From Pseudomonas mandelii (GTDB taxonomy: Bacteria; Pseudomonadota; Gammaproteobacteria; Pseudomonadales; Pseudomonadaceae), in the NCBI RefSeq assembly GCF_024138395.1, contig NZ_JAMYDU010000001.1, positions 186,001 to 250,000 on the forward strand: a stretch of 64,000 nucleotides of DNA, read 5' to 3'. The position numbers and the translations under genes were made by a program. This document shows positions 1 to 64,000 of the stretch, one piece after another (position 1 is the stretch's first letter; each line of letters begins with the position of its first letter). The notes under the pieces are model-generated. The model saw nothing but the letters and a program-made list of their open reading frames with translations, was not told the DNA's origin and searched no databases.

Positions 1-290
1 TGCAAGGTGTCGAGCGCGCCAGCCTCGGCGTTCCACACCAGCGTGTCGGGGCGATAATCAAGTTGCTCGCGCAGTGCGTCGATGGTCTGATGCAGTGCCT
101 TGGCCTTGCGTGCTTCGAAGCCATACAGCTTGATCGCCGAGCGCTTGAAATTCGCCGGCTGACGCCGATAAATCTGCCCGCCACCACGCGCTGCTTCGTC
201 CAGCAGAACGGGGCGCACGCCATGGGCAACGAGGGTTTGCGCCGCCCGGATTCCGGCAGGGCCTGCGCCGATGATGACGACAGACTTCAT
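1..290 (-). CDS. FAD-dependent oxidoreductase (HcnB/opine-oxidase-like), N-terminal part only
   Basis: Only the first ~96 residues are inside the window; the gene runs off the left edge. The start ATG is at 290-288. The N-terminus has a Rossmann dinucleotide-binding motif (VVIIGAGPAGIRAA, residues 4-17) followed by GGGQIYRR, as in the NAD/FAD-binding subunits of HcnB and opine/D-amino-acid oxidase complexes. Just upstream on the same strand is a small [2Fe-2S] protein of the HcnA type, which supports a multi-subunit FAD/Fe-S amine oxidase. Its proximity to a polyamine-type ABC transporter suggests the complex oxidises the imported amine or amino acid. The substrate is not known from sequence, and the C-terminus cannot be checked. 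Confidence 0.75.
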   Translation of the reverse strand, partial: MKSVVIIGAGPAGIRAAQTLVAHGVRPVLLDEAARGGGQIYRRQPANFKRSAIKLYGFEARKAKALHQTIDALREQLDYRPDTLVWNAEAGALDTL

Positions 291-320
291 ACCCACCCCC
301 TATGTGATAGACGCCCCAAT

Positions 321-413
321 CCTGTGGGAGCGGGCTTGCCCGCGATGACGGCGGAACATTCAACATCGGTGGTGGCTGACAGACCGCTATCGCGGGCAAG
401 CCCGCTCCCACAG
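321..413. repeat. REP-type inverted pair
   Basis: Two oppositely oriented copies of the 'tgtgggagcgggcttgcccgcg' palindrome flank a ~45-base spacer. This is the common Pseudomonas REP doublet. It lies inside the presumed operon, between the FAD oxidoreductase and the [2Fe-2S] gene. Confidence 0.9.
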
Positions 414-456
414 TTGGTGGAGGCATGCCGCATTATTTGTGACCGGCACGGAACCC

Positions 457-548
457 CTGTGGGAGCGAGCCTGCTCGCGATGACTGCGGGACATCCAACA
501 TGGGTGGTGGCTGACAATCCGCTATCGCGGGCAAGCCCGCTCCCACAG
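457..548. repeat. REP-type inverted pair, second copy
   Basis: A second REP doublet starts 44 bases after the first. One arm has the 'gcgagcctgctcgcg' variant and the other the 'gcgggcaagcccgc' type. Together the two doublets fill most of the 289-base gap between the oxidoreductase and the Fe-S gene. Confidence 0.9.
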
Positions 549-579
549 GGAAATGGGTTTCTGCAGGGTGAGTTGGAGT

Positions 580-870
580 TCATAGAGCGCGCCCCGGTTC
601 GCGGCTGATGTGCTGTCCGGCTTCAAGCAGCGTCGAGCAGGCGCGCACCCGGCGGCCGTCGCCCAGGCGTACCCAGCAGTCCTGACAGGCGCCCATCAGG
701 CAGAAACCGGCGCGGGGTTCGGCGCTGAAATCGCTGCCGCGCAGGTGCTCGCTGCAGGTCAGCACGGCGGTCAGCAGGGTGTCGCCGAGCAGGCCGCGGG
801 CAGGCACGCCGTCGAGGGTAAAGTCCAGGGCCAGGCGGTCGCCTTCGGCCAGTCGTTTCAGCAGAGCCAT
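580..870 (-). CDS. Small (2Fe-2S)-binding protein, HcnA-like oxidase subunit
   Basis: A 96-residue protein with the fold signature of short plant-type ferredoxin domains used as small subunits of HcnABC-like and opine/D-amino-acid oxidases. Candidate cluster cysteines are C39 (LTCSEHL), then the GFCLMGACQDC segment and RACST. It probably passes electrons in a membrane-linked dehydrogenase together with the FAD subunit downstream. The start lies 8 bases from the end of the upstream permease gene, so the two are probably co-transcribed. A 289-base gap filled with REP palindromes separates it from the FAD subunit. The exact electron acceptor and substrate cannot be read from the sequence. Confidence 0.75.
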   Translation of the reverse strand: MALLKRLAEGDRLALDFTLDGVPARGLLGDTLLTAVLTCSEHLRGSDFSAEPRAGFCLMGACQDCWVRLGDGRRVRACSTLLEAGQHISREPGRAL

Positions 871-877
871 GGCGCCC

Positions 878-1672
878 TCATTGTTTACCCACCAGAACCC
901 GATCCAGGCCGTAGACCCGATCGAGCAGAATCATCGTCAGCGCGGTCAGCGCAATTACCAGTGCCGACACCGCCGCCATCATTGGATCGATGGATTCGGT
1001 GGCATACACGTACATGCGCACCGGCAGTGTTTGCGTGGCCGGCGAGGTGACGAAGATCGACAACGTGACCTCATCGAAACTGTTGATGAACGCCAGCAGC
1101 CAGCCACCGGCGACCCCCGGCAAAATCATCGGCAAGGTGATTTGCCGGAACAGCGTGAAGCGTCCGGCGCCCAAGGATTGCGCGGCGTGTTCGGCGCTGC
1201 GGTCCAGGCCAATGGCGGAGGCCAACACCAGCCGCAGCACATACGGCGTGATCACCAGCACATGGGCGAAGATCAGCCAGGCGAAGCTGCCGTTGACGCC
1301 CATCAGCGCAAACAAACGCAGCAACGCGACGCCCAGCACCAAGTGCGGAATGATGATCGGCGACAGGAACAGACCGTTGAAAAAGTCCCGTCCGGGAAAC
1401 TCAAAGCGCGTGATTGCCAGGGCTGCCGGCACTGCGATCAGCGTCGCCAGCGTGGCGGCGCAAAACGCCAGGATCAGGCTGTTGTAGAACGCATCGACAA
1501 AGTCTGCGCGCTCGAATACCGCGCGGAACCAGCGCAGGGAAAACTCCGTGGTCGGCAGGCTCAGGGTATTTTCCGGGGTGAAGGCGACGAGGCACACCAC
1601 CACCAGCGGCGCGAGCATGAACAGCACCACCAGCGTATGGAACAGCAGGGCGAAAGGACCGTTTCTGGACAT
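878..1672 (-). CDS. ABC transporter permease, PotC-like
   Basis: A 264-residue inner-membrane permease with about six hydrophobic segments. Near the C-terminus is the cytoplasmic EAA-type loop (SLGAGRFTLFRQITLPMILP) that docks to the ATPase. Length and order fit the second permease (PotC/PotI type) of spermidine/putrescine-like importers. It follows the other permease by 6 bases and the ATPase precedes both, so ATPase-permease-permease form one transcript. No periplasmic binding protein lies between these genes in the window; one may lie beyond the left edge. Substrate is inferred only at the level of polyamine, amino acid or related amine. Confidence 0.85.
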   Translation of the reverse strand: MSRNGPFALLFHTLVVLFMLAPLVVVCLVAFTPENTLSLPTTEFSLRWFRAVFERADFVDAFYNSLILAFCAATLATLIAVPAALAITRFEFPGRDFFNGLFLSPIIIPHLVLGVALLRLFALMGVNGSFAWLIFAHVLVITPYVLRLVLASAIGLDRSAEHAAQSLGAGRFTLFRQITLPMILPGVAGGWLLAFINSFDEVTLSIFVTSPATQTLPVRMYVYATESIDPMMAAVSALVIALTALTMILLDRVYGLDRVLVGKQ

Positions 1673-1678
1673 GACGAA

Positions 1679-2557
1679 TTATCCCAATGACTTCTTGTAG
1701 CGGCCTTCGATCATCCGGTTCCACGACAGCATGATCAGCAGGTTGAGCAACAGCAGCGCGACGGCAATCGCAGCGCCCATCGGCCAGTTCAGCTCCGACA
1801 GGTACTGGTCGTAGATCAGCGTGGCGACCATCTTTATCCGGCGTCCGCCGAGCAGTCCGGGAATGGCAAATGAACTCGCCGCGAGGCCGAACACGATCAA
1901 GGTGCCGGAGAGCACGCCGGGCATGATTTGCGGCAGCACCACTTTGCGCATCACCGTGAGGTGGCTGGCGCCCAGCGACAGCGCGGCTTGTTCGGCGGCG
2001 GGGTCGAGTTTTTGCAGCGAGGTCCAGACCGGAATGATCATGAACGGCAGCATCACGTGGACCAGCGCGATCACCACCGCGAACGGCGTATAAAGCAGCT
2101 TCATCGGTGAGCCACCGAAGGCTTGCAGCGTCTGGTTGACCAGGCCGTCGGCACCGAGCAACAGGCTCCAGCCGAAGGCGCGCACCACCACCGAAATCAG
2201 CAACGGCGTGAGGATCAGAATCAGGAAGATCGAGCGCCACGGCGCGCCCATGCGGCTGAGGATGTAGGCCTCGGGCACGCCGATCACCACGCAGAGCAGG
2301 GTGGTCAGGGCGCTGATCCAGAACGTCCTCAGAAAGATCTCGTAGAAGTACGGATCGCCCAGAAGGCTGCTGTAATGATCGAAGGTGTAGGCGTCGCTGT
2401 TGATCCCCGAGCTGTAATCGAAGACGTTGAACGACAGCACCAGCGTCAGCAGCAGCGGGATCACCAGCAGACCGAAGTACAACGCCAGGGCCGGTGCGGA
2501 TAACCAATAGCCCTGACGTCCCTGACGTCCTTGGCGAATGACGGCAAGCGTACTCAT
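1679..2557 (-). CDS. ABC transporter permease, PotB-like
   Basis: A 292-residue permease starting MSTLAVIRQ, with a first membrane segment at about residues 20-42 and the EAA loop (SLGASHLTVMRKVVLP) in the C-terminal half. The ATG at 2557-2555 overlaps the stop of the ATPase gene by four bases (ATGA), a translational-coupling arrangement that decides the start over an upstream in-frame alternative inside the ATPase gene. It pairs with the PotC-like permease downstream to form the membrane channel of a polyamine/amine-type importer. Confidence 0.87.
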   Translation of the reverse strand: MSTLAVIRQGRQGRQGYWLSAPALALYFGLLVIPLLLTLVLSFNVFDYSSGINSDAYTFDHYSSLLGDPYFYEIFLRTFWISALTTLLCVVIGVPEAYILSRMGAPWRSIFLILILTPLLISVVVRAFGWSLLLGADGLVNQTLQAFGGSPMKLLYTPFAVVIALVHVMLPFMIIPVWTSLQKLDPAAEQAALSLGASHLTVMRKVVLPQIMPGVLSGTLIVFGLAASSFAIPGLLGGRRIKMVATLIYDQYLSELNWPMGAAIAVALLLLNLLIMLSWNRMIEGRYKKSLG

Positions 2558-3579
2558 GCCGACACCTCGTCGACACTCAGCACCCGCAGCAATGTTGCAT
2601 CCCAATCGAGGCCGACCGCCGTGCCTTCGATCAAGGGGGCGGAACCATCGTTGCGGCGCACCACGCTGAGTTCGCCCAACGATGTCGATACGCCGTACAG
2701 CCATTGGCTACCGAGGAAGAAGCGGCTGACGATCTTGCCTGGCAGACGGCCCAGGCCTTTATCCAGCAAGTCGATTTTTTCCGGGCGCAGGCTCAACGTC
2801 AGTTCGCCGTCGCCACGATTGCAGACCTGCACAACGCCAGCGCTGTCCCGCTCGCCGGGCAGCAGATTGGCCTTGCCGACGAAGCCGGAAATGAACTTGG
2901 TGCGCGGGTGTTCGTAGAGGGTGTAGGGCGCGTCGATCTGAGTGATGCGCCCGGCCTGCATCACCACCACCCGATCGCTGATCGACAGCGCTTCGGACTG
3001 ATCATGGGTGACCATCAGCGTGGTGATGCCGACTTCGCGCTGGATACGGCGGATTTCGAACTGCATCTCTTCGCGCAGATTGGCGTCGAGGTTGGACAGC
3101 GGTTCGTCGAGCAGCAGCACCGGCGGCTCGATCACCAACGCCCGGGCCAGCGCAACACGTTGGCGCTGACCGCCGGAAAGCTCTCGTGGATAACGCTCAG
3201 CGTGCAGGTGTAGACGCACCAGTTTCAGCACCCGATCCACCCGTTGCTGCAACTCGCCATTGGGCACTTTGCGCATGCGCAGGCCGAAGGCGACGTTGTC
3301 TTGCACGGTCATGTGCGGGAACAGCGCATAACTCTGGAACACCACGCCCAGACCACGACTGGCGGGTTTGGCGTGGGTGATGTCGCGACCGTCCAGCACA
3401 ATGCGCCCGCTGCTGACTTCAACGAAGCCGGCAATCATTTGCAGGGTGGTGGTTTTGCCGCAGCCGGAGGGGCCGAGCAAGGAAACGAACTCGCCTTTTT
3501 CCACCGACAGGTTGGTGGCGACGACCGCGTCGATTTCGCCGTAACGTTTGCCGAGGTTTTCAAGTTGCACGAAGGCCAT
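2554..3579 (-). CDS. ABC transporter ATP-binding protein, PotA-like
   Basis: A 341-residue ATPase. Walker A is GPSGCGKTT (about residues 37-45), the signature is LSGGQRQRVALARAL, Walker B is LLLDEPLSNLD, and the switch His is in VTHDQSEA. A C-terminal TOBE-like regulatory domain follows residue ~240, as in PotA/FbpC proteins. I chose ATG 3579 because it has GGAG seven bases upstream; the longer frame opens with a TTG and no ribosome site. It energises the two permeases downstream. The divergent IclR gene probably controls the operon. Confidence 0.9.
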   Translation of the reverse strand: MAFVQLENLGKRYGEIDAVVATNLSVEKGEFVSLLGPSGCGKTTTLQMIAGFVEVSSGRIVLDGRDITHAKPASRGLGVVFQSYALFPHMTVQDNVAFGLRMRKVPNGELQQRVDRVLKLVRLHLHAERYPRELSGGQRQRVALARALVIEPPVLLLDEPLSNLDANLREEMQFEIRRIQREVGITTLMVTHDQSEALSISDRVVVMQAGRITQIDAPYTLYEHPRTKFISGFVGKANLLPGERDSAGVVQVCNRGDGELTLSLRPEKIDLLDKGLGRLPGKIVSRFFLGSQWLYGVSTSLGELSVVRRNDGSAPLIEGTAVGLDWDATLLRVLSVDEVSA

Positions 3580-3761
3580 GACTGCGCTCCACCTGAGATT
3601 GTTATGCGTCGCCAAAGGCGCGCTTTTTTGTATGGGCAGATACGAAAAGGATGTTGCCGGGGTGCGTTGGCGCTCGACTTCTGCCGGCTGCCGCTGTTGT
3701 TCGAATCGCCCCTGATGGACGCAGAGTAGGACGAAGAATAGGATGGGCTCAATGGCCTATT

Positions 3762-3799
3762 TCACTGAAGCGATGACTATTTTCAGTTTCATTCAGTGA
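3762..3799. promoter_or_regulatory. Inverted repeat, likely IclR-family operator
   Basis: Perfect 8-base arms TCACTGAA (3762-3769) and TTCAGTGA (3792-3799) lie 30 bases apart, about three helical turns, in the divergent region between the ABC operon and the IclR gene. The second arm ends 24 bases before the regulator start. An autoregulatory operator is inferred from position and symmetry only. Confidence 0.5.
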
Positions 3800-3823
3800 G
3801 TAAATTTATTGTTGAGAAATCAC

Positions 3824-4660
3824 ATGCCTGATTCCATTGAGCGGAATGAAAACAAAAATGAAGTCGGCGTGGGCGCCGTCTCAAGGCTGTTTGCGGTGCT
3901 GCGCAGCCTCGGGGATACCGTCGAGGGCGGAGAGCGCGTGACGCAACTGGCTCAGCGCATTGGTCTGTCGCAACCGACCACCCACCGCTTGCTGCGCAGC
4001 CTGATGGACGAGGGGATGGTCGAACAGGACCCGCGCAGCAAGCGCTATCGCCTGAGCCTGGAGTTTTTCGCGCTGGCGGCCCGCGCCGGCAACACAGGCA
4101 ATTTGCGCGAACTGGCGCGCCCGGCGTTGCTGCGGCTGTCGGCTTCGTTGGGGGATTCGTTGTTTTTATTGGCGCGTAGCGGCTTCGATGCGATTTGTCT
4201 GGACCGCAGTGAAGGGCCGTTTCCGATCCGCACGTTTACCGGTGACATCGGCGGACGGGTGGCGCTCGGCGTGGGGCAGGGCAGCCTGGCGATTCTGGCT
4301 TTTCTGCCGGAAGAGGAGCGCGACACGGTGATTCATTACAACTTGCCGCGGCTCAAGGATTTTCACCTGTATGACGAGGTGTTCCTGCGCTCGGAAGTCG
4401 AGAATGTGCGCACCCTCGGTTACGCCGGGCGCAACACCGGCGTGTTGCAAGGCATGGCTGGAGTGGCCGTGCCGATCCTTGATCGCGAAGGCCGGGCGGT
4501 GGCGGCATTGAGTGTGGCCACGGTCAGTGATCGCCTGGGGCCGGATCGCTTGCCGACGGTGGTGGAGATGCTCAAGCGCGAAGCCGCGCTGATCGGGCCG
4601 CGGATCAATCCGTTCGATCCGCTGTTGCGAAGGCCTTCACAAGTCTTCGGGCAGGGTTGA
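3824..4660 (+). CDS. IclR-family transcriptional regulator
   Basis: A 278-residue regulator. The N-terminal winged helix-turn-helix includes QLAQRIGLSQPTTHRLLRSL (about residues 43-62), and the C-terminal half is the IclR effector domain with the typical VAVPILDREGRAVAALSV stretch. ATG 3824 is preferred over TTG codons at 3809 and 3812, with a weak GAG-containing site seven bases upstream. It is divergent from the polyamine-type ABC and Fe-S/FAD oxidase operon and probably responds to the substrate or a breakdown product. Repressor versus activator cannot be judged from sequence. Confidence 0.9.
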   Translation: MPDSIERNENKNEVGVGAVSRLFAVLRSLGDTVEGGERVTQLAQRIGLSQPTTHRLLRSLMDEGMVEQDPRSKRYRLSLEFFALAARAGNTGNLRELARPALLRLSASLGDSLFLLARSGFDAICLDRSEGPFPIRTFTGDIGGRVALGVGQGSLAILAFLPEEERDTVIHYNLPRLKDFHLYDEVFLRSEVENVRTLGYAGRNTGVLQGMAGVAVPILDREGRAVAALSVATVSDRLGPDRLPTVVEMLKREAALIGPRINPFDPLLRRPSQVFGQG

Positions 4661-4669
4661 TCCCACGTT

Positions 4670-4771
4670 GATCGTTCCCACGCTCCGCGTGGGAATGCAG
4701 CCCGTGACGCTCCGCGTCACTGGACGCAGAGCGTCCCTAGAGGCATTCCCACGCAGAGCGTGGGAACGATC
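4670..4771. repeat. Long nested palindromic repeat, family A copy 1
   Basis: A ~102-base element bounded by GATCGTTCCCACGC and its inverse GCGTGGGAACGATC. Inner hairpins are of the type 'gacgctccgcgtc' and 'ggacgcagagcgtcc'. Three more copies occur at 26.4, 38.9 and 43.7 kb. It sits between the convergent IclR and anti-sigma genes and may act as a bidirectional terminator. Confidence 0.9.
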
Positions 4772-4782
4772 AGTATCGGGAG

Positions 4783-5535
4783 TCAGAACTGGACGGTTTG
4801 TTTGAGCATCTGCGCGGCCGGCGTATCACTCGGGCTGACCATTGCGTAGTTGTACCCCGCCCCCGACCAGTACTCGGCCTGCAACCCGCCATCGTTGCGA
4901 CTGCCCCTCGGTAGCAGATAGTTTTTCGGTCCAGGTGGACGGACGTAGAAGCTAATCTTCTGGCCGTTCTGATTCTCGTAAATCACCATCGCCGCCGGTC
5001 CTTGTTCGGTGCTGAGCAGCCGCCCGCTAATGGGTGTGTATCCGGCAGCGGTCAGGTTCGGTAGACGATGGGCCTGGCTGAAATACCGATCGAGCCAGCC
5101 CTGTATATCGCCGTCATCGCTGACTGTGTAATCCGCCGGCAGGATGCCTTGCTGGGCAATCAGCCGGTAGGCCTGCATCGCATCGGTCATCGGCAGCGGG
5201 GTGCTGACCAGGGTCATTTGCCGGGCCTGCCAACCGCTCAAACCGCCAACGCTGACCGCGATCAGCAACATCGCGGCGCTGGCCAGATGGCGGCGCAACT
5301 GGCGTTTGACTCGCTGGCGAATCATTGCCGGGTCGAGTTGCGGGTTGGCCGGTTGCTGCAAGGCGCCGCTCAGGGCCGCGCGCAATTGTTGGGCATCGTG
5401 CTGCCAGGCGCGTACTTGCGCGGCCACTTCGGTGTTGTTGGCCAGATAAGTCTCGACCCGATGTCGGTCGGCATCGCTGAGTTGGTGATCGACGTAGGCG
5501 TGCAGGTCACGCTCGCTGGGAGGCATGCTGATCAT
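4783..5535 (-). CDS. Membrane-bound anti-sigma factor of the ECF sigma factor
   Basis: A 250-residue protein. An N-terminal cytoplasmic domain (DLHAYVDHQLSDADR) resembles the sigma-binding domain of RsiW/FecR-like anti-sigma factors. One membrane segment follows at about residues 86-104, then a periplasmic domain. The HxxxCxxC zinc motif of ZAS-type anti-sigmas is absent. The start ATG 5535 overlaps the sigma stop (ATGA) with GGAG six bases upstream, so stoichiometric co-translation is expected. It probably holds the sigma factor inactive until an envelope or oxidative signal. Confidence in the role is high; the signal is unknown. Confidence 0.85.
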   Translation of the reverse strand: MISMPPSERDLHAYVDHQLSDADRHRVETYLANNTEVAAQVRAWQHDAQQLRAALSGALQQPANPQLDPAMIRQRVKRQLRRHLASAAMLLIAVSVGGLSGWQARQMTLVSTPLPMTDAMQAYRLIAQQGILPADYTVSDDGDIQGWLDRYFSQAHRLPNLTAAGYTPISGRLLSTEQGPAAMVIYENQNGQKISFYVRPPGPKNYLLPRGSRNDGGLQAEYWSGAGYNYAMVSPSDTPAAQMLKQTVQF

Positions 5536-6038
5536 TTGAGTCTCCGCAGAGAAGGGTGGGTGATTTCGCCGTCGCTGAGCTGGCGCAAGGCCTGGCGTGC
5601 GCGGGACAGGCGCGACATCACGGTGCCGATGGGGACGTCGAGAATCTCGGCGACCTCCTTATAACTCAGACCTTCCACCGACACCCAAAGCAGCAGCGCG
5701 CGCTGTTCGGTGCCGAGTTGATCGAAGGCTTGCAGGGTCGATTGGGCGATCACCGTGCGCTCTGCCGAAGGCTGTGCATCATCACGGCCGGTAAAGAATT
5801 CGAGCATCCGCGCATAACGCCGGGAGCGGCGATGAGCGTCGAGAAACTGCCGATAAAGAATCGAAAACAGCCAGGCACGCAAGTCACCTTCGGGACGTTT
5901 GTCGCCCCAACTCGACAGCGCGCGCTCAAGGCAGGCCTGCACCAGATCATCGGCGCTGCTGGGGTTGCGCGTCAGCGATACGGCGAAACGCCGCAGCCTG
6001 GGAATGACTTCCCTGAGTTGTTCGTCGATATCGTTCAT
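5532..6038 (-). CDS. ECF-type RNA polymerase sigma factor
   Basis: A 168-residue sigma-70 family protein of ECF length. Region 2 includes SADDLVQACLERAL and LRAWLFSILYRQFLDAHRR. Region 4 includes LLWVSVEGLSYKEVAEIL followed by the helix-turn-helix VPIGTVMSRLSRARQAL. The frame is open to an ATG at 6092, but that ATG lies between the -35-like and -10-like boxes of the sigma's own promoter (6079-6105). The first usable start is therefore MNDIDEQ at 6038. The anti-sigma gene overlaps its end. Divergent from the catalase-cytochrome pair, which it probably controls. Confidence 0.9.
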   Translation of the reverse strand: MNDIDEQLREVIPRLRRFAVSLTRNPSSADDLVQACLERALSSWGDKRPEGDLRAWLFSILYRQFLDAHRRSRRYARMLEFFTGRDDAQPSAERTVIAQSTLQAFDQLGTEQRALLLWVSVEGLSYKEVAEILDVPIGTVMSRLSRARQALRQLSDGEITHPSLRRLK

Positions 6039-6078
6039 GAAGTTCTGACCAGTCACTACGCTGTGGTGAGTGTTCAGG

Positions 6079-6105
6079 AAGACGCCCGACATTCGAGGTT
6101 ATTCC
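6079..6105 (-). promoter_or_regulatory. Putative ECF promoter for the sigma/anti-sigma operon
   Basis: On the minus strand GGAATAA (6105-6099) is followed after 14 bases by CGTCTT (6084-6079). The same GGAATAA-N14-CGTCT arrangement faces the other way toward the catalase gene. This pattern suggests autoregulation by the ECF sigma factor. Confidence 0.6.
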
Positions 6106-6133
6106 ACGCCCGGAAAAATAAACACCGGGCGAT

Positions 6134-6160
6134 GGAATAAACCCTGGCGCGGTTCGTCTG
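6134..6160 (+). promoter_or_regulatory. Putative ECF promoter for the catalase operon
   Basis: GGAATAA (6134-6140) is followed after 14 bases by CGTCTG (6155-6160), 43 bases before the catalase start. It mirrors the promoter of the sigma gene. Between the two lies an inverted repeat GCCCGG/CCGGGC around an A-rich centre (about 6108-6130). Confidence 0.6.
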
Positions 6161-6202
6161 CCTGATTCTTCCCACTTGTGGCCGATGGCCCTGGAGTCAT
6201 TC

Positions 6203-7294
6203 ATGGTAGATCGCTCATCACCACCAACGGGGCCTGGCCGGCCACCGCTGAGTGCCGCGAGCCTGACGTTGCGCCTGACCGGCATTGCCGTGGTGGTTGC
6301 CGCGCTGGCCGGGGCTTTTGCCTACGTCAACGGCACACTCGACCCACAACGCCTGACGCCGAACGCGCTGGTCAATGTACTGGAGAAAAACAACGGCGTG
6401 CACCCGGGATTTCGTCGTAACCACGCCAAGGGTGTTTGCGTGATCGGGCATTTCGAGAGCAGCAGCCAGGCACGCGAGTATTCCAGCGCCCAAGTGTTCG
6501 GCGAAGCGCGGACCCCAGTGGTCGGGCGTTTTGCGCTGCCGGCCGGCAATCCTTACGCGCCGGACAACAGCGTGCCGATCCGCAGCCTGGCGTTGCGTTT
6601 CACCCAGGCCAACGGTCAGCAGTGGCGCACCGGGATGAACAGCATGCCGGTGTTCCCGGTGGGCACGCCCGAGGCGTTCTACCAGTTGCAACAAGCGCAG
6701 TCCCCGGATCCGGCGACCGGCAAACCGAACCCGGCGGCTGTGCCGGCGTTCTTCGGTTCTCATCCGGAAGCCGCGCCATTTCTGGCCTGGATCAAAACTG
6801 CCAAACCCTCGGCCAGTTATGCAACGGAAACCTACAACAGCGTCAACGCGTTTTACCTGGTTAACGCGGCCGGGCAACGGCAGGCGGTGCGTTGGAGCAT
6901 GACCCCATTGGCTCAGGACGCGGCAGGTGCAACGGCCCCTGAGGGCGGTGATTTCCTCGAGAAAGATCTGGTTCAGCGCTTGTCCGCCAGCCCGCTGCGT
7001 TGGCAGTTGAACATCACCCTGGCGAACCCCGGGGACCCGGTCAACGACGCGAGCAAGGCCTGGCCTGTCGATCGAAAAGTGCTGAACGCCGGCACGCTGG
7101 TGCTCGAAAGTACTCAGCCGCAACTCAATGGTGAGTGCCGTGACATCAACTACGACCCACTGGTATTGCCCAGCGGTATCGAAGGCTCCGACGACCCGCT
7201 GCTGGTCGCTCGCTCGGCGGGTTACGCCCGTTCCTACCTGCGCCGCACCAGCGAAGTGAAGCAGTTGCCCAACGCCAAACAGGAATCTCAATAA
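6203..7294 (+). CDS. Catalase-family peroxidase, SrpA-like, membrane anchored
   Basis: A 363-residue haem protein of the small catalase-related (SrpA) group, shorter than ordinary catalases. An N-terminal membrane anchor lies at about residues 22-45. The distal-pocket region is FRRNHAKGVCVIGHFE, followed by a catalase-type core (VGRFALPAGNPYAPDN, GMNSMPVFPVGTPEAF). ATG 6203 has GGAG six bases upstream. The product probably acts in the periplasm on organic or hydrogen peroxides. The cytochrome b561 gene overlaps its stop (TAATG), suggesting electron supply from the quinone pool. Its promoter matches that of the neighbouring ECF sigma gene. Confidence 0.88.
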   Translation: MVDRSSPPTGPGRPPLSAASLTLRLTGIAVVVAALAGAFAYVNGTLDPQRLTPNALVNVLEKNNGVHPGFRRNHAKGVCVIGHFESSSQAREYSSAQVFGEARTPVVGRFALPAGNPYAPDNSVPIRSLALRFTQANGQQWRTGMNSMPVFPVGTPEAFYQLQQAQSPDPATGKPNPAAVPAFFGSHPEAAPFLAWIKTAKPSASYATETYNSVNAFYLVNAAGQRQAVRWSMTPLAQDAAGATAPEGGDFLEKDLVQRLSASPLRWQLNITLANPGDPVNDASKAWPVDRKVLNAGTLVLESTQPQLNGECRDINYDPLVLPSGIEGSDDPLLVARSAGYARSYLRRTSEVKQLPNAKQESQ

Positions 7295-7842
7295 TGAGTG
7301 CTCAACCGAACCATTTCGCGCCGTTGGCGCGGCTGCTGCACTGGCTGATGGCGCTGATGATCCTCTCGATGCTGTTTATCGGCGCGGGTATGGCGGCCTC
7401 GGTGTCCGAGCGCCATCAGTGGCTGATCAACCTGCATAAACCTTTAGGCGTGGCGATTCTGTTGCTGGTGATCGTGCGCCTGGCCGTGCGTTTTTCGACC
7501 CGGCAACCACCACTGCCGGCGGATCTGCCGGGTTGGCAAGCATTCGCGGCCAAGGCTTCGCATATCTTGTTGTACGCCTTGATGCTGATCTTGCCGCTGC
7601 TGGGCTGGGCGATGATTTCCGCGGCCGGCGACCCGGTGATGCTCAGTAGTTCTCTGCAGTTGCCGTCGATCCTGCCGGCGAATGCGCAGGTGTTTGCGTT
7701 CCTGCGCAAGGCGCATGGATATTTGGCGTATTTGCTGTTTCTGACCGTGTTGCTGCACTTGGCGGCGGCGTTGTTTCACGGGTGGGTGCGTCGTGATGAT
7801 GTGCTGAACAGCATGTTGCGGGGTAAAGATCACGATTTGTAG
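7294..7842 (+). CDS. Cytochrome b561-type membrane protein
   Basis: A 182-residue four-helix membrane protein. Histidines expected to bind haem are in RLLHWLMA, INLHKPLG, KAHGYLAY and LLHLAAALFHG, and the family is cytochrome b561/YceJ. The start overlaps the peroxidase stop by one base, so the two proteins are probably made together and interact. The inferred role is quinol-to-periplasm electron transfer feeding the SrpA-like peroxidase. The stop codon TAG falls within the first bases of a palindromic repeat, so the last codons abut an intergenic element. Confidence 0.88.
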   Translation: MSAQPNHFAPLARLLHWLMALMILSMLFIGAGMAASVSERHQWLINLHKPLGVAILLLVIVRLAVRFSTRQPPLPADLPGWQAFAAKASHILLYALMLILPLLGWAMISAAGDPVMLSSSLQLPSILPANAQVFAFLRKAHGYLAYLLFLTVLLHLAAALFHGWVRRDDVLNSMLRGKDHDL

Positions 7843-7972
7843 CAGCTGGCGAAGCCTGCGTTCGGCTGCGCAGCAGTCGCAAATCCATTCTCCACGGTGG
7901 CTTGGAAAGATCGCGGGGTGTTTGGTTTTACGACTGCTTCGCAGCCGAACGCAGCCTTCGGCAGCTGCTACA
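7839..7972. repeat. Family C palindromic element, copy 1
   Basis: A ~134-base inverted-repeat element that begins GTAGCAGCTGGCGAAGCCTG and ends with its imperfect inverse. Related copies are at 45.7 and 53.9 kb. This copy supplies the TAG stop of the cytochrome gene and ends just before the stop of the convergent MFS gene. Confidence 0.85.
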
Positions 7973-7974
7973 GG

Positions 7975-9174
7975 TCAATGTGAAGCTGCTTCCGCAGGTT
8001 GAGCCTTTGGGGCCAACGTCATCCACCAATAAATCAATGCTACGGCATTGATGCCCGCACCCAGCCAACACACCCCAATCCATCCCGCCCAGGCGTACAT
8101 CGCCGTCGAACCGATAGAACCCACGGCGCTGCCGATCGAATAGAACAGCATGTAGCCGGCGGTGAGTCGGCTTTGCGCTTCGGGGCGCACGCTGTAGATC
8201 ATGCTCTGGCTGGTAACGTGAACGGCTTGCAGACCCAGATCCAGCGTAATCACCCCAAGCAGCAGCGCCCACAGCGAGGATTGGGTGAATCCGATGGGCA
8301 ACCATGAGGCGAGCATCAGCAGCAACGACAGTCCACTGGTCCATTGACCCAAACCGCGATCAGCCAGATGCCCGGCGCGAGCGGCGGCCAGCGCACCGGC
8401 GGCTCCGGCCAGGCCGAACAGTCCGATTTCGGTGTGGGAAAGTGAAAGCGGCGGGGCACTCAGCGGCAACACCAAGGGTGTCCACAGCACCATGGCGCTG
8501 GCGAAGGTCAGCAGGGCGAGCATGGCCCGTTGACGCAATACCGGTTCTTCCTTGAACAGCGTGAATACCGAGCCGATCAACGCAACGTAAGCACTATTCG
8601 GTTGCGCATCTTCGTGCTTGGGCAGTACACGAAACCACAGCAACGCCATCACCAGGGTCAACCCGGCGGACAACAGATAAATCGAACGCCAACCGGCCAG
8701 ATCGGCCATGCCGCCCGCCACCGTTCGTGCCAACAGAATGCCGACGACAATGCCGCTGGTGATCACGCCCACCACTCGTCCACGTTGCGCCGGGATGGCC
8801 AGGGTCGCGGCGTAGGCCACCAGGACTTGCGTCACGACCGCCAGTAACCCGGTCAGCGCCATGCCGAGCAACAGCCAGATGCTGTTCGAGGCAAACGTGA
8901 TCATCAACAAAGCCAGGGCCGACAGCAGGGTTTGCGCGACGATCAGGCGTCGACGGTTGAGCAGATCCCCTAGCGGAACCAGCAACACAAGACCCACGCC
9001 ATAACCGATCTGGGTAAGGGTGACGACGATACCGATGGTTGCCGGGTCCATGGCGAAGGCTTCGGCCATGGCATCGAGCAGCGGTTGTGCGTAATACACA
9101 TTGCCGACGGCCAGGCCGCAGGCGACGGCAAACAGCAGCACCACTGCGCCGCTTAACGGGTGGTCAGGTTTCAT
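7975..9174 (-). CDS. MFS transporter, DHA1-type drug/metabolite exporter
   Basis: A 399-residue protein with about 12 hydrophobic segments. It has the MFS loop motif GDLLNRRRLIVAQ between helices 2 and 3 and an early GNVYYAQPLLD segment seen in the YgaY/NepI-like DHA1 group. ATG 9174 is preceded by AGGAAG with good spacing, while the longer frame starts with TTG. It is divergent from an HxlR regulator with a 10-base inverted repeat between them, so regulation by that neighbour is likely. Substrate unknown. Confidence 0.85.
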   Translation of the reverse strand: MKPDHPLSGAVVLLFAVACGLAVGNVYYAQPLLDAMAEAFAMDPATIGIVVTLTQIGYGVGLVLLVPLGDLLNRRRLIVAQTLLSALALLMITFASNSIWLLLGMALTGLLAVVTQVLVAYAATLAIPAQRGRVVGVITSGIVVGILLARTVAGGMADLAGWRSIYLLSAGLTLVMALLWFRVLPKHEDAQPNSAYVALIGSVFTLFKEEPVLRQRAMLALLTFASAMVLWTPLVLPLSAPPLSLSHTEIGLFGLAGAAGALAAARAGHLADRGLGQWTSGLSLLLMLASWLPIGFTQSSLWALLLGVITLDLGLQAVHVTSQSMIYSVRPEAQSRLTAGYMLFYSIGSAVGSIGSTAMYAWAGWIGVCWLGAGINAVALIYWWMTLAPKAQPAEAASH

Positions 9175-9199
9175 CACAGCTTCCTTTTGTGGTTTCAAA

Positions 9200-9235
9200 A
9201 TAAAACCAGTTGTACGGTAGGGAGTCTGGTTTTAT
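9200..9235. promoter_or_regulatory. Inverted repeat, likely HxlR-family operator
   Basis: Perfect 10-base arms ATAAAACCAG (9200-9209) and CTGGTTTTAT (9226-9235) with a 16-base spacer, in the 95-base divergent region between the MFS and HxlR genes. Position and symmetry suggest one dimer site controlling both genes. Confidence 0.55.
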
Positions 9236-9269
9236 ATTGCAACCACATTTGTTGCCGGCGGACGCGGTC

Positions 9270-9716
9270 ATGGTTAAACGTACAAGCATGGAAGGCGCCG
9301 AATGCCCGGTCGCCCGATCACTGGACGCGATTGGTGATTGGTGGTCGTTACTGATCGTGCGCGATGCGTTCGATGGCCTGCGGCGATTCGGTGAGTTCCA
9401 GCGCAATCTGGGCATGGCCAAAAACATTCTCTCGGCACGCCTGCGCACATTGGTGGCTCACGGGATTTTCGATCTGGTGCCTGCGTCGGACGGCAGCGCG
9501 TATCAGGAATACGTGCTGACGGAGAAGGGCAAGGGCCTGTTCCCGTTGATCATCGGGTTACGGCAGTGGGGCGAGGCGTTTTTCTTTGAGGCGGGGGAGG
9601 CGCATTCGCGGGTTGTCGATCGTGAGAACGGTCGACCGGTGCGGGCTCTGGAATTGCGTGCCGAGGATGGGCGCTTGTTGGGGCCGGAGGATTGTGTGCG
9701 GATTGCTGCCGAGTGA
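9270..9716 (+). CDS. HxlR-family winged helix-turn-helix regulator
   Basis: A 148-residue regulator with the HxlR hallmarks: an early Cys (GAECPVARSLDAIGDWWSLL), then the wing-helix FGEFQRNLGMAKNILSARLRTL and YVLTEKGKGL. Many HxlR proteins use the N-terminal Cys to sense electrophiles or oxidants, so C12 may be the sensor, though this is inferred. ATG 9270 is chosen; the upstream TTG-started frame lacks a ribosome site and reads through the operator. It probably controls itself and the divergent MFS exporter. Confidence 0.88.
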   Translation: MVKRTSMEGAECPVARSLDAIGDWWSLLIVRDAFDGLRRFGEFQRNLGMAKNILSARLRTLVAHGIFDLVPASDGSAYQEYVLTEKGKGLFPLIIGLRQWGEAFFFEAGEAHSRVVDRENGRPVRALELRAEDGRLLGPEDCVRIAAE

Positions 9717-9721
9717 AACGT

Positions 9722-9766
9722 CAAAAGATCGCAGCCTTCGGTAGGAGCCTGCGATCTTTTGATTTT
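9722..9766. terminator. Bidirectional terminator-like hairpin
   Basis: A perfect 13-base stem CAAAAGATCGCAG (9722-9734) / CTGCGATCTTTTG (9749-9761), with U-rich tails possible on both strands. It lies between the convergent HxlR and carboxypeptidase genes. Confidence 0.75.
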
Positions 9767-9774
9767 AAGGGTGA

Positions 9775-10926
9775 TCAGCGCAAGGTATCGACCATGTCGG
9801 CGATGGTCGTCAGCACGTCCTTGCCCAACTGCTTCGAACGCTTGCCGGACCAGCCGGTCAGCGGGTTCGGTGCGTCGTTGTGGTCCTTAAAGGGCATTTC
9901 CAGGGTCAGCGACAGGCAGTCGAACTTCTGACCTACGCTGTTGCAGGCCAGGGTCATGTTGGCTTTGCCCGGCTCGTCGCGGGTGTAGCCGTATTTGGTC
10001 TGGAAGTCTTTGGTCTGACGTTTCAGATGACTGCGGAAATGCTCTTCGAGTTTTTCGATCCGTGGCGTATAGCCCGGGTTACCTTCGCAACCGGCGGTGA
10101 ATACGTGGGGGATTTCTTCATCGCCATGGATGTCGAGGAACAGGTCGACGCCATACTTTTCCATCTGCTGCTGAACGAACAGCACTTCCGGGCTGAGTTC
10201 CTGAGTGGCGCTCTGCCAAGCGCGGTTCAGGTCCTGGCCCATGGCGTTGGTGCGTAAATGACCATGGAAGGCGCCGTCCGGGTTCATGTTTGGCACCAGG
10301 TACAGGTCGGCGCTGGCCAGGAGTTTTTTCAGCACCGGGTCGTCGTGTTTTTCCAGGCGCTCGATCACGCCTTCCATGAACCATTCGGCCATGTGCTCGC
10401 CGGGGTGTTGCTGGGCGATGATCCAGACCTTGCGTTGGCCTTCGGCCCCCGTGCCTTTGCGCAACAACTGGATGTCGCGACCTTCAACGCTCTTGCCGGT
10501 GGCCAGCAGTTCGGTGCCGGCTTTGGTCAGGGCCTGTTCGATCAGCCAGTCATGGCGGCCACGGCTGTAAGGTTCGAAATAGGCAAACCAGGCATGGGTG
10601 GCGGTGGCTTCAAGGCTGAAACGCAGGCAGTCGCCTTCGAAGATGGTCGGCACCCGGAACCAGTTGACGTGGTCATAGGACGCCACCGCCTGATAGCCAT
10701 CCCAGGCTTTGTTGTACGAGGATTTGCTGGCGTTGTTCAGGCGAAACCAATGCTCCTGTCCGACGTGCAGACCGCTGGCCTTGAAGTGGAACCACTGGAA
10801 ATGCTGGCTGCGAGTGTCTGGCTTGATCGCCAGCAGCGCTTGCAAAGGATTGCTGATGTCCAGCACTTCAATGTTGCCACTGTCGAAGTTCGCGTTGATG
10901 TCGAAAGAAGATCTAGCCACGGCCAT
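9775..10926 (-). CDS. M14-family zinc carboxypeptidase, cytosolic CCP type
   Basis: A 383-residue protein. The N-terminal beta domain (FDINANFDSGNIEVLDI) is typical of the cytosolic carboxypeptidase (CCP/Nna1-like, M14B) group, and the M14 catalytic domain follows. Zinc ligands are expected in QQHPGEHMAEWF (HxxE) and in LDIHGDEE. A substrate loop MNPDGAFHGHLR and the motif QDLNRAW are also present. No signal peptide is seen. ATG 10926 has AGGA seven bases upstream. Eukaryotic relatives remove glutamates from tubulin; the bacterial substrate is unknown. Confidence 0.88.
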   Translation of the reverse strand: MAVARSSFDINANFDSGNIEVLDISNPLQALLAIKPDTRSQHFQWFHFKASGLHVGQEHWFRLNNASKSSYNKAWDGYQAVASYDHVNWFRVPTIFEGDCLRFSLEATATHAWFAYFEPYSRGRHDWLIEQALTKAGTELLATGKSVEGRDIQLLRKGTGAEGQRKVWIIAQQHPGEHMAEWFMEGVIERLEKHDDPVLKKLLASADLYLVPNMNPDGAFHGHLRTNAMGQDLNRAWQSATQELSPEVLFVQQQMEKYGVDLFLDIHGDEEIPHVFTAGCEGNPGYTPRIEKLEEHFRSHLKRQTKDFQTKYGYTRDEPGKANMTLACNSVGQKFDCLSLTLEMPFKDHNDAPNPLTGWSGKRSKQLGKDVLTTIADMVDTLR

Positions 10927-11204
10927 AATCAATTCCTGAATATGATTTTTATGGCTGCTACTTTACACGCAAGGAAGGGATAAACCGGGGGAAATTGCGA
11001 GGGTGAAAATGGGGGGCGTCCTCCTTGACGCCGACGCAGCTTAGAGACTGTGCGAGTGATTCTCAAGTGCTATTTTGCGTTAGTTTGGCCCAATGCTACC
11101 GGGCCTCTCTTGCCAACAGATATTCTTTTGATATCATCCGCGGCAATCGAATTTGCAGCATCCACAGACTTCATTAGCCTGAAGCAAAAGCCAGAATAAC
11201 TGGC

Positions 11205-11318
11205 AAAAAAAAGACCCGGCAAAAAGCCGGGTCAAAAACCGTGATTAGCCTGATGAGGAGATAGTCCAGGAGACCGACCTAAGGTCCCTTGGGCCATCGA
11301 CTGATCTCGCGACCAGTT
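11205..11318 (-). ncRNA. prrF: PrrF-type iron-responsive small RNA
   Basis: About 114 bases on the minus strand. The 5' end reads AACTGGTCGCGAGATCAG and the central segment CTCCTCATCAGGCTAATCAC; from memory these match the conserved PrrF start and target-pairing core. It ends in a hairpin GACCCGGC-TTTTT-GCCGGGTC followed by eight T. A sigma-70 promoter with an embedded Fur box lies directly upstream. By family knowledge PrrF represses iron-using proteins such as SodB and TCA enzymes when iron is scarce. Pseudomonads usually have two copies; only one is seen here. Confidence 0.92.
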
Positions 11319-11320
11319 GA

Positions 11321-11352
11321 TGCAATAATAATCATTATCATTTGCAAGTCAA
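11321..11352 (-). promoter_or_regulatory. prrF promoter with Fur box
   Basis: On the minus strand TTGACT (11352-11347), a 16-base spacer, TATTAT (11330-11325), then a start near 11318. A Fur-box match at 11321-11339 (15 of 19 to GATAATGATAATCATTATC by my count) covers the -10 region, so Fur with iron would block transcription. Confidence 0.85.
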
Positions 11353-11409
11353 ATGTTTTTATCTGCTCGATTGGAAAATTTTCCTGTCCTCCTTCAAAGC
11401 GCTTCCTCC

Positions 11410-11751
11410 TCAAATGTTCTGATTGCCCTCCAGGGAGCGGTCGACCATCGCCTTGGCCATGTCGATCATGTGCACCGTCGAAAACGCCAGATCCCGGCTT
11501 GCGCCCTGCAGCTGGTTGGCTGACTCATGCGCGGTGGCGGCGGCACAGCGCAGCAGATCCGAAGCATGGACCAGTGCTTCTTCGCTGCTGATGTTACGGT
11601 TCACATCGAAGAAACGTTCTTCGCTGGCCTCTTCTGACACAGCTGGTTTCAAGTAATAGTCCAGCGCCCGCTGCGCGGCAGCAGAGCCTTTTGGCGAGTT
11701 GAGCGTGGTGTCGAATTGGGTGTCGGGCAGGGTAATGCTGGGGATGGTCAT
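11410..11751 (-). CDS. DUF6124/DUF3077-like small protein
   Basis: A 113-residue acidic protein of unknown function. The central AAAQRALDYYLKP and C-terminal SSEEALVHASDLLRCAAATA blocks match a small-protein family common and often multicopy in fluorescent pseudomonads (DUF6124/DUF3077). No signal peptide or membrane segment is seen. The frame is open upstream, but MTIPSITLP at 11751 is the natural start. It is divergent from the CI-like repressor, an arrangement that suggests shared control. A decayed relative lies at about 53.6-53.9 kb. Confidence 0.65.
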   Translation of the reverse strand: MTIPSITLPDTQFDTTLNSPKGSAAAQRALDYYLKPAVSEEASEERFFDVNRNISSEEALVHASDLLRCAAATAHESANQLQGASRDLAFSTVHMIDMAKAMVDRSLEGNQNI

Positions 11752-11880
11752 GACGATGGCAAGCTCCGTGATAGATTCAAATCCGTGAGCCCAGCTTAGT
11801 ACGTACTGTATTTGTGTCTTTAATTTAAATACTACAATTTGTGTTTTGTTGGTCGGAGTACCCCACGTATCGTGCCGCAC

Positions 11881-12546
11881 ATGGATAAATGGATTGAATT
11901 GGTCAAGGCCAAAATGAGTGAACTCAAAGTCACTCAAGAGATACTCGCCGAGCGCATCGGAATGTCCCAGGGCGGCGTCGGCCATTGGCTGAATAAACGT
12001 CGTCAGCCCCGCATCCAAGAGATGAACCGTGTCTTGCAGGCGCTGGGAATGGACTATCTGGAAGTCGCGATGGTGATCAGGGAACCGCAGATCTCACAGG
12101 ATGAGGAGATCTCTCTGACGCAAAAGTACAACCCGTACTTTCGCTACCCGGTCAGTGACTGGCGCGAAACCGGGGAGGTGCGCGACGGGGAGCTATCAAC
12201 CTACGGCGCTTCATCGACTGTCAGCAAACCGCGCTTCGAGTTGTCCGATTACCACGCACAGGGCGCGGCGTTCTGGCTGGTGGTGGTCGGCGATGCGATG
12301 ACCGCCCCCACGGGTGTGAGCATTGCCGCGGACATGTTGATTCTGGTGGACCCGGCCATCGTGCCGGAGCCTGGCAAACTGGTGATCGCCCAATGGCCCG
12401 GCAGCGCCGAGGCGGTTTTTCGCAAACTGATCGAAGAGGGCGGGCAGCGTTACCTGGTCCCGCTCAATCCGACCTATCCGAAAGCCCTTTACACTGAAGA
12501 ATGTCGAATCATCGGCGTGGTGGTTCAGGCGACTGCCAAATTCTAA
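11881..12546 (+). CDS. CI/PrtR-like XRE repressor with inactive S24 peptidase domain
   Basis: A 221-residue protein with an N-terminal helix-turn-helix (TQEILAERIGMSQGGVGHWL, about residues 18-37) and a C-terminal S24 domain that aligns well with lambda CI (MTAPTG, MLILVDP, PLNPTYP). The self-cleavage residues are all replaced: the Ala-Gly cleavage site is T97-G98, the catalytic Ser is A139 (GDAM instead of G[DN]SM), and the Lys is R181 (VFRKLI). It should therefore fold and dimerise but not self-cleave in the SOS response. ATG 11881 is assumed; the ribosome site is weak and an in-frame GTG lies at 11872. Divergent from the DUF6124-like gene. Confidence 0.85.
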   Translation: MDKWIELVKAKMSELKVTQEILAERIGMSQGGVGHWLNKRRQPRIQEMNRVLQALGMDYLEVAMVIREPQISQDEEISLTQKYNPYFRYPVSDWRETGEVRDGELSTYGASSTVSKPRFELSDYHAQGAAFWLVVVGDAMTAPTGVSIAADMLILVDPAIVPEPGKLVIAQWPGSAEAVFRKLIEEGGQRYLVPLNPTYPKALYTEECRIIGVVVQATAKF

Positions 12547-12585
12547 TCAGATCGGTCCTCGCAGAGCGTAGGACCGATCTTCATT

Positions 12586-14541
12586 TCATGCGTGTTCCAA
12601 CTCCACCAAAGCACTGCCTTCGCTGACCATCTCGCCTTCCTGGCAATACAACGCCTTGATAATCCCGGCGTGGGGCGCGCGAATGCTGTGCTCCATTTTC
12701 ATCGCTTCCAGCACCACCAATTGCGCCCCGGCGTCGACCGTTTGCCCGGCCTCCACCAGCACTCGCACGATGCTGCCGTTCATGGGCGCGGTGAGTCCGC
12801 CCTGATGGCTGTGACTGGCTTCGACGGCACTGATCGGGTCATACGCTTCGATGCGGCGCAGCTCACCGTCCCATTGCAGATACAGCGTATCGCCACGGCG
12901 GATTGCCCGATGCTGGCGGCGCAAGCCGTTGTGTTCAGTCAGCAGGTATTCACCCTTGAGCTGGGCGGTATGAGCGTCGACATCGCCCAAGGTCAGCGCC
13001 CGGTCTTGCCCTTCGCAACTCAAATGCAGAGTGATTTCTGTTGGCAGTCCGGCACGGAATCCGTTGCCGATACCCCAAGGCGAACTCAGGTCATCAGCGC
13101 GGGTTGTGCTTGGCTGGCTCTGGGCAAATGCCTGCGCGGCCGCTTGCCAGAATTCATCGCTGAGGTCTGAAGGTACTGGCAGCAGTTGTTCCTGATAACG
13201 CGGAATGAACCCGGTATCCAGCTCGGCCGCGGCAAACGCCGGGTGGCCGATGATTCGGCGCAGGAAGTTGATGTTGGTCTTCAGTCCGCCAATGGCAAAC
13301 TCGTCAAGCATGCTCAGCAAACGCAGCCGCGCCTGCTCACGGTCTTCGCCCCAGGCAATCAGCTTGCCGAGCATCGGGTCGTAGAACGGCGAAATCTCAT
13401 CGCCTTCTTCGACGCCACTGTCCACGCGACGACCCGGCCCTTCTGCGGATTCGCGGTACAACGCCAGACGCCCGGTGGCCGGCAGAAAATCATTGCCCGG
13501 GTCTTCCGCATACAACCGCACTTCAATCGCATGGCCGATCAGCGGCACCTGATCTTGAGTCATTGGCAGCGCTTCACCGCGAGCCACGCGAATCTGCCAG
13601 GCCACCAGATCAAGGCCGGTGATGGCTTCGGTGACCGGGTGTTCGACTTGCAGGCGCGTGTTCATCTCCATGAAGAAGAACTCACCGCGCGCATCCAGCA
13701 AAAACTCGACGGTGCCGGCACCGACGTAACCGATGGCCTGTGCCGAGCGCACAGCGGCTTCACCCATCGCGCGACGCAGTTCCGGGCTCAGACCCGGAGC
13801 GGGGGCTTCTTCGACGACTTTCTGATGCCGACGCTGGATCGAGCAATCACGTTCGTTGAGGTACAGGCAATTGCCATGCTGGTCGGCGAATACCTGGATT
13901 TCCACGTGACGTGGTTTGAGCAGGTACTTCTCCACCAACATCCGCGAATCGCCGAACGACGACTGCGCTTCACGTTGTGCCGAGGCCAGGGCTTCGGCCA
14001 GTTGGCTGACCTCCTCGACCACTTTCATGCCTTTGCCGCCACCGCCCGCCGTGGCCTTGAGCAGCACCGGATAACCGATGCGTTCGCAGGCGTCGCGAAA
14101 GGTGTCGAGGTCTTGGGCTTCGCCGTGATAGCCGGGCACCAGCGGCACGCCGGCGGTTTCCATCAAGGCTTTGGCCGCGGACTTGCTGCCCATGGCGTCA
14201 ATGGCCGAGGCGGGTGGGCCGAGGAAGATAAGGCCGGCCGCTTCGATTGCGCGAGCGAACCCGGCATTTTCCGAGAGAAAGCCATAACCGGGATGTATCG
14301 CCTGAGCGCCGCTGGCTTTCGCGGCGGCGATCAGTTTGTCGATTTGCAGGTAACTGTCGGCGGCTTTGCTGCCGCCCAGATCGACGCGTATATCCGCTTC
14401 TCGGCTGTGCCGGGCGTCACGGTCGGTGGCGCTGTGCACGGCCACGGTGGTCAGGCCCAGAGCCTTGGCGGTGCGCATCACTCGGCAAGCGATTTCGCCG
14501 CGGTTGGCCACCAGCAAGGTGGTGAGAACAGGTGCGCTCAT
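12586..14541 (-). CDS. liuD: Methylcrotonyl-CoA carboxylase biotin-containing subunit
   Basis: A 651-residue biotin-dependent carboxylase alpha subunit. Order: biotin carboxylase N-domain (LLVANRGEIACRVMRTA), ATP-grasp with GGGGKGMKVV, biotin carboxylase C-domain, and a C-terminal biotinyl domain whose EAMKMEHS carries the biotinylated Lys. With LiuB it carboxylates 3-methylcrotonyl-CoA in leucine degradation. The start at 14541 shares one base with the liuC stop (TGATG). Last gene of the liuABCD run; assignment as MCC rather than acetyl- or geranyl-CoA carboxylase rests on the neighbouring liuA, liuB and liuC. Confidence 0.93.
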   Translation of the reverse strand: MSAPVLTTLLVANRGEIACRVMRTAKALGLTTVAVHSATDRDARHSREADIRVDLGGSKAADSYLQIDKLIAAAKASGAQAIHPGYGFLSENAGFARAIEAAGLIFLGPPASAIDAMGSKSAAKALMETAGVPLVPGYHGEAQDLDTFRDACERIGYPVLLKATAGGGGKGMKVVEEVSQLAEALASAQREAQSSFGDSRMLVEKYLLKPRHVEIQVFADQHGNCLYLNERDCSIQRRHQKVVEEAPAPGLSPELRRAMGEAAVRSAQAIGYVGAGTVEFLLDARGEFFFMEMNTRLQVEHPVTEAITGLDLVAWQIRVARGEALPMTQDQVPLIGHAIEVRLYAEDPGNDFLPATGRLALYRESAEGPGRRVDSGVEEGDEISPFYDPMLGKLIAWGEDREQARLRLLSMLDEFAIGGLKTNINFLRRIIGHPAFAAAELDTGFIPRYQEQLLPVPSDLSDEFWQAAAQAFAQSQPSTTRADDLSSPWGIGNGFRAGLPTEITLHLSCEGQDRALTLGDVDAHTAQLKGEYLLTEHNGLRRQHRAIRRGDTLYLQWDGELRRIEAYDPISAVEASHSHQGGLTAPMNGSIVRVLVEAGQTVDAGAQLVVLEAMKMEHSIRAPHAGIIKALYCQEGEMVSEGSALVELEHA

Positions 14542-15356
14542 CAACGCGGCTCCTTGAGGGTGGTTTCGGCTTGCCAGGTTGGCGAGCGTTTTTGCAGGAA
14601 GGCGCGCAGGCCTTCCTGGCCTTCGGGACTGACGCGAATTCGGGCGATGGCATTCTCGGTGTAGCGCCGCAGCGCCGGGGTCAGCGCACCATGGCCGACT
14701 TCACGCAGCAAATCCTTGCTGGCGCGCATGGCCGCCGGACTGTTGAGCAGCAGGTTGTCGATCCACTGATCGACTTTCTGCTCCAGCTCAGCCATCGGGT
14801 AGCTCTCCGACAACAAGCCGATTTCCCGAGCCCGTTGCCCGCCAAAACGTTCTGCGGTCAAGGCATAGCGCCGTGCTGCGCGCTCGCCGATGGCTTGCAC
14901 CACGAACGGGCTGATGACCGCCGGCGCCAGGCCGATGCGCACTTCCGACAGGCAGAACTGCGCGTCGTCGGCACCGATGGCCATGTCGCAGCAACTGATC
15001 AGGCCCAGCGCGCCGCCATAGGCCGCGCCTTGCACCACCGCCACGGTCGGGATTTTCAGCTTGGCGAGGTTGTACATCAACTCCGCCAGTTCCCGGGCGT
15101 CGTCGAGGTTGGTGTGGTAATCGAGTTCGGCCGATTGCTGCATCCAGGCCAGATCGGCGCCGGCGCTGAAATGCTTGCCGCGTCCACGGATCAATAGAAA
15201 ACGCAGACTGGCATCGCTCGACACTTTGTCCAGCGCGAGGATCAGTTCGCGGATCATTTCGGCGTTGAAGGCGTTGTTCTTTTCTTCACGGCTGAGCCAC
15301 AAGGTCGCAAAACCCCTTGGATCGCTCAGCAGTTCGAGGGTGTTGAAGTCGCTCAT
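14541..15356 (-). CDS. liuC: 3-methylglutaconyl-CoA hydratase
   Basis: A 271-residue crotonase-family protein. The oxyanion-hole segment GKHFSAGADLAWM and the second block VQGAAYGGALGLISCCDM are typical. In leucine catabolism it hydrates 3-methylglutaconyl-CoA to HMG-CoA, the substrate of LiuE. Two starts compete: MSDFN at 15356 (GGAG ten bases upstream) and MNMSDF at 15362 (four bases); I use the first. A REP element lies in the 138-base gap after liuB. Confidence 0.9.
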   Translation of the reverse strand: MSDFNTLELLSDPRGFATLWLSREEKNNAFNAEMIRELILALDKVSSDASLRFLLIRGRGKHFSAGADLAWMQQSAELDYHTNLDDARELAELMYNLAKLKIPTVAVVQGAAYGGALGLISCCDMAIGADDAQFCLSEVRIGLAPAVISPFVVQAIGERAARRYALTAERFGGQRAREIGLLSESYPMAELEQKVDQWIDNLLLNSPAAMRASKDLLREVGHGALTPALRRYTENAIARIRVSPEGQEGLRAFLQKRSPTWQAETTLKEPR

Positions 15357-15381
15357 ATTCATCCGTCTCCACAACTCTATT

Positions 15382-15488
15382 CTGTAGGAGCGAGGCTTGC
15401 CCGCGAAGGAAGCGCCGCGGTGTACCTGTTGCACCGCGTCATGCCTGTTCGCGGGCAAGTCGGAACGCCGCCCGCTCGCTCCTACAAG
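15382..15488. repeat. REP-type inverted pair in the liuB-liuC gap
   Basis: Two 'tgtaggagcgaggcttgcccgcg'-type arms, the second degenerate, in opposite orientation. The element sits inside the liu operon and could stabilise the upstream mRNA or reduce expression of liuC and liuD. Confidence 0.85.
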
Positions 15489-15494
15489 GTCGGA

Positions 15495-17102
15495 TCACAT
15501 CCGGAACACGCCGAAGCGGCTCGGTTCGATTGGCGCGTTCAGCGACGCCGACAAGGCCAGGGCCAACACGTCGCGGGTCTGCGCCGGGTCGATGACACCG
15601 TCGTCCCACAGTCGAGCGCTGGAATAATAGGGATGCCCCTGTTCTTCGTACTGATCGAGAATCGGTTGCTTGATTTCGGCTTCCTGCTCGGCGCTGAAAC
15701 CATGGCCACTGCGCTCGGCCTGCTCACGCTTGACCTGCACCAGCACGCCCGCCGCCTGTTCGGCCCCCATCACGCCAATCCGCGCGTTCGGCCACATCCA
15801 CAGGAAGCGAGGATCGTAAGCCCGCCCGCACATGCCGTAGTTACCGGCGCCGAAGCTGCCGCCGATGATCACGGTGAATTTCGGCACCTTGGCGCACGCC
15901 ACGGCCGTCACCAGTTTCGCGCCGTGCTTGGCGATGCCGCCGGCTTCGTACTTCTGGCCGACCATGAAGCCGGTGATGTTTTGCAGGAACAGCAACGGGA
16001 TGCCGCGCTGGCAGGCCAGTTCGATGAAGTGCGCGCCTTTCTGCGCGGCTTCGGCGAACAGGATGCCATTATTGGCGAGGATCGCGATCGGGTAACCGTG
16101 CAGGTGGGCAAAACCGCAGACCAATGTCGTGCCGAACAATGCCTTGAACTCATCGAACACCGAGCCGTCCACCAGGCGCGCGATGACTTCGCGCACATCG
16201 AATGGTTGCTTGGCGTCCGCCGACACTACGCCGTACAACTCGTCGCTGCTGTACAGCGGCGCAATCGGTGTGCGTTGTTGCAGCTCACCGAGTTTGCGCC
16301 AATTGAGATTGGCGACGCTGCGTCGGGCCAAGGCGAGGGCGTGTTCATCGCTCTCGGCGTAATGGTCGGCGACGCCGGAAATCTTGCAGTGCACATCGGC
16401 CCCGCCGAGGTCTTCGGCGCTGACCACTTCGCCGGTCGCGGCTTTCACCAGCGGTGGGCCAGCGAGGAAAATCGTTGCCTGCTGACGAACCATGATCGCC
16501 TCGTCGGCCATCGCTGGTACATAAGCGCCACCGGCGGTGCAGGAGCCCATGACCACCGCAATCTGCGGAATGCCCATGGCGCTCATGTTGGCCTGATTGA
16601 AGAAGATTCGCCCGAAGTGTTCGCGGTCCGGGAACACTTCATCCTGACGCGGCAAGTTGGCGCCGCCGGAGTCCACCAGATAAATGCAGGGCAGGCGATT
16701 TTGCTGGGCGATGGTCTGCGCGCGCAGGTGTTTTTTCACGGTCAGCGGGTAATACGAGCCGCCTTTCACGGTGGCATCGTTGGCGACGATCATGCATTCG
16801 ACGCCTTCCACCCGACCGATTCCGGCAATCACGCCAGCGGCGGGAACGTCTTCGCCATACACCGCGTAGGCCGCCAGTTGGCTTATTTCCAGAAACGGCG
16901 AGCCCGGATCGAGCAGGCGATTGATTCGTTCACGCGGCAGCAGTTTGCCTCGCGATGTGTGGCGTTCTTGAGCCTTCGGGCCGCCACCTTGCTGCACTTG
17001 CGCGAGCAGGGTGTGCAGGGCGTCGACCTGTTTGAGCATCGCCGCGCTGTTGGCCGCGAACTCCGCCGAACGGGGATTGAGCTGGGTATGCAGGATAGCC
17101 AT
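15495..17102 (-). CDS. liuB: Methylcrotonyl-CoA carboxylase carboxyltransferase subunit
   Basis: A 535-residue carboxyltransferase beta subunit. Glycine-rich CoA/biotin-binding segments include [31 protein letters not shown] and [20 protein letters not shown], characteristic of MCC beta. It transfers CO2 from LiuD-bound biotin to 3-methylcrotonyl-CoA. It follows liuA by 12 bases. Length matches the family. Confidence 0.95.
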
Positions 17103-17114
17103 GTGCAGCTCCGT

Positions 17115-18278
17115 TTAGCGGGTTTCGTTGAACAGTTCGCGACCGATCAGCATGCGACGGATCTCACTGGTGCCGGCGCCGATTTCGTACAGCTTGGCAT
17201 CGCGCAGCAGACGACCAGCGGGGAATTCGTTGATGTAGCCGTTGCCGCCGAGAATCTGGATCGCGTCGAGGGCCATGCGGGTCGCGCATTCGGCGCTGTA
17301 GAGGATGACTCCGGCGGCGTCCTTGCGGGCGGTTTCGCCGCGCTCGCAGGCCAGGGCCACTGCATAAAGGTAGGCGCGGCTGGCGTTGAGTTGGGTGTAC
17401 ATATCGGCGACTTTGCCCTGGATCAGCTGGAATTCGCCGATGCTCTGGCCGAACTGTTTGCGGTCGTGGATGTACGGAACGATCAGGTCCATGCAGGCCT
17501 GCATGATTCCGGTTGGGCCACCGGAAAGTACCACGCGCTCGTAGTCGAGGCCGCTCATCAGCACTTTCACACCGCCGTTGAGCACGCCGAGGATGTTTTC
17601 TTCCGGCACTTCGACGTCATCAAAAAACAGCTCGCAGGTGTTCGAACCGCGCATGCCGAGCTTGTCGAATTTGTTGCTGCGGCTGAAGCCTTTCCAGTCG
17701 CGCTCGACGATGAAGGCGGTGATGCCGTGCGGGCCTTTTTCAAGATCGGTCTTGGCGTAGATCACGTAAGTGTTGGCGTCGGGGCCGTTGGTGATCCAGG
17801 TTTTGCTGCCGTTGAGCACGTAGTGATCGCCGCGTTTATCGGCACGCAGTTTCATCGACACCACATCGGAACCGGCATTCGGTTCGCTCATGGCCAGGGC
17901 ACCGATGTGCTCGCCACTGATCAGCTTCGGCAGGTATTTGCTTTTCTGTTCGTGAGTGCCGTTGCGGTTGATCTGGTTGACGCAGAGGTTGGAATGGGCG
18001 CCGTAAGACAAAGCGACCGAGGCCGAACCACGGCTGATTTCTTCCATGGCGACGACGTGCGCCAAGTAGCCAAGGCCAGCACCGCCGTACTCTTCCGGCA
18101 CGGTGATACCCAGCAAGCCCATGTCGCCGAATTTGCGCCACAGGTCGGCCGGGAACAGGTTGTCGATGTCGATCTGAGCAGCGCGCGGGGCGATCTCCTT
18201 GGCGACGAAGGACTGAACCTGATCGCGCAGCATGTCGATGGTTTCACCGAGGGCAAAGTTCAGGGATGGGTAGCTCAT
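17115..18278 (-). CDS. liuA: Isovaleryl-CoA dehydrogenase
   Basis: A 387-residue acyl-CoA dehydrogenase. FAD-binding segments include [19 protein letters not shown], and the C-terminal part has [12 protein letters not shown] and [19 protein letters not shown]. The probable catalytic base is the Glu in [12 protein letters not shown], the position characteristic of isovaleryl-CoA dehydrogenases. First gene of the minus-strand liu run; two palindromes TTACGTTAACGT(A/C)A lie upstream and match the site before liuR, so LiuR control is expected. It passes electrons to ETF. Confidence 0.95.
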
Positions 18279-18332
18279 GGGGCACCTTTTGGCTTTTTTG
18301 TAGGGTGGGGAGGGCTGATTCGGCTCTCACCT

Positions 18333-18390
18333 TTACGTTAACGTAAGCCTGTGAAGAATGGCTGTCAATCACCCTTTACGTTAACGTCAA
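18333..18390. promoter_or_regulatory. Two LiuR-type operators between liuA and the acyl-CoA synthetase
   Basis: TTACGTTAACGTAA (18333-18346, perfect palindrome) and TTTACGTTAACGTCAA (18375-18390), with GTTAAC centres 43 bases apart. A close relative, TTGACGTTTACGTCAA, lies before liuR. One site probably serves each divergent promoter. Confidence 0.75.
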
Positions 18391-18400
18391 CTTAGGTGAT

Positions 18401-18506
18401 TCTGTAGGAGCTGAGCTTGCTCGCGATGAACGATGACGCGGTCCTGCAGCTAGACGCTGTGGCCTATCGCCGGCAAGTCGCATCGCCGCATCGCTCGCTC
18501 CTACAA
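18401..18506. repeat. REP-type inverted pair
   Basis: Arms 'tgtaggagctgagcttgctcgcg' and a degraded inverse fill most of the leader between the LiuR sites and the acyl-CoA synthetase start, so they may be part of its 5' untranslated region. Confidence 0.8.
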
Positions 18507-18526
18507 TAAAGACAATAGGGGTCGTC

Positions 18527-20230
18527 ATGGATCAAGCCAGTGCAAGCCCGCAGCGCAGCTATACCCGTGGTTCCCAGGACAAAGCCTTGCTGGCGATGAC
18601 CATCGGTCAGGCGTTTGATAACACGGTCGCGCAATACCCGAACGGGGAGGCGCTGGTCGTGCGCCATCAACAGCTGCGCTACACCTGGCAGCAGCTGTCA
18701 GAGGCCGTTGACCTGCACGCCAGAGCATTTTTGGCGCTGGGCTTGCAGACTGGTGACCGGCTCGGCATCTGGGCACCGAATTGTGCTCAGTGGTGCATCA
18801 GTCAGTTCGCCAGCGCGAAAATCGGCGTGATCCTGGTCAACATCAATCCGGCTTACCGCAGTTCCGAACTCGAATACGTGTTGAAACAGTCCGGTTGCCA
18901 ATGGCTGGTCTGTGCCGGGGCGTTCAAGACTTCCGACTATCACGGCATACTGCAAGGATTGGTACCGGAATTGGCGGAGCAATCCATCGGCCAGTTGCAG
19001 AGCGAACGCCTGCCGGAACTTCGCGGGGTGATCAGCCTGGACGCGCAGCCGCCATCGGGTTTCCTGCCGTGGTCGCAGCTGACTGATCTGGCGGCCAGGG
19101 TGTCGGTCGAGCAACTGCGTGAACGTCAGGACAGTCTGCATTTCGATCAGGCGGTGAACATTCAGTACACCTCCGGCACCACCGGTTTCCCCAAGGGCGC
19201 GACCCTCAGCCACTACAACATTCTCAACAACGGTTACATGGTCGGCGAAAGCCTCGGACTGACGGCCAATGATCGGTTGGTGATTCCGGTGCCGCTGTAT
19301 CACTGCTTCGGCATGGTTATGGGCAACCTCGGCTGTGTCACCCACGCCAGCACCATGATTTACCCCAACGACGCCTTCGATCCATTGCTGACGCTGAGCA
19401 CCGTCGCCGAAGAAAAAGCCACCGCGCTTTACGGTGTGCCGACCATGTTCATCGCCATGCTCGATCAGCCCAAGCGCGCCGAGTTTGATTTGTCGAGCCT
19501 GCGCACCGGGATCATGGCCGGGGCGACCTGCCCGATCGAGGTGATGCGCCGGGTTATCAACGAAATGCACATGAGCGAAGTGCAGATTGCCTACGGCATG
19601 ACGGAGACCAGCCCCGTGTCTTTGCAGACCGGTCCGTCAGACGAGCTGGAATTGCGCGTCACCACCGTTGGCCGAACCCAGCCGCAACTGGAAAGCAAAA
19701 TCATCGACGAGGCGGGCAAACTGGTACCGCGCGGCACCATCGGTGAGCTGTGTACGCGAGGCTACAGCGTGATGCTCGGCTACTGGAATAACCCGCAAGG
19801 CACCGCCGAGGCTATCGATGAGGCGGGCTGGATGCACACCGGCGATCTGGCGAGCATGAACGACGAAGGCTACGTGTGCATCGCCGGGCGTAACAAGGAC
19901 ATGATCATCCGCGGCGGTGAGAATGTTTACCCAAGGGAGCTGGAAGAGTTCTTCTTCACCCACCCGGCGGTCGCCGACGTGCAGGTGATCGGCATTCCTT
20001 GCACCCGTTATGGCGAAGAGATCGTTGCCTGGATCAAATTCCACCCCGGCCACCGCGCCACCGAGCAGGAACTGCAAACCTGGTGCAAGGAGCGCATCGC
20101 ACACTTCAAGACGCCGCGTTACTTCAAGTTCGTCGAGGAGTTTCCGATGACGGTGACGGGGAAGATCCAGAAGTTTCGGATGCGTGAGATCAGCATCGAG
20201 GAGTTGCGCATCAACAAGGCTAATGAATAA
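18527..20230 (+). CDS. AMP-binding acyl-CoA synthetase
   Basis: A 567-residue ANL-superfamily ligase. The P-loop is [12 protein letters not shown] (about residues 212-223); the adenylate-binding YGMTETSP, the hinge [16 protein letters not shown] and the C-terminal catalytic Lys region [11 protein letters not shown] all follow. It activates a carboxylic acid to its CoA ester, probably a branched or medium-chain acid such as isovalerate given the linkage with liuABCD and shared operators. The ATG at 18527 has only a weak purine-rich site upstream. Substrate is inferred from context. Confidence 0.88.
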
Positions 20231-20231
20231 C

Positions 20232-20324
20232 CCTGTGGGAGCGGGCTTGCCCGCGATGGCGTCAGACCAGTCGACATCAATGTTGAATGTTCCGGCCTCA
20301 TCGCGGGCAAGCCCGCTCCCACAG
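20232..20324. repeat. REP-type inverted pair
   Basis: Two full 'tgtgggagcgggcttgcccgcg' arms in opposite orientation directly after the acyl-CoA synthetase stop. Confidence 0.9.
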
Positions 20325-20355
20325 GAGACCTGGAAACCCAAACGCCAGAAAGCAC

Positions 20356-20383
20356 AAAGGGGAGCCGAAGCTCCCCTTTAATT
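20356..20383. terminator. Hairpin terminator shared by the acyl-CoA synthetase and the sRNA
   Basis: Stem AAAGGGGAGC (20356-20365), loop CGAA, GCTCCCCTTT (20370-20379). On the plus strand it is followed by a T-rich tail. On the minus strand it marks the 3' end of the CrcY-type RNA, with only a short T-run, so read-through on that side is possible. Confidence 0.75.
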
Positions 20384-20727
20384 TTGTCGTACGTGCTCTT
20401 TTTTTATTATTGAGGGGCGGTCTGTTGTTGTTTTTGGCAACCGTGGCCCTTTACCGCTGTTTTTGTCGATCCCCATCCGGGATCAAGAGCAAACGTATTT
20501 TTTTGAGCGCTGATCTACTTTTTCGCCAAGCGATCCAACCAGTTCGGGAGCTACCTGAAGGTAGTTTTATTGTTCTCTGCCCGGTTGCGGGTTACTTCGA
20601 AAAGCACCCTGAAAAGCACATCCTCTCCAAAAAAATCTGTTAGCTGCGTCTCTGCCGTGTTGTTCTTGTTATGTCAGAGTCGTTACGTCTTATTTTTATT
20701 GGTTTGCAGTTTTTATTCTTGTTATGC
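20356..20727 (-). ncRNA. crcY: CrcZ/CrcY-type catabolite-repression sRNA
   Basis: About 370 bases on the minus strand, AT-rich compared with its neighbours. On that strand I count six A-rich Hfq/Crc-type motifs: AACAAGAATAAAAAC (~20709-20723), CCAATAAAAATAAG (~20689-20702), AACAAGAACAACAC (~20656-20669), GAACAATAAAAC (~20564-20575), CAAAAACAACAACAG (~20422-20436) and CAATAATAAAAAAAG (~20398-20412). It has a sigma-54 promoter and distal inverted half-sites, and ends at the hairpin at 20356-20379. By family knowledge such RNAs titrate Hfq/Crc and relieve catabolite repression. Location beside the HMG-CoA lyase gene recalls CrcY of P. putida; the alternative name is crcX. Confidence 0.85.
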
Positions 20728-20736
20728 CATAGAGAT

Positions 20737-20752
20737 AGCAGAAGCCGTGCCA
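20737..20752 (-). promoter_or_regulatory. Sigma-54 promoter of the CrcY-type sRNA
   Basis: On the minus strand TGGCACG-GCTT-CTGCT, one mismatch from the -24/-12 consensus TGGCACG-N4-TTGCW. It places the transcript start near 20725-20728, just before the first A-rich motif. Confidence 0.85.
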
Positions 20753-20833
20753 ACTTTTAAAAACCTTTTAAAATCAACGGTTTGAGTTTTTTGTAGGAAT
20801 TTTCATCCGAGCCAAACCTGACAATTTGTTTCC

Positions 20834-20876
20834 GTGTTACTCGCTTCCGCCCACGTTTCTGCACACGCGGTAACAC
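20834..20876. promoter_or_regulatory. Probable CbrB activator site
   Basis: Inverted half-sites GTGTTAC (20834-20840) and GTAACAC (20870-20876), about 110-150 bases upstream of the sRNA start, a normal distance for a sigma-54 enhancer. CbrB is known to drive crcZ/crcY through TGTTAC/GTAACA-type sites. Confidence 0.65.
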
Positions 20877-20894
20877 CCGGACACATCCACACTG

Positions 20895-21794
20895 TCACTG
20901 CGCGCTGCGGGCCTTGGCCACGCGCGAACCGGTAGGGCGCCCCAGCACCGCGCAAATCTGTTGGCCGGCCCGAATCAAGGCGTCCAGGTCGATTCCGGTC
21001 TCGATGCCCAGGCCGTTGAGCAGGTAAACCACGTCTTCGGTCGCGACATTTCCGCTGGCGCCCTTGGCGTACGGGCAGCCGCCGAGGCCGGCGATGGAGC
21101 TGTCAAACACCGCGATGCCTTCCAGCAGGCTGGCGTAGATGTTGGCCATGGCTTGGCCATAGGTATCGTGAAAGTGCCCGGCGAGTTTTTCACGTGGCAC
21201 ATCGGCCGACACCACTTCGAACATCTTGCGGGTCGCGCCGGCGGTGCCGGTGCCGATGGTGTCTCCCAGCGAAACCTCGTAACAGCCCATTGCATAGAGC
21301 TCACGAGCAACCCGGGCGACTTGTGCAGGTGCGATGTCACCTTCATAAGGGCAGCCCAGCACGCAGGACACGTAACCGCGCACGCTGACGCCGTGTTGTT
21401 TGGCGGCGTCCATGATCGGTACGAAGCGCTCCAGGCTCTCGCTGATCGAGCAATTGATGTTGCGCCGGGAAAACGATTCGGACGCTGCGGCGAATACGGC
21501 GACTTCCTTGACCCCGGCGGCGATGGCGTCTTCAAAGCCCCGCAGGTTGGGGGCGAGGGCGCCGTAGGTTACGCCGGGCTTGCGCTGGATCTGCGCGAAA
21601 ACCTCGGCGGAGCCGGCCATTTGCGGCACCCATTTGGGCGAGACGAAACTGCCGACTTCTATATAGCCCAGGCCTGCGGCAGACAGTGCATCGACCAGTT
21701 GCACCTTGTCGGCAACGCTGATGGGCTGGGCTTCGTTTTGCAGACCGTCGCGGGGGCCGACTTCGACCAGGCGTACGTGGGTGGGTAGGGGCAT
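20895..21794 (-). CDS. liuE: Hydroxymethylglutaryl-CoA lyase
   Basis: A 299-residue TIM-barrel lyase that cleaves HMG-CoA to acetyl-CoA and acetoacetate, the last step of leucine degradation. Motifs: [10 protein letters not shown] near the N-terminus (metal and catalytic Arg-Asp), [12 protein letters not shown], and the catalytic-Cys loop [14 protein letters not shown]. The start MPLPTHV at 21794 is chosen over upstream codons that run into a REP element. It lies 42 bases plus a REP after liuR on the same strand and is separated from liuABCD by the acyl-CoA synthetase and the sRNA. Confidence 0.95.
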
Positions 21795-21835
21795 GGCAAT
21801 GGACCTGTTGAAATTGTATGAATGTTCACAGAACC

Positions 21836-21928
21836 CTGTAGGAGCTGAGCTTGCTCGCGAAAGCGTCAGGTCAGTCGACATCAATGTTGAAGGACATACC
21901 GCTTTCGCGAGCAAGCTCAGCTCCTACA
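21836..21928. repeat. REP-type inverted pair between liuR and liuE
   Basis: Two 'tgtaggagctgagcttgctcgcg' arms in opposite orientation. The last bases overlap the liuR stop codon, so this element defines the 3' end of liuR. Confidence 0.9.
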
Positions 21929-22322
21929 CGAGCTGCTGGCTCTTGATCGTCTGTTCCAGCGCCTGAGTACAGCGCTCTTCAGCCGTGTCGAGTTCCAGTT
22001 TCATCTGTTCGATATCCAACAGCTGCTGTTCGAGTTGTTCCCGACGTTCGGCGATTTTCGCCAGCATGCTGTGCAGTTGCTTGGTGTTACCGCTGGAGGG
22101 GTCGTAGAGTTCGATCAGCTCGCGGCATTCGGCCAGGGAAAAACCAATGCGCTTGCCCCGCAGGATCAGCTTAAGGCTGACCTTGTCACGGGGCGAATAA
22201 ATGCGTTCCTGACCGCGACGCTCGGGGCTGAGCAGGCCTTGCTCTTCATAGAAGCGAATGGCCCGGGTGGTGATGTCGAGCTCGCGGGCGAGGTCGGAAA
22301 TGCTATAGGTCTGGCTGCTCAT
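21924..22322 (-). CDS. liuR: MerR-family regulator of leucine/isovalerate degradation
   Basis: A 132-residue MerR-type regulator. Helix-turn-helix and wing: YSISDLARELDITTRAIRFYEEQGLL, followed by RRGQERIYSPRDKVSLKLIL and a C-terminal coiled coil (about residues 85-125) that ends in a Cys-containing tail. It precedes liuE on the same strand. A 16-base palindrome upstream and similar palindromes before liuA point to an autoregulated repressor/activator of the liu genes. Confidence 0.9.
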   Translation of the reverse strand: MSSQTYSISDLARELDITTRAIRFYEEQGLLSPERRGQERIYSPRDKVSLKLILRGKRIGFSLAECRELIELYDPSSGNTKQLHSMLAKIAERREQLEQQLLDIEQMKLELDTAEERCTQALEQTIKSQQLV

Positions 22323-22364
22323 GGAAGCGCTCGAAAAAGGTCATGGCGCTAAGCTAATGGCAGG

Positions 22365-22380
22365 TTGACGTTTACGTCAA
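22365..22380. promoter_or_regulatory. LiuR-type operator upstream of liuR
   Basis: TTGACGTTTACGTCAA (22365-22380), a near-perfect palindrome 43 bases before the liuR start and closely related to the two sites at 18333-18390. Confidence 0.75.
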
Positions 22381-22412
22381 GGGGCATGAATTTATGGTGC
22401 TGCTAATGGCCT

Positions 22413-22496
22413 CTTCGCGGGCAAGCCTCGCTCCTACAAGGTCGCGTCGAGCCAAATCGACACCAGACCCTGTAGGAGCGAGGCTTGCCCGCGAAG
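22413..22496. repeat. REP-type inverted pair
   Basis: Two 'cgcgggcaagcctcgctcctaca' arms in opposite (outward) orientation between liuR and the LysR gene. Confidence 0.85.
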
Positions 22497-22518
22497 AACG
22501 ATGACGCGGTCCAAAGCC

Positions 22519-23448
22519 CTACACCTTATCCAGCTTCTTCTCATGCGCCGTGACCTGCTGACACAACTCGATCATCTGCTCACGCATCCAGCGGTTGGCC
22601 GGGTCCTGGTCGGTGCTTTCGTGCCAGTAGAGGTGGGTTTCCACCGGCGGAACTTCTTTGACCGGCAGGTTCACCGAGTACAAGTCATGGCGACGGGCGA
22701 AGCGTTCCGGCACGGTCATGACCATGTCGGTCTGCTGCAGCACCTGTGACGCCATCAGGTAATGCTGGGAGCGCAGCGCGATCTTGCGCTGGATGCCCAT
22801 TTTGCCCAGGGCCAGGTCGACATAACCCAGACCGCTGCGCCGGCTGGAAATATGGATGTGGGTCAGGGACAGATAATCGTCGAGGGTGAATTTGTCTTTG
22901 CCCGCCAACGGATGGCCCTTGCGCATGGCGCACACGTAACGGTCCTCCATCAACTTGACGTGACGCACCTGCGGGTCAGTGTTGAGCGGCGCATCCACGG
23001 CGAAATCGAGACGACCGGCGGCCAATTCCTTGGTGGTCTCGCGACGTTTGGACAGGAAGCTTTCGATGATCACCGTCGGCGCCAGGCGTCGCAGGCGCTG
23101 GAACAGCGGCGGCAGAATCACCGCTTCAGTGAGGTCAGTCATGCTGATGCGGTAGGTCTTGACCGCCTGCAACGGATTGAAAATACGACTTTCCTGCACC
23201 GACACCCGCAGCAAAGAGAGGGCGTTACGCACCGGGCCGATGATGTTTTGCGCCATCGGCGTGGGCACCATGCCTTGGGCGGTGCGCACGAAAAGCGGAT
23301 CGTTGAAGGTCTCGCGCAGGCGGGCTAGAGCGTTTGAGACCGCTGGTTGAGTAATGCCGACAATCTGCCCGGCGCGAGTCAGGTTGGCTTCGGTATAGAT
23401 CGCGTCGAAGACGATGAAAAGGTTGAGGTCGACCTTGCTCAGATTCAT
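22519..23448 (-). CDS. LysR-family transcriptional regulator
   Basis: A 309-residue LysR-type regulator. The N-terminal helix-turn-helix covers ANLTRAGQIVGITQPAVSNA with LARLRETFNDPLFVR, and an effector domain follows. It is divergent from an acyl-CoA dehydrogenase gene across a 164-base AT-richer region, the classic layout for LysR control of the adjacent gene. The effector is probably an acyl-CoA or acid, inferred from the neighbour only. Confidence 0.88.
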   Translation of the reverse strand: MNLSKVDLNLFIVFDAIYTEANLTRAGQIVGITQPAVSNALARLRETFNDPLFVRTAQGMVPTPMAQNIIGPVRNALSLLRVSVQESRIFNPLQAVKTYRISMTDLTEAVILPPLFQRLRRLAPTVIIESFLSKRRETTKELAAGRLDFAVDAPLNTDPQVRHVKLMEDRYVCAMRKGHPLAGKDKFTLDDYLSLTHIHISSRRSGLGYVDLALGKMGIQRKIALRSQHYLMASQVLQQTDMVMTVPERFARRHDLYSVNLPVKEVPPVETHLYWHESTDQDPANRWMREQMIELCQQVTAHEKKLDKV

Positions 23449-23612
23449 TGCGCTGCGCTCTCTGTTCTTGTTTTAGGAAGGTAGCTCGATCAGTCGATCA
23501 TATATCGGTGATGAATGTTAATACACGCCGAGAATAGGCTAGGTAAATTATCAACGCTGTTCTAGCATCGATTGCATGACCTGAACAACCTCCCTTTAGA
23601 AGGTAGCTGCCC

Positions 23613-24842
23613 ATGGATTTCGCTTATTCGCCCAAAGTGCAAGAACTGCGTGAGCGCGTGACCGCGTTCATGGACACCTACGTTTATCCCGCTGAAGCGG
23701 TGTTCGAACGCCAGGTCGCCGAGGGCGATCGCTGGCAGCCGACAGCGATCATGGAAGAACTCAAACTCAAGGCCAAAGCTGAAGGCCTGTGGAATTTGTT
23801 TCTGCCTGAATCCGAACTCGGCGCCGGCCTGACCAATCTCGAATATGCGCCATTGGCGGAAATCATGGGCCGCTCGCTGCTGGGTCCGGAACCGTTCAAC
23901 TGCTCCGCGCCAGACACCGGCAACATGGAAGTGCTGGTGCGTTACGCCAATGAAGAACAGAAGCAGCGCTGGCTCGAACCGCTGTTGCGCGGCGAGATCC
24001 GCTCGGCGTTCGCCATGACCGAGCCGGACGTCGCCTCGTCCGACGCCACCAACATGGCCGCCCGCGCTGTGCGTGATGGCGACGAATGGGTGATCAACGG
24101 CAAGAAATGGTGGACCTCTGGCGCCTGTGATCCGCGTTGCAAGATTCTGATTTTCATGGGCCTGAGCAACCCGGATGCACCGCGCCATGCGCAGCACTCG
24201 ATGATTCTGGTGCCGGTGGATGCCCCAGGCGTGAAGATTGTGCGTCCGCTGCCGGTGTTCGGTTACGACGACGCGCCTCATGGTCATGCCGAAGTGCTGT
24301 TCGAAAACGTCCGGGTGCCGTACGAAAACGTCCTGTTGGGTGAAGGACGCGGCTTCGAAATTGCTCAGGGTCGCCTCGGCCCAGGCCGGATTCACCACTG
24401 CATGCGTTCGATCGGTATGGCCGAGCGTGCGTTGGAGCTGATGTGCAAACGTGCGGTCAACCGCACTGCGTTCGGCAAACCCCTGGCGCGTCTGGGCGGT
24501 AACATCGACAAAATCGCCGACTCACGGATGGAGATCGACATGGCGCGCCTGCTGACGTTGAAAGCGGCGTACATGATGGACACCGTCGGCAACAAGGTGG
24601 CGAAGAGCGAAATCGCGCAGATCAAAGTCGTCGCGCCGAACGTGGCATTGCGGGTGATCGACCGGGCGATCCAGATCCATGGCGGGGCAGGGGTTTCAAA
24701 CGATTTCCCGCTGGCCTACATGTACGCCATGCAACGCACCCTGCGCCTGGCCGACGGCCCGGACGAGGTGCACCGCGCGGCGATTGGCAAGTTCGAAATC
24801 GGCAAATATGTGCCTAAAGAGATGATGCGTAGCGGGCAGTAA
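23613..24842 (+). CDS. Acyl-CoA dehydrogenase (ACAD10/11-like)
   Basis: A 409-residue flavoprotein. FAD/substrate segments: [15 protein letters not shown], then GGKxW-type [11 protein letters not shown], and C-terminal [17 protein letters not shown] plus [14 protein letters not shown]. The D-V-A-S-S-D motif and length resemble the ACAD10/11-like group rather than short-chain butyryl-CoA dehydrogenases. It acts in the cytoplasm on an unknown acyl-CoA and passes electrons to ETF. Single gene, probably regulated by the divergent LysR. Confidence 0.88.
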
Positions 24843-24858
24843 GACCGCGTCATAGTTC

Positions 24859-24925
24859 TTCGCGGGCAAGCCTCGCTCCTACAGAAATTTACCGCCCCCT
24901 GTAGGAGCGAGGCTTGCCCGCGAAG
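24859..24925. repeat. REP-type inverted pair
   Basis: Outward-facing 'cgcgggcaagcctcgctcctaca' arms in the 115-base gap between the convergent acyl-CoA dehydrogenase and PstS-OmpA genes. Confidence 0.9.
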
Positions 24926-24957
24926 GCGTCGGCCCATTCAACCCATCAACATCAGAT

Positions 24958-26298
24958 TCAATACACCCAAACCTCAACTCGCCGATTCTTGATCCGCCCT
25001 TCATCCGCGCTGTTGGCCGCCACCGGCATCTCGGCGCCGAAACCGCGAATCTCGCGAAACACCACGCCGCTTTTCACCAGTTCTCGCCGCACCGCCATGG
25101 CCCGCAGTTTCGACAGCAGGTCAGCCCGCGCCGGGTCGCTCTTGGCGTCGCCAAACCCTACCAGCGTCACCTGCCGATTGGTTTTGTCGTGTTGCTTTAT
25201 ATAGTCGAGCACCCGCGACAGGTCCTGTCGGGCCTTGTTGTCCAGCGTCGCGCTGCCTTCTTCGAAGCGAAAGTTCACCGTCAGCCGCTGGGCATGACGG
25301 CTGAGTGCCTGATAGCCCTCGGGCATCAATGCATTCGGCGTGACCGCCATGGCCTGAACGGTCTGAGCGATAAAACCATTGGCCGCGACGATCGCCTGGC
25401 CTTTGCTGCTTTGGGCAAACTTCACCAAGGCCTTGGCCCAGGGATTTTTCCCATTTGGCGGCAGGTAAAAAAACAGCCGACGGGACAGCGGGTAATCTTC
25501 CGTCGCGATCAGGCTATTGAGCGGCAGCATGGCCTGGGAGTCGCCATCGACAATGGCCACGGCTTTGGCCTGGCGCACATAAGGCAAACCGATGAAGCCG
25601 ATGGCTTGCGGGTCCAGACTGACCGCGTCGGACAATTGTTCGCTGGATTCGAAGCGTTTCGCGTTGCCGCTCAGGGTTTTCCCACGCGGGCTGAGGACCA
25701 GTTCCTTGAACGTGTCATAGGTGCCCGATTGATCATCCCGCGCATAGAGATGAATCGTCCCACCGGTGCCGCCGAGTTCTTCCCACGTTTTCGCTTCGCC
25801 GCTGAAGATTCGCGCCAGTTGTACGGTGTTGAGTTGCTTCAGCGGATTGTGCGGATGAAGGATGATTGCCAGCCCGTCGATGGCGATGACTTGCTCGGCA
25901 ATCGGGCTTTTCAGATCGCCCAGCGGCTCAAGATCCAGCCGTTCGCTGTCCTTGATCGGGCGCGATGAGGCCGCGAGATCGGCAGAGGCGATTTTCAGGG
26001 CTTTGAAGCCGGTGCTGGAGCCGTGGGCTGCGACCTCCACTTCGACTCGGCGTCCCTGAACGGTTTCGCCGACGATGCGTTGTTCGTTGGCTTTGTCCGG
26101 GGCTTCGCGATGAACCTTGAGCAGGCCCTGTTCACGCATCAACCCCTCGACCAGCGCCGGGCCCAATGCCGCGCCAATGGTATTGGAGCCCTGGATGCGC
26201 AGCACCGGGCCACGTTCGGGCGTGGGCAAATCGCTGGCCGACACCGTCAACGACAACACGGCGCCGAGCAGCAACAGAAACAACACGCGCAGCGTCAT
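24958..26298 (-). CDS. Phosphate-binding (PstS-like) and OmpA-like domain fusion
   Basis: A 446-residue exported protein. Signal peptide: residues 1 to ~21 (LLLLGAVLSLTVSASD). A PstS-type periplasmic-binding domain follows (IQGSNTIGAALGP, AHGSSTGFKAL, RDDQSGTYDTFKELVL), about residues 32-310. The C-terminal OmpA/MotB peptidoglycan-binding domain starts near residue 325 (LVGFGDAKSDPARADLLSK and RIKNRRVEVWVY). The layout suggests a phosphate or anion sensor/binder tethered to the cell wall. No pst transport genes lie nearby. Function beyond the domains is not known. Confidence 0.85.
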   Translation of the reverse strand: MTLRVLFLLLLGAVLSLTVSASDLPTPERGPVLRIQGSNTIGAALGPALVEGLMREQGLLKVHREAPDKANEQRIVGETVQGRRVEVEVAAHGSSTGFKALKIASADLAASSRPIKDSERLDLEPLGDLKSPIAEQVIAIDGLAIILHPHNPLKQLNTVQLARIFSGEAKTWEELGGTGGTIHLYARDDQSGTYDTFKELVLSPRGKTLSGNAKRFESSEQLSDAVSLDPQAIGFIGLPYVRQAKAVAIVDGDSQAMLPLNSLIATEDYPLSRRLFFYLPPNGKNPWAKALVKFAQSSKGQAIVAANGFIAQTVQAMAVTPNALMPEGYQALSRHAQRLTVNFRFEEGSATLDNKARQDLSRVLDYIKQHDKTNRQVTLVGFGDAKSDPARADLLSKLRAMAVRRELVKSGVVFREIRGFGAEMPVAANSADEGRIKNRRVEVWVY

Positions 26299-26366
26299 GC
26301 CGGCACCTTATAAGCCTGGGAAAGTGCCGGGAGAATAAGTCAGTAAGGTTTCTGAACGATGACAGT

Positions 26367-26478
26367 GATCGTTCCCACGCTCTGCGTGGGAACGCCGCCG
26401 GGGACGCTCCGCGTTCCGCTCTTGAATGTGACGCAGAGCGTCACGGGATGCATTCCCACGCAGATCGTGGGAACGATC
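26367..26478. repeat. Long nested palindromic repeat, family A copy 2
   Basis: Bounded by GATCGTTCCCACGC and GTGGGAACGATC with inner 'ggacgctccgcgttcc' and 'gacgcagagcgtc' hairpins. It lies between the starts of the PstS-OmpA gene and the end of xthA. Confidence 0.9.
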
Positions 26479-26490
26479 AGCAAAACCGGA

Positions 26491-27303
26491 TCAGCTCAGC
26501 TCAAGCCAGATCGGTGCGTGATCGGACGGCTTTTCCATCGCGCGAAGATCGTAATCCACGCCGGCATCCTTCACTCGCGGCAACAACCCATGGGACGCCA
26601 TGATCAGATCGATCCGCAGCCCACGCTTGGGCTCATCCTCAAACCCGCGGCTACGGTAATCGAACCAACTGAAACGGTCGGAGATGTCCGGGTTCAGGTG
26701 ACGGAAGCTGTCCACCAAGCCCCAATTCTTCAGGCGGGCCATCCATTCGCGTTCTTCGGGCAGGAAGCTGCATTTGCCGGTTTTCAGCCAGCGTTTCATG
26801 TTGTCCGGGCCGATACCGATGTCGCAGTCTTCCGGGGAAATGTTCACATCGCCCATCACCACAATCGGCTGATCGTTGCTGAACTGGCTTTCCAGCAACT
26901 GCTGCAAATCGCTGTAGAAACGTTCCTTGGCCGGGAATTTTGTGGGGTGATCGCGGCTTTCGCCCTGTGGGAAATAGCCGTTCATGATGGTTACCGGCAC
27001 GCCATTGGCGTCGGCAAAAGTGCCCCAGATGAAGCGCCGCTGGGCGTCTTCTTCGTCAGTGGTGAAACCTTTGTACAACGCAATCGGTTCCTGGCGCGAG
27101 AGCAGGGCGACGCCGTAATGACTCTTTTGCCCGTGGTAATACACGTGATAACCCAGCGCCTGAACTTCGGCCAGAGGGAATTGGTCGTCGTGAACCTTGG
27201 TTTCCTGCAGCCCGATCACGTCCGGTTGATGTTTCTCAATCAGCGCCGCCAGCTGATGCGGGCGAGCGCGCAGCCCGTTGATGTTGAAGGAGACGATCTT
27301 CAT
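26491..27303 (-). CDS. xthA: Exodeoxyribonuclease III
   Basis: A 270-residue EEP-family nuclease that cleaves DNA at abasic sites and removes 3' blocks in base-excision repair. Catalytic blocks: [21 protein letters not shown] (metal Glu), [20 protein letters not shown] and the C-terminal [10 protein letters not shown] (Asp-His). Start MKIVSFN at 27303 matches the usual ExoIII N-terminus; the longer frame upstream runs into a REP element. It lies alone, divergent from the acetyltransferase gene. Confidence 0.96.
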
Positions 27304-27414
27304 GGTCGGCAGTCCTGGCAAAAGTGCGATGCTAGCTGACATGTAGGAATGGGGCCAGCCTTGGGGTGAGGGGATTCGTTGTGTTCTGTCAGAGATGTGT
27401 TGGCAGATCGGGCC

Positions 27415-27462
27415 TCTTCGCGGGCAAGCCTCGCTCTTGTAGGAGCGAGGCTTGCCCGCGAA
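27415..27462. repeat. REP-type inverted pair, closely spaced
   Basis: Two arms 'cgcgggcaagcctcgctc' and 'gagcgaggcttgcccgcg' almost abut, forming one long hairpin in the xthA upstream region. Confidence 0.9.
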
Positions 27463-27589
27463 GGCGTCTGCCCAGTCGATGAAGATCCTGGCTTGGTCTA
27501 TACCTGTGTGGGGAACTGTGAAGCCACCCAAAGGCTCGTACCAATAAGAACGCGGCCTTCTGAGCCGCGCCCAGGGGAGATTTACCGTT

Positions 27590-28240
27590 ATGCCCGAAAC
27601 CTCGACCGTCATTGCCGATATTCACATGCTCGACAGCGGCTATTCCCGCGAAGCACGCTCCTTGTTGTACCAGGCATACCGGCACGAGCCGACGTTCGGC
27701 TATCTATTCGAAGCCGAACGCCCTGGTTATGAACAACGGGTAAGGGCGACGGTGCGCGAACTGGTCAAGCAACACTTTCTTCAGGATTTGCCGGCCATCG
27801 GCCTGCTGGTCAACGATCGCTTGATCGGCATCGCCCTGATCGCACCGCCGCAACGCCGCCTGGGCATCACCGAAAGCTGGGCCTGGCGCCTGCGGATGGT
27901 GCTCAGCACCGGGTTTCGTTGCACCCGACGCTACCTCGATTACCACGCCGCCGTAATGGCGTGCGTGCCGTCCGATTCGGTACACGTGTTGCCATTACTG
28001 GGGGTTCATCCGCAATTCCAGGGCAAGCACTTCGGCGAACAATTACTGCAAGCGGTCCATAACTGGTGCGCGGTCGATGAGCACTCACAGGGCGTGATCC
28101 TCGACACCGGAAACCCTCGTTATCTGGAGTTCTATAAGCGTCAGGGCTATGAGGAAATCGGCGAAGTGGCGGTAGGACCGATTCTTGAACACGTGTTTTT
28201 CCACGCTAATCCGCAAGTGTTGCAAACGGCAACGGCGTAG
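27590..28240 (+). CDS. GNAT-family N-acetyltransferase
   Basis: A 216-residue acetyltransferase. The acetyl-CoA-binding region is [20 protein letters not shown], with the later [21 protein letters not shown] typical of GNAT motif B. AGGGGAG lies about ten bases before ATG 27590. A GC-rich hairpin (27552-27568) lies before the ribosome site. The substrate is unknown. It is followed 64 bases later by tamA, but a shared transcript is uncertain. Confidence 0.85.
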
Positions 28241-28304
28241 CAGTAGAACTTTCGCAGCAGGTCAGGCTCTATCAGGCCCCCAGGCTCGTGATAGCATCCG
28301 CGCT

Positions 28305-30032
28305 ATGAAGTTTTCCGGAAGATTTACCAGTGGCGTGCTGATGCTGATTTCCAGCTGCGCGGCGCTGGCGCAAAGTGAATTGGATGTGAGGATCAAACCG
28401 TCCAACGATGAACTGAAGGCCAATATAGAAGGCTATATCGGTAGCCTCGGCGATCGTGATGAAGAAGCCTTGCTGCGCTTCAGTCGCGGCGCCGAAGAAC
28501 AGGCGCGCAAGGCCGCCCAGGCCTTGGGTTATTACCAGCCGCAAATCGACAGCGACGTGAAGGGCGGCAAGACGCCGCGCCTGGTGCTGACTATCGAACC
28601 CGGCGAGCCCATCCATTTGCGCTACGTCACGGTGCGCATCGACGGCCCGGCGGCCTCGTTCAAATCCTTTCGTGTGCCGAAAAGCGACCTGCTCAAACCC
28701 GGTGCGGTGCTGAACCATGGCCGTTACGAAGACGCCAAGCGGCTGATCCAGAACCAGGCCTCGCGCTACGGTTTTTTCAGTGGACGTTTCACTCGCCAGA
28801 AACTGTTGGTGGACCCGCGGGCCGGCGTCGCCGACATCGAATTAATCTACGACAGCGGCCCGCGCTATGCGCTGGGCAAAGTCAGTTTTGAAGGCGATAC
28901 ACCGTTCGACGAAGACCTGCTGCAACGCATGGTGCCGTTCAAGGCGGGTACGCCCTATGACTCCGAACTGATCGCCGAACTCAATCAGGCGCTGCAATCG
29001 AGCGGCTATTTCGAGGGCGTGCGCGTGGATGCGGCGCCGACCGCGTCCAAGGACGAGGTGATCCCGGTGGCGGTCAAACTCGAAACCCGCAAACCACGGA
29101 CCATGGGCCTCGGTCTGGGCTTTTCCACCGACGTCGGTCCACGGGCCAAAGCCAACTGGACCCGCCACTGGGTTAATCCTCAGGGGCATAGCTATGGTTG
29201 GGAGGCGGAGATTTCGGCGCCACGGCAGAACGTCGGGCTGTTTTACGACGTTCCGCTGGACCCACCATTGACCGACAAACTGCGCTTTGCGGGTGGTTAT
29301 CAGAGCGAAGAAATTGCCGACAAGGACTCCCTTAGCAAGCTGCTGACTCTCGGCCCCGAGTGGCACAGCAAGTTGCCCAGTGGCTGGCAGCGGGTGGTGT
29401 CGCTCAAGTGGCAACGCGAGGAATACCAACTCGGTGACGATTCGGGGCTCAGCACCTTGTTGATGCCGGGCGTGAGCTATTCGTACCTGAAAAGCGACAA
29501 CCGCATCGATCCGCACAACGGTTATCGCCTGCAATTCGAAACCAAAGTCGCCAAGGAAGGATTGGGTTCGGACACCAACCTGATCTACGGCACGGCGCTG
29601 GTCAAAGGCCTGACCACGGTCTTCGACAAACACCGCTTGCTCGGCCGGGTGCAGGTCGGCGGCAGCGCCACCAATGGTTATAAATCCGTTCCGCCGTCCT
29701 TGCGCTTCTTTGCCGGTGGCGATCAGAGCGTGCGCGGTTACGATTACCAGAGTTTGTCCCCGGAAAACTCTGATGGCGACCGTATCGGTGGCCGCTACAT
29801 GGTGGCCGGCAGCGTCGAGTATCAATACTCCGTCGCCGAAAAATGGCGGGTCGCAACCTTCATTGACCAAGGCAACTCCTTCAACACACTCGAACTGCCG
29901 AACCTGAAAACCGGTGTCGGTATCGGCGTACGCTGGGTTTCGCCGGTGGGGCCGATTCGCCTCGACCTGGCCCACGCGATGGACGACGACGGCGGCATTC
30001 GACTGCACTTTTCCATGGGACCTGAGCTGTGA
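28305..30032 (+). CDS. tamA: Outer-membrane TAM subunit TamA
   Basis: A 575-residue Omp85-family protein. Signal peptide: residues 1 to ~22 (MLISSCAALAQS). POTRA domains follow (about 25-255), then a 16-strand barrel with the conserved FAGGDQSVRGYDYQSLSP segment and a C-terminal strand ending HFSMGPEL. With TamB it inserts beta-barrel and autotransporter proteins and may move lipids. ATG 28305 gives a proper signal peptide, unlike the longer frame. The stop overlaps the tamB start. Confidence 0.93.
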   Translation: MKFSGRFTSGVLMLISSCAALAQSELDVRIKPSNDELKANIEGYIGSLGDRDEEALLRFSRGAEEQARKAAQALGYYQPQIDSDVKGGKTPRLVLTIEPGEPIHLRYVTVRIDGPAASFKSFRVPKSDLLKPGAVLNHGRYEDAKRLIQNQASRYGFFSGRFTRQKLLVDPRAGVADIELIYDSGPRYALGKVSFEGDTPFDEDLLQRMVPFKAGTPYDSELIAELNQALQSSGYFEGVRVDAAPTASKDEVIPVAVKLETRKPRTMGLGLGFSTDVGPRAKANWTRHWVNPQGHSYGWEAEISAPRQNVGLFYDVPLDPPLTDKLRFAGGYQSEEIADKDSLSKLLTLGPEWHSKLPSGWQRVVSLKWQREEYQLGDDSGLSTLLMPGVSYSYLKSDNRIDPHNGYRLQFETKVAKEGLGSDTNLIYGTALVKGLTTVFDKHRLLGRVQVGGSATNGYKSVPPSLRFFAGGDQSVRGYDYQSLSPENSDGDRIGGRYMVAGSVEYQYSVAEKWRVATFIDQGNSFNTLELPNLKTGVGIGVRWVSPVGPIRLDLAHAMDDDGGIRLHFSMGPEL

Positions 30033-33000
30033 AGCGTGGTTTGAAAATAACGCTGCTGGCGATCCCGGCGCTGCTGATGCTGATCGTGCTGACACTGGTC
30101 ACCGTACTGGGCACTCCGACGGGCAGTCGCTGGGCACTCGGGTTTGTACCGGGTTTGACTGTGGAGAATTTCCAGGGCCGTTTGGGTGGGCAGTGGAGCG
30201 CCGATCATCTGGTGTGGCAGCAGGACAGCAGCAGGGTTGAGCTGAACAAAGCCATTTTCGCCTGGTCGCCGCTGTGCCTGATGCGCATGACGTTGTGCAT
30301 CGAGCAATTGCAGGCCGAGCAGGTCAGCCTGCAATTCCCGCCGGGCGTGGAAGAGGAAAGCAGTGGCCCGATCAGTCTTCCGGACTTGAAATTGCCGCTG
30401 GCCATCGAATTGGGCGACGTCAAAATCGGCCGTCTGCTGTTCAACGGCAGTGAAGAACTCAAAGGGCTGCAACTGGCGGCGCACTGGACCGAGAAGGGTC
30501 TGCAGATCGACTCGGTGCACTTGCAACGTGATGAACTGAGCCTGAACCTGTCAGGCCTGTTGCAGTCGAGCGGTAACTGGCCGCTGACCGCTGAAGGCAA
30601 ACTGACTTTGCCGGCACCGGGTACCGAACCATGGGCATTGGCTCTGAAGGTCGACGGTAATCTGCTGAAAACCCTGAACCTGAAAGCCGACAGCAGCGGT
30701 TACCTGAACGGGCAACTTATTGGCGAGCTGCAACCGCTGGTGGAAAACCTGCCGGCCAAAGTGCGCATCACCGCTGACGGCTTCAAGGCCAGCGCTGATC
30801 TACCGGACACCCTGCAACTCAATCAACTGGAACTCACCGGCGACGGCGACCTGAAAAACGGTTACCAGTTGCTCGGCAAAGCCACATTGCCCGCAGAACA
30901 AGGCCCGGTCGCGCTGTTGCTGCAAGGCAAGGTCGACGCCAAGGGCGCGCAGATCGCCGACCTTGATCTGACGGCCAACGACAAACAAAGCCTCAAGCTC
31001 ACCGGGCTTGTGGACTGGAGCAAAGGCCTGAATGCTGAAGCGAAAATCGACTGGCTGGATTTCCCGTGGCACCGTCTCTATCCGCTGATCGACGAGCCGC
31101 AAGTGGCGCTGCGCAGCTTCAACGGTGAGGTCTCCTATACCGACGGCAACTACATCGGTAACTTCAAAGCCGCACTGGATGGCCCGGCCGGGGCGTTCAG
31201 TCTGAACAGCCCGTTCAGCGGCGACTTGAGCAAAATCCACCTGCCGCAATTCAAACTCGAAGCCGGGCAGGGCAAGGCCGAAGGGCACTTGAACCTGCAG
31301 TTTGCCGACGGTATCGCCTGGGATACGGCGCTGGACCTCTCGGCGATCAACCCGGCGTACTGGCTCGCGGAGTTGCCTGGCACGTTGGCCGGTCCCTTGC
31401 GCAGCAAAGGCGAGATGAAGAATGAAAGGCTCAGCCTGACCGCCGACCTGGACCTGAAAGGCAAACTGCGCGGGCAACCGGCGGTGTTGCAAGCCAAGGC
31501 CGATGGCGGCGGCGAGCAATGGAACCTCAGCGCGCTGCAGATTCGCCTCGGTGACAACAGCATCAACGGCCAAGGCAGCCTGCAACAGAAACTCGCCGGC
31601 CGGATCGACATCAAGATGCCGCGTCTGGCCCAGCTCTGGCCGCAACTGCGCGGGCAGCTCAATGGCCGGGTCGATGTCGCCGGCACGCTCAAGGCGCCAC
31701 AAGGCAAACTCGGCCTGCAAGGCACGCAACTGGCCTTCGAAGACAATCGCCTGCAAAGCCTCAATCTGGACGCCACTCTCGACAGCGCTCAGCGGGCGAA
31801 GATCGACCTCAAGGGCAGCGGGATTCGGGCTGGTGATACCTCGCTGGGCACGTTGACCGCCAGTGGTCAGGGCGATATTAAAAACCAGAAACTCACCCTC
31901 GACCTGCAAGGGCCGAAGCTGAAACTGGCGCTCGGTCTCGACGGCACGCTGGACAAGGGCAATTGGCGCGGGCGTCTAGCCAGTGGCGATATCCAGGCCG
32001 GCGGTCAGGACTGGAAACTGCAAAATCCGGCGAAGCTTGAGCGACTGGCGGACGGCAAAATCAACTTCGGCGCCCATTGCTGGGTGTCCGGCCCGGCCAG
32101 CCTGTGCGGCGAAGACCAGCGCTTGATGCCCGAGCCGAAGCTGCGTTATCACCTCAAGCAATTCCCGATCGACAGTTTGGCGCAGTGGTTGCCGAAGGAT
32201 TTTGCCTGGAAGGGCAAGCTCAACGCCGACCTGCAGCTGGACCTGCCGGCCAGCGGTCCGAACGGCCAGATCAGCATCGATGCCAGCGGCGGCACCTTGC
32301 GTATGCGCGAGAAGGAGCAATGGCTGGACTTCCCGTACCAGACCCTGAAACTCACCAGCAAGCTCACGCCAAAACGCATCGACACCGACCTCAACTTTGT
32401 CGGCGGCAAGCTCGGTGAACTGATGGTTCAGGCGCAGATCAATCCGATACCGAAAAACAAACCGCTGACCGGTTCATTCCGCCTCAATGGTCTGGACTTG
32501 TCGGTGGCGCGGCCGTTTGTGCCGATGGTCGAGAAACTCACTGGGCGCCTGAACGGTAGCGGCACGCTGTCCGGTGGGTTGCTGGCGCCGCTGGTCAACG
32601 GCAACCTTGAGCTGCGCGATGGTGAAATCTCCGGGCCTGAACTGCCGATGGCGCTCGAAGCCTTGCAACTTCAAGCCGTGATTGCCGGCGAAACCGTGCA
32701 ACTGAACGGCGGCTGGAAAAGCGGCAAAAGCGGGCAAGGCAGCCTCAATGGCAACATCGCCTGGGGCCAGGCGCTGATGGTGGATCTGGCGCTCAAGGGC
32801 TCGCGATTGCCGGTCACCGTCGAACCCTACGCCGAGCTGGAAGTCGCGCCGGACCTGAAGATTTCCATGAAGGACGACAAACTGGCAATCGTCGGCAAAG
32901 TGCTGGTGCCCAAGGGTGAAATCACCGTGCGCGAACTTCCACCGTCGACGGTGAAAGTCTCCGATGACACGGTGATCGTCGGTCAGCAGACCGAAGAGGG

Positions 33001-33703
33001 TAAGCCGCCGATGGCCATGGCGATGGACATCGATGTGGTGGTTGGACAGGACAAACTCAGCTTTGCCGGATTCGGCCTGACCGCCAACCTGCAAGGTCAG
33101 GTGCACATCGGCGACAACATGGACACCCGTGGCGAGCTGTGGCTCAACGACGGGCGTTATCGCGCCTACGGCCAGCGACTGACGGTGCGCCGGGCGCGAT
33201 TGTTGTTTGCCGGTCCGATCGATCAGCCGTACCTCGACATCGAAGCGATTCGCCAGACCGACGACGTCATTGCCGGCATTCGCCTGAGTGGCAGCGCCGA
33301 GCAGCCGACCACGCAGATCTTTTCCGAACCGGCGATGAGTCAGGAGCAGGCGTTGTCCTATCTGGTGCTCGGGCGTCCGCTGAGCACCACCGGTGAAGAC
33401 AACAACATGCTCGCCCAGGCTGCCCTCGGGCTGGGTTTGATGGGCAGTTCGGGTGTGACCAGCGGGTTGGCCAAGGATCTGGGTATTCAGGACTTCCAGC
33501 TCGATACCCAAGGCAGCGGCGCCAGCACTGCTGTAGTGGCCAGTGGCAACATTACCGAGAAACTCAGCCTGCGTTATGGCGTCGGGGTGTTCGAGCCGGC
33601 CAACACTATCGCCTTGCGCTACAAGCTGAGCAAAAAGGTCTACCTCGAAGCCGCCAGCGGCGTGGCCAGTTCGCTGGACATCTTCTACAAGCGGGATTTC
33701 TAG
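30029..33703 (+). CDS. tamB: Inner-membrane TAM subunit TamB
   Basis: A 1224-residue AsmA/TamB-superfamily protein (DUF490 at the C-terminus). One N-terminal membrane anchor (about residues 4-26), then a long repetitive beta-helical periplasmic region predicted to form a hydrophobic groove, and a conserved end (AASGVASSLDIFYKRDF). The GTG start at 30029 overlaps the tamA TGA by three bases (GTGA). It spans the periplasm and docks to TamA. Length matches the family. Confidence 0.93.
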   Translation: MKRGLKITLLAIPALLMLIVLTLVTVLGTPTGSRWALGFVPGLTVENFQGRLGGQWSADHLVWQQDSSRVELNKAIFAWSPLCLMRMTLCIEQLQAEQVSLQFPPGVEEESSGPISLPDLKLPLAIELGDVKIGRLLFNGSEELKGLQLAAHWTEKGLQIDSVHLQRDELSLNLSGLLQSSGNWPLTAEGKLTLPAPGTEPWALALKVDGNLLKTLNLKADSSGYLNGQLIGELQPLVENLPAKVRITADGFKASADLPDTLQLNQLELTGDGDLKNGYQLLGKATLPAEQGPVALLLQGKVDAKGAQIADLDLTANDKQSLKLTGLVDWSKGLNAEAKIDWLDFPWHRLYPLIDEPQVALRSFNGEVSYTDGNYIGNFKAALDGPAGAFSLNSPFSGDLSKIHLPQFKLEAGQGKAEGHLNLQFADGIAWDTALDLSAINPAYWLAELPGTLAGPLRSKGEMKNERLSLTADLDLKGKLRGQPAVLQAKADGGGEQWNLSALQIRLGDNSINGQGSLQQKLAGRIDIKMPRLAQLWPQLRGQLNGRVDVAGTLKAPQGKLGLQGTQLAFEDNRLQSLNLDATLDSAQRAKIDLKGSGIRAGDTSLGTLTASGQGDIKNQKLTLDLQGPKLKLALGLDGTLDKGNWRGRLASGDIQAGGQDWKLQNPAKLERLADGKINFGAHCWVSGPASLCGEDQRLMPEPKLRYHLKQFPIDSLAQWLPKDFAWKGKLNADLQLDLPASGPNGQISIDASGGTLRMREKEQWLDFPYQTLKLTSKLTPKRIDTDLNFVGGKLGELMVQAQINPIPKNKPLTGSFRLNGLDLSVARPFVPMVEKLTGRLNGSGTLSGGLLAPLVNGNLELRDGEISGPELPMALEALQLQAVIAGETVQLNGGWKSGKSGQGSLNGNIAWGQALMVDLALKGSRLPVTVEPYAELEVAPDLKISMKDDKLAIVGKVLVPKGEITVRELPPSTVKVSDDTVIVGQQTEEGKPPMAMAMDIDVVVGQDKLSFAGFGLTANLQGQVHIGDNMDTRGELWLNDGRYRAYGQRLTVRRARLLFAGPIDQPYLDIEAIRQTDDVIAGIRLSGSAEQPTTQIFSEPAMSQEQALSYLVLGRPLSTTGEDNNMLAQAALGLGLMGSSGVTSGLAKDLGIQDFQLDTQGSGASTAVVASGNITEKLSLRYGVGVFEPANTIALRYKLSKKVYLEAASGVASSLDIFYKRDF

Positions 33704-33737
33704 GTCCGCGTTTTCTTCCAGATACCGCGTCGCTCCA

Positions 33738-33802
33738 ATCGCGGGCAAGCCCGCTCCCACAAGGATCTCGCCGAACCTGTGGGAGCGGGCTTGCCCGCGA
33801 TG
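33738..33802. repeat. REP-type inverted pair
   Basis: Outward-facing 'gcgggcaagcccgctcccaca' arms after tamB. Confidence 0.9.
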
Positions 33803-33871
33803 GCGTCAGAGTGTTCACCGCAGAATCCATCGCCATTTATCAACCAAATACAAAGCACCCTAACTATTGCG

Positions 33872-33926
33872 TTGACATTCGCTGCCTAGGCAGTAACATC
33901 TCGACATACATTCTCTGCTTAGGCAG
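33872..33926 (+). promoter_or_regulatory. Promoter and two palindromic MarR-type operators
   Basis: TTGACA (33872-33877), 16-base spacer, TAACAT (33894-33899). The perfect palindrome CTGCCTAGGCAG (33882-33893) fills the end of the spacer and the near-identical CTGCTTAGGCAG (33915-33926) lies just downstream, centres 33 bases apart. A bound repressor would block RNA polymerase. Confidence 0.75.
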
Positions 33927-33941
33927 CTAATCGGTGGTCAG

Positions 33942-34421
33942 ATGAAACATTTCACCTCATACGATTTTCACAAGTGCCATCTCGGCCTCTTGCTCGGGCG
34001 CGCCGCGCTGCTCAAGGACCGGATCATCGACACCCACATGGAACCCCACGGCATCACCGCCGCGCAATTCAAAGTGCTGATCATCATGGCCCAGTTCGGC
34101 GTCAATACCCCGGCCGAGCTGTGCCGTCACCTGTCGCTGGACAGCGGTTCGATGACTCGCATGCTCGATCGTCTGGAACAGAAAGGTTTCCTCGCCCGCC
34201 AACGCTCCGAGGCAGACCGGCGTCAGGTTCAACTGGTGCTGACCGAACAGGGCCAGCAGCTGACCGACCAGCTGCCGCAGATCGGCGCCGAGGCCATGAA
34301 TGAACTGGCCGGTGCCCTCACCCCGGACGAATTGAAAATCCTGGAACAGATCCTGAAGAAAATTTTGGTAGCGGCGGGTGACCCGATCACCCTGCAGCGG
34401 GTAGGTAGCAATGAACAATAA
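33942..34421 (+). CDS. MarR-family repressor of the efflux operon
   Basis: A 159-residue MarR-type regulator with the winged helix (TPAELCRHLSLDSGSMTRMLDRLEQKG, 27 residues in full around 64-90; the recognition part is SLDSGSMTRML) and wing ARQRSEADRRQVQLVLTEQG. It is the first gene of the operon and overlaps the outer-membrane channel gene by 11 bases. Two palindromes cover its promoter, so it is probably an autorepressor released by phenolic or drug-like ligands, as for EmrR/MprA. Confidence 0.9.
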   Translation: MKHFTSYDFHKCHLGLLLGRAALLKDRIIDTHMEPHGITAAQFKVLIIMAQFGVNTPAELCRHLSLDSGSMTRMLDRLEQKGFLARQRSEADRRQVQLVLTEQGQQLTDQLPQIGAEAMNELAGALTPDELKILEQILKKILVAAGDPITLQRVGSNEQ

Positions 34422-35880
34422 AAGCCTGCGTGGTGGATTGAGCCTGGTGCTGTTGGCCATGAGCCTCGCCGGTTGCGCCAGTTACAGCGGCCTGACCACC
34501 GAAGGCGTCAGCCTCGATGCGAAAAATCTCAAGGTCGGGCAATCCCTCACCGGCGTGACCCTGTCGCCCGCCGCGTGGCCAAAAAGTGACTGGTGGAAAA
34601 GCCTCGGCGACCCGCAACTCGACGGTCTGATCCGCGAAGCCTTGCACGACAGCCCCGACATGCAGATCGCCGACGCCCGCGCCCACCAGGCCAGCGCCGC
34701 TGCCTATGCCGCCGACGCCGCGCGGATGCCGACCCTCGATGCCAGCGCCGGCGTCAGCCGTTCGCGTCTGGCTCGCGATCAGGACCCGAGCGGGCAGGGT
34801 GGCACCTACTCCACCGTGCGCAACGTGGGTGCCAGTTTCAATTACAACTTCGACCTTTGGGGCGGTCAGCGCGCTGCCTGGGAAGCCGCATTGGGCCAAG
34901 CCCGTGCCGCCGAAGTCGATCAGCAAGCCGCGCAGCTGACCTTGTCCGCTGACGTCGCCCGTGCCTACAGCGATCTGGGGCAGGCACATATCATCCATGA
35001 CTTGGCCAGCGAAGACCTCAAGCGCACCCAACAAATGCTCGACCTCAGTCAGCGTCGTCTGAGTTCGGGGATCGACAGCCAGTACCAATTCCAACAGACC
35101 GAAAGCCTGGAAGCCAGCGCCGAAGCCAGCCTGATCGACGCCGAGAAACGCCTGCAAAGCGCGAAAATCGCCTTTGCCGTGCTGCTGGGCAAAGGTCCCG
35201 ATCGTGGTAACGAAATCACCCGACCGAAAGTTCTTCAGGCAAGCGCCGTGGCTTTGCCGTCGGTGCTGCCGGCGGAATTGCTCGGTCGTCGCCCGGACTT
35301 GGTGGCGGCACGCTGGCGGGTTGAAGCCGCGAGCAAAAACATCGCGGCGGGCAAGACCCGGTTCTACCCCAACCTCAACCTGAGCGCGGTGGCGGGTGTC
35401 GAGTCGTTGCTGGGCGATGCGATGTTTGGTTCAGCGAGTCGTTTCTTCAACGTCGCGCCGACGATCTCGGTGCCGATTTTCGACGGTGGCCGTTTGCGTG
35501 CCGACCTCGATTCCCGTGACGCCGATTACGACCTCGCGGTGGCGCAGTACAACAAAAGCCTGGTGAAAGCCCTGGGCGATGTCAGCGACACCATCAACCA
35601 GTTGCGCGATATCGGCCGGCAAATCGGCGCCCAGCAGCACGCCACCGACATTGCCCAGGATTCTTACAACACCGTGGTCCAGCGTTACGGTTCCGGCATC
35701 GGTAACTACCTGGACGTGCTCAGCATCGAGCAGCAATTGCTCCAGGCCCAGCGTCAGCTGGCCAACCTGAATGCCGAGCAGATCGACCTGTCGATTCAAC
35801 TGATGCAAGCGCTGGGCGGCGGCTTCCAGGGCGAAACCCTGACCGCGGCCAACGCAACCCCAGCCACGCAGCACAACTAA
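34411..35880 (+). CDS. Outer-membrane efflux lipoprotein (OprM/NodT family)
   Basis: A 489-residue TolC-family channel. A lipobox LAGC places the lipidated Cys at residue 22. Two OEP repeats follow with long coiled-coil helices (about 75-260 and 290-470), and RRPDLVAARWRVEAASKNI marks the start of the second repeat. It forms the outer-membrane exit of the EmrAB-type pump. The start lies inside the marR 3' end, so translation is probably coupled. Confidence 0.92.
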   Translation: MNNKSLRGGLSLVLLAMSLAGCASYSGLTTEGVSLDAKNLKVGQSLTGVTLSPAAWPKSDWWKSLGDPQLDGLIREALHDSPDMQIADARAHQASAAAYAADAARMPTLDASAGVSRSRLARDQDPSGQGGTYSTVRNVGASFNYNFDLWGGQRAAWEAALGQARAAEVDQQAAQLTLSADVARAYSDLGQAHIIHDLASEDLKRTQQMLDLSQRRLSSGIDSQYQFQQTESLEASAEASLIDAEKRLQSAKIAFAVLLGKGPDRGNEITRPKVLQASAVALPSVLPAELLGRRPDLVAARWRVEAASKNIAAGKTRFYPNLNLSAVAGVESLLGDAMFGSASRFFNVAPTISVPIFDGGRLRADLDSRDADYDLAVAQYNKSLVKALGDVSDTINQLRDIGRQIGAQQHATDIAQDSYNTVVQRYGSGIGNYLDVLSIEQQLLQAQRQLANLNAEQIDLSIQLMQALGGGFQGETLTAANATPATQHN

Positions 35881-35895
35881 TTCAAGGTACCCGTC

Positions 35896-37098
35896 ATGGC
35901 CACTGTCGATACATCCCAAGCCCCTGACAACGCTCAAGACACGAGCAATCCACGCAAACGCAAAGTGATGCTGTTTGTGCTAACCATCGTGGTATTCCTC
36001 GCCGGGCTCGGCGTCTGGGGTTATCACCAATTTTACGGTCGCTGGAACGAAAGCACCGACGACGCCTATGTGAACGGCAACGTGGTGGAAATCACTCCGT
36101 TGGTTACCGGCACCGTGGTTAGCATCGGTGCCGACGATGGCGATTTGGTCCACGAAGGCCAGGTGCTGATTAACTTTGACCCGAACGACGCTGAAGTCGG
36201 TCTGCAAAGTGCCCAGGCCAATCTGGCTCGCACTGTGCGTCAGGTTCGAGGCTTGTACAGTAATGTCGACGGCATGAAAGCCCAGGTCAATGCGCAACAG
36301 GCCGAAGTGCAGAAGGCTCAGGACAACTTCAATCGCCGGAAAAACCTCGCCGCTGGCGGGGCGATTTCCCAGGAAGAATTGTCCCACGCCCGCGATGACC
36401 TGACCTCGGCGCAAAACGCCCTGGCCAACACCAAACAACAGCTCATGACCACCAGCGCGTTGGTCGATGACACCGTGGTGTCGTCGCACCCGGACGTGAT
36501 GTCCGCCGCCGCACAATTGCGTCAGGCCTACCTGACCCATGCCCGCAGCACCTTGATCGCGCCGGTCACCGGTTACGTTGCCAAACGCAGTGTGCAACTG
36601 GGCCAGCGGGTCCAGCCGGGCACCGCGCTGATGGCGGTGATCCCGCTGGATCAACTGTGGATCGACGCCAACTTCAAGGAAACCCAACTGCGTGACATGC
36701 GTATCGGTCAGCCGGTAGACATCGAAGCCGACCTTTACGGCAGCGACGTCAAATACAGCGGCACCATCGACAGCCTCGGTGCCGGGACCGGCAGCGCGTT
36801 TGCCTTGCTGCCGGCGCAAAACGCCACCGGAAACTGGATCAAGATCGTGCAGCGGGTGCCGGTGCGGATTCACATCAACGCCGAAGAGCTGGTCAAGCAC
36901 CCGTTGCGGGTCGGCCTGTCGACTCAGGTCGATGTCAACCTGCGTGACCAGAGCGGTCCGGTGCTGGCGCAACAGTCGCCGCAAAAGGCCTCGTTCAGCA
37001 CCAGCGTCTACGACCGTCAGTTGGCCGAGGCCGACGCGATGATCACTCAGTTGATTCACGACAACAGCGTCGCGGTCAACAAAACCGCGCACCGCTGA
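35896..37098 (+). CDS. emrA: EmrA-like membrane-fusion protein
   Basis: A 400-residue HlyD-family adaptor. One N-terminal membrane segment (about residues 24-44) follows a short cytoplasmic tail. A biotinyl-lipoyl half (STDDAYVNGNVVEITPLVTG), a coiled-coil hairpin (about 95-210) and the second half VTGYVAKRSVQLGQRVQPGT follow. It links EmrB to the outer-membrane channel. It starts 15 bases after the channel gene. Confidence 0.9.
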   Translation: MATVDTSQAPDNAQDTSNPRKRKVMLFVLTIVVFLAGLGVWGYHQFYGRWNESTDDAYVNGNVVEITPLVTGTVVSIGADDGDLVHEGQVLINFDPNDAEVGLQSAQANLARTVRQVRGLYSNVDGMKAQVNAQQAEVQKAQDNFNRRKNLAAGGAISQEELSHARDDLTSAQNALANTKQQLMTTSALVDDTVVSSHPDVMSAAAQLRQAYLTHARSTLIAPVTGYVAKRSVQLGQRVQPGTALMAVIPLDQLWIDANFKETQLRDMRIGQPVDIEADLYGSDVKYSGTIDSLGAGTGSAFALLPAQNATGNWIKIVQRVPVRIHINAEELVKHPLRVGLSTQVDVNLRDQSGPVLAQQSPQKASFSTSVYDRQLAEADAMITQLIHDNSVAVNKTAHR

Positions 37099-37115
37099 TT
37101 CGCCATCACACCGGC

Positions 37116-37247
37116 CCTGTGGGAGCGAGCCTTTGTGGTGAGGGGGCTTGCCCCCGCTCGGCTGCGAAGCAGTCGCAAAGCTTTCGGGGTCGCTTCGCGA
37201 CCCAACGGGGGCAAACCCCCTCACCACAAAGGCTTGCTCCCACAAGG
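37116..37247. repeat. Large nested palindrome inside the efflux operon
   Basis: A ~132-base element with nearly complementary outer arms (tgtgggagcgagcctttgtg ... cacaaaggcttgctcccaca), a middle pair of G5/C5 tracts ('gggggcttgccccc' type) and inner hairpin 'gggtcgcttcgcgaccc'. It fills most of the 201-base emrA-emrB gap. Confidence 0.85.
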
Positions 37248-37299
37248 TCAGCTGCGTCAGTAACAGGCGCTGTGCCAATCAGGTTTCAAAGGATTTGCG

Positions 37300-38829
37300 A
37301 TGAGCAATAACGCGTCTTTCACGCCGCCCAGCCTCCTGCTCAGCACCATCGGTCTGTCGCTGGCGACCTTCATGCAGGTGCTCGACACCACCATCGCCAA
37401 CGTGGCCTTGCCGACGATTTCCGGCAATCTGGGTGTGAGTTCGGAGCAGGGCACCTGGGTCATCACCTCGTTTGCCGTGAGCAATGCCATCGCGCTGCCG
37501 CTGACCGGTTGGCTCAGCCGGCGTTTCGGTGAGGTAAAGCTGTTTCTTTGGGCGACGATACTGTTCGTGCTGGCCTCGTTTCTGTGCGGTATTTCAACCT
37601 CGATGCCAGAGCTGATCGGCTTTCGGGTGCTTCAAGGCCTGGTGGCCGGGCCGTTGTATCCGATGACGCAGACGCTATTGATTGCGGTCTATCCGCCCGC
37701 CAGGCGAGGCATGGCCTTGGCATTGCTGGCGATGGTCACGGTGGTGGCGCCGATTGCCGGGCCGATTCTCGGCGGCTGGATCACCGACAGTTATAGCTGG
37801 CCGTGGATTTTCTTTATCAACGTGCCGATCGGGATTTTCGCGGTGATGGTGGTGCGCCAGCAACTCAAGGCGCGGCCGGTGGTGACCAGTTACCAGCCGA
37901 TGGATTACGTGGGTTTGATCACGTTGATCATTGGCGTGGGCGCGTTGCAGGTGATCCTCGACAAGGGCAATGACCTGGACTGGTTCGAGTCGAATTTCAT
38001 CATCATCGGCGCGGCAATTTCAGTGATTGCGCTGGCGGTGTTCGTGATCTGGGAAATGACCGACAAGCATCCGGTGGTCAATCTGCGGCTGTTCGCCCAC
38101 CGCAATTTCCGCATCGGCACCATCGTGTTGGTGGGCGGTTACGCCGGGTTCTTCGGCATTAACCTGATCCTGCCGCAATGGCTGCAAACCCAAATGGGCT
38201 ACACCGCCACCTGGGCCGGATTGGCTGTGGCACCGATCGGTATTCTGCCGGTGCTGCTGTCGCCGTTTGTCGGCAAGTACGCGCACAAGTTCGACCTGCG
38301 ACTGTTGGCCGGTGGCGCGTTCCTCTGTATCGGTTTGAGTTGCTTCATGCGCGCCGGGTTTACCAATGAAGTGGACTTCCAGCACATCGCCCTGGTGCAG
38401 CTGTTCATGGGCATTGGCGTGGCGCTGTTCTTCATGCCGACCTTGAGCATTTTGATGTCGGATTTGCCACCGAGCCAGATTGCTGACGGCGCAGGGCTTG
38501 CGACCTTCCTGCGAACCCTGGGCGGTAGTTTTGCGGCCTCGTTGACCACCTGGATCTGGATTCGCCGCGCCGATCAACACCATGCATATTTGAGTGAAAG
38601 CATCACCACGTATGAGCCGGCGACCCGGGATGCCTTGAATGCGTTGGGCGGGGCGGGTAACCCGGCCTACGCGCAACTGGATCATGTGCTGACGAGCCAG
38701 GCGTACATGCTCTCCACCGTGGATTACTTCACGTTACTGGGGTGGGCGTTCATGGGATTGATTCTGCTGGTGTGGCTGGCGAAACCGCCGTTTGCGGCGA
38801 AGGCGGGGCCGGCCTCGGCAGGCCACTAA
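37300..38829 (+). CDS. emrB: EmrB-like DHA2 MFS drug transporter
   Basis: A 509-residue, 14-segment DHA2-type transporter. Near the start is LDTTIANVALPTISGNLGVS, and later the antiporter motif C region (MVTVVAPIAGPILGGWITD). It uses the proton gradient to export hydrophobic drugs through EmrA and the outer-membrane channel. A 200-base gap with a strong palindrome separates it from emrA, so its level may differ from that of the upstream genes. Confidence 0.92.
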   Translation: MSNNASFTPPSLLLSTIGLSLATFMQVLDTTIANVALPTISGNLGVSSEQGTWVITSFAVSNAIALPLTGWLSRRFGEVKLFLWATILFVLASFLCGISTSMPELIGFRVLQGLVAGPLYPMTQTLLIAVYPPARRGMALALLAMVTVVAPIAGPILGGWITDSYSWPWIFFINVPIGIFAVMVVRQQLKARPVVTSYQPMDYVGLITLIIGVGALQVILDKGNDLDWFESNFIIIGAAISVIALAVFVIWEMTDKHPVVNLRLFAHRNFRIGTIVLVGGYAGFFGINLILPQWLQTQMGYTATWAGLAVAPIGILPVLLSPFVGKYAHKFDLRLLAGGAFLCIGLSCFMRAGFTNEVDFQHIALVQLFMGIGVALFFMPTLSILMSDLPPSQIADGAGLATFLRTLGGSFAASLTTWIWIRRADQHHAYLSESITTYEPATRDALNALGGAGNPAYAQLDHVLTSQAYMLSTVDYFTLLGWAFMGLILLVWLAKPPFAAKAGPASAGH

Positions 38830-38837
38830 GCCCGGAC

Positions 38838-38948
38838 GATCGTTCCCACGCTCCGCGTGGGAATGCCTCAACGGACGCTCCGCGTTCGGCTCTGGAAGGG
38901 ACGCAGAGCGTCCCGGGCTGCATTCCCACGCAGAGCGTGGGAACGATC
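38838..38948. repeat. Long nested palindromic repeat, family A copy 3
   Basis: Bounded by GATCGTTCCCACGC and GCGTGGGAACGATC, inner hairpins 'ggacgctccgcgttc' and 'ggacgcagagcgtcc'-like. It lies between the convergent emrB and lpxH genes. Confidence 0.9.
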
Positions 38949-38971
38949 AGGCAGGTTCTTTTGTTTGGCTG

Positions 38972-39724
38972 TCAGTTTACGGGTGCTGCCAATTGCGGTG
39001 GCGGGGTGAAGTCGAAAGGCGCCAACGCAAACCCTTGCTCATCCACCTGCAACGCCCAACCCTGACGATCCCAATCCCCCAACACAATGCGTTTGGCCGC
39101 CTGCTCGCCAATCTGCAACTTGTGAATGGCGGGGCGGTGGGTGTGCCCATGGATCAAGGTTTTCACTCCATAGTGCTGCATGATCCGCGGCACTTCTTCC
39201 GGCGTGACATCAACAATGTCATTGGCCTTCATCCGCGTCTGCGCCCGGCTTTCGCTGCGCAGCTTGCGCCCCAGTTTATGGCGAGTGCGCAAGGGCAGGT
39301 GCCGCAGGATAAACAGGGTGATCGGGTTGCGCAGGTAACGCCGCAGCTTCATATACGCTTCGTCGCGGGTGCAAAGGCTGTCGCCGTGCATCAATAGCAC
39401 CGGCTCGCCGTAAAACTGCACGACACTCGGGTCCTTCAGCAATGTACAGCCAGCCTGTTTGCAGAAGGCCTTGCCAAGCATGAAGTCGCGATTGCCGTGC
39501 ATCAGAAAAATGGCCGTGCCGCTGTCGCTGAGTTCGCGCAGGGCCTGGCAGATGGAACGCTGGAACGGCGTCATGGCATCGTCGCCAATCCACGCCTCGA
39601 AAAAGTCGCCCAGAATGTACAACGCACTCGCCGAACGGGCGCGTCCAGCGAGCAAATCCAGAAACGCCCGGGTAATGTCCGGGCGCTCCTCTTCCAGATG
39701 CAAGTCTGAAATCAGCAGTATCAC
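38972..39724 (-). CDS. lpxH: UDP-2,3-diacylglucosamine diphosphatase
   Basis: A 250-residue metallophosphoesterase that removes UMP from UDP-2,3-diacylglucosamine to form lipid X in lipid A synthesis. Motifs: [42 protein letters not shown] and HGHTHRP. It overlaps the ppiB stop by four bases (ATGA) and so is co-translated with it, a usual Pseudomonas pairing. Confidence 0.95.
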
Positions 39725-40224
39725 TCAATGATCTCGGCTTTCTCGATGATCACGTCTTCTGCTGGTACGTCCTGGTGGCCGGCTTTGGAAGTCGTGGCCA
39801 CGCCTTTGATCTTGTCGACCACGTCGGTGCCTTCAACTACTTTGGCGAATACGGCGTAGCCCCAACCCTGAGCGGTTTTGCCGCTGTGGTTCAGGAAGCT
39901 GTTGTCAGCCACGTTGATGAAGAACTGGGCGGAAGCCGAATGCGGCTCCATGGTGCGGGCCATGGCCACGCTGTACTTCACGTTCGGAAGGCCGTTGTCG
40001 GCTTCGTTCTGGATGCTTGGGCGCTTGTCTTTCTTTTCTTTCATGCCTGGCTCGAAACCGCCGCCCTGGATCATGAAGTTACCGATGACGCGGTGGAAAA
40101 CAGTGTTTTCGTAGTGACCGGCTTTGACGTACTCGATGAAGTTGGCCACGGTGATCGGGGCTTTTTCGGCGTTCAGTTCCAGGACGATGTCGCCGAAGTT
40201 GGTAGTCAGTTTGACTTGGGTCAT
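39721..40224 (-). CDS. ppiB: Cytoplasmic cyclophilin-type peptidyl-prolyl isomerase
   Basis: A 167-residue cyclophilin without a signal peptide. Active-site region: [18 protein letters not shown], then [20 protein letters not shown] and [15 protein letters not shown]. It speeds proline isomerisation in folding proteins. Divergent from glnS-cysS. Length and motifs fit PpiB rather than the exported PpiA. Confidence 0.95.
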
Positions 40225-40484
40225 GATCTGTACTCTTTAAGGAATTCGTGGGTTTCGGGCGTGTTGACCCTCAACCAGTCCGGCCAGTGTTGGCCAAGGC
40301 ACGCAGTTTAGCGTGCCGGGCGCGAATTTCGAGGCTGTTTTTCATTGGCAACCGATTAAATGCAACCGATTGCCGGCCTGCTCTGTCAGCCACTTGACAG
40401 CATCGGCTATGATAAGCCCCTTTGATTTATAACAGCCGCTTTGATTTGGCCAACTGGCCGCGCACTTGTACGTTCAAGGATCCT

Positions 40485-42182
40485 ATGAGCAAGCCCACTG
40501 TCGACCCTACCTCGAATTCCAAGACCGGCCCTGCCGTGCCGGTCAATTTCCTGCGCCCGATCATCCAGGCGGACCTGGACTCGGGTAAGCACACGCAGAT
40601 CGTCACCCGTTTCCCGCCTGAGCCCAACGGCTACCTGCACATCGGTCACGCCAAGTCGATCTGTGTGAACTTCGGTCTGGCCCAGGAATTCGGCGGCGTC
40701 ACGCACCTGCGTTTCGACGACACCAACCCGGCCAAGGAAGACCAGGAATACATCGACGCGATCGAAAGCGACGTCAAATGGCTGGGCTTCGAATGGTCCG
40801 GTGAAGTGCGCTATGCCTCGCAGTATTTTGACCAGTTGCACGACTGGGCGGTAGAGCTGATCAAGGCCGGCAAGGCTTACGTCGATGATCTGAGCCCGGA
40901 ACAGGCCAAGGAATACCGTGGCAGCCTGACCGAGCCGGGCAAGAACAGCCCGTTCCGCGACCGCTCCGTGGAAGAAAACCTCGACTGGTTCGCCCGCATG
41001 CGCGCCGGCGAATTCCCGGACGGCGCACGCGTGCTGCGGGCCAAGATCGACATGGCCTCGCCGAACATGAACCTGCGCGACCCGATCATGTATCGCATCC
41101 GTCACGCGCATCACCACCAGACCGGCGACAAGTGGTGCATCTACCCGAACTACGACTTCACCCACGGTCAGTCGGACGCCATCGAAGGCATCACCCACTC
41201 GATCTGCACCCTGGAGTTCGAAAGCCATCGTCCGCTGTACGACTGGTTCCTCGACAACCTGCCCGTGCCGGCACACCCGCGTCAGTACGAGTTCAGCCGC
41301 CTGAACCTGAACTACACCATCACCAGCAAGCGTAAGCTCAAGCAACTGGTCGATGAAAAGCACGTTCATGGCTGGGACGATCCGCGCATGTCCACGCTGT
41401 CGGGCTTCCGCCGCCGTGGCTACACGCCGAAATCGATCCGCAACTTCTGCGAAATGATCGGCACCAACCGTTCCGACGGCGTCGTCGATTTCGGCATGCT
41501 CGAATTCAGCATCCGTGATGACCTCGACCACAGCGCCCCCCGCGCCATGTGCGTGTTGCGTCCGCTGAAAGTCGTGATCACCAATTATCCGGAAGGCCAG
41601 GTCGAAAACCTCGAATTGGCGTGCCACCCGAAAGAAGACATGGGCGTGCGCGTTCTGCCGTTCGCCCGTGAGCTCTACATCGACCGTGAAGACTTCATGG
41701 AAGAGCCGCCAAAAGGCTACAAGCGCCTGGAGCCGAACGGCGAAGTGCGTCTGCGCGGCAGCTACGTGATCCGTGCCGACGAAGCGATCAAGGACGCCGA
41801 TGGCAACATCGTCGAACTGCGTTGCTCGTACGATCCGGAAACGTTGGGCAAAAATCCGGAAGGCCGCAAGGTCAAAGGCGTGGTGCACTGGGTGCCGGCC
41901 GCGGCCAGCGTCGAATGCGAAGTGCGTCTGTACGATCGCCTGTTCCGTTCGGCCAACCCGGAGAAAGCCGAAGACAGCGCCAGTTTCCTGGACAACATCA
42001 ACCCTGACTCGCTGCAAGTTCTCACTGGTTGTCGTGCCGAGCCTTCGCTTGGCAATGCACAGCCGGAAGACCGTTTCCAGTTCGAGCGCGAAGGTTACTT
42101 CGTCGCGGATATCAAGGACTCGAAGCCAGGTGTTCCGGTGTTCAACCGTACCGTGACCCTGCGCGATTCGTGGGGCCAGTGA
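40485..42182 (+). CDS. glnS: Glutaminyl-tRNA synthetase
   Basis: A 565-residue class I synthetase. HIGH motif: [14 protein letters not shown]; the KMSKS-equivalent is [11 protein letters not shown]. An anticodon-binding beta-barrel C-terminal domain follows ([20 protein letters not shown]). ATG 40485 (MSKPTVDP) has AAGGA four bases upstream and gives the usual N-terminus; the longer frame starts in the leader. Followed by cysS after 24 bases. Confidence 0.97.
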
Positions 42183-42206
42183 TTCAGCGTTAAGGAAGGA
42201 GCATTC

Positions 42207-43589
42207 GTGCTTACGATCTACAACACGCTCACCAAGAGCAAAGAAGTCTTCAAGCCTCTGGATGGCAACAATGTGCGCATGTACGTCTGCGGGATGACCG
42301 TGTACGACTACTGCCACATTGGCCATGGCCGCAGCATGGTCGCGTTCGACCTGGTGACCCGCTGGTTGCGGTTCAGCGGTTACAACCTGACCTACGTGCG
42401 CAACATCACCGACATCGAAGACAAGATCATCAATCGGGCGAAGGAGAACGGCGAGCCGTTCGACGCGCTGACCGAGCGCATGATCACTGCGATGCACGAG
42501 GACGAGGCGCGCCTCAACATCCTCAAGCCGGACATGGAGCCGCGAGCCACCGATCACATCGCTGGTATGCAGAGCATGATCCAGACCCTGATCGACAAGG
42601 GTTACGCCTACGCACCGGGCAATGGCGACGTGTACTACCGCGTCGCCAAGTTCATGGGCTACGGCAAGCTGTCACGCAAGAAGATCGAAGACCTGCGCAT
42701 CGGCGCACGGATCGAAGTCGACGAGTCCAAGCAGGACCCGTTGGACTTCGTGCTGTGGAAAGGCGCCAAGCCGGGCGAGCCTAGCTGGCCATCGCCGTGG
42801 GGTGACGGCCGTCCGGGCTGGCACATCGAGTGCTCGGTGATGTCCACCTGCTGCCTCGGCGAGACCTTCGACATTCATGGCGGCGGCAGCGACCTGGAGT
42901 TCCCGCACCATGAAAACGAAATCGCCCAGAGCGAAGCGGCGACCGGCAAGACCTACGCCAACGCGTGGATGCATTGCGGCATGATTCGCATCAATGGCGA
43001 GAAGATGTCCAAGTCCTTGAACAACTTCTTCACCATTCGCGACGTGCTGGAAAAGTACCACCCGGAAGTCGTGCGTTACCTGCTGGTATCCAGCCACTAC
43101 CGCAGCGCGATCAACTATTCGGAAGACAACCTCAAGGACGCCAAGGGCGCGCTTGAGCGTTTCTACCATGCGTTGAAAGGCCTGCCGAGCGTGGCACCGG
43201 CCGGTGGCGAAGCCTTTGTCGAGCGCTTCACTCAGGTGATGAACGACGACTTCGGCACGCCGGAAGCCTGCGCGGTGCTGTTCGAGATGGTGCGTGAGAT
43301 CAATCGTCTGCGTGAGAGCGATCTCGATGCGGCGGCGGGTTTGGCGGCTCGTTTGAAAGAGTTGGCCAGCGTGTTGGGTGTGTTGCAGCTTGAGGCCGAT
43401 GACTTCCTGCAGGCCGGTGCCGAAGGGCGCGTGGACGCAGCCGAAGTCGAGGCGCTGATTGCTGCACGTTTGGCGGCTCGTGCCGGTAAAGACTGGGCCG
43501 AATCCGACCGCATCCGCGACCAGCTCACCGCCATGGGCGTGGTGCTGGAAGACGGCAAGGGCGGGACGACCTGGCGTCTGGCTGACTGA
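42207..43589 (+). CDS. cysS: Cysteinyl-tRNA synthetase
   Basis: A 460-residue class I synthetase. Zinc/active-site region: [29 protein letters not shown] and [14 protein letters not shown] supply further zinc ligands; KMSKS is present as [15 protein letters not shown] start at 42207 with a strong AAGGAAGGAG site at 42192-42201. Probably co-transcribed with glnS. Confidence 0.97.
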
Positions 43590-43610
43590 TTGCTGTATTG
43601 GCTACAAACA

Positions 43611-43637
43611 AAACCCGCCTTGTGCGGGTTTTTGTTT
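43611..43637 (+). terminator. Rho-independent terminator of glnS-cysS
   Basis: Stem AACCCGC (43612-43618) / GCGGGTT (43624-43630) followed by a T-run (43629-43633, TTTTTG). Confidence 0.9.
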
Positions 43638-43645
43638 GCCTCACT

Positions 43646-43756
43646 GATCGTTCCCACGCTCTGCGTGGGAATGCAGCCCGGGACGCTCCGCGTCCCTTCC
43701 ATAGCCGAACGCGGAGCGTCCGTTGAGGCATTCCTTTGCTGCGCGTGGGAACGATC
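43646..43756. repeat. Long nested palindromic repeat, family A copy 4
   Basis: Bounded by GATCGTTCCCACGC and GCGTGGGAACGATC. The right arm is partly degenerate ('ttcctttgctgcgcgtggg'). Its last GATCA supplies the TGA stop of the sigma-54 activator gene. Confidence 0.88.
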
Positions 43757-45590
43757 AGTCGTCTGACTGGCGCAATCGCTTGTAAAGGGTGTTGCGACTA
43801 ACCCCGAGCCTGCGGGCCAAATGGGAAATATTCCCCCCAGCCGCCTGCAACTGCCGATTCAATTCCTCGGCATCATTCAAATCAACCACTATCGGCTCCG
43901 GCGAATCCACCGGCTCCATCTCCAGATCGACAAAAAAATCATCCGGCAAATGCTCCAGCCGCACGGGTTGTTCCTCGGCCATCGCCAGCGCCACCTGCAT
44001 CACACTGCTGACCTGGCGCAAATTTCCCGGCCACGGATGACGATTGAACAGCGCCATCACTTCACGGCTCAAGCCAGCCCATTGGCTCGGTTCGCGGTGC
44101 TGGTCCCACAGCCGTTTGAACAGCGCTTCTTTATCGCTGCGTTCCCGTAGCGGCGGCAGTTCCAGGGTCAAACCACCGATCCGGTAATACAAATCCTCAC
44201 GAAACCGCCCCAGCTGAACCTGCTCGCGCAACGAGCGGTTGGTCGCTGAAATGATCCGAATGTCTACCGGGAACAACTCGCTGCTTCCTACCGGTTGCAC
44301 ACAACGTTCCTGCAATACCCGCAGCAACCGGGCCTGGGTCGGCAGCGGCATATCGCCGATTTCATCGAGGAACAGGGTGCCTTTGTCGGCCTTGCGGATC
44401 AGCCCGATGCTGCCTTTCTGGTTGGCGCCAGTGAACGCACCTTTCTCATAGCCAAACAGCTCGGATTCCACCAGTTCGGCGGGGATCGCCGCACAGTTGA
44501 CGGCAATGAACGGCTGTTTGCTGCGTGAACTGGCCTGGTGCAGGGCTTTGACGAAGACTTCCTTGCCGACTCCGGTTTCCCCATGGATCAACAGCGGAAT
44601 GTCCTTTTCCAGCAAGCGTTCAGCCTGGCGCACGGCTTTTTCTACGCGGCTGTCGCCAAAATGCAGGGTGTTGAGGCTGATCGCGGCGGGTGCCGCCACG
44701 GTGGCTTCGGCAAACACTCGGGCTTGAATCGGTGCTTGTTTTGGCCGTTTCAGCAGACATTGAAAGCGGTTGCGCCCCGAGGCTTGCAGGGCAAACGGCA
44801 GGCCGTCCGGCTGGTTCAGCAGTTCCAGCAATGAGACTTTGAACAGGCTTTCGACGCTGACCCGCGTCAGACTGATGCCCAGCAGGTTATCGGCCCGGCG
44901 ATTAGCCGACAGCACCTGACCGGTTTCATCGAAAATCAGCAACCCGGCCCATTGGCTGTCGAGGTTATTCAGCCCGGTATTGAAGGTCAGTTGGAAATGC
45001 TGGCCGTGGAACAGGTTGAGGATCAGCCGGTTCTCCACGGTTTGGCTCATCATCTTGACCATGCCCAGGGTATGGGATGGCGGCAGGTAGCTGTCGCTGG
45101 ACACATCCAGCACCGCGATCACTTTGCGCTCGGCATCGAAAATCGGCGCGGCGGAACCGGTCATGAAGCGATTGGCCTTGAGAAAATGTTCATCGTGCTC
45201 GATGTGCACCGCCTGCTCGCAGGCCAACGCGGTGCCGATCGCATTGGTGCCGCTGCAACGTTCCATCCAGCTGGCGCCGGCGCTGAAACCGCGAGTCAGG
45301 CTCGGCTCGATGAAACGCTGGGTACCCCAGGACGTCAGCACCTGGCCCTGATTGTCGGCGAGCATGATCAGGCAATTGGAGTTGCTGAGGATGTTCTCGT
45401 AATACGGCAGGACTTCCTGATGGGTGGTCTGCACCAGTGAATGCTGGCTCTCCAGCAACTGGGCGATGCCATCGGCGGGTAGCTGATCGAACGCTGGCGC
45501 GCTCTGATGATCGAGCCCGAACGCGCGGCAGCGGGACCAGGAGTCCTGGATGATGGCGTCGTGGGAGAGCGGCGGGGCAGGTGCGGCCAT
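43755..45590 (-). CDS. AcoR-like sigma-54-dependent transcriptional activator
   Basis: A 611-residue enhancer-binding protein. Order: GAF-type sensor region (about 30-230), AAA+ domain with Walker A GETGVGKE, GAFTGA loop (GYEKGAFTGA), and a C-terminal Fis-type helix-turn-helix (GGNISHLARRLGVSRNTLY). The frame opens at ATG 45641, but that codon directly abuts a palindromic repeat with no ribosome site, so MAAPAPPL at 45590 is preferred. Divergent from the ABC operon, which has a sigma-54 promoter and TGTTCA boxes. The alternative start would add 17 residues. Confidence 0.9.
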   Translation of the reverse strand: MAAPAPPLSHDAIIQDSWSRCRAFGLDHQSAPAFDQLPADGIAQLLESQHSLVQTTHQEVLPYYENILSNSNCLIMLADNQGQVLTSWGTQRFIEPSLTRGFSAGASWMERCSGTNAIGTALACEQAVHIEHDEHFLKANRFMTGSAAPIFDAERKVIAVLDVSSDSYLPPSHTLGMVKMMSQTVENRLILNLFHGQHFQLTFNTGLNNLDSQWAGLLIFDETGQVLSANRRADNLLGISLTRVSVESLFKVSLLELLNQPDGLPFALQASGRNRFQCLLKRPKQAPIQARVFAEATVAAPAAISLNTLHFGDSRVEKAVRQAERLLEKDIPLLIHGETGVGKEVFVKALHQASSRSKQPFIAVNCAAIPAELVESELFGYEKGAFTGANQKGSIGLIRKADKGTLFLDEIGDMPLPTQARLLRVLQERCVQPVGSSELFPVDIRIISATNRSLREQVQLGRFREDLYYRIGGLTLELPPLRERSDKEALFKRLWDQHREPSQWAGLSREVMALFNRHPWPGNLRQVSSVMQVALAMAEEQPVRLEHLPDDFFVDLEMEPVDSPEPIVVDLNDAEELNRQLQAAGGNISHLARRLGVSRNTLYKRLRQSDD

Positions 45591-45641
45591 GGCAGTCGAT
45601 CTCTGAGCATTATTATTTTTGTTATGAGTAACGCGATTCAT

Positions 45642-45773
45642 GTAGCAGCTGGCGAAGCCTGCGTTCGGCGACGAAGTCGTCGTGAAATCGAGCGTCGCGG
45701 TGTATCAGGATGACCATGCAAACAGGTTTTACGACGACTGCGTCGCCGAACGCAGGCTTCGCCAGCTGCTACA
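45642..45773. repeat. Family C palindromic element, copy 2
   Basis: Starts TGTAGCAGCTGGCGAAGCCTG and ends with the inverse arm 'ggcttcgccagctgctaca'. It abuts the upper alternative start of the sigma-54 activator gene. Confidence 0.9.
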
Positions 45774-45825
45774 CAGGATCGCGTGGAATCGAGTATTCGT
45801 GTCGCTAAAAGCATCCGTAGAGTGT

Positions 45826-45895
45826 TGTTCACTATTGTTCATTGTCAATCATTGAACTGTTCAAATGTTCATCCGCGGTTGTTCATTTCTGTTCA
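45826..45895 (+). promoter_or_regulatory. Array of six TGTTCA boxes, probable activator (UAS) sites
   Basis: TGTTCA occurs at 45826, 45836, 45858, 45866, 45880 and 45890, with outer pairs spaced exactly ten bases. An inverted TTGAAC (45852-45857) is also present. The array lies about 90-160 bases before the sigma-54 start site, the normal range for enhancer-binding proteins. Confidence 0.7.
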
Positions 45896-45959
45896 GCAAG
45901 GAACGCGATTTTTATCCCATTTGAAGGAATTTCAAGTCAGATCAACCGCTTGGAGTTTC

Positions 45960-45975
45960 TGGCACGAATGTCGCT
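45960..45975 (+). promoter_or_regulatory. Sigma-54 promoter of the ABC operon
   Basis: TGGCACG-AATG-TCGCT, one mismatch from the -24/-12 consensus TGGCACG-N4-TTGCW. It predicts a start near 45987, 33 bases before the first ATPase gene. Confidence 0.85.
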
Positions 45976-46019
45976 GTAGTGCTCTGGTCGCTTGACTCCA
46001 ATAATAAAAAGGCCGAGCC

Positions 46020-47114
46020 ATGTCACTAATCCTGGAGCACGTCAGCCGTACCGTCGAGGGTCAGACCTGGATCGACGATGCGTGCCTAAACTTCGAACCC
46101 GGATCGTTCAACGTTTTGCTCGGTCGCACGCTGTCCGGCAAAACCAGCCTCATGCGCCTGATGGCCGGTCTGGATAAACCCGACAGCGGCCGCATCCTGA
46201 TGAACGGCGTCGATGTCACTCAGCGCCCGGTGCGTTTGCGCAATGTGTCGATGGTCTATCAGCAGTTCATCAATTACCCGACCATGACGGTGTTCGAGAA
46301 CATCGCCTCGCCGCTGCGTCAGTCCGGTGTTTCCAACGAGCTGATCCAGAGCAAAGTGCTGGAAACCGCGAAGATGCTGCGCATCGAGAAATTCCTCCAG
46401 CGTTATCCTTTGGAACTCTCCGGCGGCCAGCAACAGCGCACGGCCATGGCCCGGGCGCTGGTCAAGGACGCCGAGCTGATTCTGTTCGACGAGCCGCTGG
46501 TCAACCTTGACTACAAACTGCGCGAAGAGCTGCGCCAGGAAATGCGCGAGCTGTTCAAGGCCCGGCACACCATCGCGATTTACGCCACCACGGAACCTAA
46601 TGAAGCCTTGGCCCTGGGCGGCACCACCACGATTCTTCATGAAGGTCGGGTGATTCAAAGCGGCAAGTCCTCCGAGGTGTATCACCAGCCGCAAACGGTG
46701 CTGGCGGCGGAGCTGTTCTCCGAGCCGCCGATCAATCTGATGCCGGGGCGCATCGCCGGTAACGAAGTCAGTTTCGCCAATTTTGTGCACTTCCCATTGA
46801 ACGTCGATCTGCGGCCGGTGGGCGAGGGCGAGTTCCGTTTCGGCGTGCGCCCCAGCCATATTTCGCTGGTGCCGAGCAACGACGACGATCTGGAACTGGC
46901 GGTGACCGTCGAGGTGGCCGAGATCAGTGGTTCGGAAACCTTCCTGCACGTGCGCAACGAGTATTTCCTGCTGGTGCTGCACTTGCCGGGTGTTCACGAA
47001 TACGACGTCGACGCGCCGATTCGCATCTATATCCCGACCCATAAACTGTTTGTGTTCGATAGGCAGGGGCGGCTGGTTCAGGCGCCCGGTCGCCGCATTG
47101 CGAGGGTTGCCTGA
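46020..47114 (+). CDS. ABC transporter ATPase 1, glycerol-type importer (GlpS-like)
   Basis: A 364-residue ATPase with Walker A GRTLSGKTS, signature LSGGQQQRTAMARAL, Walker B LILFDEPLVNLD and a C-terminal TOBE/MalK-like domain. In place of the usual switch-His motif it has ATTEPNEAL, so this site lacks the typical His and may be degenerate. Together with the second ATPase it forms a heterodimer, as in the rhizobial glycerol transporter GlpSTPQV. First gene of the operon. Confidence 0.85.
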   Translation: MSLILEHVSRTVEGQTWIDDACLNFEPGSFNVLLGRTLSGKTSLMRLMAGLDKPDSGRILMNGVDVTQRPVRLRNVSMVYQQFINYPTMTVFENIASPLRQSGVSNELIQSKVLETAKMLRIEKFLQRYPLELSGGQQQRTAMARALVKDAELILFDEPLVNLDYKLREELRQEMRELFKARHTIAIYATTEPNEALALGGTTTILHEGRVIQSGKSSEVYHQPQTVLAAELFSEPPINLMPGRIAGNEVSFANFVHFPLNVDLRPVGEGEFRFGVRPSHISLVPSNDDDLELAVTVEVAEISGSETFLHVRNEYFLLVLHLPGVHEYDVDAPIRIYIPTHKLFVFDRQGRLVQAPGRRIARVA

Positions 47115-48207
47115 TGGCTGAAATCCGTTTGCAGAACCTTGCTCATAGCTACACCCCAACGCCGACCGGCCCTGAGGATTACGCGATCCGCGAGATGGAT
47201 CACGTTTGGGAACAGGGCGGTGCTTATGCGCTGCTCGGGCCTTCGGGGTGCGGCAAGTCGACCTTGCTCAACATCATTTCCGGGTTGCTCAGCCCGTCCC
47301 AGGGCCAAGTGCTGTTCGACAGCAAAGTGGTCAATGAACTGACCCCGGAAAAACGCAACATCGCCCAGGTTTTCCAGTTTCCGGTGGTCTACGACACCAT
47401 GACAGTGTTCGATAACCTGGCCTTTCCATTGCGCAATCAGGGCATGGACGAGGCGAAAATTCACACCAAGGTGCAGGAAATCGCTGAAGTCCTCGACCTC
47501 CAGGCATTGCTGTACAAGAAGGCGCGCAACCTCACCGCCGATGAAAAACAGAAGGTTTCCATGGGCCGTGGACTGGTGCGCGATGACGTGTCGGCAATCC
47601 TCTTCGATGAACCGCTGACGGTGATCGACCCGCACCTGAAGTGGAAGTTGCGACGCAAGCTCAAGCAGATCCACGAGCAGTTCAACATCACAATGGTCTA
47701 CGTCACCCACGATCAGCTCGAAGCTTCGACCTTCGCCGACAAGATCGCGGTGATGTATGGCGGGCAGATCGTGCAGTTCGGTACGCCTCGGGAGTTGTTC
47801 GAGCGGCCGAGCCACACCTTTGTCGGCTATTTCATTGGCAGCCCGGGGATGAACCTGATCGAGGTCCAGCCACAAGCCGGCGGTGTCGGTTTTGCCGGGA
47901 CTCACTTGCCGTTGTCCGACTCGATGCAGAAACGAATCGCCGAGTCCGAATGGAAAACCCTGAAGGTCGGCATTCGTCCGGAGTTCGTTCATGTGTGGGA
48001 CGAACCCTGTGACGACGCGATGCAGGCACAAGTCGTACACGTTGAAGACCTGGGTACCTACAAAATCATGACCCTGAACCTCGACGGCGCTCCTTTGAAA
48101 GTACGCTTGGCCGAAGATAAACCAGTGCCCGAAGGCACGGCGTACATCAGTTTTCCGGCGCAATGGCTGATGGTCTATGCCGATGATTACCTGCTGGAGG
48201 TCCTGCC

Positions 48208-48211
<4 letters not shown>
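47114..48211 (+). CDS. ABC transporter ATPase 2, glycerol-type importer (GlpT-like)
   Basis: A 365-residue ATPase with complete Walker A GPSGCGKST, Walker B AILFDEPLTVID and switch His in YVTHDQLEA. The signature loop is unusual (LTADEKQKVSMGRGL instead of LSGGQ). The pair thus has one ATPase with a canonical signature but no switch His and one with the reverse. ATG overlaps the previous stop (TGATG). Confidence 0.87.
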
Positions 48212-49074
<863 letters not shown>

Positions 49075-49082
49075 GGCCCGCC

Positions 49083-49883
<801 letters not shown>

Positions 49884-49890
49884 GGAACTG

Positions 49891-50166
49891 ATGATGGAAT
49901 GGATGAGTTGGACGGGTCCCACGGCGGCGTTCTTCAGCGTCATTGCCTTGACTCTGGCGGGCATGACGACCTGGGAGTTGCGTTCGCCGAGTGTCCCTCG
50001 GCGTGGTTTTTTGCCGATTGCCACCACCCGTGGCGATCGGCTGTTTATCGGTCTTCTCGGCAGCGCCTACCTGCATTTGCTGGTAATCGGCGTCACCGAC
50101 TGGAGCATCTGGGTAGCGTTCGCGTTGTCCCTGGTGTGGCTGTTGGCTGTGATGCGTTGGGGCTAG
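49891..50166 (+). CDS. DUF2160-type small membrane protein
   Basis: A 91-residue protein with two predicted membrane segments (about 12-32 and 58-86). DUF2160 proteins of this kind are known next to glycerol-type ABC transporters (GlpU position); their role is unknown. Two in-frame ATGs, 49891 and 49894, both fit the AGGA site at 49883-49886. Lies between permease 2 and the substrate-binding gene, all in one direction. Confidence 0.75.
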   Translation: MMEWMSWTGPTAAFFSVIALTLAGMTTWELRSPSVPRRGFLPIATTRGDRLFIGLLGSAYLHLLVIGVTDWSIWVAFALSLVWLLAVMRWG

Positions 50167-50214
50167 TCGACATCGATCGGCAATGCTGCTCCGAAACTCA
50201 AACAGGAGGTCTCT

Positions 50215-51957
50215 ATGTTCGACAAAAACAATAAGCTGCGACATAGCGTTTCATTGGCAGCCATGTTGGCACTCAGCGGGTTGAGCGCTGCGGCCTGGGC
50301 CGATGCCTATGAAGACGCCGCCAAGAAATGGATTGGCAGCGAGTTCAAACCGTCCACCCTGACCGAAGCCCAGCAGCTCGAAGAGCTGAAGTGGTTCATC
50401 AAGGCGTCCGAGCCGTTTCGCGGGATGAGTATCAAAGTGGTGTCGGAAACCATCGCCACCCACGAATATGAATCCAAGGTGTTGGCCAAGGCTTTCACCG
50501 AGATCACCGGGATCAAGCTGACCCACGACTTGCTGCAGGAAGGCGACGTGGTGGAAAAGCTGCAGACCCAGATGCAGTCGGACAAGAACATCTATGACGG
50601 CTGGGTCAACGATTCGGACCTGATTGGCACGCACTTTCGCTACGGCAAGACCGAATCGATCACCGACCTGATGGCCAACGAAGGCAAGGCCTTCACCTCG
50701 CCGACGCTGGACATCAAAGACTTCATCGGCATCTCGTTCACCACCGCGCCGGACGGCAAGGTCTATCAACTGCCCGACCAGCAGTTCGCCAACCTCTACT
50801 GGTTCCGCGCCGACTGGTTCGAGCGAGCGGATCTGAAAGCGAAATTCAAAGAAAAGTACGGTTATGAACTGGGTGTACCGGTGAACTGGTCGGCCTATGA
50901 AGACATCGCCAAATTTTTCAGCGAAGACGTCAAGGAGATCGACGGCAAGCGCGTCTACGGTCACATGGACTACGGCAAGAAAGACCCGTCCCTTGGCTGG
51001 CGCTTCACCGATGCGTGGTTCTCCATGGCGGGCGCTGGTGACAAAGGTATACCCAACGGCTTGCCAGTGGACGAGTGGGGCATCCGCGTCGAGGATTGTC
51101 ATCCGGTCGGCTCCAGCGTGACCCGCGGCGGCGATACCAATGGCCCGGCGGCGGTCTATGCGACCACCAAGTACGTGGACTGGATGAAAAAATACGCGCC
51201 ACCGGAAGCGGCGGGCATGACCTTCTCCGAATCCGGCCCTGTGCCGTCCCAGGGCAATATCGCCCAGCAGATCTTCTGGTACACCGCGTTTACCGCCGAC
51301 ATGACCAAACCGGGCCTGCCGGTGATGAACGCCGACGGCACGCCGAAATGGCGCATGGCACCGTCGCCAAAAGGTCCGTACTGGGAAGAGGGCATGAAGC
51401 TCGGTTATCAGGACGCCGGCTCCTGGACGTTCCTCAAGTCCACGCCTGAAAAGCAAAAACTCGCGGCCTGGCTGTACGCGCAGTTCGTGACGTCGAAAAC
51501 CGTATCCCTGAAGAAAACCATCGTCGGCCTGACCCCGATTCGCGAGTCGGACATCAACTCGCAAGCCATGACCGACCTGGCACCGAAACTCGGTGGTCTG
51601 GTGGAGTTCTATCGCAGCCCGGCCCGCGTGCAATGGACCCCGACCGGGACCAACGTGCCCGACTATCCTCGTTTGGCGCAACTGTGGTGGAGCCACATCG
51701 CCGAAGCGGCCAGTGGCGAGAAAACGCCACAACAGGCACTGGACGGTCTGGCCAAGGATCAGGATGCAATCTTGACCCGTCTGGAGCGCTCAAAGGCGCA
51801 AGCTACCTGCGCGCCGAAAATGAATCCGGAGCGGGATGCGCAGTACTGGTTCGATCAGCCGGGCGCGCCGAAAGCGAAACTGGCGAACGAGAAGCCTAAA
51901 GGCGAAACCGTGAGCTATGCCGAACTGTTGAAATCGTGGGAGGCGGCGCGTAAGTAA
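50215..51957 (+). CDS. Periplasmic substrate-binding protein, glycerol-type ABC transporter (GlpV-like)
   Basis: A 580-residue exported binding protein, larger than most family-1 binding proteins and similar in length to GlpV of rhizobial glycerol transport. Signal peptide: residues 1 to ~29 (LALSGLSAAAWAD). It has a strong AGGAGGT site at 50204-50210. It captures the substrate for the preceding permeases. Glycerol is inferred from the operon layout (two ATPases, two permeases, DUF2160, large binding protein). Confidence 0.87.
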   Translation: MFDKNNKLRHSVSLAAMLALSGLSAAAWADAYEDAAKKWIGSEFKPSTLTEAQQLEELKWFIKASEPFRGMSIKVVSETIATHEYESKVLAKAFTEITGIKLTHDLLQEGDVVEKLQTQMQSDKNIYDGWVNDSDLIGTHFRYGKTESITDLMANEGKAFTSPTLDIKDFIGISFTTAPDGKVYQLPDQQFANLYWFRADWFERADLKAKFKEKYGYELGVPVNWSAYEDIAKFFSEDVKEIDGKRVYGHMDYGKKDPSLGWRFTDAWFSMAGAGDKGIPNGLPVDEWGIRVEDCHPVGSSVTRGGDTNGPAAVYATTKYVDWMKKYAPPEAAGMTFSESGPVPSQGNIAQQIFWYTAFTADMTKPGLPVMNADGTPKWRMAPSPKGPYWEEGMKLGYQDAGSWTFLKSTPEKQKLAAWLYAQFVTSKTVSLKKTIVGLTPIRESDINSQAMTDLAPKLGGLVEFYRSPARVQWTPTGTNVPDYPRLAQLWWSHIAEAASGEKTPQQALDGLAKDQDAILTRLERSKAQATCAPKMNPERDAQYWFDQPGAPKAKLANEKPKGETVSYAELLKSWEAARK

Positions 51958-51980
51958 TCGTCTGTTATGTGAAACGCGAA

Positions 51981-52008
51981 CGGCACCGAAAGGTGCCGTT
52001 TTGCTTTG
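51981..52008 (+). terminator. Rho-independent terminator of the ABC operon
   Basis: Stem CGGCACC-GAAA-GGTGCCG (51981-51998) followed by TTTTGCTTTG. Confidence 0.88.
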
Positions 52009-52023
52009 TGCCTGATGGGCCGC

Positions 52024-52136
52024 CTTCGCGAGCAAGCCCGCTCCCACAGTTAGCCGTAGGAGTTCCCCAATGGTGTGTTCACTGGAGATCCACTGTGGGA
52101 GCGGCGGTGCGGCGATCCGACTTGCTCGCGATGGCG
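52024..52136. repeat. Degenerate REP-type pair
   Basis: An arm 'cgcgagcaagcccgctcccaca' and a distant inverse with an insertion ('tgtgggagcggcggtgcggcg ... cttgctcgcg'). Confidence 0.75.
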
Positions 52137-52159
52137 TCATTGAAAACGCCACAAACACT

Positions 52160-52474
52160 TCAGGTCAGCGCCGCCAGTTGTTGAACCGTCTCCGGAAAGC
52201 GCTCAACCAGCCGGATCAGCGTTGTCGCCTGAGCATTGGGTTTCGCCCGCCCTTGTTCCCAGTTCTCCAGCGTCCGGGTGTTGGTGCGCAAGTACATCGC
52301 AAACACCGGCCGGGAGAGATTCAGTTGCTGGCGGATGCCGACCACTTCCTCTGCCGTAATCGGCGCCAGTTTGGCCAGTTTTACTTTGTGCGTACGTAGA
52401 GTGATTTTACCTTGGCGCTCATCGGCCAAGGCTTCAAACCCCTCTACCAGCTCGGAAAAAATGTCACGTTTCAT
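52160..52474 (-). CDS. higA: HigA-type antitoxin with C-terminal helix-turn-helix
   Basis: A 104-residue XRE-type antitoxin. The N-terminal part (MKRDIFSELVEGFEALADER) is the family's toxin-contacting region and the C-terminal half is a helix-turn-helix (LSRPVFAMYLRTNTRTLENW). It overlaps the toxin gene by 11 bases and lies downstream of it, the toxin-first order usual for higBA/NadS-type pairs. Confidence 0.85.
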   Translation of the reverse strand: MKRDIFSELVEGFEALADERQGKITLRTHKVKLAKLAPITAEEVVGIRQQLNLSRPVFAMYLRTNTRTLENWEQGRAKPNAQATTLIRLVERFPETVQQLAALT

Positions 52475-52814
52475 CGCTCGTTCTCGCTTTGATTTCTTGA
52501 TAAAGCATTTCTTTAAGCAGTTTTTTCTGTTGTGGCGTCAGATCGTCCTGCTCGTTCTTGCCATACAAGGTAAAGAGCCAGAACTGGTCGAAACCGGACC
52601 ACCAGTAATAAATCACCCTCAGCCCACCGCGCTTGCCCTTGTTTCGCCGCTCATCCACCACTCGAATTTTGCGCAGACCTCCGGTGCCTTCGACGACATC
52701 TCCCGCTTCCGGGTTTTGCAGCAGCTCCTGCTGGAACCGGTGAAACAGATCATCATCCAGGTAGTCACTTCGATGCTTTTGAAATACGGGTAATTCGATA
52801 AAAAGAGCGTCCAT
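52464..52814 (-). CDS. higB: HigB-type RelE/ParE-superfamily toxin
   Basis: A 116-residue toxin of the RelE/HigB2 type; the conserved LRKIRVVDERRNKGKRGG and LRVIYYWW segments carry the basic residues used in mRNA cleavage. Start MDALFIELP at 52814 is chosen; the longer frame opens further upstream without a ribosome site. It is the first gene of the pair with the antitoxin. Confidence 0.85.
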   Translation of the reverse strand: MDALFIELPVFQKHRSDYLDDDLFHRFQQELLQNPEAGDVVEGTGGLRKIRVVDERRNKGKRGGLRVIYYWWSGFDQFWLFTLYGKNEQDDLTPQQKKLLKEMLYQEIKARTSDET

Positions 52815-53115
52815 GTTCTGTACGTTACCTGCGTATATTTCTATCACAAGAATCGAATAGGTCAAGGCTTCTGTTCCTGCCCAATTCGGTCAAGTCGTTA
52901 CGTTAAAGTCGAAGGCAGGATCGGGATGTAGGACGCGGCTGATTCATCCGCGAGGCGATTCTGGATATCGGGGAGGAGAGGGCCGGTTAAACCAAAATTG
53001 CTAAATTTGCGTACCTGGCCATGGGGCGGCGGTGAGCAGCTTTATCGGCTCGGTCATGGCCGTTGAACGATCAGCCGACCGAATGGGTCACGGTGGTGAT
53101 GTTCGAGGTCATTTC

Positions 53116-53304
53116 TCAATCCTGAGGGCCTTCAAAACTATCGATCATGTCATCGGGCAGAGGCACGTCGAAATCGTCAGGAATAACCAGTTTTCCTTTC
53201 ATCGCTCCGATACGCGGGTCAAAGGGTTTTTCCACTGCAAACCGGCGTCCAGAGGCCAAGGCGTCGAAGCCTTCTACCCATTCGGCACAAATATCTCGTT
53301 TCAT
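53116..53304 (-). CDS. Short chimeric antitoxin-like protein
   Basis: A 62-residue protein. The N-terminus MKRDICAEWVEGFDALASGR resembles that of the HigA-type antitoxin ~800 bases away. The C-terminus (GKLVIPDDFDVPLPDDMIDSFEG) looks like the toxin-binding tail of Phd/VapB antitoxins (see DDFDxPLPDD..xxFEG). No HTH domain and no toxin gene are seen beside it. It may be a decayed or orphan antitoxin that could bind a partner encoded elsewhere. The region 52815-53115 holds nothing else I can identify. Confidence 0.5.
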   Translation of the reverse strand: MKRDICAEWVEGFDALASGRRFAVEKPFDPRIGAMKGKLVIPDDFDVPLPDDMIDSFEGPQD

Positions 53305-53570
53305 GGTTCGCGATCGCTCTTGATAGCTGATCTTCGAATTTAACGGCAAATGCCTCCTGCGGGATGTCAGCTATTGCCCACCGCCTTGCAGGTATCTTCC
53401 TGTAAGTGGAAGGGCGATGAAGAGTAAAAAATCACAGCCTGCGGACAGCTCCTACACAGTGCGTATTTCAATTCTGAATGTTTAAAGTTGTGTGGGAAAT
53501 ACAGAACCTTCCCACAATGTTTTCAGGTTGTCCGTCGGACGTCCGCTCTCTAGCCTATGTTCGTCGCTGC

Positions 53571-53855
53571 CAATTCAGCGATCGGGATTAGAACCCCGGA
53601 ACCCCCAATTCAAAAGCCGATACCGAATCCCTACTGGCCAATGCCAGCGAGTCATTGTCCTCGGCTACGGTCATGCTCTGTGACTTCGCCGCTCTGCTGG
53701 AAGGCACGCATCGCAAGACCCTGTTGGGTATTGCGCAAGTGGTCATGTTGGGAGAGTTGGCGGTGAATCAGGCGTTGGATAACGTTGAGCCGGCTGTCGC
53801 CACGACGGATCGCAGTCAACTAAACCAGCCCCCGCAAATTCGGCCAGTCAGTTAA
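53571..53855 (+). pseudogene. Remnant of a DUF6124-like gene with in-frame stop
   Basis: The reading frame encodes PNSKADTESLLANASESLSS and, further on, ALLEGTHRKTLLGIAQVVML, which matches the C-terminal block of DUF6124-like proteins (compare SSEEALVHASDLL in the intact gene at 11.4-11.8 kb). A TAG at 53589-53591 interrupts the frame and no good start with a ribosome site is seen upstream. The remaining region 53350-53570 has nothing I can identify. Confidence 0.6.
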
Positions 53856-53880
53856 GCAATTTCAGCCGCGACGCATTCTT

Positions 53881-54013
53881 TGTAGCAGCTGGCGAAGCCT
53901 GCGTTCGGCTGCGTAGCAGTCGTAAAATCAGAGATCGCGGTATGTCAGGCAGACCGCATCAGCCGGATTCACTACTGCTACGCAGCCGAGCGCAGGCTTC
54001 GCCAGCTGCTACA
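53881..54013. repeat. Family C palindromic element, copy 3
   Basis: TGTAGCAGCTGGCGAAGCCTG and the inverse arm 'caggcttcgccagctgctaca' about 132 bases apart. It follows the DUF6124-like remnant. Confidence 0.9.
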
Positions 54014-54218
54014 GATCGCATTACGGCTTAACTGACTGGCTAAACCCAAAGGTGCCCTTTTTTGTTTGTTAACAAGTCGGTGGCGGCGCCAGACCGAAGG
54101 GTTTGTCGCAATCGATTGAATGGTTTCGTAATGCGGCTTCGAGATTGACTTGTCGGACCATCCTCAGCACTATCCGCCCATGATTTACATACGCCGAATG
54201 AACATGATGTGCCCCTCT

Positions 54219-54306
54219 ATGACCGCCTCTGGCGGGCCATGAGGTCATGCGTGCTTAGAATTTGACGTGTTACCCCAAGCCCCGCCAGAGATGGACGGGG
54301 CTTTTT
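54219..54306 (+). promoter_or_regulatory. Attenuator-like leader upstream of an acetyltransferase
   Basis: A terminator hairpin AAGCCCCG (54277-54284) / CGGGGCTT (54296-54303) with T-run (54302-54306). Upstream, CTCTGGCGGG (54227-54236) is perfectly complementary to CCCGCCAGAG (54281-54290), which overlaps the terminator's left arm. That upstream segment can alternatively form a local hairpin CCGCC-TCT-GGCGG (54223-54235), framed by ATGACC/GGTCAT (54219-54224/54243-54248). The layout fits a switch, but no known riboswitch class is recognised. Confidence 0.5.
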
Positions 54307-54341
54307 AGTTCTCCGTCCGAACATGGCTGACGGAGAGTGAA

Positions 54342-54809
54342 ATGTTCGAGATTAGACGAGCCAGCCACAGCGATTCCCAGACAGCATTCGACATTCGCCT
54401 TTTAGCGATCCGGCATCAATGCATCGGCGCCTATACCGAGACGCAGCTATTGGCCTGGACGGCTGGTGCGGCCGAGGATGGCTATTACACACTGATGGAG
54501 AAGCACTTCTATCTGGGCTGTATTGACAGCGAGCCGGTGGCGACAGGAATGCTTGACCTGGAGAACAGCGAAATCGGCGCGATCTTTGTGCATCCTGGCT
54601 TTATGCAGCGGGGTATCGGCAGGAGAGTCCTGGACCACCTCGAATGCCTGGCGCGAGAGTTGGGCCTGGAAAAAGTCAAGCTTGATGCTACTTTGAATGC
54701 GGCTGACTTTTACCGACGCTACGGTTTCGTCGGTGAGGAGCCTGCGATTTACCATTCCCCTTCGGGGCTTCAACTGGCGTGTGTTCCTATGGTGAAGGGG
54801 CTTCTATAG
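54342..54809 (+). CDS. GNAT-family N-acetyltransferase
   Basis: A 155-residue acetyltransferase. Acetyl-CoA-binding region: IGAIFVHPGFMQRGIGRRVL; C-terminal motif LDATLNAADFYRRYGFVGEE. GGAGAG lies just before ATG 54342. The leader upstream has a terminator-like hairpin. Substrate unknown. Confidence 0.87.
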   Translation: MFEIRRASHSDSQTAFDIRLLAIRHQCIGAYTETQLLAWTAGAAEDGYYTLMEKHFYLGCIDSEPVATGMLDLENSEIGAIFVHPGFMQRGIGRRVLDHLECLARELGLEKVKLDATLNAADFYRRYGFVGEEPAIYHSPSGLQLACVPMVKGLL

Positions 54810-54895
54810 ATCAGGTTTGATTTGATTGCTCAGGAACTGGAGCAAGAAAAAGGCTGCGATCACGGGTTTCTGAAAATCCATCATCCCCCAAACGC

Positions 54896-54930
54896 AAAAA
54901 CGGCACCCGAAGGTGCCGTTTCTGTTTTCT
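54896..54930. terminator. Bidirectional terminator after nuoN
   Basis: Stem CGGCACC-CGAA-GGTGCCG (54901-54918), with a T5 tail on the minus strand (54900-54896) ending the nuo operon and TTTCTGTTTTC on the plus strand. Confidence 0.9.
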
Positions 54931-54949
54931 GCCGAGTGCGCTTAAGCGA

Positions 54950-56413
54950 TCAACCCGCCAACCCCGTTTGCTGAACCAGGTTCAGCAGCGGCTGTGGATA
55001 CAGGCCGAGGAAGAATGCCAGTACGGCAATCGCCAGCAGCATCACGCCGCCTGCACGTTGTTCCCAGTGCAGCTGGGCATCGTGGCGACGCAGGTTCGGT
55101 TCGATCAGGTACAGGGTGACCATCACACGCAGGTAGTAGAAAACGCCGATGGCGCTGCCCAGTACCAGGGAGCCGACCAGCCACCATTGCTGCGATTCGA
55201 CACCGGTGGCGATGATGTAGAACTTGCCGATGAAGCCCGCGGTCAACGGGATACCGGCCAGGGACAGCATCATCACGGTCAGGACGGCGGTCAGGTACGG
55301 ACGGCGCCAGAACAGGCCGCGGTATTCGTACAGGGCATCCGCGTCACGGCCGTTGTACGGCGAGGACATCAGGGTGATCACGCCGAACGCGCCGAGGCTG
55401 GTGATCACGTAAGTGACCAGGTACACGCCGATGGCTTCCACAGCCAGGCCTTTGCTCGCCACCAGGGCGATCAGCAGGTAGCCGAAGTGGGCGATGGACG
55501 AGTAACCCAGCAGACGCTTGAGGTTGCTCTGGGCCAGTGCCAGCAGGTTACCGAACAGGATCGACGCGATGGCGATGATGGTCAGTACGTCGCTCAGCAC
55601 GCCACTGCTCGCCGCTGGCGAGATCTGGAACAGACGCACCATCACCGCGAACACGGCGACTTTCGACGCAGTGGCGAGGAATGCCGCCACCGGTGCCGGA
55701 GCACCTTCGTAAACGTCCGGGGTCCAGAGGTGGAACGGTACCAGCGACAGTTTGAACGCCAGGCCGATCAACATCATGCCCAGCCCCAGTTGAGCCAGAG
55801 AACTTGGCAGACCAGTGGCCGCCAGGGCCTGACCGATGCCGTTGAAGCTCAAGCTGCCAGCGTCGGCGTAGAGCAGGGCCATGCCGAACAACAGGAACGC
55901 GGAACCGGCAGCCGACAGCACCATGTATTTGATGCCGGCTTCCAGCGAACGCTTGTTGAAGAAGGCATACGCCACCAGACCGTAAACCGGTACCGAGAGC
56001 AGTTCCAGACCGACGAACAACCCGGCCAGGTGCTGCGCGCTGACCAGTACCAGACCACCGGCGGCGGACATCAGGATCAGCAGGTAAAGTTCTTCACGGT
56101 TGCCCGGATAGCCCGAACCGCCATCGCCCAGGTAGGCGTGGGCGAGGGTTACGCAGGCGAGGGTGGCGACCAGGATCAGCGCCATGTACAGGCAAGCGAA
56201 GGTGTCGATCTGCAGCAATGGCGTCACGGCCAGGGGCGCGACTTTCAGGGCTGGCAGGATCGACAGCAGGGCCAGGTTCAGACCTGCCACCGACAACAGG
56301 AAGGTCTGTGAGTGGTTGCGGCGCCATGCGATAGCCAGCATCACCACGATGATCGTGGCGCTGGTGATCAACAACGGCGCAAGCGCGATAAAGTGTTGAG
56401 TCGTGAATTCCAT
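54950..56413 (-). CDS. nuoN: NADH dehydrogenase subunit N
   Basis: A 487-residue antiporter-like membrane subunit of complex I with about 14 helices. It has the conserved Lys-containing helices ([20 protein letters not shown]). ATG 56413 (MEFTTQHFI) is chosen; the longer frame runs into the nuoM end. It is the last nuo gene and pumps protons with NuoL and NuoM. Confidence 0.95.
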
Positions 56414-56420
56414 AGCGCTC

Positions 56421-57953
56421 TTACCGGGCCGAAGCGAGTTGAGTGAAGGCGGTGCCGAGCCACTGCTGTACGCCATGCATCGTCGCGGCAGAGGTATCGA
56501 GGAACGGTTGCGGGTACACGCCGATGTAGATCAGCAGCGCCGCCAGTCCAACCACCATGATCAGTTCGCGACCGTCCATGCCATGCAACACCGCGTCCGA
56601 TTTCGACGGGCCGAAGAAGGCACGGTGGACCATGATCAGCGAGTAGACTGAGCCGAACACCAGGCCGGACGTCGCGATCACGGTGATCCATGGAGCGCTG
56701 GCGAAGGTGCCGATCAGGATCAGGAACTCACCGACAAAGTTACCGGTCGCCGGCAAGCCCAACGACGCGGCGGCGAAGAACAGGCTCAGAGCTGGCAGGT
56801 AGGCAATCTTCGACCACAGGCCACCCATCTCACGCATATCGCGGGTGTGGGTACGCTCGTACAGCTGACCGGAGAGGATAAAGAGTGCCGCGGCCGACAG
56901 ACCGTGCGCCAGCATCTGCATCACTGCGCCCTGCAGCGCCAGTTGGCTGCCGGAGTAGATGCCGATCAGTACGAAGCCCATGTGGGAAACGGACGAAAAG
57001 GCGATCAGACGCTTGATGTCGGTTTGCGCGAAGGCCAGGAACGCACCGTAGAAAATCCCGATCAGGCCCAGGGCCATGGCGAACGGCGCGAACTCGGCCG
57101 AGGCATTCGGGAACAGCGGCAGGGCGAAACGCAGCAAGCCATACGCCGCAGTCTTCAACAAGATACCGGCCAGGTCCACGGAACCCGCGGTCGGTGCCTG
57201 GGCGTGAGCGTCAGGCAACCAGGAGTGGAACGGCACCACAGGCAGCTTGACCGCGAAGGCGATGAAGAAGCCGAGCATCAGGATGTACTCGGTGGTCATC
57301 GACATCTTGGTCTTCAACAGATCGGCGTAGTTGAAGGTAATCACGCCGGTGTCATTGAAGTTGACCAGTACCAGCCCCAGGATCGCCACCAACATGATCA
57401 GGCCGGAAGCCTGAGTGAAGATGAAGAACTTGGTCGCCGCGTAGATCCGGGTTTTCTTGCCGTCCGAAGAACTGTGACCCCAGAGCGCGATGAGGAAGTA
57501 CATCGGCACCAGCATCATTTCCCAGAAGAAGAAGAACATGAACAGGTCGAGAGCGAGGAACACGCCGACGACACCGCCCAGGATCCACATCAGGTTCAGG
57601 TGGAAGAAGCCCACGTGACGCTGAATCTCTTTCCACGAGCAGAGTACCGAGAGGACACCCAGCAGGCCGGTCAGCAGGATCATCAACAGCGACAGGCCGT
57701 CGAGGGCCAGGTGCACGTTGATGCCGAAGCGCTGGATCCAGACGTGTTTGAATTCAATCACCCAGGTCGGATCGGCACCCGGTGCCGGAGCAAATGAATA
57801 GTCACCGTTGGCCCACAGCCAGAGGCCGAGGGAGAGCAGCAGGGACATGGTGATCAGCGCAATCCAGCGGGGGAGGGTAGCGCCGAAGCGCTCACCCATC
57901 CAGCACAGCAGGCCGCCGATGAAGGGGATCAGGATTAGCCAAGGCAGAATCAT
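56421..57953 (-). CDS. nuoM: NADH dehydrogenase subunit M
   Basis: A 510-residue antiporter-like proton-pumping subunit. Core segments: [20 protein letters not shown] and [20 protein letters not shown] with the conserved Glu. It precedes nuoN by 7 bases. It sits in the membrane arm between NuoN and NuoL. Confidence 0.96.
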
Positions 57954-57992
57954 GACGGGCTCGTTTCCTTTCGCAAGTTCGCAAGGTTCATA

Positions 57993-59846
57993 TCAGACCG
58001 CTACCAGCACGACGGCGCCGATTACCAGCACGGCACCAGCAGCCATCGAGGCGGCATACCAACGCAATTGACCGGTCTCGGTGCGGCTCAGGGCGGAATG
58101 ACCGCCTTTGGCCATACGCGGGATCAGACCGATAGTCTGGTCGAGCGGGTCTTTGCGCAGTACATGGCTGATCGCAAGGTAAGGCTTGACGAACAGTTTG
58201 TCGTAGATCCAGTCGAAGCCCCAGGCAGCGAACCACCAGGCCGAAAGGATGCGGCCGATGCCGCTGTTGGCGACGGCCGTGGCGAAGCGGCGCTTGCCGA
58301 GGAACAGCAACGCGGCCAGCAGGATACCGGCCAGTGCGATGGCGCCCGAGGCGATTTCCAGGCTGTGCTTGGCTTCGCCGCCGGCGTGGCCGACGCTTTC
58401 TGGCAGTACACCGTGCAGCGGCGGAACGATCATCGCGCCGACGAACGTCGACAGCACGATCAGCACCGACAGTGGCAGCCAGTGAGCGATACCGTGACCG
58501 GCATGGGCTTCGGTCTTCGCTTCACCGTGGAACGCGATGAAGATCAGGCGGAAGGTGTACAGCGAGGTCATGAAGGCACCGACCAGACCTGCATACAGCA
58601 GACCCTGGTTGCCGCTGGCGAACGCTTCCCAGAGGATTTCGTCCTTGGAGTAGAAGCCCGCGGTCACCAGAGGCAAGGCCGCCAGGGCCGCGCCGCCGAC
58701 GATGAAGCTGGCGTAGGCCAGTGGCAGTTTCTTCCACAGACCGCCCATCTTGAAGATGTTCTGCTCGTGGTGGCAGGCAACGATTACCGAACCGGATGCA
58801 AGGAACAACAGCGCCTTGAAGAAGGCGTGGGTCATCAGGTGGAAGATCGCGCCTTCCCACGCGCCTACGCCCAGCGCCAGGAACATGTAGCCGATCTGGC
58901 TCATGGTCGAGTAGGCGAGGATACGTTTGATGTCGGTCTGAACCAGTGCGGCAAAACCTGCCAGCACCAGCGTCACGCCACCGACAACACCCACCAGGTG
59001 CAGGATATCCGGCGCCAACACAAACAGACCGTGTGTACGGGCGATCAGGTAGACACCGGCGGTCACCATGGTCGCAGCGTGGATCAGTGCCGAAACCGGG
59101 GTAGGGCCGGCCATCGCATCCGCCAGCCAGGTTTGCAGCGGCAGTTGCGCGGATTTACCGACAGCACCACCCAGCAGCATCAGGGTCGCCAGAACGATCC
59201 AGAAGTCGCCGGCCTTGAAGTGCTCAGGCGCCTTGACCAGCAGTTCCTGGATGTTCAGCGTGCCCAACTGTTGGAACAGGATGAACAGGCCGATGGCCAT
59301 GAACACGTCGCCGACGCGGGTCACGATGAAGGCTTTGAGTGCTGCGTTACCGTTGTTGCGGTTGCTGTAGTAGAAACCGATCAACAGGTACGAGCACAGG
59401 CCCACGCCTTCCCAGCCGAAGTACACGAACAGCAGGTTATCGGCCAGGACCAGGAACAGCATGCTGGCGATAAACAGGTTGGTGTAGGCGAAGAAGCGCG
59501 AGTAACCGGCTTCACCACGCATGTACCAGGACGCGAACAGGTGGATCAGGAAGCCGACGCCGACCACCACACCGAGCATGGTCAGGGACAGACCATCCAG
59601 GTACAGCGCGAAGTTCGGCGTGAAGCCTTCCACCGCCATCCACTGCCACAACACTTGGGTGTAGTGACCGCCTTCAGGGGGCGCAACGTTGAACTGCCAG
59701 ATGATGTAAGCAGTGACGATGGCCGACAGGCCGATGGAGCCGACGCCGATCAGCGCCGAAAGGTTTTCTGACCAGCGACCGCGTGAAAACGACAGCAGCA
59801 GGAAACCTATGAGAGGGAATACGAAAGTCAGATAGAGAAGGTTCAT
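57993..59846 (-). CDS. nuoL: NADH dehydrogenase subunit L
   Basis: A 617-residue distal proton-pumping subunit with the helical core ([40 protein letters not shown]) and a C-terminal lateral helix region. Its start overlaps the nuoK stop by four bases (ATGA). Confidence 0.96.
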
Positions 59847-60151
59847 CCGCGCATCTCGCTGGCAGCGTCGATATCGAGAGTGTGGAAGCGGCGATACAGC
59901 TGCAACAGAATCGCCAGGCCGATACTGGCCTCGGCGGCTGCCAGGCTGATCACCAGGATGAACATGATCTGTCCATCCGGCTGACCCCAGCGGCTACCGG
60001 CAACGATGAACGCCAACGCGGAGGCATTCATCATGACCTCCAGGCTCATCAGCACGAAGAGAATGTTGCGCCGGACCATCAGGCCGACCAGACCGAGGCA
60101 GAACAGGATGCCGGCGACCGCCAGACCATGCTCCAAAGGGATAGCAGGCAT
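59843..60151 (-). CDS. nuoK: NADH dehydrogenase subunit K
   Basis: A 102-residue, three-helix membrane subunit, the canonical length. Conserved Glu residues lie in [10 protein letters not shown] and [13 protein letters not shown] 60151 has GGAG eight bases upstream; the alternative at 60157 is only two bases from it. Confidence 0.95.
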
Positions 60152-60153
60152 CG

Positions 60154-60657
60154 TCATTGCTCCTTGGCTTCGTTACGGCCCAGATGGAACGCCGTGACGG
60201 CTGCGGCAAGCAGCAGCATCGAGGCGAGTTCGACCACCAGCAGATAAGGACCGAACAGGCTGATGCCCACGGCCTTGGCGTCTACGGTGGTGTGGCCGAT
60301 GGCCTGACCGCTGGCATCGCTGAACAACACGTACAGCAGTTCAACCAGCAGCAGGGTGCCGAGGGCGACCGGGCCGAGCCAGATGCCGGGCTTGAGCCAG
60401 ACGCGCTCTTGCTGAACCGAGGCGGGCCCCAGGTTCAGCATCATCACCACGAACACGAACAGCACCATGATGGCGCCGGCGTAGGCGATCACTTCCAGCA
60501 CACCGGCGAACGGCGCGCCGAGGGCGAAAAAGGTCATGGCCACGGCGATCAACGAAATGATCAGGTAGAGCAGGGCGTGCACGGGGTTGGTGTTGGTGAT
60601 CACGCGAAGCGTGGACACAACAGCGATACCCGATGCGAAATAGAAAGCGAATTCCAT
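60154..60657 (-). CDS. nuoJ: NADH dehydrogenase subunit J
   Basis: A 167-residue membrane subunit with five helices; the conserved block [20 protein letters not shown] is present. It overlaps the start region of nuoK. It helps couple the quinone reaction to proton movement. Confidence 0.95.
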
Positions 60658-60666
60658 CTTTCTTCC

Positions 60667-61212
60667 TTAAGGCAGCAAGCTCTTCACGTTGATCGGTTGG
60701 GCTTCATTCTGCGCGGCGCCTTTCGGCTTACCGGCAATCGCCATACCTGCAACACGATAGAAGTTGTAATCAGGGTTTTTGCCGGGGCCGGAGATCAACA
60801 GATCTTCTTTCTCGTACACCAGGTCCTGACGTTTAAACTCGGCCATCTCGAAATCCGGTGTCAGCTGGATCGCGGTGGTCGGACAGGCTTCCTCGCAGAG
60901 GCCGCAGAAAATGCAGCGCGAGAAGTTGATACGGAAAAACTCCGGGTACCAGCGACCGTCATCGGTTTCAGCTTTCTGCAGCGAGATGCAACCTACCGGG
61001 CACGCCACGGCGCACAGGTTGCAAGCTACGCAACGCTCTTCGCCGTCGGGGTCGCGGGTCAGCACGATACGTCCACGGAAGCGCGGCGGCAGGTACACGG
61101 CTTCTTCCGGGTACTGCAGCGTGTCGCGCTTGCGGAAGGCGTGGCCGAAGATCATCACCAGGCTGCGAAGCTGGGTGAAGAAGCCATGCACGATGTCAAA
61201 TATGTACTTCAT
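60667..61212 (-). CDS. nuoI: NADH dehydrogenase subunit I (two [4Fe-4S] clusters)
   Basis: A 181-residue ferredoxin-like subunit. Two four-Cys motifs: [15 protein letters not shown] and [15 protein letters not shown]. They carry clusters N6a and N6b that pass electrons toward the quinone site. It follows nuoH by 12 bases. Confidence 0.96.
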
Positions 61213-61224
61213 GATTCTCTATCC

Positions 61225-62232
61225 TCACTGAGCCGCGACGGCGGGCGTGTTGAGCAACACGATCGCAGCGGTCACCAGCATGTTGACGAGGGTCAGCGGC
61301 AGGCAGAACTTCCAGCTGAAATCCATCACTTGGTCATACCGTGGGCGCGGGATCGAGGCGCGCAGCAGGATGAAGAACATGATGAAGAACGCGGTTTTCA
61401 GTGCGAACCAGATGAACGGGATCTGCGGCAGAATGCCGAACGGACCGTGCCAGCCACCGAAGAACAAGGTCACCAGCAGCGCCGAAATCAACACGATGCC
61501 GATGTACTCGCCGACGAAGAACATGCCCCATTTCATGCCGGCGTATTCAATGTGGTAACCGTCGGCCAGCTCCTGTTCCGCTTCCGGCTGGTCGAACGGG
61601 TGACGGTGAGTCACGGCGACGCCAGCGATGAAGAAGGTCAGGAAACCGAAGATCTGCGGAATGATGAACCACAGGTTCTGCGCCTGGTATTCAACGATGT
61701 CGCGCATGTTGAACGAGCCAACCTGGATCACGATGCCCATCAGCGACAGGCCCATGAACACTTCGTACGACACGGTTTGTGCCGAGGCCCGCAAGCTGCC
61801 CAACAGGGCGAACTTGTTGTTACTCGACCAACCGGCGAACAGCACCGCGTAAACCGACAGACCGGCCATGGCGAAGAAGAACAGGATGCCGATGTTGATG
61901 TCCGCCACGCCCCAGGTCGGGGTGATCGGGATGATCGCGAAGGCCATCAGCAAGGCGCTCATGGCCACGACCGGTGCCAACGTGAAGATCACTTTGTCGG
62001 CGAACGGCGGGGTCCAGTCTTCCTTGAAGAACATCTTGATCATGTCGGCGGCGATCTGGAACGCGCCGAACGGGCCGACGCGGTTCGGACCGTAACGGTC
62101 CTGCCAGAGGGCGAGCAGACGACGCTCGACCCAGCTCAGCAGCGCGCCGCACACCACCACGGCGAGCAGAATCACGATGGCCTTGAGGACCGCGATGATG
62201 ATGTCGATCACTTCAGGAGTGAACCAGGTCAT
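61225..62232 (-). CDS. nuoH: NADH dehydrogenase subunit H
   Basis: A 335-residue membrane subunit that forms the quinone chamber with NuoB and NuoD. It has the conserved [19 protein letters not shown] loop and [20 protein letters not shown] segment ([19 protein letters not shown]). Its start overlaps the nuoG stop by four bases (ATGA). Confidence 0.96.
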
Positions 62233-64000
62233 AGCGCTGCCTCCTGCAGACCGTCAACGGATTTGCCAAAGATCGCGGGCGGAATGCCGGCGATACCGGC
62301 CGGCAACGCGACCAGACCGGCGCCCAGCTCTTCGTTGATGCGCAGCGGCAGACGCAAGGTCTGACCGGCCACGTTCAGGCTCAGCAGAGCACCGTCATTA
62401 ACGCCCAGGCGATCGGCTTCGGACTTGGCCAGCGACAGGTACGGGGCTGGAATGCGTTCTTGAACCGGCGCGGCTTTGGAAGAGTTCTCTTCGCTGCCGA
62501 ACAGGTGGAAGAACGGCACGACCTGCCAGGTGCCCGGAGCCGGGTTGAACGCGCGCGGAACACTGGCGAACCAGTTCAGCGAATCACCGGTGCTTTCGAT
62601 CAGGCGAGTGCCTGGGTCGCCCGCACGCAGGTGACCACCGACTTCGTCCTGGAATTTGTTCCAGGCTTGCGGCGAGTTCCAGCCCGGCGACCAGGCGAAT
62701 GGGACCTGCTGACGCGGTTCGACCGAGCCCGAGTAACCTTCCATGGAGAACGAGAACGCGGTGTCGTTGTCCTGGGAGGTACGCGGTTCGTGCACGCTGA
62801 TGTCGGCGCGCATGGCGGTCCGGCCACTGTAACGCAGCGGTTCGCGAGCCAGTTTCAGGCCTTTGATCCGGAACGCGGCGGACGGCGCGGCATCGACGAT
62901 GCGCGCCAGTTGCGGTTTGCTCGCAGCAACAGCAGCGGTGACGTGGTCCAGTTGGGTCCAGTCGATCGGCTGGTTCAGCAGGGTAGCGCGCAGGGCATGC
63001 AGCCAGCGCCAGCCTTCATGAACCAGAATGCTTGCGTCGAGGTAAGTCGGGTCGAAGACCTGGAAGAAACGCTGGGCGCGGCCTTCCTGGCTGACCAGCG
63101 TACCGTCGCCTTCAGCGAAGCTGGCCGCTGGCAGAACCAGGTGCGCGCGATCGCTGGTGGCGGTCTTCTGATGGTCCGCCACGATCACCACTTTCGCGGC
63201 GTTCAGGGCAGCATCGACACGAGCTTTGTCGGTGCGGGTGTACAGATCGTTTTCCAGCACGACGATGGCGTCGGCCTTGCCGTCGATTACCGCTTGCAGG
63301 GCTGCGTCGACCGAATCACCACCGAGCATGGCCAGGCCGAGGCTGTTGGCCTCTGGCACGATCAGGCTGATGGAACCGTTCTTCTCGCGCAGCTTCAGGG
63401 CCTTCGCAATGTTGGCAGCAGCCTCAATCAATGCCTTGGAACCCAGCGAGGTACCGGCAATGATCAATGGACGCTTGGCAGCGAGCAGGGCGTTGGCGAT
63501 GCGCTGAGCCAGTTCGAGGGCTTCAGCGTCCAGGCCTTCAACGGCCGGCGCGCTGGCATCGAGGGCATGAGCCACGGCGAAACCGATGCGGGCCAGGTCG
63601 TCAGGAGCTGCGTGAACGCATTCTTCAGCCACGTCGTCGAGCTTGGTTTCAGCCAGGCTGGCGATGAACAGCGGGTTCAGCGCGTTCTGACCGATGTTCT
63701 TCACCGCGGCATCGAGCCACGGCTGAACGCGCATGGCGTCGGCCATGTCTTCGGCCTTGCCCTTGACCGATTGACGCAGGGCCAGGGCCATGCGCGCGGC
63801 AGTCTGGGTCAGGTCTTCGCCGAGGACGAAAATCGCATCGTGATCTTCGATGTCGCGCATGTTCGGGATCGGCAGCGGGCTGTCTTTGAGCACCTGCACA
63901 ACCAGACGAATGCGCTCAAGTTCAGCGGCTTCGATGCCGGAGTAGAAGTGCTCGGCGCCGACCAGTTCAAGCAACGCGTAGTTGCTCTCGAGGCTGGCGC
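62229..64000 (-). CDS. nuoG: NADH dehydrogenase subunit G, C-terminal part
   Basis: About 590 residues of the molybdopterin-oxidoreductase-like C-terminal part; the frame stays open at the right edge, so the N-terminal Fe-S domains lie outside. Segments seen: [36 protein letters not shown] (typical of this family) and the terminal DUF-like tail. It is the large peripheral Fe-S subunit of complex I. Confidence 0.94.

Follow-up and report, generated by a model that had tools for sequence, protein, structure and literature searches.

A CrcY-type RNA gene behind liuR and liuE in Pseudomonas mandelii: promoter architecture and a likely second supply

The gap behind the hydroxymethylglutaryl-CoA lyase gene liuE of Pseudomonas mandelii carries a CrcY-type RNA gene of the CrcZ family, which very probably is controlled by CbrB, IHF and sigma-54, sequesters Hfq/Crc and likely receives additional transcripts from the promoter of the regulator gene liuR. 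The gene lies in a stretch of 64,000 nucleotides (assembly GCF_024138395.1, contig NZ_JAMYDU010000001.1, positions 186,001 to 250,000), referred to as the window, whose numbering is used throughout. In the proposed mechanism, CbrB, IHF and sigma-54 RNA polymerase would switch crcY on once good carbon sources are exhausted, and the RNA would sequester the translational repressor Hfq/Crc on six A-rich motifs. A second supply would arise from transcription that starts at the liuR promoter, passes through liuE into crcY without meeting a terminator and is processed to the form termed CrcY*. The liuR promoter carries a conserved palindrome common to liuA, the predicted LiuR operator, and part of the CrcY pool may thus respond to leucine/isovalerate breakdown and not only to CbrB. 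The RNA itself is confirmed by sequence comparison as an ordinary CrcY in an already published place, that of P. putida mvaB-crcY, and was to be expected there; the interest lies in its conserved coupling to the liu regulator and in a series of promoter spacings, both read from sequence.

The CrcY RNA gene and its place in the family

An earlier note on the window had described a CrcY-type RNA on the minus strand with six A-rich motifs and a terminal hairpin, and had placed its 5' end at 20727. The search against the Rfam CrcZ family proposed there (RF01675) returns a match to minus-strand positions 20725-20324 at 373.7 bits (curated cut-off 95, E 1.4e-104) which covers the full length of the model (positions 1-398 of 398). 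The transcript is predicted to run from 20725, instead of 20727, to 20355, a length of 371 nt, and to end at a hairpin that is indeed present at 20380-20355. The RNA gene and its elements are the following:

20355..20725, minus strand: CrcY RNA gene (RF01675; the Rfam match runs on to 20324)
20710..20723, minus strand: A-rich Hfq/Crc motif 1, a AANAANAA cluster (predicted unpaired 0.96)
20690..20700, minus strand: A-rich Hfq/Crc motif 2 (predicted unpaired 0.92)
20660..20670, minus strand: A-rich Hfq/Crc motif 3 (predicted unpaired 0.99)
20567..20574, minus strand: A-rich Hfq/Crc motif 4 (predicted unpaired 0.98)
20425..20435, minus strand: A-rich Hfq/Crc motif 5 (predicted unpaired 0.94)
20401..20411, minus strand: A-rich Hfq/Crc motif 6 (predicted unpaired 0.98)
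20355..20380, minus strand: terminator hairpin, terminator-like on both strands and also facing the convergent acyl-CoA synthetase gene

The six AANAANAA clusters compare with a mean of 1.39 in shuffled transcripts, none of which reached six in 2000 shuffles, and folding prediction leaves them single-stranded (mean unpaired 0.96 vs 0.39 outside the motifs), so that the RNA offers several motifs predicted to be accessible to Hfq/Crc. Exactly six clusters are also found at 143 of 159 CrcY loci and at 35 of 40 CrcZ loci. By analogy with the family, the RNA would bind Hfq/Crc. A terminator-like hairpin follows the RNA at 150 of the 157 CrcY loci with enough sequence. A long inverted repeat lies behind crcY at 20232-20325; like that at 21842-21923 in the liuR-liuE gap, we take it to be of the REP type. 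RNA matches below cut-off that overlap 20228-20411, mostly to microRNA families, sit on or beside this repeat and were rejected as RNA genes.

The host genome (6.3 Mb, 80 contigs), in which genes for Hfq and RpoN were also found, contains two CrcZ-family copies. The second, a cbrB-side copy such as the earlier note had suggested looking for, lies at C45:311426-311819 (locus L002) behind a CbrB-type gene; this upstream gene encodes a sigma-54-activator response regulator which, by context, is CbrB. The window's copy belongs to the liuE/mvaB-linked CrcY subgroup and is distinct from this cbrB-linked CrcZ. In a tree of 103 RNA copies (27 of 164 CrcY, 40 of 40 CrcZ and 36 of 45 other copies), the liuE-linked (27) and cbrB-linked (40) copies are split by a branch with support 98, while copies at other genomic places fall on both sides. 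Rfam search, second copy, RNA phylogeny and the place of crcY in P. putida, where it appears as PP3540b in the CbrB ChIP-seq list (PMC6296734), therefore agree on the identity proposed in the earlier note.

The comparison extends to 164 CrcY loci, of which 34 were collected via RF01675 and 130 via the promoter pattern (among the matches listed); figures on promoter conservation rest on the former. Some loci represent one genome met twice in two collections (e.g. L062 and L163), which leaves 153 distinct promoters, and L148 was excluded from the CrcY loci for want of an RNA match. In the locus tree, which holds 141 of the 164 loci with short or identical ones left out, the nearest named relative is Pseudomonas sp. 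GM79 (97% identity); the host probably belongs to the fluorescens group. CrcZ-family RNA was detected in 394 of 398 genomes of the bacterial family (391 above cut-off), and 15 of the 16 same-genus genomes with at least three matches have one directly behind liuE. One genome (G009; L096, L097, L098) contains four copies, with two on one strand at a distance of about 6 kb.

Elsewhere in the window, the iron-responsive sRNA PrrF (RF00444, 158.7 bits) lies at 11205-11352 on the minus strand, about 9 kb from crcY. By reading, two adjacent minus-strand ORFs at 52160-52865 resemble a toxin-antitoxin pair, with a toxin of RelE/HigB type (133 aa) and an antitoxin with a helix-turn-helix (104 aa). Between this pair and ORFs resembling nuo genes, a plus-strand match at 53550-53602 to c4-a1b1 (RF03163, 52.2 bits, above cut-off) represents targets of C4 antisense RNA.

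The crcY promoter and the spacing of CbrB subsites

Upstream of the RNA, the earlier note had seen a sigma-54 promoter in the right place, inverted half-sites about 110-150 bases upstream and, taken together, a full sigma-54/CbrB control region. The elements found on the minus strand are:

20737..20752, minus strand: sigma-54 -24/-12 promoter, TGGCACGGCTTCTGCT; box in 164 of 164 CrcY loci
20772..20784, minus strand: IHF-consensus site (pattern match)
20827..20832, minus strand: putative CbrB subsite R2 (GAAACA), about four helical turns from F1, assigned from spacing
20835..20840, minus strand: CbrB subsite R' (GTAACA), in 34 of 34 RF01675-selected loci
20870..20875, minus strand: CbrB subsite F1 (TGTTAC), in 34 of 34 RF01675-selected loci

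The sigma-54 box at 20752-20737 stands at the right distance from the RNA and is the sole exact match to TGGCACGGCTTCTGCT in the window; taken alone it is weak, as 18 of 100 shuffled windows have an exact match. The GTGTTAC...GTAACACGGAAACA array at 20876-20827 had no match in 100 shuffled windows, and its half-sites are centred at about -147 and -112 from 20725, where the earlier note had put them. F1 (TGTTAC), R' (GTAACAC) and R2 (GRAACA) each occur in all 34 loci not chosen by promoter. The published CbrB site consensus reads TGTTAC-N12-14-GTAACA-N15-19-GTAACA (PMC8871633). Its F1-R2 distance (33-39 bp between the subsites) is kept in the window, with an exact F1, an R2 that agrees in five of six bases and 37 bp between them. 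No GTAACA-like hexamer was read 12-14 bp after F1, the position of subsite R1; the nearest candidate is GAAACG, 10 bp after F1 with four of six bases, and four CrcY loci carry an extra, R1-like GTAACA at 10 bp behind F1. The word "full" was thus slightly too strong: the elements are present and conserved, but R1 is not recognisable. R1 is a feature of the CbrB site consensus and not of the RNA family, and its substitution in P. putida crcY is reported to leave expression unaffected (PMC6296734). The invariance of R' (20835-20840) in the 34 unbiased loci is odd beside the P. putida result, where R' substitution likewise brought no change of expression (PMC6296734).

The IHF site, absent from the earlier note's list, is counted by position and conservation only, because the window holds three consensus matches against 0.8 expected. 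The IHF consensus is found in 115 of 153 distinct CrcY promoters (1.3 expected from shuffles), but among the 34 RF01675-selected loci only 19 have it. As judged from other members of the family, crcY would depend on CbrB.

The distance between the centres of F1 and R2 falls into separate classes. Across the 164 CrcY loci it measures 32-33 bp (38 loci), 42-44 bp (124) or 54 bp (2), with none between, which corresponds to about three, four and five helical turns. The gap between F1 and R' shows the same pattern in the 153 distinct promoters (18-19 bp in 36, 28-30 bp in 115 and 40 bp in 2, with no values between) and in the 34 unbiased loci (19 bp in 3, 28-30 bp in 29 and 40 bp in 2). When the gap separating the sites was left free (11-41 bp), the search gave matches in 241 of 398 genus genomes, and the reversed control gave none among the matches listed. 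CrcZ promoters, which have another internal layout, show F1-R2 distances of 41-45 bp in those 39 of 40 that match at all three subsites. The CbrB subsites have already been placed on one helix face (PMC6296734), and natural variants that differ by whole turns fit this placement, which is suggestive and falls short of proof. The classes require at least five changes on the 141-locus tree, three by starred branches; because independent events are therefore few, the spacing was rejected as statistical proof of helical phasing, for which it is only weak evidence. No CbrB dimer was seen in vitro (PMC8871633); the whole-turn steps in half-site spacing may serve as a natural series for how CbrB assembles on DNA.

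Likely coupling of crcY to liuR and liuE

In the window, crcY is preceded by liuR and liuE and faces an acyl-CoA synthetase gene (here called fad), which is convergent with crcY and divergent from liuA:

22365..22380, no strand assigned: predicted LiuR operator in the liuR promoter, overlapping a TTGACG -35-like element
21924..22322, minus strand: liuR-type MerR regulator gene (PF13411 and PF09278; named LiuR by synteny)
21842..21923, minus strand: long REP-like hairpin in the liuR-liuE gap, with no U-tract
20895..21794, minus strand: liuE (mvaB), hydroxymethylglutaryl-CoA lyase (NF004283, 493.9 bits)
18527..20230, plus strand: fad, acyl-CoA synthetase (NF009233, 957.3 bits)
18375..18390, no strand assigned: predicted LiuR operator in the liuA/acyl-CoA synthetase gap, from the palindrome search
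18332..18347, no strand assigned: second predicted LiuR operator in the same divergent region, one mismatch
17115..18278, minus strand: liuA-type acyl-CoA (isovaleryl-CoA) dehydrogenase gene (acyl-CoA dehydrogenase Pfam domains; named by synteny)

The liuR-type gene had no NCBIfam equivalog above cut-off. LiuR is described as belonging to the MerR family and repressing the use of branched-chain amino acids (PMC3223726), and its activity in P. aeruginosa is said to be antagonised when leucine is present (PMC8871633). With at most one mismatch, the window has three copies of the 16-bp palindrome TTKACGTNNACGTMAA (0.01 expected), one at liuR and two between liuA and fad. In the whole genome of 6.3 Mb, exact copies are confined to two places within this cluster, the liuR and liuA/fad promoters; the reversed control of the genome-wide search matched once per strand. 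When one mismatch is allowed, the palindrome lies upstream of liuR in all 111 CrcY loci with sequence there (107 distinct sequences) and upstream of liuA in 68 of 68, in contrast to liuE (0 of 151), CrcZ stretches (0 of 40) and stretches around other copies (1 of 45). The palindrome at liuR, which overlaps a conserved TTGACG, begins 57-61 bp ahead of the liuR start in at least 100 loci. A common operator at liuR and at liu catabolic genes, as a LiuR regulon would show, is thus found, and we infer that the palindrome is the LiuR operator.

The order liuR-liuE-crcY is kept across relatives, with 6-70 bp between the last aligned base of liuE and F1, while the genes downstream of crcY vary. Among the 164 loci, 44 have both fad and liuA, 56 have fad but showed no liuA, 23 have liuA without fad, and 41 showed neither gene; many of the loci in which a gene was not seen end too early to tell. 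The window represents the type with fad and liuA; in syringae-like genomes liuA follows directly, and neither gene was seen in six putida-group loci. In a wider set of 65 chosen genomes, 61 have liuE, with a CrcZ-family match directly behind it in 15 (one of these, in G324, a fragment). Of the 46 with liuE and no RNA behind it, 15 were examined: liuB, (liuC) and liuD precede liuE in all 15, and behind it none of the sought liu genes and no CrcZ-family match were found. The clade with crcY therefore also has liuE moved behind liuR. Since the arrangement may have a single origin, this amounts to one association and not many; liuE-linked copies require three changes on the RNA tree, only one of them forced by starred branches.

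Whether transcripts from liuR can reach crcY depends on the sequence between the genes. In a scan allowing long loops, terminator-like hairpins were found in the liuE-crcY gap of 6 of 164 loci, compared with 5 in shuffled sequence, and in the cbrB-crcZ gap of 36 of 40 loci, compared with 0. A scan with shorter loops gave 18 of 164 (15 shuffled) for liuE-crcY and 10 of 40 for cbrB-crcZ, where it misses the large-loop cbrB terminator. The 129-nt liuR-liuE gap folds at -62.4 kcal/mol (z -8.6), and according to this model its hairpin could weaken or block read-through. In P. putida, the processed CrcY* presumably comes from a PP3539-mvaB-crcY transcript, PP3539 being the LiuR homologue, and the upstream promoters of that transcript are called constitutive (PMC6292655). 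In P. aeruginosa, two terminators behind liuR may end transcription, and a sigma-54 promoter possibly present in the liuR promoter region (PMC8871633) would make the two inputs into CrcY harder to separate; no such promoter was found at the window's liuR with the pattern used. The accessible parts of the literature that pair crcY with mvaB, PP3540 or LiuR nowhere state that CrcY is under the control of LiuR or leucine.

The specific prediction that follows is a read-through supply of CrcY that responds to leucine and is independent of CbrB. It appears likely because liuR-liuE-crcY is kept together, all 111 liuR promoters carry the palindrome and terminator-like hairpins between liuE and crcY are about as rare as in shuffled sequence. 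It is opposed by the constitutive nature ascribed to the P. putida promoters, by the strong liuR-liuE hairpin of this genome, by the terminators behind liuR and the possible sigma-54 promoter of liuR in P. aeruginosa, and by the lack of AANAANAA at the starts of the window's liu genes. The link between carbon-state signalling and leucine use, a guess in the earlier note, thereby gains support from the palindrome at liuR and liuA and from the P. putida co-transcript. We are evenly divided over the plainest alternative, in which this is an ordinary CrcY that stands behind liuR-liuE by historical accident and only the CbrB/sigma-54 promoter matters. CrcY acts in trans and needs no particular neighbourhood, the arrangement may have arisen once, so that its persistence does not stand for many independent events, and the window's liu genes lack AANAANAA at their starts. 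An accident is harder to reconcile with the continued linkage of liuR-liuE-crcY beside differing downstream neighbours, with terminators between liuE and crcY at chance level, and with the contrast between the P. putida co-transcript and A. vinelandii, where crcY lies between convergent genes, has no processed form and is suppressed without RpoN (PMC6292655).

Supply from the liuR promoter can be taken further, to a reading that we offer tentatively and lean somewhat against: crcY would be the third cistron of a LiuR-controlled operon, in which the breakdown of leucine or isovalerate lifts LiuR, and CrcY* accumulates without CbrB and, by titration of Hfq/Crc, relieves carbon catabolite repression throughout the cell. 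This wiring would have arisen when liuE left the end of liuABCDE for its place behind liuR, and would have persisted in the fluorescens, putida and syringae groups. A pathway-specific repressor would then feed a global anti-repressor RNA, which would explain the CrcY reported outside CbrB control (CrcY* in P. putida, and the cbrB mutant of P. ogarae F113) and may be relevant to the retention of both CrcZ and CrcY in many pseudomonads.

It is improbable that CrcY made independently of CbrB is due to a different regulator at the crcY promoter, for instance ANR. The suggestion stems from P. ogarae F113, in which a cbrB mutant keeps crcY expression on roots, ANR or NarXL were proposed by the authors, and an ANR box is mentioned in the crcY promoter (PMC12552145). 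However, a full ANR box (TTGAT-N4-ATCAA) occurs in 0 of 153 distinct CrcY promoters between -160 and -20, and the best match within this range in the window has three mismatches; the box was rejected as a further promoter input. Hardly credible is the notion that the region holds no independent RNA gene but a small protein gene or just the untranslated 3' end of the liuR-liuE mRNA: it does follow liuE directly without a terminator and is overlapped by a 118-aa plus-strand ORF (20287-20643, the only one of at least 90 aa listed across the RNA gene), but it has its own conserved sigma-54 promoter and enhancer and a full-length Rfam match, and a Pfam search with the ORF found no match.

Alongside the supply of CrcY, a direct effect of CrcY on liu translation was considered. 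LiuR and liuABC are seemingly repressed by Crc in P. aeruginosa (PMC6235884). Between -60 and +30 of the starts of the window's liuR, liuE, liuA, liuB and fad there is no AANAANAA, so that direct control of liu translation by CrcY is not supported in this genome, and direct feedback on liu mRNAs in this strain is rejected for now. In relatives, AANAANAA is found at the start of liuA in 38 of 68, of liuE in 8 of 151, of fad in 0 of 46 and of liuR in 0 of 115. Unlike the liu genes, a gene of the LysR family at 22519-23448 is preceded by a AACAAGAA motif of Hfq/Crc type, 24 bases ahead of its start (23449-23472, minus strand).

Comparison with known CrcY, CrcZ and CrcX loci

The locus resembles crcY of P. 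putida KT2440 in its RNA family and its upstream genes, a LiuR homologue and mvaB (PMC6296734, PMC6292655), as well as in subsite F1 and an extra R' at about -112 (PMC6296734). It differs from P. putida-group loci on the other side of the RNA: here crcY faces the convergent acyl-CoA synthetase gene, followed by liuABCD, whereas in those loci, among which KT2440 itself is not included, neither fad nor liuA is seen in the 1-7 kb examined downstream.

With the cbrB-linked CrcZ, represented in this genome by L002, CrcY shares the RNA family, the mostly six A-rich clusters (35 of 40 CrcZ loci), a promoter of CbrB/sigma-54 type and an F1-R2 centre spacing that in CrcZ is mostly 42 bp. CrcZ promoters differ in having R1, mostly 14-15 bp after F1, while CrcY has R' beside R2 and lacks the upstream terminator that CrcZ has in the cbrB terminator. 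In the examples read (including L002), R2 lies in the loop of the terminator-like hairpin behind cbrB (found at 36 of 40 loci), and activator binding and termination there therefore use the same DNA.

In the RNA tree, the third copies of syringae-like genomes group with CrcY, whose promoter type they share, but they occupy another genomic place; they are likely CrcX of the P. syringae group, a name that we infer.
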